From NCBI GenBank assembly GCA_002763895.1, contig NSLH01000021.1:1-45411 (forward strand): a stretch of DNA of 45,411 bases. Reading direction: 5' to 3'. The DNA is from [Chlorobium] sp. 445. Lineage in GTDB: Bacteria; Bacteroidota; Chlorobiia; Chlorobiales; Thermochlorobacteraceae. The position numbers were made by a program, and so were the translations under genes. Positions 1-45,411 of this stretch are shown here, in pieces; the first letter of the stretch is position 1, and every line of letters begins with the position of its first letter. The notes beneath the pieces were generated by a model. The model did no database searches and was not told the DNA's origin. It was given only the letters and a program-made list of their open reading frames with translations.

Positions 1-245
1 TCATACTGGCTATTGCCGAGCGTCGTGTACTTGACAGTCTCACCCAATTGCATCAAAGCTGGGCAGCCCTTGAAGTAATGTGAGGCTTGGGACTACATCG
101 CCAAAGACGCACAAGGTTATCTTCTTTGATAGTTGCACGGGGTTTGCCGCCACCTCCAGGCAAGCCAAATTGAGCTTTTGCAGTCTGACTTAGACTTAAC
201 AGACTCAGCACGATTAGCAGCACTGATGTGATGTTGATTTTGATT
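1..245 (-). pseudogene. Broken secreted-protein fragment at left edge, unrecognised
   Basis: On the minus strand a hydrophobic signal-like stretch (residues like SVLLIVLSLLSLS, then an AKAQ cleavage-like site) is followed by a Gly-rich FGLPGGGGKP segment. That frame stops near position 59. Another frame then runs to position 1 and reads GCPALMQLGETVKYTTLGN. I see no ATG before the hydrophobic stretch. This looks like the 5' end of a gene for a secreted protein, broken by one or more indels and cut by the window edge. The family is not recognised. Positions 246-383 hold no gene that I can support. Confidence 0.3.
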
Positions 246-383
246 TGATAGGTAGGGATGGCTTAGTGTTATTTAGGGTCTAGTGTTTGCGTTTGCTTGA
301 GTTGCTTGCAAACGCTGGTAAGCTATACTTCAGTGCAAGCTTTTCGCATGGCACTCCGCTTGAACTACATCAGCAGGCGCAGT

Positions 384-944
384 TCAATGAGCGTGAAAAA
401 AAAATCCCAAGAGCGCACCTGCCAAAGTTTGCATAGGCGTATGCGCTTTGAGTTTGACTCTCGACCACATCAGTGGCGGCAACAGTAGCAACAGCATGAG
501 CATGGGACTGCCGAAGACAACATAAAGCGCTGCAATCGGTCCACCAAGCGATGAGACATGCACACTAATTTTCCAGACAAAAGTGATGAGCATAATGAAG
601 AACGTGTTGAGTGCATAGCAAATCATAAAAGCGGAGGCGATGCGCGGTGCACCTAAGACCTCAAAGATGAGTGCGCCAATCAGATAGACCACAATGCCAA
701 TCAGGAAGGGCACAGTTCGCCGCTCACGATGTGAGATATCGTAGTCATTGACCTTGCCGCGTTTGAGCAGGAGAACGACCACTAAGGCTGGCGTTACGGT
801 GCAAATCAGAAATGCTACGAAGAGATAGAGATAACGGCTCTCCAAGTTTTCATATCCCAAAAACAACACTGCCCAGTACGTCAGGACAGGCAACACAATA
901 GGATGAAGCGTGTTTGAGATGAGGTGTGCTAGTTTCTGCGCCAT
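384..944 (-). CDS. PAP2-like integral membrane protein
   Basis: A 186-residue, strongly hydrophobic protein with about five or six membrane segments. The first begins near residue 14 and the last ends near residue 180. A cytosolic loop reads DYDISHRERRTVPFLIG, and a later segment reads KISVHVSSLGGP. The Lys-Ile-Ser-x-His arrangement resembles the C-terminal half of PAP2-related membrane phosphatases in Bacteroidetes and Chlorobi. Classical PAP2 signature motifs are not complete, so lipid-phosphate phosphatase activity is not assured. It is the last gene of a leftward series, 76 bases after thyX, and may be co-transcribed with it. An undecaprenyl- or phosphatidyl-phosphate role is inference only. 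Confidence 0.6.
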   Translation of the reverse strand: MAQKLAHLISNTLHPIVLPVLTYWAVLFLGYENLESRYLYLFVAFLICTVTPALVVVLLLKRGKVNDYDISHRERRTVPFLIGIVVYLIGALIFEVLGAPRIASAFMICYALNTFFIMLITFVWKISVHVSSLGGPIAALYVVFGSPMLMLLLLLPPLMWSRVKLKAHTPMQTLAGALLGFFFHAH

Positions 945-1020
945 TTGCTCAAAGGTTGAGTCTCAGCACAAAAATAACACTTGTGTGTCTTTCTTTTGGC
1001 TTTTCTCTACGAGCCATGTT

Positions 1021-1740
1021 TTATTGTTGTTCGTTATCTGCAGTGCTTGCAACTGGTGTTTCTTGTTTTTTCCACTCTAAGGCACTGCTCACGATTGGAA
1101 ATTGCTCTATAAAAATTTCGCGTATGGCATTGGCAATGTCGCGATGTTCTTTTTGTGTGGCTGGGTCGCAGCGCACTTGCAAGTAGTGAATCCAACTGCG
1201 CACAGAGCCTTTCATGTAAAGACGCGTTTCGGTGTTCAGAGGCAAAAGTGAGCGCGCACACTCTTTGGCAATGCCCTTCGCTAAGGCTTCTTCATAGCGC
1301 TTAAACGCTAACGCCACCACCTCTTCTTGTGCTGACCTAAACCATGCTTTAGTTTCTTCATCAAAGTCGTCTAATGAGTTTTGCCTGTTTTTTTCGTCTT
1401 GTCGGCGTGCGTCATAAAGCTCATAGTTCATCACTTTGGCATAGCGTTGACTAAACTCCTGGAAGGAAAAACTTCTGTGGCGCAAAATTTGCGGCGCAAT
1501 TGCACGCGTAGTGGTAATCTCAACCGTCATATCGACCATCTCAAAAATACTCCAGTGCTTTTGCCGGATACAGAAGCGCAAGAGTTTAGCATAATCAGGA
1601 TTTTCCTGATTCGGACTTGAGACACGTGCACAGTAAGCAATGAGCCCTTCAGGTGAGATGTCTTTACCCTCAATTTTGATGAGCGGCGCAGTTATAGAAA
1701 TAAGACGAACGTGCATAGGTTGAGTTGATTTAAAATTCAT
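1021..1740 (-). CDS. thyX: Flavin-dependent thymidylate synthase ThyX
   Basis: This enzyme makes dTMP from dUMP using methylene-tetrahydrofolate, FAD and NADPH, and replaces ThyA in many bacteria. The 239-residue protein carries the diagnostic motif [13 protein letters not shown] (pattern RHRxxSxxxxSxR), which binds FAD and dUMP. The C-terminal half has [18 protein letters not shown] and SWIHYLQVR, matching the conserved ThyX region that ends in the folate/flavin-binding Arg. The start at 1740 overlaps the end of the upstream patatin gene by 11 bases. A second ATG eight codons in (MHVRLIS) is a good alternative start. The overlap suggests translational coupling. The last 15 or so residues are a low-complexity tail. 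Confidence 0.95.
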
Positions 1741-4493
1741 AGCCTAGTGAAAAGTAATAGACAGGCGGCGCTGTCTGAATGAATGTGGTACGCTCAAACT
1801 CACCTATGCGGAAACTCATTGAGGCTGCAAGCCTTGCCAGTCCGATTGGGGTTTTGAGCGAAAGTTCAATGCCGACACCATGCAGAAAGTCGCGCAGTTT
1901 AACGTCACTTGCAAATTGCCAAATGTTACCCACATTGTAATGCACGCTAAAAAACGTTGGCACCACAAGTTGAATTGGCAGTGGCGCTTGCGCCCCAATG
2001 CCCGCCACGATAAGCTGCCTGCCACGAAATTCATCGAACCTCAAGCCGTAGAAAGTTGCACTAAACTGCGAGCCAATCCCCCCTAAGCTAAACTGCTGTG
2101 CAAATGGCGTTGTATTGTCTGCAAAGCCTGCGTTAAGACGCAGTCGCCCTACCACAGCACCACCGAACCACGATGCATTTTCTTCATGCGAGAAAAAAAG
2201 TTTGGAGTAGCCGATGTCGCTGCCCAAAAACTTGGGGCTGAAATCGTAGTAGATATTGGTATATGCGCCTTGTGTTGCACCAACCGGCAAATTGCGAGTG
2301 TCGATTGTAAATCGGGCGCGCAGTGTCGTTAGCCATGCACCTTCCTGTGGCGGCACAACAGAGATGGGGACAGTTTCATTACGCCAGCGCATGAATTCTA
2401 TGATCGCATTTCCATCACGGTAGAGTTGCCATCCCACAGCTGCCGAAACTCCCCAAAATCGCTGTCCGTATTCACCTAAGATGCTGCGCTCTGGCTTGAG
2501 ATTGGACGCAGTAAAACGCGTCTGAAATTCAAACAAATTGCGCTGTTCTAAAAAGGCTCTTGCAAAGAATGTGATGTAAGTATTCCACAGACGGTGCACA
2601 CGAAATTCTGTCTGCGCTGTAAAATTGCGCTGCCCTGCCATGATCCATGTACCAAGCTCACTTGCTGTGCCTAAAAAGTTTTCATTGCGGAAGTCAAGAA
2701 AAAGTTGTCCTGCATAGACATCATCAACGCGAAGACCCACACGCAGCAACTCAAAGAAGCGCTCATCTAATTTGACTTTGAGTGTCGTTGCCTTTCCCTC
2801 ACTTGAATCTACCTGCTGCTCTACCCACATTGAGACGCGGTTGAAAATACCCGTGTTATACAAGCCATAAATGGATGACTTGATATCTTTGACCTTCAGC
2901 GCTTTCCCTATTTTCACATTTAGCTCTCGCTCTATCACAAAACGCTGTGCCCACCCACGACTCTGCTGAATATCCAAGTTCGTGAGTTTTCCTTCCTCTA
3001 TGTCTATATGCAGTGTATCGTTTGCTACATGCACTTCTCGCAAGCGAGAAAGGCAATAGCCATGCTCACGTAAGTAAGCAAAGATGCGCTCTAAGCGCGC
3101 AGTGCCCGTTTGATTGGTGTAGAACTTTCCGATGTCCTCATAAAAAATGCCTTTGACGGCTTCAGCACCTTCAGGCGGCAGACCATGCACTTCTACGGCA
3201 AAAAATCTTGGCGTGGGCGTCAGATGAAATACAATCGTTTTGTTCAAGGTGTCCGCCTCTGCAAAGGCATCTGTGAAAAAATCAGTCTGCAAACATTCAG
3301 CCAGTGCAGCTTTAGCAAATTTCGCACGTCTGATGATGTCTTCAAGCTTGTCTTTGAACGGCGCACAATTATCTACACCGACAACGGTTTTGTAGTAGTC
3401 GCTGATATTTATGTCGTTTGTCTGTTCGACTTGAATTTCTTTTTTAATTTCATCGGCAACTTCCAGTGCTGCACGATAGCCTTCTTGTAAAAGTTCGCTG
3501 ATACGCTCAAAGTTTGTGGCACTGTAGCCGTTGAGATTTGGCGCAATGACACGGTTTGCAAGATGCAGTTGCTTTTCACTTGTCTCTTGCATCATAATAC
3601 CGATGACTTGGTCAGCAGTTTTCCAAGGCAGGTCTATCTCCTCGGATGTCGCGTACAGTGGGCTAACGGCTTTGACGGCAATTTTATACTCCATGCCTAA
3701 TGAATCGCACACATCGACAGGAATGTTTGAGAGCAGACCGCCATCGGCAAGCTGCATATTGTTTTGTTCAATCGGGGCGAAGAGCAACGGTACGGCTGCA
3801 CTTGCGCGCATGGCTTCCGAGAGTGAGCCACGGCTTAGTATCACACGTGTGCCAGACACCAAGTCGGTCGCTATAGCGCGAAACGGTATCACCAGTGTAT
3901 TGAAGTCTGCGCCTTGTGGTTGATAAGTGCTGCTAAGTGTGAGCAGATCGAGCGTCTCGGTCAGTTTTTGCGCCGCTGAAAGCGACTTTGGAATGATGAG
4001 TCTCAAGCCACTAAATTGAAGGGCAAGTACGGCTTTGTCGCGCACGTGTTTTTGCTCTAAGAACAAATTTCGGCGTTCTTCGCCATCGCTCAGCGATGCA
4101 ATATCGCTCCACTTCAAGTTTTCTGCCAGCGTCCAGAGTTCGCTTGCACTGTAGCCACTTGCATACAACCCGCCGACAATGGCACCCATGCTTGTTCCGA
4201 CCACGGCGTCAATTGGAATTCCCTTTTCTTCGAAGGCTTTGAGCACCCCGATTTGACACAAAGCTCGTGCTCCGCCGCCTGAGAGTGCTAGTCCAACTTT
4301 TTTGCGCAGCGGTTTTTTTATAGGGGACCATCACATAACGGCGATTCTGCCAGGTCAGACTATCGACTTCAATGCGCAGTGTTTGTGCCAATGCCCTCAC
4401 ATTGAACACAAGCATAGCAAGCATAGCACACAGCACCAGTAGAAGTCGTTTGCAATTTTGAACGCTGAGAGACCGATATTTGCTTGCTCTCAT
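1730..4493 (-). CDS. Patatin-like phospholipase fused to an Omp85 barrel; frame interrupted near N-terminus
   Basis: This is an outer-membrane protein with a periplasmic lipase head. A signal peptide starts at 4493 (MRASKYRSL, hydrophobic core, ending ALAQ). It is followed by the patatin oxyanion motif SGGGARAL, the nucleophile motif GTSMG, the catalytic Asp in [11 protein letters not shown], a POTRA-like segment ([20 protein letters not shown]), and a surface-antigen beta barrel ending YYFSLGYEF with the usual terminal Phe. The frame breaks in a T7 run at 4313-4319 (A7 on the coding strand). With six A's, signal peptide and lipase join cleanly as [16 protein letters not shown], so this may be a sequencing error. 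The uninterrupted part is 1730-4261. It lies 12 bases after the MFS gene. Substrate is unknown. Confidence 0.85.
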
Positions 4494-4505
4494 TTTTTTG
4501 CTGCA

Positions 4506-5774
4506 TCAGTTTGCTTGCTGCTGAAGGCTTACTTGCCCAACCTGTTTTGCAATAAGTTGCCAAGCGGCAACGCCAGTTAATCCAGCTAACACGCCCACGC
4601 CCAAAAAGACTTCGCGAACGCCAATCGTCTCGCATAGCCATCCCGTTGCAACCGACGACAGCGCGGTCATTCCAGCTACAGCAACATTGAGGAAACTAAA
4701 CACCTTGCCTAAGTCATCACTTGGCGCTAATGCCTGAATCATTGCGCTGCGAGGCACAATAATCAAAATGATAAACGAAGCATGAATTGCCGCATAGAGG
4801 CAAAGTTCTTCCACAGAGCGACAAAAGTAATACGGGCAATACGAAATGCCGTCCATCACAAGACCAAACGCCCATACTTTCTCGTAGCCAATTTCACGCA
4901 CTTGTTTTGCAAAAATGTTCATTAGAAATCCTACAATCAGCATCATCACAGCAAAAATAAACTCAATGAGTGCGAAGACTTCCAAGCCCTTACCGAGCAC
5001 ATTCTTAATCAGGACAGGTGTTGCCACTACCGCTGCACCCATTAGGAAAAGATTGTTGAGCGTTGTAATCACAAGGATATTGCGCAATGGTGCATTGCGA
5101 CTGAGGCGTATCAAACTTTCTTTTGTATCGCTCAAAATTTTACTGAATCTCAGCCCATTGACATTTGGTTTTGCTGTGCCACGAATTCCCCAGATAAAAG
5201 CGTAGGAGATGAAAAACGTGGCTGATGTAATGGCAAAAAGATTCACTGGCTGCATCAGGCTTGCAAGCACGCCGACCGCTAAAGGCGCCACCAGAAAGGC
5301 AATTTGCTCAGAGGTTTGCACTAACGAATTAGCTTTGAGCAAAGCCACTTCCCGCTCGTATGTTGAGCCCGAGGTCAGTTCAGGAATGATTGCATTACGG
5401 GCTGGTACAAAGAATGCGCTAAAGGCTGAAATTGCAAATGCAATTATGCCCAACCATAGCGCACTCAGCTGGTTGAGAAAAGCCAGAATCGGAATGAGCA
5501 GCACAAGTGCACCACGCATCAGGTCAGCAGTCAGCATCACCGTTTGGCGTGAAGCTCGGTCAATGTATGCCCCTGCAAATAAGCCAAAGAGCAGAATTGG
5601 CAAGTAGCCCGACATCTGTACCAGTCCTGCCGTTATGCTGCTGCCGCTCAGGTCTAAGGCAAGAAAAGGCAGTGCCATCAGAAAGAGCGACTCACCGAAC
5701 TTGGCAACAATCTGTCCCGACCAGAGCAGTCCTAAGTTGCGATTGATGAATATGGCTGCAAGGACATCGTGCAT
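4506..5774 (-). CDS. MFS transporter (EntS/DHA3-like exporter)
   Basis: A 422-residue protein with about twelve hydrophobic segments in two halves. The N-terminal half has NLGLLWSGQIVAKFGESLF and the loop FAGAYIDRASRQTVML, which fits motif A of the major facilitator superfamily between helices 2 and 3. The pattern NRNLGLLWSGQ plus IDRxxR is typical of the DHA3/EntS type that exports small molecules and siderophores. It is the first gene of the leftward run toward the patatin gene, thyX and the PAP2-like gene, and is divergent from the small secreted protein at 5918. The exported compound cannot be told from the sequence. No frame breaks are seen. Confidence 0.85.
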   Translation of the reverse strand: MHDVLAAIFINRNLGLLWSGQIVAKFGESLFLMALPFLALDLSGSSITAGLVQMSGYLPILLFGLFAGAYIDRASRQTVMLTADLMRGALVLLIPILAFLNQLSALWLGIIAFAISAFSAFFVPARNAIIPELTSGSTYEREVALLKANSLVQTSEQIAFLVAPLAVGVLASLMQPVNLFAITSATFFISYAFIWGIRGTAKPNVNGLRFSKILSDTKESLIRLSRNAPLRNILVITTLNNLFLMGAAVVATPVLIKNVLGKGLEVFALIEFIFAVMMLIVGFLMNIFAKQVREIGYEKVWAFGLVMDGISYCPYYFCRSVEELCLYAAIHASFIILIIVPRSAMIQALAPSDDLGKVFSFLNVAVAGMTALSSVATGWLCETIGVREVFLGVGVLAGLTGVAAWQLIAKQVGQVSLQQQAN

Positions 5775-5917
5775 CGTTTGCTGGCATTAAAGACGCTAAT
5801 ATACGCCTTGTCGTCGGCTTTTCCTTTTTGAGCGTTGCTCATCGTTTATTTTGAAAGACTTGTTTGGTTACTGTCCCTCCTCTTTGTAACTTGCGCCTTA
5901 CGACAGACTTCCTCTGT

Positions 5918-6352
5918 ATGAAAAAAGCGACAATTCTCTACCTTGCGCTGCTGCTTCTTTCAGGACTTGCAATAGCGAATACTTCTATCACGCGCTTTGT
6001 TGCCGTGCCAGCGTCTGATCGTGTCTATGTGCGCTGGTCGGCTTCAGTTGAATCGAATTTGGTGCGCTATGAGGTCTATCGGCGTGTCGAGAATGAAAGC
6101 GCCCTTTCGCTGGTGGCAACGGTTCAACCTACAGGGTCGGGCAGCAGTTATGAAGTTGCCGATATGAATGTTGCGCGCACCTCACCGATGGCAAGCACCT
6201 CACCTACGCCCGTCGGCATACTCTCCACACGCTACACCTACATTTTGCGCATCATCGGCACTTCACGCATTGATGAAATGCAAACTTCGCTGGTCTACCA
6301 AACTTCCACCACACGCCGCACATGGGGCAGCATCAAAGCACTTTTCCGCTAA
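5918..6352 (+). CDS. Small secreted protein with fibronectin III-like fold
   Basis: The likely start is the ATG at 5918, giving MKKATILYLALLLLSGLAIANT, a standard Sec signal peptide. A start 18 codons upstream would put charged and polar residues before the signal. The mature part, about 125 residues, reads like one fibronectin type III-like module: VYVRWSASVESNLVRYEVYR, then YTYILRIIGTSRI. In larger Bacteroidetes/Chlorobi proteins this pattern (W-S-A, then RYEVYR) often precedes a sorting domain, but none is present here. It is divergent from the MFS gene and convergent with mutS2, so it is probably transcribed alone. Function is unknown. Confidence 0.65.
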   Translation: MKKATILYLALLLLSGLAIANTSITRFVAVPASDRVYVRWSASVESNLVRYEVYRRVENESALSLVATVQPTGSGSSYEVADMNVARTSPMASTSPTPVGILSTRYTYILRIIGTSRIDEMQTSLVYQTSTTRRTWGSIKALFR

Positions 6353-6400
6353 TCTCTGACAAGGATAGTCGGTAGATGTGCAGATAAGCATAGCGCCTTA

Positions 6401-8773
6401 CTACACCTCCACAATCGTTACACCTGTTCCACCTTCGTCCCAATTTCCCAGTCGAAAAGACTTGACGCGCTTGTCGGATTTGAGATACTCTATAATACGC
6501 TTACGCAGCGCACCTGTGCCTTTGCCGTGAATCAGGTCAACTTTATGAATGCCATTTGAGATGGATTCATCGAGGAATTTTTCAACGCGCTGAATCGCTT
6601 CATCACCCATCAAACCACGCAAATCTAAGCGTGTCGACACGTCTTTGATTTCCACTGGCAGCGAGACACTCAGCTTTTGCTCTTTGCGTTCAGCTTCTCG
6701 AGCTTCTTTGTTTGAAATTTTTTGAAGATTGCGTAGCTGCGTTTTCATTCGGAAGTTGCCGAAATTCACAATGGCATCTTCATCGTGAATCTCCACAATC
6801 TCGCCTGTGCTGCTTGTATCAAGCAACCTGACCTTATCACCGACTCGCAGCGAGGCATCTGGCAACGGTGTCTGCGATTCATTTGCGCCTACTGCCATTT
6901 CTTCTGCTGCCAGTTCTTTGCGCAGTTTTTCTACATCTTTCCGCGCTTGTTTAACTGCTTCACTATCAGCTTGACTTTGCTTAATATCTTTGACAGCTTT
7001 TTCAATCACACTCTCGGCTTGAGCAAGCAAGCGTTTGGCTTCCTTGAGGCTTTGTCTGCGCAGGTCTTTTTTCTCTTGCTCAAGTGCACGCAGTTTTTGT
7101 TGATACGATTCCATGAGCCGCTTTAGTTCGGTGCGCTCGCGCAGTAGTTCAGTTTTTTCTGCCAAAGTGTTTTGCAACTCCAAACTTAGCTTTGCAATCA
7201 GATCTTCAAGCGCGTGTTTGCTCTCACCCATAAACCGTCTGGCATTCTCCAAGATATGCGGCGCAAAGCCCATCCGTTTTGCCATCTCGAGTGCAAAACT
7301 GCTGCCCGGTATGCCCATTTGAAATTGGTAAGTCGGATGCAGTTCGGCAGCATCAAATTGCATTGACCCATTGACAACACCCTCGCGCTGATGCGCATAT
7401 GCTTTGAGCATGCCTTGGTGTGTAGTTACAATCGTAAGGGCTTTGCGTGTGAGCAAGCTTTCTAAGACTGCAGTGGCAATTGCTGCACCTTCTTCAGGGT
7501 CAGTGCCCGAGCAAATTTCATCGACTAAGACAAGGCTTTCGCTCGTGGCATTGTCCAAAATATCTTTAAGATTTTTCAGATGTGAGCTGAATGTCGAGAG
7601 ATCGTTTTCAATCGACTGCTCATCGCCGATTTCAACGAAGATGTTATCGAAGAGCGCAAATCTTGAGTCTTCTCGACATGGCAGCAAAAACCCAAACTGC
7701 AACATATACGCTAGCAGTCCAACCGTCTTCATGGCTACAGATTTACCGCCAGCATTTGGACCTGTGATTACCAGCACACGATTGTGCTCGCCCAGCTCCA
7801 ATGTCAGTGGCACGGTAGGCTTACCAAGTCTCTTGTGTGTCAGCAGTAGCCAAGGGTGATAGGCTTCACGAATGCGCAGCGATTTTTCAGCCGAGAGTTC
7901 TGGCATCACGGATTTGGTTTCTATTGCAAATCGCGCTTTGGCGTAAAGTGCATCGAACTCAGCGAGAATTTCTTGGTTGCTGAGCAAATTGTCTATGTGT
8001 TCGCGTAGCACTCGTGCTACCTCACGCAAGATGCGCTCAATTTCACGCACTTCTTGGATTTCAAGGTCACGGATTTCATTGGAGAGCATCAAGGTATCTG
8101 AAGGCTCAATGAAGACCGTTTGTCCTGATTGCGAAAAATCATGAATAAAGCCGGGCACTTGATACTTATGCTCTACACGAAACCCTAAGACTAATCGACC
8201 ATTGCGAATTGTGATGCTATCTTCCATCAGCATACCTGCTTCGGAGTAGCGGCGCAAGAGCGACTCCATTTTTCGGCGTAAGGCACTGCGTTTTTGCTCA
8301 AGTGCACTGCGAATAAAAGCAAGTGCATCGCTTGCTGTGGTGCGCACTTCACCGAATTCATCGACCACACGAGTAATCTCATGCTGCAAGGATTTTTCCA
8401 TCCAGAGATTCTCTGTGAGCAAATTTAAATTGGGGTAGGTCTCACGGCGATTGAAGACAAACTTTTTCAATTGCGATGCAACACGCAGCGACATTGCAAC
8501 TTGCAAGAGCTCTTTGGGCTGCAAGTAGTTTTCTTCAATAGCAAGTTTGCGGTAAAGCTCACGCGTGTCGGGCAGCGATGGAATCGGCAGCTCTTCGCCT
8601 GACTCAATAAGGAGTTTGAGTTCAGCGGCTTTGCTGAGTTGGAGTTTTAGTGCATCCAGTGAGAGAATCGGCGAAGCATCATTTAATCGATCTCTGCCCA
8701 TATCCGATAAGCAGAGCCTTTGAGCGTAACGAAGAATTTTGTCGAACTCTAACTTCTCTGAAAGTGTCATCAA
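6401..8773 (-). CDS. mutS2: Endonuclease MutS2
   Basis: A 790-residue MutS-family ATPase with no N-terminal mismatch-recognition domain. The Walker A motif TGPNAGGKS lies at about residue 334, and the Walker B/signature region reads LVLVDEICSGTDPEEGAA, both typical of the MutS2 branch. A long coiled coil follows (about 515-620). The C-terminal Smr domain has LDLRGLMGDEAI and the nuclease-type motif HGKGTGALR. Family knowledge: MutS2 acts on branched DNA or recombination intermediates and, in some bacteria, on collided ribosomes. MMTL offers two adjacent ATG starts. The gene is monocistronic in appearance, with about 170 bases upstream before the decayed RDD gene. Confidence 0.96.
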   Translation of the reverse strand: MMTLSEKLEFDKILRYAQRLCLSDMGRDRLNDASPILSLDALKLQLSKAAELKLLIESGEELPIPSLPDTRELYRKLAIEENYLQPKELLQVAMSLRVASQLKKFVFNRRETYPNLNLLTENLWMEKSLQHEITRVVDEFGEVRTTASDALAFIRSALEQKRSALRRKMESLLRRYSEAGMLMEDSITIRNGRLVLGFRVEHKYQVPGFIHDFSQSGQTVFIEPSDTLMLSNEIRDLEIQEVREIERILREVARVLREHIDNLLSNQEILAEFDALYAKARFAIETKSVMPELSAEKSLRIREAYHPWLLLTHKRLGKPTVPLTLELGEHNRVLVITGPNAGGKSVAMKTVGLLAYMLQFGFLLPCREDSRFALFDNIFVEIGDEQSIENDLSTFSSHLKNLKDILDNATSESLVLVDEICSGTDPEEGAAIATAVLESLLTRKALTIVTTHQGMLKAYAHQREGVVNGSMQFDAAELHPTYQFQMGIPGSSFALEMAKRMGFAPHILENARRFMGESKHALEDLIAKLSLELQNTLAEKTELLRERTELKRLMESYQQKLRALEQEKKDLRRQSLKEAKRLLAQAESVIEKAVKDIKQSQADSEAVKQARKDVEKLRKELAAEEMAVGANESQTPLPDASLRVGDKVRLLDTSSTGEIVEIHDEDAIVNFGNFRMKTQLRNLQKISNKEAREAERKEQKLSVSLPVEIKDVSTRLDLRGLMGDEAIQRVEKFLDESISNGIHKVDLIHGKGTGALRKRIIEYLKSDKRVKSFRLGNWDEGGTGVTIVEV

Positions 8774-8899
8774 ACAGAAAAATGTGTGCGTTGCTTTGGT
8801 TAAAGAGTTTTATAAGAGTCTCAAAAATATGTAACACACCGTACACTTTAATTCATTTCCTGCACTGCCCTTGCCCAGCACACGCTGCACACCTTTCGT

Positions 8900-8933
8900 T
8901 GATACGCCTTTACTTTCTTCAAAGAGCGTATCA
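8900..8933 (-). terminator. Inverted repeat downstream of the RDD gene, possible terminator
   Basis: Arms TGATACGC (8900-8907) and GCGTATCA (8926-8933) are perfect complements. An inner CTTT/AAAG pairing (8908-8911 with 8921-8924, one bulged base) can extend the stem. It lies 15 bases past the RDD stop in the direction of RDD transcription and upstream of mutS2. There is no U-tract, so factor-independent termination is uncertain; it may be a 3' end-protecting hairpin. Confidence 0.35.
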
Positions 8934-8947
8934 GACAGTTTCGTGCG

Positions 8948-9401
8948 TTACACGAGCTTGACCACCGTTGTGTTGGCGGCAATATCGCCGAGCCGTTGCC
9001 CCTTACCATTGCTCAAGATTGTCACCGCCCCAACTGCAGGCGAGAATAGCACAATATCAACGAGGCGCAAAATCTAACTATAAAATAACTCAGGAAACTC
9101 GGCTGCGTGCCATCAACTTTAATGACCTTGATGTTCATAGGTTTCTTGCCAATGCTTTGCCCATTCATGAACGTTTCAAAGAGCAAATCATAGAACATCG
9201 TGGGCAAAAAGATTAGCACAAATACGGCTATACTTACATCTCCCAGCTTAAGCGCTGCAAGATATATCATCACGCTCAGCGAGATGAAGTATGCCAGTAT
9301 TACGACATATCAATAAGGACTGCAAATATTCTATCACTCAGACTTGCAACTTCGTAGTTAATCTCGACATTTTGTGTCGTCTGAACCCTGATGCTATCCA
9401 T
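8948..9401 (-). pseudogene. RDD family membrane protein, frameshifted twice
   Basis: Reading three minus-strand frames in turn gives a normal RDD-type protein. It starts at 9401 (MDSIRVQTTQNVEINYEVAS), then VVILAYFISLSVMIYLA, the core FETFMNGQSIGKKPMNIKV, and the tail FSPAVGAVTILSNGKGQRL ending GDIAANTTVVKLV at 8948. The first break is near 9301-9312 and is not in a homopolymer. The second is at an A4 run (9069-9072), where one more base would restore the frame. RDD proteins are small three- to four-helix membrane proteins of poorly known function. In this phylum one often sits divergent from a SpoIIM gene, as here. It belongs to the decayed locus to its right. Confidence 0.75.
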
Positions 9402-9627
9402 AACTTGCTTTTTGAGACTTTTGGCTTATTTTTAGTTATCCCAAAAGGTAAATTGTCCCCAAGGTAAATTTTGAGCCCAACTTTTCATCATTGAGCACAG
9501 TGCTATTGTTCTACACAAAGCAACATGGAGTCTCTCCACATTTGCCTATGGATTCCTTGCTGCACTTGGATGATGCACCCATAGAAGTGAAGTAAGAGTT
9601 TTTCACACAATTTGAAGCAAGGGAAAA
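9402..9627. promoter_or_regulatory. Divergent control region between RDD and SpoIIM remnants
   Basis: This 226-base non-coding gap separates two divergent decayed genes. It holds a direct repeat AAGGTAAATT at 9445-9454 and 9461-9470, 16 bases apart and preceded in both copies by C and A runs. It also has an odd palindrome AGCACAGTGCT (9494-9504) and a tight hairpin TGGAGTCTCTCCA (9526-9538). These could be relics of shared regulation. No clear promoter boxes were assigned. Confidence 0.35.
9445..9470. repeat. Two direct copies of AAGGTAAATT
   Basis: Ten-base direct repeat with a 16-base period, about one and a half helical turns, in the divergent RDD/SpoIIM gap. It could be a paired operator. 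No match to a known regulator is claimed. Confidence 0.4.
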
Positions 9628-10052
9628 ATGACTGAAACTGCATTTGTCAAATCTCGTCGTGAAGCATGGCAACATTTTGAGCACATGCTTTCCAATCCAA
9701 GGCAAGCCTCGCCTGATGCCTTAGCCGATTCCTTCATTTAACTCACAGACGACCTTGCATACGCTCGCACATTTTTTCCGAAGAGCAAAGCTACACAGTA
9801 TCTCAAGGCACTGACAGCTAAAGCTCATCAAGCTATTTACCGCAATCGCAAAGAGCGCAGCAATCGTTTAGTTGAATTTTGGGGCGTAGATTTGCCGCTG
9901 ACCGTGCGTGCTTCACACCGTCAGATTTTCTACTCGCTCATCATTTTTGCGATTTCTGCATGCATCGGGGCGCTCTCCACAGCAGGCACAACAGTTTCGT
10001 GCGGCTTATTCTTGGTGACCGATACGTGAATATGACACTTGCCAACATTAAA
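9628..10052 (+). pseudogene. Stage II sporulation protein M (SpoIIM)-like, decayed N-terminal remnant
   Basis: From the ATG at 9628 the frame reads MTETAFVKSRREAWQHFEHM, then stops at 9739-9741 (TAA after DSFI). It continues in frame as LTDDLAYARTFFPKSKATQY and HQAIYRNRKERSNRLVEFW into the first membrane helix. The family expects Gln at the stop, so CAA to TAA is the simplest change. After GALSTAG the frame shifts near 9985 and resumes as NSFVRLILGDRYVNMTLANI, then the remaining membrane region is missing. The sequence passes directly into the C-terminal part of another gene. SpoIIM-family membrane proteins occur widely outside spore formers, often beside MoxR/DUF58 genes; their role there is unclear. 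Confidence 0.8.
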
Positions 10053-10395
10053 AAGTGCGTTAGAGTTTGTCGAGACCGTTGGGCGGCTCTATTTTCAGTA
10101 TGGTGATCATAAAGATTTAGCAGAGAAAAAAATCAGGCATTTTCTTGATTTTATTCGCACGCATTTTTATTTGACCTCGGTTTCGTTTTCGGCAGAATTT
10201 TACACCATGCTCTCGGAAAAATCAGGCGTAGCGCTGCAGGAAATTGAACAACTCTTTAGACTTATTGAGCACGCCAACCGCTCATCAGCACTGTCTGAAG
10301 ACGATCTTTTGCGTTTGATAGATGCTATTGAGCAATTTAAAACCACCATAGCCTCTCGTGCCAATGCAGAACACGCTCTTCCAAAATCGAATTGA
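10048..10395 (+). pseudogene. C-terminal remnant of a DUF4350-type protein
   Basis: The frame LKSALEFVETVGRLYFQYG, then HKDLAEKKIRHFLDFIRTHF, matches my recall of the conserved C-terminal tail of DUF4350 proteins found between SpoIIM and MoxR genes in Bacteroidetes and Chlorobi. The N-terminal domain and membrane segment of such proteins (several hundred residues) are absent, and so is any DUF4129 gene that may also lie there. Upstream sequence belongs to SpoIIM, so a deletion has joined the two. The reading frame ends at 10395 and overlaps the MoxR start at 10358. A short protein from the ATG at 10039 could still be translated but would be out of context. Confidence 0.6.
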
Positions 10396-11329
10396 TTTAA
10401 GCACGCTCCAGCAAGCTGTCGCAGCTATCAAACGCGAACTTCGTAAAGTTCTTGTTGTCAAGATCAGATGCTTGAGCTTTTACTTGCAGCGTTGTTTGCG
10501 AATGGTCATGTGCTTATTGAGGGTGTGCCCGGCATTGCCAAAACCCTTACAGCAAAACTTTTAGCACGCACACTTTCTGTTGGATGTTCGCGCATTCAAT
10601 TTACGCCAGACCTAATGCCCTCTGATGTGATTGGGACATCGGTATTTAATCCCAAAACGGTGGAGTTTACATTTAATCAAGGTCCAATTTTCTCAAACTT
10701 TATTTTGATTGATGAAATCAATCGTGCCCCTGCAAAAACGCAATCTGCTCTCTTTGAAGTGATGGAAGAGCGTCAGGTTACGGTCGATGGACAAACCTAC
10801 CTTATGCAAAAGCCTTTTCTTGTCATTGGTACGCAAAACCCAATTGAGCAAGAAGGCACCTACCGCCTGCCTGAAGCATAACTTGACCGGTTTCTCTTCA
10901 AGATTATCATTTCTTATCCTTCGCTTGAGGCGGAGGCGCAAATTCTTCTGCAGCATCATGAACGCACACACGAGATGCCGCTTGCTATTATTGAGCCTGT
11001 GCTGAGCTCAGAGCAAATCGTGGTGTGTCAGGCGGCTGTGCGGAGCGTAAAAGTTGATTCGTTACATTGCTGCACTGACTGGTAAGACACGCACGAGCGG
11101 CGATATTTACCTTGGCGCTTCACCACGCGCTTCAATTGCCATTCTCACGGCTGCTAAAGCGATTGCTGTAATGCAAGGTCGTGATTTTCTTATCCCTGAC
11201 GACATCAAAACCGTTGCCATTCCTGCCTTGCGCCACCGCATTATTCTCACACCCGAGCGTGAAATGCAAGGCGCCTCACCTGACGATGTGCTCAAAGAGA
11301 TACTTGCTAAACTCGAAATACCACGATGA
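10358..11329 (+). pseudogene. MoxR-family AAA+ ATPase, inactivated by a stop and frame breaks
   Basis: All parts of a MoxR ATPase are recognisable: N-terminal helix ([16 protein letters not shown]), Walker A GVPGIAKT, Walker B and following [20 protein letters not shown], sensor [21 protein letters not shown], and the lid domain from RYIAALTGKTRTSGD to AKLEIPR. It is broken three times. Near 10454-10461 one base is missing (VGQDQ expected). At 10879-10881 TAA replaces an expected CAA in PEAQLDRF. Near 11053-11062 several bases are missing between VKVD and LIRYIAAL. The substitution stop in the highly conserved PEAQLDRF argues for real inactivation. MoxR proteins are thought to act as chaperones with vWA-type or DUF58 partners, and the DUF58 gene follows by ATGA overlap. 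Confidence 0.88.
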
Positions 11330-12632
11330 TCAAATTTCTGCACAGTTTTTTTCTGACGCCGCGCGACTTTACCAGTTTGGGCGCCTGTGTAACACTTTTC
11401 GTTTTCTCTTTTCAGGTATTGAGGCACTTGCTAAAGTTGCACTCTTTGTGCTCTTCACACTTGCTGTGCTCGATACCCTCCTGCTGTATTCAGCACGCAT
11501 CAAGACCCTTCCCGCATCGCGTCTTGCGCCCAAACGCTTATCTAACGGCGACGATAATATCATTACGATTACTGTTGAAAATCCTTATCCTTTCACCGCA
11601 AGTTTTTCAGTTATTGATGAGTTACCCATTCAGTTTCAGAAGCGTGATTTTCTTTATCAGCTCTCCATGCCACCGCGCACAAAAAAACGGTTTGCCTATA
11701 CGCTTCGCCCAACTACGCGCGGGGAGTATCACTTCGGCAACCTCAACATCTATGCACAGAGCGCGCTTAGCTTTGTCAGTCGCCGCTTTACGATTCAAGC
11801 TGCCACTATGGTTCCTACCTATCCTTCCTATTTGCAAATGCAGCGCTATGAACTGCTTGCTACTGCGTCACGCTCGATGGAACTTGGTCTCAAACGTATC
11901 AGGCGCATTGGACACACCCTTGAATTTGAACGCATTAAGAATTATGTCATCGGCGATGACATTCGCACCATCAATTGGAAAGCTACTGCGCGGCGCAATC
12001 AACTTATGGTTAATCAGTATCAAGATGAACGCTCGCAGCTGATTTATTGCCTCATTGATATGGGGCGTGTGATGCTTCTGGATTACGCTATCAACACCAC
12101 ACTTGCGATTTCCAACATTGCGCTCAAAAAGCAAGACCGAGCAGGCTTGATAATGTTCTCAAGCAAGATTCACTCCATAGTGCCTGCAGAACGCCGAAGC
12201 GGACAACTTGTCAAAATCATTCAGACGCTATACAACCAAGACACAAAGTTTGAAGAGTCCGATTATGAAATGCTTTTCATTACTGTGCAACGTCAAATCC
12301 ATCAGCGCGCTCTGCTTTTGCTCTTTACGAACTTTGAGACACTTTCCTCAATGCGCCGTCATCTCAAATACCTTCAACACTTGGCAGCGCGACATCTGCT
12401 TGTTACGATTTTCTTTGAGAACACTGAACTGCATACCTTGCTTGAGCGCAAGATTAAAACATTCGAGGATGCTTACATCAAAACGATTGCAGAAAAGTTT
12501 ACTTTTGAAAAACGCGAGATTGTTTTAGAACTCAACCGACACGGCATTCAATCTGTGCTCACGCCGCCTAAAAACCTTTCGCTAAGGCTCATCAACAAGT
12601 ATCTAGAACTTAAAGCGCGTGGGTTAATTTGA
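11326..12632 (+). CDS. DUF58 domain protein, frame interrupted near N-terminus
   Basis: The start at 11326 overlaps the MoxR stop (ATGA), the usual coupling of these two genes. The N-terminus MIKFLHSFFLTPRDFTSLGA leads into a hydrophobic stretch. The frame then shifts at a T4 run (11409-11412), where a fifth T would give FVFSFSGIEALAKVALFVLF. The rest is intact: two membrane helices, then the DUF58 core RRIGHTLEFERIKNYVIGDD and NWKATARRNQLMVNQYQDER, then a vWA-like C-terminal half (IYCLIDMGRVM). DUF58 proteins pair with MoxR ATPases. Here the partner is broken, so even if the shift is an error this gene is probably an orphan. A start within the long downstream frame would lack the first helix. 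Confidence 0.8.
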
Positions 12633-12666
12633 ATGCCATTGCAATTATTTGTGTTCACTGCTTGTC

Positions 12667-14798
12667 TTACTTTGTGATACCAAGTTCACGCATCATCACC
12701 GCATACTCAAATGCGATTTCTTTGAGTCGATCAAATCTGCCGCTGGCGCCGCTGTGTCCTGCTGACATATTGGTTTTAAGCAACAGTAGATTTTTGTCCT
12801 GCTTCAATGTGCGCAATTTTGCTACATATTTTGCAGGTTCCCAATACATGACTTGGCTATCGTTAAGTGATGTTGTTACAAGAATTGCCGGGTATTTTTT
12901 TGGTGCTAAGTTAGTGTAGGGGCAATACTGTTTGATGTAGTCATATTCTGCTTTGATTTTCGGATTGCCCCATTCTAAAAATTCGCCAACTGTGAGCGGC
13001 AAACTTTCATCGAGCATTGTGTTAATGACATCAACAAACGGCACGCCAAGATGTGCGACTTTGCAAATATCAGGACGCAGATTGATTACTGCACCGATGA
13101 GCAAGCCACCAGCACTTGCACCTTGAATCGCCAGTCTATTCGGTGAGGTGTATTTTTCCTTGAAGAGATGCTCTGCACATGCAATAAAATCTGTAAAGGT
13201 ATTCATTTTCTTCATCATCTTGCCGTTTTCATGCCACTCTTCGCCTAAGTCGCCGCCGCCGCGAATGTGTGCAATTGCAAACAGCATCCCACGCTCCAAC
13301 AGTGAAAGACGCGCCACACTGAACGAGGCATCCATTGAGATACCATATGAACCGTAGCCATAAAGCAATGCCGGTGCCGTTCCATCTTTTTTGAAGCCTT
13401 TTTTATAGACAAGTGAAATCGGAATTTTCGTACCATCTGAGGCTGTAGCAAAAATGCGCTCGCTTTGAAACTGCGTTTTGTCGTAGCCGCCTACGATTTC
13501 AGTTTCCTTCAAGAGTTTCTGCTCACGTGTGTCCATATTGTATTCAAACACCGATGCTGGGGTGACAAGCGATTGATAGCCGTAGCGATAAAGGTTCGTG
13601 TTAAACTCTGGATTGACATACGGATAGGCATCATAGGTTGGCTCGGGGAAAGCTATCTCGTGCGATTCTTTTGTGCTAAAGTTTATGATTTGCATCTTCA
13701 GCAGCCCAGCTTCGCGCTCGTGTATCACCAGATGATTTTTGAAGACATCAACTTCTTCGAGTTTCACACTCGGACGATGCGCCAGCACTTCTGTCCACTC
13801 CGTTGGTCTTTCGACAGGCGCAGTAACAAGACGAAAATTTTTGGCGTCTTTATTTGTGCGAATGTAAAAGAGTCCCTCACGATGCTCGACTGTGTATTTG
13901 TGTTTTTCTTCGCGTGGCAAAATCACCTTAAACTCTTCCATTGGCTTCTGGCTATCGAGATACCAAAACTCGTAGGTCTCTGAACTTGCTGAGCTACGCA
14001 AAATGTACTTCTGATCGCGCGTGCGGGAGACGAACAAACGATACAGTTCATCTTTTTCTTCGAAGAGCAATGCGTCTTTTTCAACTGGCTCACCGACTTT
14101 ATGTCGGAAGAGTTTGTGGCTACGCTTTGTAAGCGAATCTTCTTGCGTGTAGAACAGCGTTTGATTGTCAGCTGCCCACTCTGCGCCAGTTACGCGCTCA
14201 ATTTTTTCAGGATAAACTTCACCGGTCTTAAGATTTTTGATTTGCAAGAGATACTGACGAAAGCCTGTTAGATCGAGTGAATACGCCAGCAGTTCGCCGT
14301 TGTCACTTACGGCATATTCGCCCAGTGCGATAAATGGTTTGTCTTTGCCCAGTTCATTCAAATCAAGCAAAATTTCTTCTTGCCCTTCTTCCATTGACTT
14401 CTGCTTGCGGCAATAGATGCCATACTGCTTGCCTTCTTCGAAGCGTACATAATACCAGTAGTCGCCTTTTTTGTATGGCACGCTCAAATCTGTTTCTTTG
14501 ATGCGCCCTCTAATTTCTTTGTAGAGTGCTTCCTCAAAGGCTTTGATGTCAGCCGTCATCGCATCGGTGTAAGCATTTTCTTCTTCGAGATAGCGAATCA
14601 CTTCAGGATTGGATTTTTCACGCAGCCAGAAATAGTTATCTACGCGCGTCTCACCATGCAATACATCAGTTTTTGGAATTTTCTTTGCAACAGGCGGTTT
14701 TGGTGGCAGCGATTTTTTTGTGCCTCGGCTTCAGGCGTCTCTACCAGAGAGGTTAGAACAATCATTGTTAGTGTGATTAAAAGTTTGAAGTGATGCAT
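12667..14798 (-). CDS. ptrB: Oligopeptidase B (prolyl oligopeptidase family S9A); frame interrupted near N-terminus
   Basis: A serine peptidase cutting short peptides after basic residues. It has an N-terminal beta-propeller (from HGETRVDNYFWLREK) and a C-terminal alpha/beta hydrolase domain with the nucleophile in IQGASAGGLLIGA, the Asp in VTTSLNDSQVMYW and the His in SAGHSGASGRF. The YGSYGISMDASFS and IRGGGDLGEEWH segments are typical of the family. The long frame has only a TTG at 14661. Upstream, in another frame, an ATG at 14798 opens a signal-like peptide (MHHFKLLITLTMIVLTS). One more A in the A7 run (T7 at 14713-14719 on the plus strand) joins the two as AQKKSLPPKPPVAKK. The enzyme is therefore probably periplasmic, which is unusual for oligopeptidase B. 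Confidence 0.92.
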
Positions 14799-14852
14799 TG
14801 CTCAAAGAGTTAAGTTAAAATGCTTATTTGAAATTTGCGTCCCTTCATTTGC

Positions 14853-15416
14853 TTAGAGCTCAAGAAAATTTTTGAGTATGTGTTTGCCCTCGAGCGTCAT
14901 AATCGATTCAGGGTGAAACTGCACGCCGTAGAGTTTTTTTGCGGTGCACTCCATTGCCATAATAAGCCCATCATCTGTCCACGCCGTGATACTCAGCAAG
15001 GCTGGTAAGGTTTCTTGCTCTACAATCAGCGAATGGTAGCGCGTAGCTTGAAATGGATTTGCCACATCTTTGAACAGCGCACTGCCATTGTGATAAATCA
15101 TGGACACTTTGCCATGCTTTGGTTCTGGTGCTCGCACTACGTTTGCGCCTAAGGCTTCGCCGATAGATTGATGACCTAAGCATACGCCCAAGATTGGAAT
15201 TTCACCTTGCACAGCTCGAATGAGCGGTACAGAAATACCTGCTTCTTTCGGTGTGCAGGGTCCTGGAGAGATGACAATTTTTTCAGGATGCTTTTGTCGA
15301 ATGGCTTCAATTGTGAGTGCGTCATTGCGGTAGACTTCAAGCTCAGCGCCGAGTTCGCCTAAGTATTGGACAAGGTTGTAAGTGAATGAATCGTAGTTGT
15401 CAATGACAAGTATCAT
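14853..15416 (-). CDS. trpG: Glutamine amidotransferase, anthranilate/aminodeoxychorismate synthase component II
   Basis: A 187-residue class I glutamine amidotransferase. It supplies ammonia from glutamine to TrpE (tryptophan) or PabB (folate). The catalytic Cys sits in LGVCLGHQSIGEALGA, and the His-Glu pair in YGVQFHPESIMT. The N-terminus MILVIDNYDSFTYNLVQYLG is the standard family start. No TrpE or PabB partner is in the window, so TrpG and PabA cannot be told apart; one protein often serves both. It follows bchD by 41 bases on the same strand and may be co-transcribed with it. Confidence 0.93.
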   Translation of the reverse strand: MILVIDNYDSFTYNLVQYLGELGAELEVYRNDALTIEAIRQKHPEKIVISPGPCTPKEAGISVPLIRAVQGEIPILGVCLGHQSIGEALGANVVRAPEPKHGKVSMIYHNGSALFKDVANPFQATRYHSLIVEQETLPALLSITAWTDDGLIMAMECTAKKLYGVQFHPESIMTLEGKHILKNFLEL

Positions 15417-15457
15417 TTCAACAAGTTTTGCTTATTCTTTGCTTATTCAAGTTTGCA

Positions 15458-17302
15458 CTACGACAGCACCGCTTGCGTGATTTGGTCAGCACGTGCATTA
15501 GGCAGATACACGTATTTGCCATCCAGTTTTTGTGCTAACGTTTGGGCTTCACCCTTAGTAAGAAAATTCATCTGTGTATCAATCACAATCGTGTTGATAT
15601 GGCTTGAACGAATGAGCAAAGCCAGTTCATCAATTTCTTTCTGAATTTTTTCTCTGTCGTTCTGTGATTGGTCAAGTGCGGTATTTGCACGTCCATCTGT
15701 GATGAGCGCAAGCGTTGCACGCAAGTTACCTTTTGAGCGCATTTGCTCAATGGTTTTCCATGCTGTAAGTAAGGCTGCTGCTAAGGGTGTGCCGCCGCCA
15801 GTGGGCAAGATATCAAGTTCGCGTTTAGCGCGCTCAACACTCTGCGAGGGCGGCAATAGGACTTCGGCTGTCTTGCCACGAAATGCAATTAGCGCAACTT
15901 GATCACGATGAACGTAAGCATTTTGTAGGAGGCTTGCCACGGCACCCTTAGCTTGACGCATACGATTGAGCGCCATGGAGCCTGAGGAATCGACCACAAA
16001 GACGAACAGCGTGCCTGCTTTATCTCGAAAGCGCTTGATGCGCACATCATCTTTTTTGATTACCAAGCGTTTTTTTGCAGTGTGAGGTTGTGCTGCTTGA
16101 CGTGTGTGTTGCCACGGTGCTGCTGCCATTAAGGTTGGAATAAGTGCAAGTTTGCCTTCGCGCAAGTTGCCGCTGACTGCGCGAATGTATTTGCCGCGTC
16201 GCGTGTTTTCGGCTACACCACGCTTGCCAGATTTACCCTTTCGCTGCTCTGCAAATGCCAAATTCTGCAATACATCAGGCAGCTCTGTTTCAATGGTCTC
16301 TAGAAGCATCTCACTAATTTCTTCGGGCGAAGGGCGCTGTGCTTGCTCATTAGTCTGCTCATCTTGCGATTCATTTTTGTCTGATGGCGGGGCTTGCTTT
16401 GGCTGTGCTGGCGCTGGTTCATCTTCTTGTGGTTCTGGCATACGTGTGGCACGCGGCAAGAGCACCAACTTCGTTGCCAGTTTGAGATCGCTCTCGCCGA
16501 CTTCGGTCTCGCCGTTCAAAGCGGCACTTGCCATGGCCGCTTTTGCCGCAAAGACATCGACACGATTGCCTTCTACACCAAGCTCCAAAGCAGCTTGCGA
16601 TAGCGCCTCGAGCTGCTCATCATAAATGACAACTCTTCGCAAATCTTCACGTGCTGAGAAAATGAGCGCACGCAACGCTGTTTCTTCTTGATGCACATCT
16701 TCATGGTGCACTGTGTGTCCTAACTCTTTGGCACGCACGCTGCGCACCACTTCGGCACGAATCTCTGCTTCACTTTGTGCTGAAAATGGCACGATGAGTC
16801 CAATGCGGTCAAGCAGCCCCATTCTCACATCGCCGTCGCTTGGGTCGAATGTTGCAACCAGCATAAATTCGGCAGGATGCACTGCTGAGAGTCCTTCACG
16901 CTCAACGATGACCACGCCACGCGACATTACATCAATGAGTTGCGCAGAAATTGCACTATCGAGCAAATTGAGTGAATCGACATAAAGCACACCACCGTGT
17001 GCCTTTGCAAGCAATCCTTTTTCAATCAAGCGTTTGCCAGTTGCAAGTGCTGCTTCAAGGTCTAGTCCACCAAGCAAACGATCTTCTGTGGCATTGATAG
17101 GCAACTCGACAAACGGTGTATCTTCAGGCAAGATGCGAGCAAAGGCGCGTGCCAGCGTTGACTTGCCAGAGCCTACAGATGCCGGAATTGCCACACCGCC
17201 TAAAGTTGGATCAACTGCAAGCAACAGCAGCGCACGCTTTGCTAACTCCATATCAACGATTTCGCCAAAGGAGAGAGATGGCATCTCAATACAGATGTTC
17301 AA
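15458..17302 (-). CDS. bchD: Magnesium chelatase subunit D (BchD)
   Basis: This is the D subunit of the BchI-BchD-BchH complex that inserts Mg2+ into protoporphyrin IX, the first committed step of bacteriochlorophyll synthesis. The 614 residues have the expected order. First comes an AAA+ domain with P-loop SVGSGKST (about 42-49) and a Walker B-like VLYVDSLN in which the usual catalytic Glu is Ser. Then an acidic, Pro/Gln-rich linker (about 285-325). Last comes a vWA domain with MIDAS motif VDSSGSM (Asp438, Ser440, Ser442), Thr in GGGTPL and Asp in ITDGRAN. The degenerate Walker B fits D subunits, which bind but hardly hydrolyse ATP. ATRMPEPQEDEP precedes the linker as in green sulfur bacteria. 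bchI and bchH are not in this window. It is divergent from the polysaccharide cluster. Confidence 0.95.
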   Translation of the reverse strand: MNICIEMPSLSFGEIVDMELAKRALLLLAVDPTLGGVAIPASVGSGKSTLARAFARILPEDTPFVELPINATEDRLLGGLDLEAALATGKRLIEKGLLAKAHGGVLYVDSLNLLDSAISAQLIDVMSRGVVIVEREGLSAVHPAEFMLVATFDPSDGDVRMGLLDRIGLIVPFSAQSEAEIRAEVVRSVRAKELGHTVHHEDVHQEETALRALIFSAREDLRRVVIYDEQLEALSQAALELGVEGNRVDVFAAKAAMASAALNGETEVGESDLKLATKLVLLPRATRMPEPQEDEPAPAQPKQAPPSDKNESQDEQTNEQAQRPSPEEISEMLLETIETELPDVLQNLAFAEQRKGKSGKRGVAENTRRGKYIRAVSGNLREGKLALIPTLMAAAPWQHTRQAAQPHTAKKRLVIKKDDVRIKRFRDKAGTLFVFVVDSSGSMALNRMRQAKGAVASLLQNAYVHRDQVALIAFRGKTAEVLLPPSQSVERAKRELDILPTGGGTPLAAALLTAWKTIEQMRSKGNLRATLALITDGRANTALDQSQNDREKIQKEIDELALLIRSSHINTIVIDTQMNFLTKGEAQTLAQKLDGKYVYLPNARADQITQAVLS

Positions 17303-17465
17303 AAGCGATTTTTAACCAGTGCGTTATTTTTAGCCAGTTTGTCGAATTTACGTTTTCTTTTGATGTTTTGTGTTTATTTGTCTATCCAGGGTCGACTTTC
17401 TCTCCACGAGAAAATCCTAATGCTTTTTATCTTGCGCGTCTCTAAAACTCAGTGTCTCTTGCTTG
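17303..17465. promoter_or_regulatory. Divergent intergenic region bchD / polysaccharide cluster
   Basis: This 163-base non-coding gap must hold the promoters for bchD (leftward) and for the polysaccharide operon (rightward). It is T-rich with several TTTG elements, but I could not pair any with a convincing TAnnTTTG at the right spacing. Confidence 0.4.
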
Positions 17466-19221
17466 ATGACTCATTTTTTTGTTCTTGCTGCATTATTGTT
17501 CTGTGTCTTTCTTACGCATAGTCAAATGGTGCAGGGTCAAACGCCACCTGCACCAAGCGCAGATGAACGCCGCAGTTCAATTATGCGGAACTACTTTTCG
17601 GCATTCGGCAGTCAGGGACAAGGCTCACTTGACCGTCTAAATGCACTTAGCCTTGCTCCAGAGTCCTTTCAAAGTCTGCCATTGGAGGAAGCCATCAACC
17701 CGAACGAATATGTTTTGGGCTCGGGCGATGTCGTGGAAGTCAATGTTTTCGGTACTGTGCCGCTCACACTTCGCAGCATGATTTCGCCTGAAGGCTTGCT
17801 TTCGCTCAAAACGATTGGAATTTTTGAAGCCAAAGGCAAATCGCTAGCTGACCTCAAAAAGGAAGTAGAGCAAGCCGCACTGCGTCAGTACAAGAGTTCA
17901 AGTTTTGCACTTTCGCTCTATCAGCCGCGCTCGTTTTTTGTCATGGTCTCTGGTGCTGTTTCTACCAAAGGGCAGCAAATTGCCACGCCTTTAGACCGCG
18001 TCGATAAAGTCTTCTACCTTGCTAATTCACAAGGTCCGCCCCCGCCTGATGCGGCACAAGCTGTTGCCCGTCGTCTTTATCCCGAACCGGCGTCAATCGT
18101 GAAGGCTTCCCTGCGCAATATCACGCTGCGACACAGCGATGGTAGTACTGAAGCCGTTGACCTTATTCGTTACTTTATGACGGGTGACCGTCGTTTTAAT
18201 CCACGCCTGCGCGAGGGCGATGTGATTGAAGTACCGAATTTGCAGCTCGAGAATATGGATTTGGTTGGCATTGATGGTGCTGTGCAATTGCCTGCACTCT
18301 ATGAGTACTCACGTTTTGATAGTCTTTCGACACTTTACAAAATTGCACTTGGCGCCACCAAAAAATGCCGATTTAGAACATGTGCAAATCACGCGTCGCA
18401 CTCCAACTGGCTTTGAGCGGCTCACAGTCAACCTCTCTGAGATTCTCTTAGGCAAAGCGCCTGATGTACCGCTTTTGCCCAACGACCGTGTGCAAGTGCG
18501 CCTCAAAGCGCTCTCACGCGTGGGCAATGTTACCGTGAAAGGTGCAGTCGAATATCCGGGCTTCTATGCAATCGAATCGCAAAAGACAACACTTAAAGAA
18601 GTGATTGCACTCGCAGGTGGATTTACTAAAGAAGCCTTGCTGTCGGGGGCGCGCATTTTTCGCCGACCTAAATCAGAAGAGGGTGTGCCGCTGCCAGCTA
18701 ATGCGCCACAAGACCTTGACTTCATTCGCCAGCAGCTCATTCGTACCGGCGACCTTGATGCAGAAGAGGCTGCAAACTTCAATCTTGAGTTTGGCGCCCG
18801 TCGCAATTATGTCTCAGCAGACTTTCGCGCTATTTTTAGCGGTCAGCAAGAAGACCCTGTACTCGAAGATGGCGACCTTATCATCGTGCCACGTGATGCA
18901 GGCACGGTTTATGTCTTCGGACAAGTTGCTCATCCCGGTCATATCAAATACGTAGCAGGGCGCACTTACAAAGACTATATTGCGCTTGCAGGCGGTGAAA
19001 CGAACGAATCTACAGGCGATGTCCGCATTCTTAAAGCAGGCAGTTATGAATGGAAGTTTCCCAGAGAAACCACTATAGAATCAGGCGATTGGATTTTTGT
19101 ACCCAAAAAGTTTCAGAAAACTTTCGCGCAACAAATGGCAGAAATTACGCCTGTGGTGTCAATTGTCTCAACGCTGGCTACACTGGCACTCTTGATTTTC
19201 CAAGTCTTTCGCCAACCTTGA
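17466..19221 (+). CDS. Polysaccharide export protein with SLBB domains (Wza-like); frame interrupted
   Basis: The protein starts at the ATG at 17466 with a signal peptide (MTHFFVLAALLFCVFL, then VQGQ). The poly-export domain begins at YVLGSGDVVEVNVFGTVPL and is followed by several SLBB-type beta-grasp repeats (VTVKGAVEYPGFYAIES, VYVFGQVAHPGHIKYVAG). It ends in a hydrophobic helix near residue 575. Family role: outer-membrane or periplasmic conduit for exopolysaccharide, partner of the Wzz-like protein 23 bases downstream. The frame is broken at an A6 run (18360-18365): removing one A gives LGATKNADLEHVQITRR and one continuous protein of about 585 residues. The clean join argues for a sequence-length error or slippage rather than decay. 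Confidence 0.9.
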
Positions 19222-19244
19222 TTGTCAATTCTTAACGACACGCT

Positions 19245-20516
19245 ATGCCACAAGAACCGCTTTCGCTGCCTTCTACAAGTGAGCCTGTTGCAAAGGAACA
19301 TGCCCTTGACAATGGACAAGCTGGCGCTGCGCCCTCTCGTTTTGTAGAATACCTCAATGTGATTTACCCTTGGCGCAAGTTCATCGTGATTGGCACGCTC
19401 TTTTCTACACTTGTTGCCACTGTTATCAGTTTCCTCTTGCCAGAATGGTATAAGTCTTCTGCAACGATTCTTGTGCCACCACAAAGCGATCTTGTCGGTC
19501 TCACTCGACTTTTGGGCGGTGCCACAGGCTTCGGGGGCAATCTTGGCAGTGCCGCAGAAAGTGTTTTTGGTAAAAGCAAAACTGCTGACGATATCGATCG
19601 CTATGAAGCGATTTTTGATAGCCGCCGTTTGCGTCTTGCTGTCATTGAAAAATTTGACCTTGTGCGCCAATACGAATTTGATTCGCCTTCTACACGCGAA
19701 CCGATTAAAAAAACACTTGAGGAATTAGACAAAAATCTCATCTTCAAAAATAACCGCAACAACACCGTTACCATTACGGCGTATTTCAAAGGCGATTCAG
19801 TCAAAGCTGCAGAGATGGTTAATTATGTCGTAGCCCTCATTGATTCGATTAACCGTGAACTTGCAACCGAAAACGCACGATATCAGCGCAAGTTTATTGA
19901 AAAACGATATGCTGACGCACAAGCCGATCTCAAAGTAGCTGAAGAACGGCTCAATGAATTTCAGAAAACTTACCGTGTGGGTGAAGTGCGTGAGCAAGTT
20001 AAAGCAAGTTTGGAAGCCTCTGCACAGGTTGAAGCCTTAGCCGTGCAAAGCGAAGTAGAATACAATGTCTTGCGTCAAAGCCTGGGCGACCTTCACCCAG
20101 AAGTGTTGCAAGCACGCAGCAAAGCTGCTGAATTGCGCCGTCAAGCCAAGAAGTTTGAAGTCGGCGGCTTGAAGTCTGACCTCATCATTCCGCTTGCTAA
20201 GATGCCTGATTTGGGCATGGAGTATCTGCGGCTCTATCGTGATGTTTTACTTCACACCAAGATTGTAGAATTTCTCGTGCCGCAGTATGAACAAGCTAAA
20301 CTTCAAGAAGCACGCGACACACCAACGCTACTTGTGCTCGACCGAGGCAATGTACCAGAGTGGAAAGATCGCCCCAAGCGCCTGCTGATTATCTTAGGTG
20401 GCTTTTTTGCTGGGCTATTTCTTTCGCTCTCTTTTGTGATCTTTCAGCATGAAGCCGAAAAACTTTCAAGCGAACCATGGTTTCAACTTCTGCGCAAGAT
20501 GTTCAGCCTACGCTAA
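19245..20516 (+). CDS. Wzz-type polysaccharide chain-length/co-polymerase protein
   Basis: A 423-residue inner-membrane protein. After a 30-residue cytosolic N-terminus comes YPWRKFIVIGTLFSTLVATV (first helix), then the Wzz domain start LLPEWYKSSATILVPPQ. A long periplasmic coiled coil follows (about 205-300, with RYADAQADLKVAEERLNEFQ). The second helix is near the C-terminus (LLIILGGFFAGLFLSLSFVI), preceded by a Pro-containing PEWKDRPKR as in the family. It has no C-terminal tyrosine kinase domain. It sets chain length and links polymerase to the export channel. It overlaps the next gene by 40 bases, supporting an operon. Confidence 0.92.
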   Translation: MPQEPLSLPSTSEPVAKEHALDNGQAGAAPSRFVEYLNVIYPWRKFIVIGTLFSTLVATVISFLLPEWYKSSATILVPPQSDLVGLTRLLGGATGFGGNLGSAAESVFGKSKTADDIDRYEAIFDSRRLRLAVIEKFDLVRQYEFDSPSTREPIKKTLEELDKNLIFKNNRNNTVTITAYFKGDSVKAAEMVNYVVALIDSINRELATENARYQRKFIEKRYADAQADLKVAEERLNEFQKTYRVGEVREQVKASLEASAQVEALAVQSEVEYNVLRQSLGDLHPEVLQARSKAAELRRQAKKFEVGGLKSDLIIPLAKMPDLGMEYLRLYRDVLLHTKIVEFLVPQYEQAKLQEARDTPTLLVLDRGNVPEWKDRPKRLLIILGGFFAGLFLSLSFVIFQHEAEKLSSEPWFQLLRKMFSLR

Positions 20517-21916
20517 CGCCCACGCCTCGCCGCCAAGCGGCACTTTATGCTGCATTCTTTGTACTTGTTTTGATACTCGGAGCTATCGCTTACTTCAACA
20601 TCATCTTTGCCGTGCTGCTAGCTGGGGCTTTAGTGGTCGTGGGTTTCTTTCAAGCCTTTTCTTTTCGTATCCTGTTTTTGCTGCTGCTTGCTCTCTTTTT
20701 TCTTATTAGTCCTGCTATCCCACTCTCTGAAAAACACTTCAGCAAACCGATTGGCGGCGGCGGACTCTTTCTGCAAGATGCTGTGCTGCTGCTCTTCTTT
20801 GCCGTTGCACTCTTCGATTACCTCAAACAACCACGCCTGCCGCGCCCTTCACGCTGGACACGCCTTGAGCGACTTTTTGCCATCTACGCTATCATGTTTT
20901 TTGCATCAGCTATCTATGGCGCAATCAATCGCAATACGCTCACTTATCTTTTCGGCGACGTGCGCGATTTTCTCTATCTCTTGCTATTCTATGTTTATCT
21001 GCACTTTTTCAAAACAGATACCGATATTGCTTTTGCTCTCAACGCCTTGATTGGCGTGGGGTTCCTGTTTGCTGCTCTCAGTCTCATTGATGACATTCTC
21101 ATTCGCGGTTTTGTGCGATACAATTCTGGCATATCGTTTTTGCTTGTTGGCTCTACGCTCGCACTGATTGCAAAAATGCTCACGAGCAGGGGCACAACTC
21201 CGCTGCTGTCAACTTCTCTGGTGCTACTTGTCATGCTCGCTGGTCTACTGATTACCTTCACACGCGGACTTTATCTGGGGTTCTTTGCAGGCTTCGTTAT
21301 GATGCTCCTTGTCGTTGGATTCAGACGCTCTTTCAAATTTGCCATTGGCTTAGGTCTGCTTGCACTCGCTGCAGTTGGCACTACACTGGCATTAGGACTT
21401 TCACTTGACAATTTCATTTCGCTGACCACATATCGCGGCTCATCTGCTGTTGGCAATTTGGATGTCAGCAGTGCAGAACGCGTGCTTGAAGTCTTAGCCG
21501 TGCTCGATGAATTGCCCAATCACTGGCTCTTTGGAAAAGGCGCCGGGGCTACCGTTGCAGTCTATCGCTTTGGAGATAGCAACATCAAAGAAGGTATTGT
21601 GGAGTGGTGGTTTATTCACAACAACTACGCACAAGTCTTGCATAAGTCTGGCTGCTTAGGTCTGCTGATTTTTCTTATGCTTTGGATTGGCGCACTGCTT
21701 CAAGGTATTCGTTTGTTTCAGAGAGCGCCCTCGAGCACGGCACAAAGTATCTTGCTTGCCGCTGTGGGCACACTTACGGCTTATATGGTAACCTCAATTA
21801 CATCACCGGTGATGACTTACATCAACACGAATTTTGTCAATGCGCTGCTCTTTGCCTCAATCACATTTTTTGATCGACTTTGCTATGCGACTTCGCACAC
21901 TGACCGCCGGGATTGA
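20477..21916 (+). CDS. O-antigen polymerase/ligase-like membrane protein (Wzy/WaaL family)
   Basis: A 479-residue protein with about eleven or twelve membrane helices. The O-antigen ligase domain is visible as LLITFTRGLYLGFFAGFVMM (conserved Arg after a Thr/Ser-rich helix end). A large periplasmic loop follows, with LFGKGAGATVAVYRFGD and the motif HNNYAQVLHKSGCLGLL, where the His and the G-x-x-G-L/I are typical of the Wzy/WaaL superfamily. Given its place between the chain-length protein and glycosyltransferases, a polymerase (Wzy) role is more likely than lipid A ligation. It overlaps both neighbours. Confidence 0.88.
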   Translation: MVSTSAQDVQPTLTPTPRRQAALYAAFFVLVLILGAIAYFNIIFAVLLAGALVVVGFFQAFSFRILFLLLLALFFLISPAIPLSEKHFSKPIGGGGLFLQDAVLLLFFAVALFDYLKQPRLPRPSRWTRLERLFAIYAIMFFASAIYGAINRNTLTYLFGDVRDFLYLLLFYVYLHFFKTDTDIAFALNALIGVGFLFAALSLIDDILIRGFVRYNSGISFLLVGSTLALIAKMLTSRGTTPLLSTSLVLLVMLAGLLITFTRGLYLGFFAGFVMMLLVVGFRRSFKFAIGLGLLALAAVGTTLALGLSLDNFISLTTYRGSSAVGNLDVSSAERVLEVLAVLDELPNHWLFGKGAGATVAVYRFGDSNIKEGIVEWWFIHNNYAQVLHKSGCLGLLIFLMLWIGALLQGIRLFQRAPSSTAQSILLAAVGTLTAYMVTSITSPVMTYINTNFVNALLFASITFFDRLCYATSHTDRRD

Positions 21917-22583
21917 TACCAACATTCGCTATTTGCCTGTGCTGCATGAACTCCAACAACAGTCACACTACACTACACTCTTAGAAGTTGGCAGTGGCTC
22001 GGAAGGCATTGCACGCTTTGTTAAGCATTCTGTCGTCGGTGCAGATGTTCACTTTCCAACACCACCGCTTCCGAATTTGCAAACAGTAGCGCTCACGGAT
22101 GTTCATCTGCCTTTTACAGATTGCTCATTTGATGTAGTTGTCTCTACAGATACACTCGAGCATATTGTGCCACATCAGCGCGCAACAATGGTCTCAGAAC
22201 TGATTCGTGTGTCGAAGCAGCGCCTTTTTCTTGCTGTACCAACAGGCAAGCATGCAGCTGAACAGGACAAAAAACTCGATGCGCTTTACGCTCACAAACA
22301 CGGCAAGCGAGATTCCTTTCTCATTGAACACGTCGCGTATGGCTTACCAACAGTGGCGGAGATTCAAGCCTACCTTGCGCACGCCTTGCATGTGCATCAA
22401 CGGCGCGCACAGATTCGTGTGCAGAAAAATTACAATCTCTGCATACGCGAACTTGAAATGCGCCTCTGGCTTAATCCTTCAGCGCTGGCGCAGCGACTCT
22501 TTGAGTACATCAAAATTTTTCCTTGCTCTACAAGTGCCTTTCCTTCGGTGAGTGCTATCGTCGCCTCTTTATCGTTGAGATAG
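21885..22583 (+). CDS. SAM-dependent class I methyltransferase in the polysaccharide cluster
   Basis: The likely start is the ATG at 21885 (MRLRTLTAGIDTNIRYLPVL), 32 bases inside the polymerase gene. Motif I is LLEVGSGSEGIARF (SAM-binding Gly-rich loop). Acidic loop residues follow in VVGADVHF, and a Methyltransf_11-type motif is VVVSTDTLEHIVPHQR. The C-terminal 90 residues are not recognised and may hold an acceptor-binding part (RIQKNYN-like basic segment, then hydrophobic end). It probably methylates a sugar or chain end of the exported polysaccharide, but the acceptor is unknown. Length is 232 residues. Confidence 0.8.
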   Translation: MRLRTLTAGIDTNIRYLPVLHELQQQSHYTTLLEVGSGSEGIARFVKHSVVGADVHFPTPPLPNLQTVALTDVHLPFTDCSFDVVVSTDTLEHIVPHQRATMVSELIRVSKQRLFLAVPTGKHAAEQDKKLDALYAHKHGKRDSFLIEHVAYGLPTVAEIQAYLAHALHVHQRRAQIRVQKNYNLCIRELEMRLWLNPSALAQRLFEYIKIFPCSTSAFPSVSAIVASLSLR

Positions 22584-22590
22584 AATCAGA

Positions 22591-23847
22591 ATGAAAATTT
22601 TGGTTATCACGCCATACTTACCTTATGCGAATGCTCCGCACGGCGGCAGTGCTATTCTCTTTACGCTGCTGCGTGAACTTGTGCAATCGCATCAAATTTT
22701 TTGGCAACGATGTATGAGCCGGATGAAGTCGCAAAACTCGATGAAGTCAAAACACTCTTTGAGCTTGTTTGCGCCGTACCCAAACGTGAAAGCGCTCTTG
22801 TGGCAATCCAAGCACGGCGGTCTTCTTTGGGTGGCTACCTAAAGACGCTGCGCACACTGTTGGTGAGCACCGCACAGTATGCAGCAACATTTTTCGGCAT
22901 TTATGCGCGAGCGTACCCCGACCAAAAAGCATTTTTGCAGCGCACCGTGCAGGCAATTGCAGCAGTTCAACCTGACATTATTCAGATTGAATATGGCTAT
23001 TTTTGTCGGCTCTTTGCGCGTAGGCTTGCACCTTATGGCGTGACGGTAGGTGTGGCACACGATGTGGAGTTCAAGCCAGCGCTTCGAATGGCGCTTGCCA
23101 CAAAGGGGCTTGATAGACTTGCAGCATGGATGCGTTATGCTTTTATTCGTCGTGCTGAACTCAAAGCATACCGATATGTGAGAAAAGTCTATGCACTCTC
23201 GGCGTTCGATGCCAAGTTACTGCGCGATGCTGCACCTTCACTTTCTGTTGGGGTGCGCCGCTCCAGCGTTGATACCCCGAGTTTTTGATGTGCGCACTTG
23301 CCATCGTGAAAACAACATGATTTTGTTTGTTGGCGCACTCTATCGCCCTGAAAATTTGTCAGCGGTGCATTTCTTAATCGACGACGTGATGCCCATTGTA
23401 TGGGAAAAAGTACCACAGGCGCATGTGCATTTGGTCGGTGCTGGTGCTAGCCATGACTTTTTGCAGCACGTTCAAGGATTGCCTGTTGTGGTGCATGGCT
23501 ATCAGGAACGGTTGGCAGATTTTTACATGCGCGCCACACTTGCAGTTGTACCGCTTTTTGTAGGTGGCGGCATTATTGTCAAACTTTTGGATGCGCTGGC
23601 TTATGGTGTGCCCACTGTGGCAAGTTCTATTGCAAACGAAGGCGTTGGTGCTATGCCCGAGCGCGATATTTTGATTGCCGATGATGCCGTGACATTTGCA
23701 CAGCAAATTCTCTTTTTGCTGCAGTCACCTGAGCGGCGCACCTTACTTTCTGAACATGCTTACGCATTTGTGCGTCAAGCCTTTAACGCTCAAGAAAGTG
23801 CTGCGCAACTTATCGCAGATTATGCTGCTTTGCTTGTCAAATCTTAA
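22591..23847 (+). CDS. Glycosyltransferase family 4; frame interrupted twice
   Basis: Joined across two breaks this is an ordinary GT4 protein of about 418 residues. It has an N-terminal Rossmann half (MKILVITPYLPYANAPHGGS, then PDIIQIEYGYFCRLFARRL) and a C-terminal half with ILFVGALYRPENLSAVHFLI and the donor-site region PLFVGGGIIVKLLDALAYG. Break 1 is a T6 run at 22697-22702, where seven T's restore FLATMYEPDE. Break 2 is a T5 run at 23282-23286, where four T's give VDTPSFDVRT. Both are homopolymer-length changes. The usual EGxGLxxLEAMA is replaced by GGGIIVKLLDALA, common in the subgroup that includes this architecture. It probably transfers a sugar onto the lipid-linked repeat unit. Confidence 0.85.
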
Positions 23848-23866
23848 CCTGCAACCCAAATCCAGC

Positions 23867-24844
23867 ATGAATAGCACGGCGCCCGATGTCTCTGTCTTGA
23901 TTGCAAATTGGAACGGGGAGCACATTTTGCCGCGCTGTCTTGACTCAATTTATCAGCATACACAACAAGTTTCATTTGAAATCGTGCTCTGCGATGATGC
24001 CTCGACCGATGCAAGCCTCGAACTTGTGCAGCGCAATTTTCCACAGGTCAAAGTACTTGTCAATGCGCGCAATCTCGGCTATGCTGCTACTACAAACCGC
24101 GCCATGACACTCGCCTCTGGTCGATATTTTCTTCTGCTTAACAACGATGCCATGTTTGAAAATAATGTGCTCTTAGAGTTTGTACGATTTATGGATGCAA
24201 CACCAGAGGCAGGTATTTGCGGCGGCTTGCTTCTCAATCCTGATGGCTCGCACCAACATTCATTTGGGGCGTTTCCTTCACCTTTTGCTGCATTTGCCGA
24301 ACTCTTCTGGCTCCGACGCTTATTTCCCTTCTTGCCACCAACGCATCTTGGGACTGTGCCACGCACCCTCACACGCGCCTATCCTGTGCCTATGGTGGTC
24401 GGCACAAACCTGTTCATTCGCGCAAGCCTTGCTCACGCACTTTCACTCTACGATGAACAGTTCGTAGCGTATTTCGAGGATAGCGACCTGTGCTATCGTG
24501 CTTGGCGTGCAGGCTGGAAAGTCTTTTTCGTGCCTTCCGCACGGCTTACCCATTTGTTTAGTTACTCCTACGGCGGCGAGACACCCGAAAAAGTCAAGCG
24601 CCAAATGGAACGGTTTCTGCTTGGACTCTCACGCTTTTGCTACAAACATTACTTACCTGCTAAGGCATACCTGACGCTGCGGCTCTATCGCTGGCTCTTT
24701 TTCAAGACATGGCTCATGCTGCGACTCAAACGCCATTTTGCACACAAAGCCCGACAGTCTGCGCTCGAACTTGAGATTTTTCGCAACCGCTTTGGATTTT
24801 ATTTTCTCAAAACTTTGACACAGCCATCAGCAACTCACCCATGA
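23867..24844 (+). CDS. Glycosyltransferase family 2 (rhamnosyltransferase-like)
   Basis: Start chosen at the ATG at 23867 (MNSTAPDVSVLIANWNGEHI), 19 bases after the preceding GT4 gene. The open frame extends further upstream but overlaps that gene. The GT-A fold shows DDASTDASLELVQ (nucleotide-binding Asp), NARNLGYAATTNRAM, the DxD-equivalent LLLNNDAMF, and the acceptor/catalytic region YFEDSDLCYRAWRAGWK. These match the GT2 subgroup with dTDP-rhamnosyltransferases and WcaA-like enzymes. The C-terminal 90 residues are basic with amphipathic helices, suiting membrane association. The frame is intact, 325 residues. Sugar specificity is unknown. Confidence 0.9.
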   Translation: MNSTAPDVSVLIANWNGEHILPRCLDSIYQHTQQVSFEIVLCDDASTDASLELVQRNFPQVKVLVNARNLGYAATTNRAMTLASGRYFLLLNNDAMFENNVLLEFVRFMDATPEAGICGGLLLNPDGSHQHSFGAFPSPFAAFAELFWLRRLFPFLPPTHLGTVPRTLTRAYPVPMVVGTNLFIRASLAHALSLYDEQFVAYFEDSDLCYRAWRAGWKVFFVPSARLTHLFSYSYGGETPEKVKRQMERFLLGLSRFCYKHYLPAKAYLTLRLYRWLFFKTWLMLRLKRHFAHKARQSALELEIFRNRFGFYFLKTLTQPSATHP

Positions 24845-24851
24845 CAGTCAG

Positions 24852-25759
24852 ATGAAAGTCTGCGTGCTACTTTCTACATACAACGGCGAAACCTATCTGG
24901 CTGAACAGTTGGAGAGCATCTTTCGTCAAAAGCAGGTTGCGCTCTCGCTTTATGTGCGCGACGATGGCTCACAAGACCGCACTTGGCAGATTCTCTCCGA
25001 TTATGCCCAGCGGTATGCGAACCTTCGACTCTTTCGTGGCGAAAATCTCGGTGCTGCAAAAGTTTTTTTTGGCTTTTGGAGCATGCCGATGCTGAGGCAG
25101 ATTACTTTAGCTTTAGCGATCAAGATGATGTGTGGCACTCTGACAAACTCTCTCGTGCCCTTGCCTATCTTTCACAAGCCGATGGCACAGCGCCTTTGCT
25201 TTACTTTTCACGCTTTGAGATTGTTGACACACAACTCAGGCACTTGGCATATTCACCTCATGCACAACGCCTGGGGTTTGCTAATGCACTCGTACAAAAT
25301 CAAGCCACCGGCTGCACGATGGTCTTCAATCGCGCTTTGCGGTCGCTGATTCTATCTGCCTTGCCTGAACGCACGATTATGCACGACTGGTGGATTTATC
25401 TTGTTGCCTCTGCTTTCGGCACCTTGCTCTATGATGAGACACCCACACTTAAATACCGCCAACATGCACAGAATGCCATTGGTACTTCAGTTACACTTTT
25501 GGGCAAAATGCAGCGGCATTGGAAAAGTTTGACACAGGGCAATAGCCGCATTTTCCGATTAAGCCAGCAAGCTCATGAATTCGAGAAGTGTTTTGGTGCA
25601 AAACTTGCCGCACGAGAAAGCCGTATCTTGCAGCGTTTTTTGCAGTCTAAACAGCAGTTTTCTGCACGTATTGGGTATCTCTTGACAGGTGAAGCGCTTC
25701 GGCAGTCTTTTCTTGACAATGTGATTCTCAAAACCGTCATTGCGCTAAACCGATACTGA
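24852..25759 (+). CDS. Glycosyltransferase family 2 (DQDD type); frame interrupted
   Basis: The N-terminus MKVCVLLSTYNGETYLAEQL with RDDGSQDRTWQIL is a standard GT2 start. The continuation FFWLLEHADAEADYFSFSDQ then DDVWHSDKL is in another frame. FSDQDDVW is the hallmark of the subgroup of rhamnosyl/glycosyltransferases acting on rhamnans and O-antigens. The C-terminal half has MHDWWIYLVASAFGTLLYD, the matching conserved HDWW motif. The break is a T8 run at 25063-25070, where nine (or six) T's restore the frame. The joined protein is about 302 residues. It overlaps the next gene's start by one base. Confidence 0.87.
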
Positions 25760-26949
25760 TGCGCAAACCGAAGATTCTGCATATCATCACCGTGTTTAGT
25801 GTCGGTGGCGCTACTGAAGGCGTTGTAGCTTTAGCCTGCGGCTTACAAAAGAAAGGCTATGATGTTGAAATTGCAACGGGTCCGAACGTTGCATCTGAAG
25901 GGGATTTATTTAGCGAAGCACGCACCTTAGGGCTGCGTGTTACGGTCTTTCCTGACCTTGTCAAAGAAGTTAGCCCATTGCACGACTTGCGCGCCTTTCT
26001 TGACCTCTACGATTTCATTTGCTCGCGTAAGTTTGACATTGTGCACACGCACACAGCGAAAGCGGGCATCTTAGGTCGCTTTGCTGCAGCTCTGGCTGGC
26101 GTGCCACTCACCTTTCACACTTTGCATTTACTTTCTTTTACAGCGCATCAACCTGCTGCTTTGCGTCGACTTTTCCTTTTGCTTGAACGCTGGGCAGCGC
26201 GTTATACCACACATTTTACCAGTGTCTCGCAAACCATGATTGAAACACATCTTGCCAACGCAATTGGCAGAAGAGAGCAATACTCCGTCGTGCGTAGTGG
26301 CTTGCATGATTCATTTTTCATGCCCATTCCTGATGTCAGACAACTCAAAAAGCACTATGCAAACAAGTTTGGCTTTGCTGAGAGTGATTTCATTGTCTCT
26401 AAAATCTCACGACTGACGAAGCTCAAAGGTCATCAATTTCTCATTGATGCTATGCCACGCATTTTGGCAGCAGTGCCTTCAGCGAAGTTTCTCTTCATTG
26501 GTGGTGGCGATTTTGAGCCTCAGCTTCGCCAATACATCGCAGCGTGTGGGCTTACTTCGGCGGTGCGCTTTGTGGGTGTTGTACCACCTGCGGAAGTTGC
26601 ACGCCTTGTTGCTATTAGCGATGTGATTGTCCATACCTCTCTGCATGAGGGTTTAGCACGTGTCATTCAGGAAGCAATGGCAATGGCAAAGCCAATTGTT
26701 TGTTTCAATCTCGACGGGGCCTCAGAGATGATTCGTGATGGTGAAAATGGGTTTCTCATTCCTGCTTCGCCTGTTACACCGCAGACAATTGAGCAATTGG
26801 CAGAAAAAATCATTTTGCTGGCGCATCACGCTGACTTGCGTCTTGCTTTGGGGCAAGCCTCTGTGCAGCGCGCTTATGCTGAGTTTACAAACGCCGCTAT
26901 GACACATGCAATCGAGCAGCTTTACCTTCGGTGCTGGCACGAGTGTTAG
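25759..26949 (+). CDS. Glycosyltransferase family 4
   Basis: An intact 396-residue GT4 enzyme. The N-terminal Rossmann domain begins ILHIITVFSVGGATEGVVAL (acceptor-side Gly loop) and includes FDIVHTHTAKAGILGRFAAA. The C-terminal domain has KISRLTKLKGHQFLIDAMPR, FIGGGDFEPQLRQYI, and the donor-site motif HEGLARVIQEAMAMAKPIV with the E-x7-E pair of retaining GT4 enzymes. This pattern (VHTHTAKAGILGR) is common in enzymes adding the first sugars in capsule synthesis (for example WcaL or EpsD-type), but the sugar is unknown. Last gene of the polysaccharide run; its ATG overlaps the previous stop (TGATG). Confidence 0.92.
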   Translation: MRKPKILHIITVFSVGGATEGVVALACGLQKKGYDVEIATGPNVASEGDLFSEARTLGLRVTVFPDLVKEVSPLHDLRAFLDLYDFICSRKFDIVHTHTAKAGILGRFAAALAGVPLTFHTLHLLSFTAHQPAALRRLFLLLERWAARYTTHFTSVSQTMIETHLANAIGRREQYSVVRSGLHDSFFMPIPDVRQLKKHYANKFGFAESDFIVSKISRLTKLKGHQFLIDAMPRILAAVPSAKFLFIGGGDFEPQLRQYIAACGLTSAVRFVGVVPPAEVARLVAISDVIVHTSLHEGLARVIQEAMAMAKPIVCFNLDGASEMIRDGENGFLIPASPVTPQTIEQLAEKIILLAHHADLRLALGQASVQRAYAEFTNAAMTHAIEQLYLRCWHEC

Positions 26950-27002
26950 CAAACAGGCTCTCCAAGCATACCGCACTCATGCCAAAACAGATGATTTGCT
27001 GT

Positions 27003-27033
27003 TTTGCAATCCGAAAGAATCGCTGTATCTTTG
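27003..27033 (+). promoter_or_regulatory. Bacteroidetes/Chlorobi-type promoter of rpsT
   Basis: TTTG at 27003-27006 (-33 box), exactly 19 bases, then TATCTTTG at 27026-27033 (-7 box). This matches the TTTG-N19-TAnnTTTG consensus known for the Bacteroidetes primary sigma factor. Transcription would begin near 27040, leaving a leader of about 48 bases before rpsT. Confidence 0.65.
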
Positions 27034-27087
27034 GCGCTCAATTTTTTGAATGTCTTTACATCAAATTTGAAACGATAACGCTGAACT

Positions 27088-27375
27088 ATGCCACAGCATA
27101 AGTCCGCTGAAAAACGTGTACGCCAGTCCAAGCGTCGCAACGCCTATAACCGCGCTCGGAAAAAAGAGGCGAAACAGTTGATTAAAACCGTTGCACGTCT
27201 TGCTGCAAGCAATGCGCCAAAGGAAGAACTTGAAAAAGCGCTGCGTGCAGCGACCCAAAAGCTCGATCGCATTGCCGCTAAAGGCGTGATTCACAAAAAC
27301 AAAGCTGCTCGCCAAAAATCGGCGCTCGCGAAACTGGTCAACCGTCGCACCCAATCAGCCAGCGCTTCAGCGTAA
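27088..27375 (+). CDS. rpsT: 30S ribosomal protein S20
   Basis: A 95-residue, very basic helical protein. The N-terminus [20 protein letters not shown] and the segment [20 protein letters not shown] are the classic bS20 signatures for binding 16S rRNA helices near the body of the 30S subunit. Length fits the family (85-95). It has its own promoter and a short leader. The Ala/Ser-rich C-terminus (SASASA) is not unusual. ruvA follows 75 bases later on the same strand. Confidence 0.97.
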
Positions 27376-27450
27376 AGTCGGCATAGTGCTCTTGAGGTGC
27401 CTGTCTTACGCCCTGTTGCTACGTTTATTTCATCTTAACTTGCCGCTCTC

Positions 27451-28047
27451 ATGATTGCCTACCTGATTGGCACGCTGACCGACAAATCGCCGACAGAGGT
27501 AACGATGGAAGTAGGCGGCATTGGCTTTAGTGCGAGTATTTCAGCAAATACCTATGCGGAATTACCAGAGCTCAATCAGACGGTCAAATTGCTTACTTAT
27601 CTTTATGTGCGTGATGATGCCTTTCAACTCTATGGTTTTGCTCGCGAAGAAGAACGTGTGATCTTTAAGCTGCTAATTAGCGTTGGCGGTGTCGGACCCA
27701 AAATGGCGCAAACCATTCTTTCTGGCATGGACGTTGGGGCACTGCGTGAAGCCATTATTGGCAATCACCTTGCTGCGCTGACGCGCATTTCAGGCGTAGG
27801 CAGAAAAACTGCAGAGCGCATCATTTTGGAACTACGCGATAAACTTACCAAATTAGATTTAAAACCAACGCCAATCGGTGTTCAAAGCGACTTGCAGCAA
27901 GCCCGAAGTGATGCGTATTCTGCACTTTTAGCACTTGGCTTTGCAAAGCCTGTTGCCGAAAAAGCCATGCGTGCCGCCATCGCTGAAGCACCGAATGCAA
28001 AAACCGATGAACTTGTGCGCCTCGCTCTAAAGTACGCACAGAAGTGA
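27451..28047 (+). CDS. ruvA: Holliday junction DNA helicase subunit RuvA
   Basis: A 198-residue junction-binding protein that loads the RuvB motor. Domain I (OB fold) is MIAYLIGTLTDKSPTEVTME through YLYVRDDAFQLYGF. Domain II has the two helix-hairpin-helix motifs: LLISVGGVGPKMAQTIL and LTRISGVGRKTAERIILELR. Domain III (about 150-198) has the usual RSDAYSALLALGFAKPVAEK and contacts RuvB. The length is typical. ruvB and ruvC are not nearby, which is common in this phylum. It may be read from the rpsT promoter. Confidence 0.97.
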   Translation: MIAYLIGTLTDKSPTEVTMEVGGIGFSASISANTYAELPELNQTVKLLTYLYVRDDAFQLYGFAREEERVIFKLLISVGGVGPKMAQTILSGMDVGALREAIIGNHLAALTRISGVGRKTAERIILELRDKLTKLDLKPTPIGVQSDLQQARSDAYSALLALGFAKPVAEKAMRAAIAEAPNAKTDELVRLALKYAQK

Positions 28048-28204
28048 TAGCCCTTAAGTCTTCAACTTTAGATGTCAAAAAGCCACTCATAAATCTGCCG
28101 GCGGTTTAGTAACTTACGCCGTAAGCCATAAGCTTAGAGCGCAATTTGCGCCACAGACACTGCAGGATGAAAATACACCGAGTTTAACACTTTTGATTTA
28201 ATCA

Positions 28205-29508
28205 ATGACCTATCAAGATGCCATCGCCTTTTTGTTTCCGCTTCACCGCTTCGGCATGAAGATGAGCTTGGAGAATATCACGGCGCTTTGCAACTATCTG
28301 GGTAACCCTGAACGCCGGCTTGGCACCGTTGTGCATATTGCCGGCACAAATGGCAAAGGGTCAACTGCGGCATTTATGGCATCAATTTGCCAAGAAGCAG
28401 GATTAAAAACCGCACTTTACACCTCGCCGCATGTCGAACGCTTTGAGGAAAGAATTCGCATCAATGGTCAGATGATTAGCGAAGACTACATAGCAGGCTT
28501 AACCGCTGACCTCAAAGCAAAAATTCAAGACCTTAATGCGACGTTTTTTGAAGCTACAACGGCTATGGCGTTTAGGTATTTTTCAGAAGAATCCGTTGAT
28601 GTCTCCGTCATTGAAGTGGGCATGGGCGGGCGACTTGATGCAACTAATGTGGTCTTGCCTGATTATTGCCTCATTACGCCGATTGATTATGACCATCAAC
28701 AGTGGTTAGGCGAGACTATTGAGCAAATTGCCGCAGAAAAAGCAGGTATCGTGAAATCTCGTGCCCAGACTATTGTGGCTCGTCAGCACTTGGAAGCGCT
28801 GGAAGTGATTATGGCAGTCGCAAAAGAAAAAAAAAGTCGCCTGTTACAGTTGCCCCAGCGGTTGCACACAGTCAACTTGCGCCCTCTGCGTTAGGTGAGT
28901 TGGCGGTACATCTCAAAACGCCCGTACGCAGTTATTTTGGCTTGCGCACCTCACTCTGGGGTCAGTATCAAGCCGAAAACTTGCGTCTTGCTACGCTCTG
29001 CGCAGAGGCTATGACTCTTACCGAGCGCGCTATCCGTGATGGCATTCGGCATGTTTTGCGCAACACAGGACATCGTGCGCGTCTGGAAATTCTTTCTCGT
29101 TCACCGCTTGTAATCTTGGATGCATCGCACAATCCCAACGGCATGGAACACACCGTTCGCACTTTGGAGCAGCATCGCCATGAGTTTAATCGACTCTTAG
29201 TTATCTTTGGGGCTATGCAGGATAAGGATATCAGAGGCATGCTGCTGCCTCTTGCACGTATAGCAAATAAGTTTTATCTCGCATCTGCGAATCTTGAGCG
29301 TGCGGCTCGTGTGGAGGACCTTGCTCTGTTGCTTTCAGAGATTGGGGCTATGCACCGCACTTTTGAGAGCATTGCGCAAGCCGTTCATGCTGCAAGAGAA
29401 GAGATGCAGGAAAAAGATGCTTTGCTGATAACAGGTTCGTTTTATGTCTCAGGCGAAGTTTCGTTAATCTTGAAGATGAGTGGTGAGTCTGAAAAAGTCC
29501 TTGCGTAA
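28205..29508 (+). CDS. folC: Folylpolyglutamate synthase / dihydrofolate synthase; frame interrupted
   Basis: A Mur-ligase family enzyme adding glutamate to dihydropteroate and folates. It shows the ATP P-loop GTNGKGSTAAFMA (near residue 50), SPHVERFEERIRINGQMI, the catalytic VGMGGRLDATNV and ITPIDYDHQQWLG. The C-terminal ligase domain has ILDASHNPNGMEHTV. The frame is broken in an A9 run at 28827-28835; ten A's would give KEKKKSPVTVAPAVA and one protein of about 434 residues. FolC is normally essential, so the one-base deficit is most likely a sequence error. It pairs functionally with thyX and the TrpG/PabA gene, although these are not adjacent. Confidence 0.93.
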
Positions 29509-29509
29509 T

Positions 29510-29543
29510 TTTGTTGTTTGTCTCAAATTTGTCCTTATATTTG
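29510..29543 (+). promoter_or_regulatory. Candidate promoter in the rho leader region
   Basis: TATATTTG at 29536-29543 matches the TAnnTTTG -7 box. TTTG at 29510-29513 is 22 bases upstream, slightly long; another TTTG at 29517-29520 is 15 bases upstream, too short. If used, the rho mRNA has a leader of about 230 bases, which would suit the autogenous control by attenuation known for rho elsewhere. No strong hairpin was recognised in the leader. Confidence 0.4.
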
Positions 29544-29780
29544 CAGTTGAACGCATTAAGTAAGCAAATCACTTTTTTCAATACACTCTCTTTCACAAGC
29601 CTGTGTCGGCCTGCATTCAGACTTTGAAGCGTCAACTGTAACTTTGAAATACGCGCCGAAGATTTTTCTACGGGAATTTTCTATACCCTTTCAAACACGT
29701 CACTGAGTTGAAACTGTAATTGCTCTCGTAAGAGAAGCATTACAACATTATAATTCTCAACATCATTCTTGAAGATAATT

Positions 29781-31097
29781 ATGAGTTCACCAAGCACTGC
29801 AACTACCGCCACGACCAACGGGCTTGATATTGCTACCCTGCAAAAAAAGAAGGTGGCTGAGCTGACTGTCATCGCAAAAGAAATGGGCATTTCCACAAGC
29901 GGGTTGCGCAAAGATGAGATTATCTATAAAATCATCGAGACACAAGCCCAAAAGGCTGAGAGTGCACCCGAAACTGCCACTAATGTCATCACCAATACGG
30001 GTGTCTTGCAAGTGATGTCTGACGGCTATGGCTTTTTGCGCTCACCGAACTACAACTATCTTTCTTCGCCCGATGACATTTATGTCTCGCCTTCGCAAAT
30101 CAAACGCTTCAATATGAAGACGGGTGACACCGTGCGCGGGCAAGTACGTGCGCCGAAAGAAGGCGAGCGATTCTTCGCTCTGCTTAAAATTGAGACCATT
30201 AACGGCGTTGATCCTGAAGCCATACGCGATAGAATCAATTTCGATAACCTTACACCGCTCTATCCTACCGAGCGCTTGCGCTTGGAGACCGTGCCCAGCG
30301 AAGTTTCCATGCGAATTATGGACATCTTCACACCGATTGGCAAAGGGCAACGTGGCTTGATTGTAGCACAGCCCAAAACAGGCAAAACCATGCTTTTGCA
30401 AAAAATTGCAAACAGCATCGCTAAGAATCATCCCGAAGTCTATCTCATTGTGCTGCTGATTGATGAACGCCCTGAAGAAGTCACTGATATGGAGCGCAAT
30501 GTGCAAGCTGAAGTCATTAGCTCGACCTTCGACGAAGAGCCCGAGCGGCATGTGCAAGTTGCAGAGATGGTCCTTGAGAAAGCCAAGCGCCTTGTGGAAA
30601 CGCGCCGTGATGTGGTCATCTTGCTCGACTCCATTACACGCCTTGCTCGTGCACATAACACGGTTATTCCGCATTCTGGTAAGATTCTCTCTGGCGGGAT
30701 TGATGCTAATGCTCTGCATAAGCCCAAGCGATTTTTTGGTGCCGCACGCAATGTCGAAGAAGGTGGCAGCCTGACCATTATTGCTACAGCACTCGTCGAT
30801 ACAGGCTCACGTATGGACGATGTTATCTTCGAAGAGTTCAAAGGCACAGGTAATATGGAACTTGTGCTCGATCGTCGCCTTGCAGATCGGCGCATCTTCC
30901 CTGCTATTGATATTCTCAAATCTGGTACACGCCGTGAAGAGTTGCTCGTCTCACAAGAAGAAATTTCAAGAATGTGGCTCCTGCGCAAATACCTTGCCGA
31001 CAAGACCCCAATTGAAGGTATGGAGTTTATTTTGGAGAAAATCGAGAGCACAAAGAGCAACAAAGAGTTCTTCAAACTCATGAACGCGGGAGCATAA
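29781..31097 (+). CDS. rho: Transcription termination factor Rho
   Basis: A hexameric RNA-dependent ATPase that ends transcripts. Start chosen at the ATG at 29781 ([14 protein letters not shown]); the frame opens slightly earlier at a TTG. An N-terminal Rho_N helix-extended-loop domain has [20 protein letters not shown]. The RNA-binding cold-shock-like domain follows ([16 protein letters not shown], then [13 protein letters not shown]). The ATPase core has Walker [14 protein letters not shown], Walker [16 protein letters not shown], the Q-loop/R-loop region and GALTI-like [20 protein letters not shown]. Length (438) is typical for Chlorobi without large insertions. Flanked by a 272-base leader and by convergent ptsI. 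Confidence 0.97.
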
Positions 31098-31122
31098 GCG
31101 AAGCAAAGGGCGCAACTTTATC

Positions 31123-32906
31123 TCACAGTTGATGCTGTGCTTTGAATTGACGCAAGGCTTGTTCAATTTCTTGTGAGGTTGCAAACTTCAAGCACTGCGC
31201 AGCTAGTTCGCTGGCTTCATTGAGCAAGACACGCGAAATGATGCGCTTGATTTGCGGAATGTTTGAACTTGCAACGCTAAATTCGTGCAGTCCTAAGCCC
31301 AAAAGCAAGGGTATTGCTAAGGTGTTTGCAGCCATCTCACCACACATTGACACACGGCACCGATACTTTCGTGCTACCTTGATAATCCGACCAATCATGC
31401 GAATCACCGCAGGGTGAAGGCGATTGTAAAGGCTCTGCACGACTTCGTTGTTGCGGTCAACGGCAACTGTGTATTGTATGAGATCATTGGTGCCAATACT
31501 AAAAAATTCAAGCTCTTGGGCGAGTTCCTCAATGAGTTCCACAGCAGAAGGGACTTCAATCATTGCACCAAGCCGTAGAGGTGCTTCAGGTATGGCTTTT
31601 TGCTTTTTAAGGTCTTGCTTGACTCGTGCGAGTATTTTCTTGACGGCACGCACTTCCTCGACAGAGGAGACCATCGGAATCATCACTTGGATGTTGCCAT
31701 GCTGATTGGCTCTAAGCAATGCGCGCAATTGATTTTCTAAGAGTTCAGGCACATCGAGCAAGATGCGTACCCCGCGCCAGCCTAAGTTTGGGTTCTCTTC
31801 TTTGTAAGAAGCATAGAGGAATTTATCGCCACCGATATCAAAGAGCCGAACAGTCAGCGGCTTTGGCGCAAGTTGCGTGGCAAGTTGTGTGTAGTATTCA
31901 GTTTGCTCTTCCTCGCTCGGGGGTTCACTACCTGCAATAAACAGGGTCTCGCTGCGAAACAGCCCGACACCCTCTGAGCCAAACTTTTCTATCGATGGCA
32001 ATTCTTCTTTGAAGTCAATGTTGGAGTAAATGTAGATGCGCTTTCCGCAAGCTGTTTTAGTCTTGCTTTGTGCAAGTGTTGGATTTAGTGCAGAGAGTTT
32101 GCGTTTGGCTTTGCGTTCATAGAGCAGGAGCGTCTCTGCTGAGGGATGAAGCACGATTTTGCCGTCGTAGCCATCAATGAGCATCACATTGCCTGTGTGC
32201 ACCTGCGAGACAAGGTCGCGCAGTCCTACCACCATAGGTACCCCCAGCGATTGACATATCAGCGCTGCATGTGAAGTGGCACCGCCGCTCTCTGTAGCAC
32301 AACCAAGCATATTTTGGCGACTGAAGAGAATCACATCAGCAGGGGTGAGCACTGCAGAGACAACAATGCTGTGCTCTGGAATGCGCGAGATAATCTGACC
32401 AGAATAAAGATTGCGAATGAGACGTTCTTTGAGATCTTGAAAATCATACGCACGCTCTCGAAACATCGCTTCGCTAGACGCCAGCAGCATTTGTTGATAT
32501 TTCGCAATTTCTTCACTAGCAATTACACCAGCTCGGCGATGCTCTTGACGAATGCGTCGTTCCACGCTTTGAACAAAGACTTCATCGCGTAACATCATAA
32601 TTTGCGCCGTGAAAATTTCAGAGTATGCACCGCCAATTTTTGTTCAGTGATATGAGCAATCTTTTCAAGCTCCTTCGTGGAACGCTCTAAGGCAAGATGC
32701 CAGCGCGCAATTTCATCTTGAATGTACTCTTGCCGCATTTCAGGCTCACTTGCTGAAAGTGCATCATGTTTCTTGCGCTCGAACACATATACTATGCCCT
32801 TCGCAATGCCTTTGGAAGCGGCAATACCCTGAAAAAAAGTTCGGATGATTGCGGTAATGTAAGTTGCTCTTTTTCCATCTGTTACTGGCTTTGCAGAATA
32901 TAGCAT
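31123..32906 (-). CDS. ptsI: Phosphoenolpyruvate-protein phosphotransferase (PTS enzyme I); frame interrupted
   Basis: Enzyme I passes phosphate from PEP to HPr. The N-terminal part has FFQGIAASKGIAKGIVYVFE. The phospho-His motif is GGATSHAALICQSLG, and the PEP-binding barrel has GVGLFRSETLFIAGS, RLFDIGGDKFL, MIPMVSSVEEVRAV and FFSIGTNDLIQYTVAVDRNN, with the Cys region RVSMCGEMAANTLA. The frame breaks near 32615-32628, between AVHT and EIFTAQIMMLRDEVF. One added base (for example a second T) would rejoin them into about 594 residues. The first 25 residues before the usual start (near FFQGIAASKG) are unusual, so the true start may be internal. No HPr or EII gene is nearby. Confidence 0.9.
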
Positions 32907-32989
32907 GCCAGCGAAAATTTCTACACGGCTTCAAAAGAAGTTTGTAATGAACTTTGTAACTTCACTTGCAATCAAGACTATCATTATCC

Positions 32990-33949
32990 ATGAGTCTAAC
33001 ACCTGACGCAGAACAGTCATCGCGCAAAAATTCCTCGAAAGCCACTGCACGCGCGGCTGCGGTATTTAAGTCAGAATTGCAAATCGTTGAGCACGCCGCA
33101 AAAATTGCTAAAAGCACGGAGCTTAGTAACGAGGAATTGCTCAGAGAGTATAAGTTTCTTGCGCAAGAGTATCAACGGCTCCTGCAAGAGGCGGTGAAGA
33201 TTACCAAAGTCGGCGATACCATGCAAGAAAAATTACTCAAGGCGCAAGAGGCTTTGCAAGAACTCAATGCGAAACTTGCTGATACGAATCTGCAACTCAA
33301 TAGCGAGCGTGAGCGCTCTGAACAACTGCTGCGCAACATTTTACCCGGCATCATTGCCGATCGTATGAAGCGTGGTGAGACAACCATTGCAGATTCATTC
33401 AACGAAGTTACGGTGCTGTTTGCCGATATCGTCGGCTTTACCCATCTCTCTTCCGTTACCTCGCCAGAGTTTGTTGTCGCTATTCTCAATGACGTTTTTG
33501 CTTACTTTGATGATCTGTGCGAAAAATATGGGTTGGAGAAAATCAAAACCATCGGCGATTCCTACATGGCCGTCAGTGGCGTGCCTGAAGAACGGCGCGA
33601 TCATGCAATTGCCGCTGCCGAAACTGCTCTGGAAATGCTCGATAGCCTCGATAAGTTAGAGCTGGCACGCATGGGACATCTTAGCATGCGCATTGGTCTG
33701 AGCACTGGTAGCGTTGTGGCTGGCGTTATTGGCAAAAAGAAATTTATCTATGACCTCTGGGGCGATACAGTCAATATCGCTAGCCGAATGGAATCGCAGG
33801 GCGTCAGCGGAAAAATTCAGGTGTCAGAGTCATCATTTAAGTTACTTAAAAACCGCTACATCTTCGAAGGCCCGGGCAAAATCAATGTGCGCGGCATTGG
33901 GGAAATGCCAACCTATTTTCTTGTTGGACGCAAATCGTTTCACACCTAG
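32990..33949 (+). CDS. Soluble class III adenylate cyclase with coiled coil
   Basis: The probable start is the ATG at 32990 (MSLTPDAEQSSRKN). There is no membrane helix. A coiled coil (about residues 50-110) leads into SEQLLRNILPGIIADRMKRG, the signalling-helix element found just before class III catalytic domains. The metal-binding Asps are in VLFADIVGFTHLSS and IKTIGDSYMAVSG. Lys in EKIKTIGD and Asp in YDLWGDTVNIASRM are the adenine-selecting residues (guanylate cyclases have Glu and Cys), and Asn/Arg in VNIASRM stabilise the transition state. It should therefore make cAMP and must dimerise. It is divergent from ptsI. The sensory input is not visible, and no cAMP receptor is in the window. 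Confidence 0.92.
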   Translation: MSLTPDAEQSSRKNSSKATARAAAVFKSELQIVEHAAKIAKSTELSNEELLREYKFLAQEYQRLLQEAVKITKVGDTMQEKLLKAQEALQELNAKLADTNLQLNSERERSEQLLRNILPGIIADRMKRGETTIADSFNEVTVLFADIVGFTHLSSVTSPEFVVAILNDVFAYFDDLCEKYGLEKIKTIGDSYMAVSGVPEERRDHAIAAAETALEMLDSLDKLELARMGHLSMRIGLSTGSVVAGVIGKKKFIYDLWGDTVNIASRMESQGVSGKIQVSESSFKLLKNRYIFEGPGKINVRGIGEMPTYFLVGRKSFHT

Positions 33950-35118
33950 AGCCACCGCTTCAAGACCGACGCCATACGCTGCGCTGCTTGCTCTACCTCC
34001 TGCATCGTATTAAACTTCGAGAAAGAGACCCGAATACTGGTACGTGCTTCTTGCTCCGTTTTCCCCAAGGCTAAGAGCACGTGCGATGGCTTTTCTGTAC
34101 CGCTCGTGCATGCACTGCCACTTGAGACCGCTATCCCACAAGCATCAAACGCTAACAGCAACACATCAGCTGCAACTTTGCTGGCGACTTTAATCTTGAA
34201 TGTCAGATTTAAAATGTGAGGTAACGCTGCATCTGGTTGCCCATTGATTTCAAACGCTATACCTTCACGCTCTAATTGAGAGAGAAATCTCTCGCGTAAC
34301 GCCTCGACATGTGCCATCGTCTGCGCTGCTGATGATGTTGCACGCTGTAGTGCTTCAGCCAGTGCTAAAGCAAAGGCGTAGTTCTCCGTACCTGCGCGTC
34401 GATTGCGCTCATGACTCCCGCCGTGCAATAGCGGTTCAATTGGCACGCCCTTGCGCACATAAATTGCTCCAATTCCTTTCGGCGCATGAAACTTGTGTCC
34501 AGAAATTGAGAGCATATCCACGCCCAGTTTTTCTACATGGATTGGCAACTTTGCTGCGGTTTGAACCGCATCGCTATGCACAAATGCGCCATATTGCTTA
34601 GCTATCTGCGCCATCTCTTCAAGAGGATTGATATTGCCGAGTTCATTATTGGCATGCATGATTGAGACCAGTGTAGCCATTTCTTTATCGCCGCTGCACA
34701 AAAGTTTTTTTAGACTGTCAAGGTCGAGTATGCCGCGAGCATCATGCTCAACAAAGTGCACTGGTGCATCAAAGACACTTTCAATCCACGCAAGACTTTC
34801 GAGCACGGCTTTATGTTCAAGGCGTGAGCTAATAAAACGAAAAGGCTTTTTGGCACGCATCATTGCAAAGGCAAATCCTTTGAGCGCAAAGTTATTGGCT
34901 TCCGTACCGCTTGATGTAAAGAAAATCTCAGCTGGTGAAGCGCCAAGCACTGTCGCCACACGCTCACGTGCTTCTTCCAAAATGTTTTTTGTGAATTGTC
35001 CGAAAGAATGAATTGAGGCTGCGTTACCAAAGTGTTCTGTGAAATAGGGTTGCACCTGCGCCCAAACTTCTGGCTCAATGGCGGTCGTAGCCGCATTGTC
35101 AAGATAAATGCGTGTCAT
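33946..35118 (-). CDS. Cysteine desulfurase (class V aminotransferase, NifS/IscS type)
   Basis: A PLP enzyme that takes sulfur from cysteine for Fe-S clusters or tRNA thiolation. The N-terminus MTRIYLDNAATTAIEPEV and FFTSSGTEANNFALKG are family hallmarks. The PLP Lys is in SISGHKFHAPKGIGAIYVRK, with HANNELGNINPLEE before it. The active-site Cys loop is AVSSGSACTSGTEKPSHVLL. The length of 390 and the SGSAC-TSGTEKPSH loop fit the NifS/IscS group I. There is no IscU/NifU gene next to it. It converges on the cyclase gene; the two stop codons overlap by four bases. Confidence 0.93.
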   Translation of the reverse strand: MTRIYLDNAATTAIEPEVWAQVQPYFTEHFGNAASIHSFGQFTKNILEEARERVATVLGASPAEIFFTSSGTEANNFALKGFAFAMMRAKKPFRFISSRLEHKAVLESLAWIESVFDAPVHFVEHDARGILDLDSLKKLLCSGDKEMATLVSIMHANNELGNINPLEEMAQIAKQYGAFVHSDAVQTAAKLPIHVEKLGVDMLSISGHKFHAPKGIGAIYVRKGVPIEPLLHGGSHERNRRAGTENYAFALALAEALQRATSSAAQTMAHVEALRERFLSQLEREGIAFEINGQPDAALPHILNLTFKIKVASKVAADVLLLAFDACGIAVSSGSACTSGTEKPSHVLLALGKTEQEARTSIRVSFSKFNTMQEVEQAAQRMASVLKRWL

Positions 35119-35186
35119 CGTAGCATTGATTTTTTTTCATAGCATCTCAAACACTCTTTGTGAGCAGAAATGTTCATTAGGCAAGT

Positions 35187-36169
35187 TCAGAAACGCACTT
35201 GTACTGTGGTGCGTGGGATGAGTGCGCCCGTCAGCGGGTCAGGTGTTAGGTCAAGAGTTGTCTTGATGCGCCAATTGTATTCATTGGTGGCTAAGACTGC
35301 ATCGATCACACTAAAGAGGTGATTGAGAATGATGAAATATGTTACGGTTGTAGCGCGGTTCAAAATGTCGTTGAAGTCTCGACGCTGAATGCCATAATTC
35401 AAAAAATGTTGACTGGCAGGTGGAAATGCATTGCTAAGTTGACGCAGGTCGAAGTCATCCCAACCGATGGCATATTCGCTGTATTTGCCGATGAGTTCAT
35501 AGTACTGCTGTGAGCCGAAAGGTGAGAGTGTATGCGAGAACGTGGTGCCATTGGCAAAGACAGCCTGTCGCTCAAAAGTGTTAAGGAAGCGATAGTCTTG
35601 ATTGCGGATTTCGTTCAGACGTGCTGACGTGCTGAGTTCTTGCGCCAGTGAGCGCAGCTGTGGATTAGGATGTTCGCGGAAAATTTGAGAGAGCCGACTG
35701 GCATAACGCGCGGCACTCCACCGTGAAAGCCCATCGTTGAGAGCGGAAGGGGCATCAGCAAAAGCCTTGTAATCTTGCGCTGCGCGATTGCCTCGATCGA
35801 GAAGTTGTATGTGAAATATCCACAGCGCAGCTTCTATGGCTACAAACAATCCTGCGCGTAAGTAACTTTCTGCGTAAAACTCTCCTGCCCCCGGCACAAT
35901 TGCCGAGAAAATACCTGCCAAAGCTGGCGAGCGAAGCATGCGAGGTTGCGCCTTCTCAAGTGTGGCATGGTGCACTTGAGTCTGCAGCGAACTTACACGC
36001 TCACCTTGCAACTTAGCTTGAAAACCGCGCTTGGCTTCATACTCTGCTTGCAATTTAGAGGCATCAAGAACACTGAAAGACGCACGCACTTGCGCAAACA
36101 GCACATCTACAAAAAGCAAACTACTACAGAGCAGGACAATTGACCTCAGTGCTAAGAATTTTTGTGCAT
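35187..36169 (-). CDS. DUF5683 secreted/membrane protein; frame interrupted at the signal peptide
   Basis: The central segment SPALAGIFSAIVPGAGEFYA with ESYLRAGLFVAIEAALWIFH is the DUF5683 signature, a hydrophobic hairpin shared with TM2-like proteins. The C-terminus (DLTPDPLTGALIPRTTVQVRF) is strand-like and ends in Phe, suggesting envelope association. The open frame continues upstream over feoB without an ATG. In another frame an ATG at 36169 gives MHKKFLALRSIVLLCSS, a perfect signal peptide, if the T5 run at 36159-36163 had six bases. I therefore place the start there. It lies 102 bases downstream of feoB on the same strand. Function is unknown. Confidence 0.7.
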
Positions 36170-36271
36170 TTGAGAAAATTTTGGTCGCACTACAATCTTG
36201 CGCACAAAATACGAAATGTCTATGCTGCGCAAAGACCAAGCTGTCGAATTGCAACGATGCCACAGGTTGTG

Positions 36272-38353
36272 TTACAATACAACAGCCACGATACCGCCAA
36301 TCGAGAATGCTAGCACCCAACTGCCGAACCATATGGTCATAGCTTCGCGCACCCCGCGCTCTTTGAGCAGCACCATCAAACTTGCAATACATGGCACAAA
36401 CAGCGTGATGACTGTAAGCGAGACCACTATCTGCTTTGGCGTCAAGGCAAGTTCATAGAGACCTGCTGCGCCAAAATCGCGCCGTACCATTCCCATTACA
36501 AAAGCGCGTGCGGCATCGGCAGGTAAGTCTAACCAGCGAGTGGTTATCGGCTCAAAGACATTTACCCATGCGCTCAAAAGTCCTGTAACTTGCATCGTAG
36601 AAACTAGCACGGCGCCGATGAAAAACCACGGTGAGGCTTCTTTCATGAAACTTAGCGTCTTAATCCAAGTTTTTTTGATAATGTTGTCAAGGCGTGGCAA
36701 ACGTATCGGCGGCAAATCAATCAGCAGGGCGGAAGACTTGCCCGGTAAAATTTTGTCAATTGCTGTGCCAATGCCCACAAGATTTGCAAGAATAATCACG
36801 AAGAAGATGAGCGTGTATTCGCCGCCTGCTTTGGTGAGCAAGGCAGTAATGACCGCCAGCTGTGCCGAGCAAGGAATTGCAAAATTGAGAATCGAGGCAG
36901 CAATCGTTTTCTCGCGTGAGGTATTCAGCAAGCGTGTTGTAATCGTTGCCATCGTTACACAGCCAAAGCCCAAGATAATTGGAATGACCGCGCGACCGTT
37001 GAGCCCCATCATGTTGAGCAGTCTATCAACCATAGTTGCAAGACGTGGCAAGTAACCACAATCTTCAAGAATTGCAAGGAAAAGGTAAAAGCCAATAATG
37101 AGTGGCAAGAGCAGGAAAAGCAAGTATGTAACGGTCATGGTGATGGCACCAAACTCACCGGCAAGAATGGTTACGAGTTTTCCCCACAGCGTCTCTTGCG
37201 AAAAAGTAAAACTCTGCATCACATCTTTGCCTTCAATGAACTTGCGCAACTTTTGCAGCTCTGCATCATCAGCACGTGTGCCATTTGGGAAATCAAATGT
37301 GCGTGTCTCCACGACCTTCTCTTCACCCTCCTCATTCTCTTGCAAGACTTCAACAGAAATGCTTACTGGTGTGATGAGCGCAAACACATGTTTGACCGCA
37401 GGTTCCCAAAGTTTATTGCCGTATTCTACTTCCAGATGTCCTACCACACGCTGTGCCACCAGCACTCCAACAACTTGATAGATTAGCCAGAGCATCAAGA
37501 ACAGAATCGGGATACCTGTTATCGGGTTGATTGTCCATTGTCCTAATTTTTCGCTTAGCTGCATGCTAAAACGCATCGCTGATTTTTGCTTGTAGACTTT
37601 CGCTACAAGTTCATTTACGCGGTTGCGGCGCGCCACATAGATTTCTTCGCGTCTGTCCATTGGTCGAAGCGCATGGCGTTCTGCGACCACTTCATCACCT
37701 TCGAGAATCATCAGAGCGTCGGCAGTAGGGTTCGTTGTCGGTTTGAGCCTCGCTCTTAGCGCTTCAATTTCGTGCTGCAGCGCTGCATCGGAGTGCCCTA
37801 CACGGGCGTGTGGCAGCATGGCTTCAAGTCTGTCAAATCCTTTTTTCTTAATTGCCACAACTTCGACGACCGGCACGCCCAGCAAGCGTTCTAATTCTTT
37901 GGTATCGATCTCTAAGCCAGCTTCACTCAGCGCATCCATCATGTTGAGCGCCACAACCATTTTGAAGCGCATATCGATCAGTTGCAGCGTCAGAAAAAGA
38001 TCGCGCTCGAGATTGGTTGCATCCACCACGTTCAAGACCACATCCGCCGAAAGCACGGTATCGCGTGCCACACGCTCTTCATCGTTGAAAGAACTTACAC
38101 CATAGATGCCTGGTGTGTCATAGACCTCATAATTTTTGTAATGGGCACGGGCGATTTCAACCGTTGTGCCCGGAAAATTAGAGACATCGACATACAAACC
38201 GCTGAAGTAATTGAAGAAGCCTGACTTACCCACATTCGGGTTACCAACTAAAACCAACTTGGTCGGTCTAGCCGTCGCTGTGTCTTTAGAAACGGCGGGA
38301 ATTGGTGCGGTCACTTCTGCCTCTGTCGGCAGCTCAAATGTAGACTTTTCCAT
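36272..38353 (-). CDS. feoB: Ferrous iron transporter FeoB
   Basis: A 693-residue inner-membrane Fe(II) importer with an N-terminal G domain. G1 is VGNPNVGKSGFFNYFSG (Gly replaces the usual Thr after GKS), then FPGTTVE (G2), DTPGIYGV (G3) and ALNMMDA (G4). A helical region spans about 180-245. The membrane part has two inverted repeats of gate-type helices, with conserved Cys in ILGFGCVTMATITTRLL and FAIPCSAQLAVITALL. A periplasmic insertion (about 315-390) separates helices. It follows feoA by 17 bases, forming a standard feoAB operon. The C-terminus is short, with no FeoC-like part. Confidence 0.96.
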   Translation of the reverse strand: MEKSTFELPTEAEVTAPIPAVSKDTATARPTKLVLVGNPNVGKSGFFNYFSGLYVDVSNFPGTTVEIARAHYKNYEVYDTPGIYGVSSFNDEERVARDTVLSADVVLNVVDATNLERDLFLTLQLIDMRFKMVVALNMMDALSEAGLEIDTKELERLLGVPVVEVVAIKKKGFDRLEAMLPHARVGHSDAALQHEIEALRARLKPTTNPTADALMILEGDEVVAERHALRPMDRREEIYVARRNRVNELVAKVYKQKSAMRFSMQLSEKLGQWTINPITGIPILFLMLWLIYQVVGVLVAQRVVGHLEVEYGNKLWEPAVKHVFALITPVSISVEVLQENEEGEEKVVETRTFDFPNGTRADDAELQKLRKFIEGKDVMQSFTFSQETLWGKLVTILAGEFGAITMTVTYLLFLLLPLIIGFYLFLAILEDCGYLPRLATMVDRLLNMMGLNGRAVIPIILGFGCVTMATITTRLLNTSREKTIAASILNFAIPCSAQLAVITALLTKAGGEYTLIFFVIILANLVGIGTAIDKILPGKSSALLIDLPPIRLPRLDNIIKKTWIKTLSFMKEASPWFFIGAVLVSTMQVTGLLSAWVNVFEPITTRWLDLPADAARAFVMGMVRRDFGAAGLYELALTPKQIVVSLTVITLFVPCIASLMVLLKERGVREAMTIWFGSWVLAFSIGGIVAVVL

Positions 38354-38370
38354 AGCATGAAATGTTGAAA

Positions 38371-38598
38371 TTAGTTTTCAAAGGTCTCTACCCAAATTTT
38401 ATTAGCCAGTTCTCTGCCGATTGCTACCTCTTGTCGCTGGTGCTTGATGACGATAGGACCAAACGGCAATCGCTCAAAGCAGATGCCTGTACTGCCTTCG
38501 CCTAAACCAAAGCGCAAAAGCTGAGTGCGTGTATCCTTATCATCAATACGCACCACTTTGAATCGTTTTCCCTTTTTGACATGGTTAAGCAAAATCAC
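38371..38598 (-). CDS. feoA: Ferrous iron transport protein FeoA
   Basis: A 75-residue SH3-like protein that assists FeoB. Sequence features are NHVKKGKRFKVVRIDDKDTR and LLRFGLGEGSTGICFERLPF, ending in GPIVIKHQRQEVAIGRELA, all typical of FeoA. It starts with GTG (38596-38598); no in-frame ATG lies close by. It is the first gene of the feoAB pair, and a 15-base palindrome lies 18 bases upstream. Confidence 0.93.
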   Translation of the reverse strand: MILLNHVKKGKRFKVVRIDDKDTRTQLLRFGLGEGSTGICFERLPFGPIVIKHQRQEVAIGRELANKIWVETFEN

Positions 38599-38615
38599 AT
38601 TTGTTTTATTTTTAT

Positions 38616-38630
38616 TTAGATTGAATCTAA
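38616..38630 (-). promoter_or_regulatory. Palindromic operator candidate upstream of feoAB
   Basis: TTAGATT-G-AATCTAA is a perfect inverted repeat with seven-base arms, placed 18 bases before the feoA start in an AT-rich stretch. The outer TTAG/CTAA half-sites resemble operators of DtxR/IdeR/MntR-type metal-dependent repressors more than Fur boxes. It probably couples feoAB to iron status. No regulator gene is in the window. Confidence 0.6.
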
Positions 38631-38693
38631 TCGAATTCTCCTAACTCACCAAGCCGTCTTTATGCGCATACTTTCGTAAGCACTTGTCGCACT

Positions 38694-40577
38694 TTACTGC
38701 GTGCTATCGGCAGGTGCAGCGAAACTTGTCAATCCTGAGCCATAGGGGAAAAGATCAGGAATGCTTACAGGGAGTTTGCCTTTTGGCGTCAGTTGTCCTG
38801 TTATCACTTTCAGTGCAGCGATTTCAGAGACTTTGGCAGGGCAATATGTGCACAGATAGGCTGGGACATCAGGCACGTCCATGATGATATAAGGTGTGCC
38901 AAATGAAATCAGCACAATTGGAATCTGACGCGCATTACACATTTTGACTAAAGTTTGTAGAAACTTGGTCTGGTCTTTATCCAAGCCGAATTTGCCTTCC
39001 CATGCGCGTGTATCGGCATAACAGGAGACGATAACAGCAGCGGATTTTTCAGCGGCGCGCAAGGCAAATTTGAAGTTCAGTTCATTGCTCTTGGGCATAA
39101 GTTGCAAGCGCAGGGTATTGGAATAGACTTTTTCGAGTTCTGCAAAGAAACTTTTGCCGATGGTGCAGTTCTCCGAGGTTTGCAGCGAGATATTGAGCAC
39201 ACGCTGTTTCGGCTCAGTCAGTTGAAGTGGTAAAATTCCTCGTTCATTCTTGAGCAGCGTAATAGAGTTATTTGCAACTTCCTGTGCCAGCATTTGATGG
39301 GCGCGCGTGCCTACTTTGGTCTCAATGTCGTCCAGACTCACAAAACGCGATTTATTCAAGCCAAGCCAAGCTTTAAGTGCAAGAATTTTGCGTACGGATG
39401 CATTGATGCGCTCAAGCTCGATTTGTTGTTCTTGCACGGCTTTGAGTAGTGCGCTTTGCGCTGCATCAATATCGGGCGACATCAGAATCATATCGTTGCC
39501 TGCCAGCACGGCGCGCACAGCAGCTTCGCCAACCTCAAAGTTTTTCCTCACGCCTTTCATCCCCATCGCATCAGTTACGACCAAGCCTTTGAAGCCTAAT
39601 TCTTCACGCAAAATTTTGGTTGTGATTTCAGGCGAGAGTGTTGCTGGGATTTTGTCAGAGAGACTGATTTTTGGAAGTGCTAAGTGTCCGACCATCACAC
39701 TAGCCACACCTTGCTCAATGGCATGCCTGAACGGTTTGAGTTCAAGTGCATTGAGGCGAGGGCGCTCGAACGGCAAGATGGGTAAATCTTTATGACTATC
39801 GATATCCGTGTCGCCGTGTCCAGGAAAATGTTTGACCGTTGCAATCATTCCGCCGGCTTGAGTGCCTTTGATGAAAGCCGCTGCCATTTGATTGGTGAGC
39901 GCAACATTTTCACTAAAGGCACGTGTATTGATGATGGGGTTGCGTGGATTATTGTTCAGATCGACCGATGGTGCATAGTTTTGATGAATGCCTAAGGCAC
40001 GCGCTTCTCTGGCAATAGCTTGTGCGACACGGAAAGCATATTCTGGCTTACGGGTTGCTGCAATTGCCATATTGTAGGGGAATTCTGTTGCGCGTTCAAT
40101 GCGCATGGATACACCCCATTCCATGTCGGCACTAATGAGCAATGGAATTTTTGCAAGGCGCTGCAATCGATTTGCCAGCATTGCTGCTTCATAGACATCA
40201 CCTTTGGAGAACATTACGCCACCGATTTTACCTGAACGCACAAGCTCTGCAAGGCGCTCAAAGTCTGCGTTATCTGCACTCATGTAAAACGAGTAAGAAA
40301 ACGCACTGAACATTTGCCCAATTTTTTCTTCAAGCGTAAGCGATGCTAAAGTGGAATCGACCCATGCTGAAGTATTGGGGAACATCTCTTCGAAAGTGTT
40401 CAGCGGCAGCGGTTCATCGACCAGCGAAATCGGTATTCTTGTAGTGAGCAATTCTTTGGTGAGCGATATTTCGCTGCTTACTTGCGCCGAAAGTGATAGC
40501 GGCAAGCTTATCAGCAAACAGACCATAGCCATGAAATGCAGGGAGCGAAAACATCTCGGCGCAGTTTTTGAGCTCAT
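38694..40577 (-). CDS. Secreted glycoside hydrolase family 3 beta-N-acetylhexosaminidase-like
   Basis: Start chosen at the ATG at 40577 (MSSKTAPRCFRSLHFMAMVC), which opens a signal peptide ending LSLSAQ; the frame continues upstream to 40646. The GH3 TIM barrel has LTLEEKIGQMFSAFS, ISADMEWGVSMRI, and the NagZ-type loop KHFPGHGDTDIDSHKDLP holding the catalytic His-Asp dyad. The nucleophile Asp is in LVVTDAMGMKGV. A GH3 C-terminal domain follows (LLKNERGILPLQL, then VISCYADTRAW-like and PIVLISFGTPYIIM). It ends at about 627 residues without the beta-lactamase-like extension often attached in Bacteroidetes. Likely role: removing GlcNAc from peptidoglycan fragments or glycans in the periplasm. 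Confidence 0.88.
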   Translation of the reverse strand: MSSKTAPRCFRSLHFMAMVCLLISLPLSLSAQVSSEISLTKELLTTRIPISLVDEPLPLNTFEEMFPNTSAWVDSTLASLTLEEKIGQMFSAFSYSFYMSADNADFERLAELVRSGKIGGVMFSKGDVYEAAMLANRLQRLAKIPLLISADMEWGVSMRIERATEFPYNMAIAATRKPEYAFRVAQAIAREARALGIHQNYAPSVDLNNNPRNPIINTRAFSENVALTNQMAAAFIKGTQAGGMIATVKHFPGHGDTDIDSHKDLPILPFERPRLNALELKPFRHAIEQGVASVMVGHLALPKISLSDKIPATLSPEITTKILREELGFKGLVVTDAMGMKGVRKNFEVGEAAVRAVLAGNDMILMSPDIDAAQSALLKAVQEQQIELERINASVRKILALKAWLGLNKSRFVSLDDIETKVGTRAHQMLAQEVANNSITLLKNERGILPLQLTEPKQRVLNISLQTSENCTIGKSFFAELEKVYSNTLRLQLMPKSNELNFKFALRAAEKSAAVIVSCYADTRAWEGKFGLDKDQTKFLQTLVKMCNARQIPIVLISFGTPYIIMDVPDVPAYLCTYCPAKVSEIAALKVITGQLTPKGKLPVSIPDLFPYGSGLTSFAAPADSTQ

Positions 40578-40649
40578 CGTTATCTCTTCGGATTGATTGC
40601 GGTTTTGTGTTTCAAGCCATGCTTTCATACGCTGCACACTTGTCAAAGT

Positions 40650-41153
40650 TTAGCGATAGTTTTCGAACTGTAAGGGCAAATTCAGATCCAACGCCAGTAA
40701 GTGTTTTTGCACAGCTTGCAAATCATCAATCTGCTTGCCACTGACGCGTATGGCATCGCCTTGCACTTGGGCTTGCACTTTGAGTTTTAAGTCTTTTATA
40801 GCAGTCGTAATTTGCTTTGATACCTCTTTGCTGATGCCTTGCTTCAACTTGATTTTTTGGCGAACTGTGTTTTGCGATGCCGGCTCAATTTTACCATACT
40901 CTAAGGCTTTGATAGAAATACCGCGCTTGATGAGTTTGGATTGCAACACATCAATGACAGATTTCAGTGTAAATTCATTTTGCGACTCTAATGTCAGTTC
41001 CATCTCCTTTTCATTGAAGAGAATTTGCGATTTTGAGTCTTTGAGGTCATAGCGCTGTTGCAGTTCTTTGCGCGCTTGATTGAGCGCATTGTCGAGTTCC
41101 TGCATTGGAATTTTGGAGACGATGTCAAAAGAGTGTTCGCTTGCCATTGCCAA
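40650..41153 (-). CDS. yajQ: YajQ family nucleotide-binding protein
   Basis: A 167-residue protein of the UPF0234 family. The N-terminus reads SEHSFDIVSKIPMQELDNAL, then LQQRYDLKDSKSQILFNEKE. Later come KLIKRGISIKALEYGKIEPA and the end LDLNLPLQFENYR, all strongly conserved. Two ferredoxin-like halves are expected. YajQ proteins bind nucleotides, and one homologue binds cyclic di-GMP, but the general role is unsettled. The start could be MAMASEHSF or the second Met. It lies four bases before the upstream-extended GH3 frame and about 70 bases before the preferred GH3 start, so the two may be co-transcribed. Confidence 0.95.
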   Translation of the reverse strand: MAMASEHSFDIVSKIPMQELDNALNQARKELQQRYDLKDSKSQILFNEKEMELTLESQNEFTLKSVIDVLQSKLIKRGISIKALEYGKIEPASQNTVRQKIKLKQGISKEVSKQITTAIKDLKLKVQAQVQGDAIRVSGKQIDDLQAVQKHLLALDLNLPLQFENYR

Positions 41154-41313
41154 GACAAGTTGTTGATTACTTTTTCATTTGAGTTTGCATCGCTTTGGTA
41201 GCCTGCTGACGTGATGTTGAGTTTGCTCTCCAAGTGATGCTATTTTCAAATGTTTAGCTTGGAATATAAGTTTGCGCAATTTGCAAAAAACTTTCTTGCT
41301 ATGTAGCCGAGAG

Positions 41314-42767
41314 ATGAACGCAACACAACTTGGCATTTTAGCTTATATCGTGCTTCAACTTGGCCTTGGCTTTTTGCTCTCTCGGCGCATTCACACTGAA
41401 GCAGATTATTTGCTGGCTGGACGCCGCTTAGGCTTAAGCATTTCAGTGCTCACACTCTTTTCCACATGGTTTGGCGCAGAAGCCTGTCTTGGTGCTGCTG
41501 GCGTGATTTATCAAGAAGGGCTTTCGGGTAGTGTTGCAGATCCATTTGCTTATGGCATCTGCCTTTTGCTGATGGGACTGTTCTTTGCCGTGCCGCTTTG
41601 GAAAAGAAACTTGACCACACTGGCTGATTTTTTTCGGCAGCGTTATGCTCCTTCAGTTGCACAGCTTGCTGCAGTCTTGATGATTCCCTCGTCACTTTTG
41701 TGGGCAGCCTCGCAGATGCGTGCGTTCGGACAAGTGCTCTCTGCCTCTTCCCATCTTGACATTTCAGTTGCAATTACACTCTCTGCTGCCGTTGTGGTGA
41801 TCTATACCATCTCAGGTGGATTGTGGGCTGATGCGATTACTGATGTCGTGCAAGGCTTGATGCTAATTGTTGGCTTGACAAGCCTTTTTGTCGTGGTGCT
41901 GATGCAAACGACACCTGAGCATCTTTCCATCGCCTTTACAGCTGAGCGATTAAATCTCTTTCAGAGTGGCTCAATTTTGCAGCAACTTGAAGCATGGCTT
42001 GTGCCCATTTGCGGCTCGGTCGTGGCGCAGGAGCTTGTGGCACGTGCCCTTGCTGCAAAGTCAGCGCATGTGGCAAGCCGCTCAGCCTTGATTGCAAGTG
42101 CGTTATACATGCTCTTTGGCACCATCCCTGTGCTCCTCGGCCTGCTTGGCATTGCACTTCTTCCAAATCTGAGCGATGCAGAAAAACTTTTACCGATTGC
42201 TGCACACACCTACTTGCCTCCAGTTTTGTATGTGCTTTTTATCGGTGCGCTCTTTTCTGCCATTCTCTCGACCGTCGATAGCACACTCCTTGCTGCAAGC
42301 GCTCTTTTAGCGCACAATGTCATTTTGCCGATGCGTCCTGATATGAGCGAGACTGCCAAGGTACGCATCAACGCTTAGGGGTTGGACTTTTTGGAATTGC
42401 TGCATATTGCTTAGCGCTGTATGTCAGCAGCATTCATGAACTTGTCAAACTTGCCTCGGCAATTGGCAGTGCAGGTGTCTTTGTGGTGGTGGCTGTCGGT
42501 CTGTTTTCACCGCTCGGTCAGAAATACAGCGCCACAGTCGCCTTGCTGGCAGGCGCACTTGTCTGGACTTTTGGCACTTACCTTCTTCATCTTGATTTTG
42601 CATACACACTTGCCTTAGGCGTATCTTTCCTAAGTTATGCTGTAGGCGCATGTCTCGAGCATCTGCATGCGACACAGATTTCTGCAAAGTCACGCGCTTT
42701 AAGTGCAACATCTTTGCCAGTGTCTCAACATTTTTCATTATCTCAACAATTTTTCAGCACATGCAAA
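41314..42767 (+). CDS. Sodium:solute symporter family protein; frame interrupted
   Basis: The start at 41314 gives MNATQLGILAYIVLQLGLGF, helix 1 of the SSS family. Then ADYLLAGRRLGLSISVLTLF followed by STWFGAEACLGAAGVIYQEG (Na-site helix). The signature-like SAAVVVIYTISGGLWADAIT and FIGALFSAILSTVDSTLLAA also fit. About twelve or thirteen helices are seen. The first frame stops at 42378; the protein continues in another frame from LGVGLFGIAAYCLALYVSSI. The break is near 42371-42379 (one more C would give RINRLGVGLF). The second frame runs with no stop into the ATP-grasp-like protein at 42768, so the transporter's own stop is not visible. The solute is unknown. Confidence 0.8.
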
Positions 42768-43949
42768 ATGGAACACTCAATTCGTGAGGAATTTAATCGT
42801 AAATTCAAGCGCGAAACCTATCAAGCCTTCATCAACGATCTAAACAAGTATAATCGTGGCGCAATGGATTTTCGACTCTGCGAAACCCCACTCTTTCTTT
42901 CAGAGAAAATGACGCAGGAGTTGATACACGCCTGCGACATCTTAATTGACGAACTCATCGCGCCTGACTTTCTCAAACGTTTAGATGCCGCTGTGCCCGA
43001 ACACCTGCGCGTACCTAACGAAGATGCACATCCCACATTTTTGCAAATTGATTTTGCACTTGTAAGTTTGCCAAATGGCGAACTTGCCCCGCGCTTGATT
43101 GAACTGCAAGGCTTTCCAACACTTTATGCCTTTCAATGGCTACTTGATCTCAAAATCCGTCAGTTCTTCGATATTCCCGATTCGCTGACACCATACTTTA
43201 GCGGACATTCATCCGATTCATACCTTAAACTCTTCAAACGCTTGCTTCTTGCTGATGCAGCACCTGAAAACGTCGTGCTGCTTGAAGTACAACCACACAC
43301 TCAAAAAACTCGAGTTGATTTTTATTGCACCGAAGAGCTGACCGGCGTCAAGACGGTTTGTCTCACTGAAGTGATTAAGCGTGGAAAGAAACTCTACTAC
43401 AAACAAAACGGCAAAGAGATTCCAATTGAGCGCATCTACAACCGCGTCGTCTTCGATGAACTCTACAAAAAGCAAATTGAGTTCGGCTTCCGCTTTCAAG
43501 ATGAACTCGATGTCGTCTGGCTCAATCACCCAAATTGGTTTATGAAAATCTCCAAGTATTGTCTGCCGCTTTTCAAAAATGAATATGCGCCAAAGGCTTA
43601 TTTGCTTTCTGACTTGGAGCATTATCCTGAAAATTTAGAGCACTATGTCTTAAAGCCGCTCTTTTCATTTTCAGGCTCTGGTGTAGAGATTGATGTCACG
43701 CCCGAGACGCTTGATCGAATTAGCGATCGTAAGAATTACCTTCTGCAAGAAAAAGTCGAGTACGCCCCCGTAGTGCGTACGCCCGAAGGTGGCACCAAAG
43801 CTGAAATCCGTATGATGTTTCTGTGGGATGAGAACGAAAAACCAACCTTGGTCAATAACCTCGTACGCATGAGCCGTGGCAAAATGCTTGGTGCATCTTA
43901 CAACAAAGATGCAGAATGGATTGGTGCAAGTTTAGCTTATCATCCATAA
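42768..43949 (+). CDS. Conserved ATP-grasp-like protein of unknown function
   Basis: Start chosen at the ATG at 42768 (MEHSIREEFNRKFKRETYQA), which gives 393 residues. The upstream frame is open into the symporter. The family is recalled as widespread in Bacteroidetes/Chlorobi but annotated hypothetical. Visible parts: PEHLRVPNEDAHPTFLQIDF, RLIELQGFPTLYAFQWLLDL, then YVLKPLFSFSGSGVEIDV (Lys plus Gly-rich loop as in ATP-grasp folds), NYLLQEKVEYAP, and KAEIRMMFLWDENEKPTLVN with VRMSRGKMLG. The Lys, Glu and Asn/Arg in the last parts could be nucleotide/metal ligands. Substrate and product are unknown; a peptide- or amine-ligase-type reaction is speculation. galE starts 13 bases downstream. Confidence 0.7.
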   Translation: MEHSIREEFNRKFKRETYQAFINDLNKYNRGAMDFRLCETPLFLSEKMTQELIHACDILIDELIAPDFLKRLDAAVPEHLRVPNEDAHPTFLQIDFALVSLPNGELAPRLIELQGFPTLYAFQWLLDLKIRQFFDIPDSLTPYFSGHSSDSYLKLFKRLLLADAAPENVVLLEVQPHTQKTRVDFYCTEELTGVKTVCLTEVIKRGKKLYYKQNGKEIPIERIYNRVVFDELYKKQIEFGFRFQDELDVVWLNHPNWFMKISKYCLPLFKNEYAPKAYLLSDLEHYPENLEHYVLKPLFSFSGSGVEIDVTPETLDRISDRKNYLLQEKVEYAPVVRTPEGGTKAEIRMMFLWDENEKPTLVNNLVRMSRGKMLGASYNKDAEWIGASLAYHP

Positions 43950-43962
43950 CCACGCACGCTCC

Positions 43963-44961
43963 ATGATTCTTGTAACCGGTGGCGCTGGCTACATTGGTTC
44001 GCACGGTGTCCGGCAATTGCAACGCGCTGGCTATCAAACCCTCATTGTAGATAATCTCATCTACGGTCATCGTGACTTTGCTGAAAAAAGCGAGCATCTT
44101 ATCGGCGATTTGCAAGATGCTGCATTTGTACAAGATGTCTTTGCACGCTATCAAATTCATGCCGTGATGCACTTTGCGGCATTTGCTTATGTGGGCGAAT
44201 CAGTTAGAGAGCCTGCAAAGTATTACCGCAATAACCTTGTGGCCACACTCAACGTGCTTGATGCTATGCGACAGCACGGCGTAAAACTCTTCATCTTCTC
44301 TTCGACTTGTGCCACATACGGTGAACCTGAAGAAATTCCTATTCCTGAAACGCACCCACAGCGCCCGATTAACCCTTACGGACGCTCTAAACTCATGGTC
44401 GAACAAATCTTGCGTGATTACGATGCAGCCTACGGTATAAAGTTTGTCTCCCTGCGCTATTTCAATGCCGCCGGTGCCGATCCAGAAGGCGGTATCGGTG
44501 AAGACCATACGCCAGAGACCCATCTTATTCCCCTCTTGCTCGATGTCGCACTCGGCAAGCGCGAGTCCATCACCATCTATGGCAACGACTACCCTACGCC
44601 TGACGGCACCTGCATCCGCGATTACATTCATGTTACCGACCTTGCTGACGCACACGTCTTAGGCTTGAAATACCTTGAAGCGGGCGGCAACAGTGATGTG
44701 TTTAATCTCGGCAACGGCAATGGGTTTTCAGTTAAGGACGTACACGCAATGGCAGAGTGGGTAACTGGCAAACCTATCAAAGCCATTATCGGTGAGCGCC
44801 GCGCTGGCGACCCTGCACGACTTATCGGTAGCGCCGAAAAAGCAAAATGCATCTTAGGCTGGCAACCCCGATTTGCTGACCTTGAAACTATTATCCGCAC
44901 CGCTTGGCAATGGCATCAAGAACGATTTGCATCTCGACTCACACAAAAATCTGCACCTTGA
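43963..44961 (+). CDS. galE: UDP-glucose 4-epimerase
   Basis: A 332-residue short-chain dehydrogenase-type epimerase interconverting UDP-glucose and UDP-galactose (or their N-acetyl forms). The NAD-binding motif is VTGGAGYIGSHGVRQL, the catalytic Ser/Thr and Tyr-Lys are in FIFSSTCATYGEP and NPYGRSKLMVEQIL, and RYFNAAGADPEGGIGEDHTP is a GalE hallmark. The TPDGTCIRDYIHVTDLADAH segment is also diagnostic. It likely supplies sugars for the polysaccharide made by the 17-27 kb cluster. No frame breaks. Confidence 0.95.
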   Translation: MILVTGGAGYIGSHGVRQLQRAGYQTLIVDNLIYGHRDFAEKSEHLIGDLQDAAFVQDVFARYQIHAVMHFAAFAYVGESVREPAKYYRNNLVATLNVLDAMRQHGVKLFIFSSTCATYGEPEEIPIPETHPQRPINPYGRSKLMVEQILRDYDAAYGIKFVSLRYFNAAGADPEGGIGEDHTPETHLIPLLLDVALGKRESITIYGNDYPTPDGTCIRDYIHVTDLADAHVLGLKYLEAGGNSDVFNLGNGNGFSVKDVHAMAEWVTGKPIKAIIGERRAGDPARLIGSAEKAKCILGWQPRFADLETIIRTAWQWHQERFASRLTQKSAP

Positions 44962-44964
44962 AGA

Positions 44965-44994
44965 TTTGTGGGTTTGAAAATTTTTGTATATTTG
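44965..44994 (+). promoter_or_regulatory. Candidate Bacteroidetes-type promoter for the right-edge gene
   Basis: TTTG at 44965-44968, 18 bases, then TATATTTG at 44987-44994. It lies just after the galE stop and about 80-100 bases before the secreted-protein start. It fits TTTG-N19-TAnnTTTG within one base of spacing. Confidence 0.55.
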
Positions 44995-45043
44995 TATGCT
45001 ATATTCTGTCCTGATATATTCTGCCCTAAATCACCTGCTTAAA

Positions 45044-45064
45044 AATAACCAATAACCAATAACC
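45044..45064 (+). repeat. Three tandem copies of AATAACC
   Basis: Perfect 7-base repeat at 45044-45050, 45051-45057 and 45058-45064, in the leader of the right-edge gene and directly before its start codons. Copy-number change could alter leader length and expression. Confidence 0.7.
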
Positions 45065-45075
45065 AAAAAAACTCA

Positions 45076-45411
45076 ATGAGTGGAGGCAATTCCATGGCAA
45101 TACGGCTCTTCGCGTTGCTTCTCATCTCTTCTCTCATCCCTGCCTTAGCCACAGCGCAAAATAGGCAACTCTACTCCTACCAAAGTGGAAACTTCAATGA
45201 CCCAAACATCTGGACGCTCACCAACGGCGGCACAGACTTCGTAGCGCCTAACGTTGATGATAACTTCACCATCAACCCGGGGCACACCATTACGCTGACC
45301 GCGAACTCGCAAATTGTTCAAACCGCTGCAGCACGCACCGTTACGGTCAACGGCACGCTTAATGTGCAGACCTTCACAACGCAGACTTTTGGCACGATTC
45401 AAGGCACTGGT
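45076..45411 (+). CDS. Secreted G8-like surface protein, partial at right edge
   Basis: Two in-frame starts are possible: 45076 (MSGGNSMAIRL) and 45094 (MAIRLFALLLISSLIPALAT). The second gives the cleaner signal peptide, ending ATAQ. The mature part reads LYSYQSGNFNDPNIWTLTNG, then NPGHTITLTANSQIVQTAAA and TVTVNGTLNVQTF. The pattern SGNFNDPNxW followed by PGHTITL is the beginning of G8-type beta-helix domains in large secreted Bacteroidetes/Chlorobi proteins, which usually end in a sorting domain. The gene is cut by the window edge, so length and C-terminal domains are unknown. Confidence 0.75.
   Translation, partial: MSGGNSMAIRLFALLLISSLIPALATAQNRQLYSYQSGNFNDPNIWTLTNGGTDFVAPNVDDNFTINPGHTITLTANSQIVQTAAARTVTVNGTLNVQTFTTQTFGTIQGTG

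Follow-up and report, generated by a model that had tools for sequence, protein, structure and literature searches.

A sodium:solute symporter fused to a predicted ATP-grasp ligase in a genus of hot-spring Chlorobi-type bacteria, and two partner ligases as leads to the substrate of the enzyme

The window analysed here is the whole 45,411-nucleotide contig NSLH01000021.1 of [Chlorobium] sp. 445, and the genes of interest lie on its forward strand (Table 1). A frame free of stop codons runs from 42342 to 43946, is closed by a TAA at 43947, and spans both the tail of a sodium:solute symporter (SSS) and the entire coding region of an ATP-grasp-like enzyme. The first-pass annotation was therefore right that no stop codon separates the last helices of the symporter from the enzyme. 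The body of the symporter (its first 354 codons) is read in a different frame from the symporter tail and the enzyme, which the first-pass annotation had overlooked, and a tblastn search placed the change of frame at 42369-42384. At the far end of the window (45076-45411), a long ORF with a signal-peptide-like start begins and continues past the last nucleotide.

Table 1. Features of the symporter and ligase locus (window coordinates)
Feature	Position	Strand	Basis or remarks
Sodium:solute symporter, N-terminal part; ATG 41314, 354 codons, premature TAG 42376-42378	41314..42378	+	PF00474, E 9.2e-33
Symporter C-terminal helices, same frame as enzyme	42369..42638	+	Match to G001 fusion
Single-base deletion (after ~42371) and resulting TAG	42370..42378	+	One-base gap in the window genome (G000) alone, four-genome alignment
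ORF flagged by the first-pass annotation, 488 aa	42483..43949	+	GTG start within symporter tail, through enzyme
Fusion linker, 43 codons, without stop, sequence unconserved	42639..42767	+	Alignment and linker comparison; ~45 pLDDT in G001 fusion model
GspS/YgiC-fold ATP-grasp ligase (predicted), 393 aa, own ATG 42768	42768..43949	+	Alignment, AlphaFold model and fold search
Enzyme residue D95	43050-43052	+	Invariant in 60/60 aligned sequences
Enzyme residue E112	43101-43103	+	Invariant in 60/60 aligned sequences
Enzyme residue Q114	43107-43109	+	Invariant in 60/60 aligned sequences
Enzyme residue K296	43653-43655	+	Invariant in 60/60 aligned sequences
galE-like epimerase, 13 bp 3′ of enzyme stop; also follows the enzyme in G001 and G002	43963..44961	+	ORF and profile search

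The arrangement became clearer when relatives were compared. In one congener (G001), symporter and enzyme form a single uninterrupted ORF of 867 codons; the window symporter at 41314..42378 is 71% identical to residues 1-357 of this intact fusion, and positions 42369-43946 of the window (G000:C21) match its residues 353-867. A further congener, Ca. Thermochlorobacter aerophilum OS (G002), also carries the fusion, with several small indels in the symporter, several of which are N-terminal. In the sister genus (G003, GBChlB contig), the two genes are adjacent and in phase, 18 bp apart, with one TAA between them. We located the break in the window copy by aligning it with these three sequences, none of which has the gap. 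The first-pass annotation had left a choice between a true fusion and an indel hidden at 42650-42800. A fusion is indeed common to the three congeners and an indel is indeed present, but the latter lies at ~42371, inside the symporter, where it breaks the fusion and does not create it. The region 42650-42800 has no stop in any relative of the genus, and the gaps to be expected there are those of a variable linker only. Programmed frameshifting was considered as the cause of the break and was ruled out, since G002 is broken at other sites than the window copy.

Outside these two genera the genes are apart. In G005, a symporter relative (52% identity) is found ~58 kb from the enzyme, and a close symporter is absent from the four g3 genomes; in both of the two g3 genomes inspected, the enzyme follows trpS, and in one of them it precedes gltX (gene names read from the sequence). 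The open frame around the enzyme measures 535-875 codons in the three congeners vs 300-469 codons in the other 110 enzyme-bearing genomes. Because the genes are fused in the congeners, separated by one in-frame TAA in the sister genus and apart elsewhere, we read the fusion as a genus-level trait, common to three genomes of a hot-spring Chlorobi-type genus, that looks real but recent. The outcome that the first-pass annotation had named as counting against its reading, relatives with a stop between the two genes and unrelated neighbours, is thus seen in part, outside the genus. A possible second fusion, at L085 in a Verrucomicrobia MAG with 292 open codons upstream of the enzyme, was rejected, as the upstream frame resembles the spurious coding typical of GC-rich DNA; another ORF there looks transporter-like on reading the sequence, but it is in a different frame, which counts against a fusion.

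The inter-domain linkers of the three congeners comprise 43, 32, and 36 codons and defy alignment, but each of them keeps the frame and lacks a stop. Shuffling at constant composition left the linkers without a stop in 10%, 18%, and 11% of trials, respectively, the product of which (0.002) serves as a guide and not as a p-value, given that the three species are related. The stop-free linkers thus appear to be more than chance. Judging from the sequence of G001, translation that begins at its symporter must continue into the enzyme. Since the ATG of the enzyme is retained in all four genomes (the three fused copies and the sister genus), internal starts may also occur there; no obvious Shine-Dalgarno sequence precedes this ATG in any of the four.

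An AlphaFold model of the enzyme, based upon 60 aligned sequences, has a mean pLDDT of 91.4. Structural comparison (VIA-align) matched it to E. coli YgiC (7uk8) with a Z-score of 25.6 over 340 residues at an rmsd of 3.5, to YjfC with a Z-score of 25.4, and to GspS with a Z-score of 23.9. Foldseek grouped it with glutathione synthetases, homoglutathione synthetases, and Cp1B, the E-64 ligase (E 5e-14 to 7e-11), as well as with GspS and YgiC/YjfC, although the first three gave no PDB sequence match to the enzyme at E up to 1. Profile comparison by hhalign with YgiC/YjfC/Gss yielded an E-value of 2.5e-4 at a probability of only 43%, and aligned D95, E112, Q114, and K296 of the enzyme with D102, E115, N117, and K302 of YgiC. 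The D/E/N set is presumably that of the Mg ligands of GspS, and the third of these positions is Q, not N, in 60/60 sequences. The peptide-spermidine ligases YgiC and YjfC and the synthetase domain of GspSA therefore resemble the enzyme over the full length of the fold and at the D, E, and ATP-lysine positions, but they differ from it in sharing only 11-15% identity, in having N where it has Q, and in that the enzyme lacks an amidase domain. The enzyme does not reach the gathering score of PF03738 (GSP_synth; 16.6 bits, E 0.0048, vs a cut-off of 29.3), and for this reason we have not assigned it to that family; no Pfam or NCBIfam model was matched above its cut-off by the enzyme family. Model, fold search, and alignment nonetheless agree with the earlier suggestion of an ATP-grasp fold and show conservation at the putative ligand positions; they indicate that the enzyme is an ATP-grasp protein of the GspS/YgiC/glutathione-synthetase fold. 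ATP-grasp ligases, according to PMC12568646, phosphorylate a carboxylate, which is then amidated. The fold of the enzyme and its putative Mg and ATP residues predict a reaction in which a carboxylate is phosphorylated and then linked to an amine.

The symporter half is recognizable even in the broken copy of the window, which scores 114 bits against PF00474 (cut-off 22.8). The symporter of G001 covers the profile fully (1-406) and adopts a LeuT fold in the model of the fusion, with a pLDDT of ~92 up to residue 450; the enzyme half of that model was poor (pLDDT ~38), and the separate enzyme model was therefore used. The only domains found in the 867-aa protein were SSF and a weak GSP_synth match, with no STAC or histidine kinase domain. 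By sequence and fold, the nearest solved structures are those of the choline transporter CHT1 (E 1.6e-30; CHT1/sfCHT, SLC5A7), whose Na2 and Na3 residues are retained. According to PMC11589582 and PMC13220886, the choline cage of CHT1 is made of six aromatic residues. W62, Y91, and W141 are retained, whereas Y67 is replaced by A, W254 by S or A, and W406 by V (the last from a phmmer alignment). With just three of the six cage aromatics retained, the sequence makes it unlikely that the symporter is simply a choline transporter. Relatives of the symporter at ≥48% identity occur in 14/296 genomes, and the enzyme in four of these 14, all in family f1; the neighbours of the symporter relatives gave no clue to the substrate. 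Four relatives from other Bacteroidota families (L232:8576-10966, L233:2911-5112, L234:9153-11315, and L241:3046-5193) lie near a similar-looking membrane protein of ~715-800 aa (grouped by eye).

SSS proteins with 13 helices have a cytoplasmic C-terminus and the enzyme would need ATP, so that the C-terminus of the symporter is presumably cytoplasmic. Catalytic modules on the cytosolic end of an SSS symporter have a precedent: the CbrA and CrbS transceptors, as described in PMC7096432 and PMC9100948, join an SSS domain to a cytosolic histidine kinase. The fusion shares with them an SSS domain followed by a C-terminal cytosolic catalytic module, but here the added module is a predicted ligase, not STAC plus kinase. 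In the literature searched on the ligase or fusion question, we found no fusion of an SSS symporter to an ATP-grasp ligase.

In contrast to the symporter, which is linked to the enzyme in two genera, and to galE, which lies downstream of it only in the three congeners, the enzyme itself is widespread, with a count of 113/394 genomes of the phylum (G077, with a match of 25 residues, was left out of an initial 114). The transporter and galE, which had been proposed as a lead to the substrate of the family, therefore say little about it in general. In many other genera the neighbours of the enzyme are a ligase of the GCS2/YbdK type and another ATP-grasp. Across the 394 phylum genomes, the YbdK-type GCS2 carboxylate-amine ligase is present in 108, and a RimK-like ATP-grasp in 109, of the 113 that bear the enzyme; these genomes are related, so that Fisher values overstate the association. 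GCS2 lies <5 kb from the enzyme, on the same strand, in 62 of the 108. The reverse count depends on the cut-off, GCS2 being found without the enzyme in 20, 8, or 1 genomes at 1e-40, 1e-100, and 1e-125, respectively (the last one being G382); the strictest value was picked after the list had been seen, and the GCS2 of G010, a partial match (E 9.8e-118), was entered manually for the 1e-100 and 1e-125 counts. The RimK-like ligase occurs without the enzyme in 17 of the 126 genomes kept once seven hits of lower significance (E 1e-88 to 1e-57) had been left out.

Gene order points to the same partners. Among the best 80 named loci of at least 590, GCS2 is nearby in 46, a class-I GATase in 42, a second, RimK-like ATP-grasp in 40, an esterase-like hydrolase in 26, and an M29-type peptidase in 11, and the genes most often run from hydrolase through ATP-grasp, GCS2, and GATase or peptidase to the enzyme. 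In the operons L042-L119, the slot just before the enzyme is filled by either the class-I GATase or the M29-type peptidase, as if these were alternative processing steps. In family f1 and in G010, the enzyme, GCS2, and the RimK-like ligase are all present but unlinked; searches of the 13 nearest genomes for the operon GATase and M29 peptidase, run without a positive control, returned no match. Five genomes (G069, G089, G163, and G183 of family f21, and G217 of f24) combine the enzyme with the RimK-like ligase but gave no GCS2 match, and family f21 may use a replacement for GCS2. As a 2009 amidoligase paper by Iyer and co-workers, which reportedly surveys operons of GCS2 and ATP-grasp genes, may already describe the operon of the enzyme, we do not claim it as new. 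We infer a chemical order of GCS2, then the RimK-like ligase, then the enzyme. The two partner ligases are strong leads to the substrate of the enzyme; the transporter and galE are weak ones. In the most likely reading, a small amide or peptide pathway has the enzyme as its third ligase, and one genus has tethered this enzyme to a transporter.

As to the break itself, the assembly of the window carries other indels. In a mutual comparison of genes from ~262 kb of this genome and ~540 kb of G001, 3/41 genes were frameshifted in the former vs 0/44 in the latter. The two others, at G000:C9:73045-73940 and G000:C15:21922-23612 (L193, L228), are conserved genes with single frameshifts that are intact in G001, a pattern that points to assembly indel errors; one of them encodes the conserved RimK-like ligase. 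In the three congeners, pN is 0.10-0.22 vs a pS of 0.71-0.75 (at saturated silent sites) in both symporter halves, on either side of the break. Based upon this indel load and the low pN/pS, the break in the window copy is probably a sequence error.

We consider it reasonably probable that the locus represents a genus-specific fusion of an SSS symporter to an ATP-grasp ligase, in which the symporter is a secondary, lineage-specific partner and the window copy is broken, probably by error. The protein would then consist of a complete SLC5-type, LeuT-fold symporter (as seen in G001 and presumed for the window), a flexible, unconserved linker of ~30-40 residues, and the GspS/YgiC-fold ligase, and would have arisen from two neighbouring genes in the same phase, as in the sister genus, through loss of the separating stop. 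The ligase would activate a carboxylate by phosphorylation and couple it to an amine; co-occurrence and operon structure suggest that the co-inherited YbdK-type GCS2 and RimK-like ATP-grasp probably make this carboxylate. The symporter would tether the ligase to the inner membrane and would not hold the key to the substrate of the family. Against this account, the sole unbroken fusion is that of G001, which is one MAG, and two of the three fused copies carry symporter frameshifts, which fits decay too. The low hhalign probability, the Pfam score below its cut-off, the Q at the third Mg-ligand position, the unlinked GCS2 and RimK-like genes of family f1, and the missing matches to the operon GATase and M29 peptidase also count against it. 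If the symporter half were a decaying pseudogene in the window species and in G002, with several of its frameshifts at the G002 N-terminus, the enzyme would be made alone from its own ATG, which all four genomes have kept, though without an obvious Shine-Dalgarno sequence. We think this unlikely, because purifying selection is apparent on either side of the breaks (with the caveat of saturation), similar breaks occur in two further conserved genes of the window assembly that are unrelated to it, and G001 is intact.

It has also to be asked whether the open junction is itself an artefact, with two separate genes that have lost their stop through error. The window assembly does contain indels, but the junction is open in all three assemblies and one of them, G001, had no frameshifted gene among 44, which makes such an origin very improbable. 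A functional alternative to the tether is metabolic channelling, whereby the symporter would import an amine (or acid) for the fused ligase, which would trap it in amide form. The fusion persists in three species, its parts are already neighbours in the sister genus, the nearest solved relative of the symporter is a choline transporter, and YgiC/YjfC are named peptidylpolyamine synthetases (PMC12568646), all of which would fit. Choline, however, has no primary amine and only half of its cage is retained, and the relatives of the symporter mostly occur where the enzyme does not; we regard channelling as quite improbable. A related and similarly doubtful speculation is vectorial amidation: a sodium-coupled importer with an amide-forming ligase on its cytoplasmic end would take in an organic amine and immediately attach it as a cap to a small peptide-like acid supplied by the YbdK-type and RimK-like ligases. 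This would be the final reaction in an undescribed pathway for a low-molecular-weight metabolite of Bacteroidota and relatives.

For the enzyme family, the analysis supplies a fold, a probable reaction, and two partner ligases that are nearly always present. Its substrate can thus be sought in cultured Chitinophaga, Hymenobacter, or Spirosoma, with no need to turn to hot-spring bacteria that have not been cultured.
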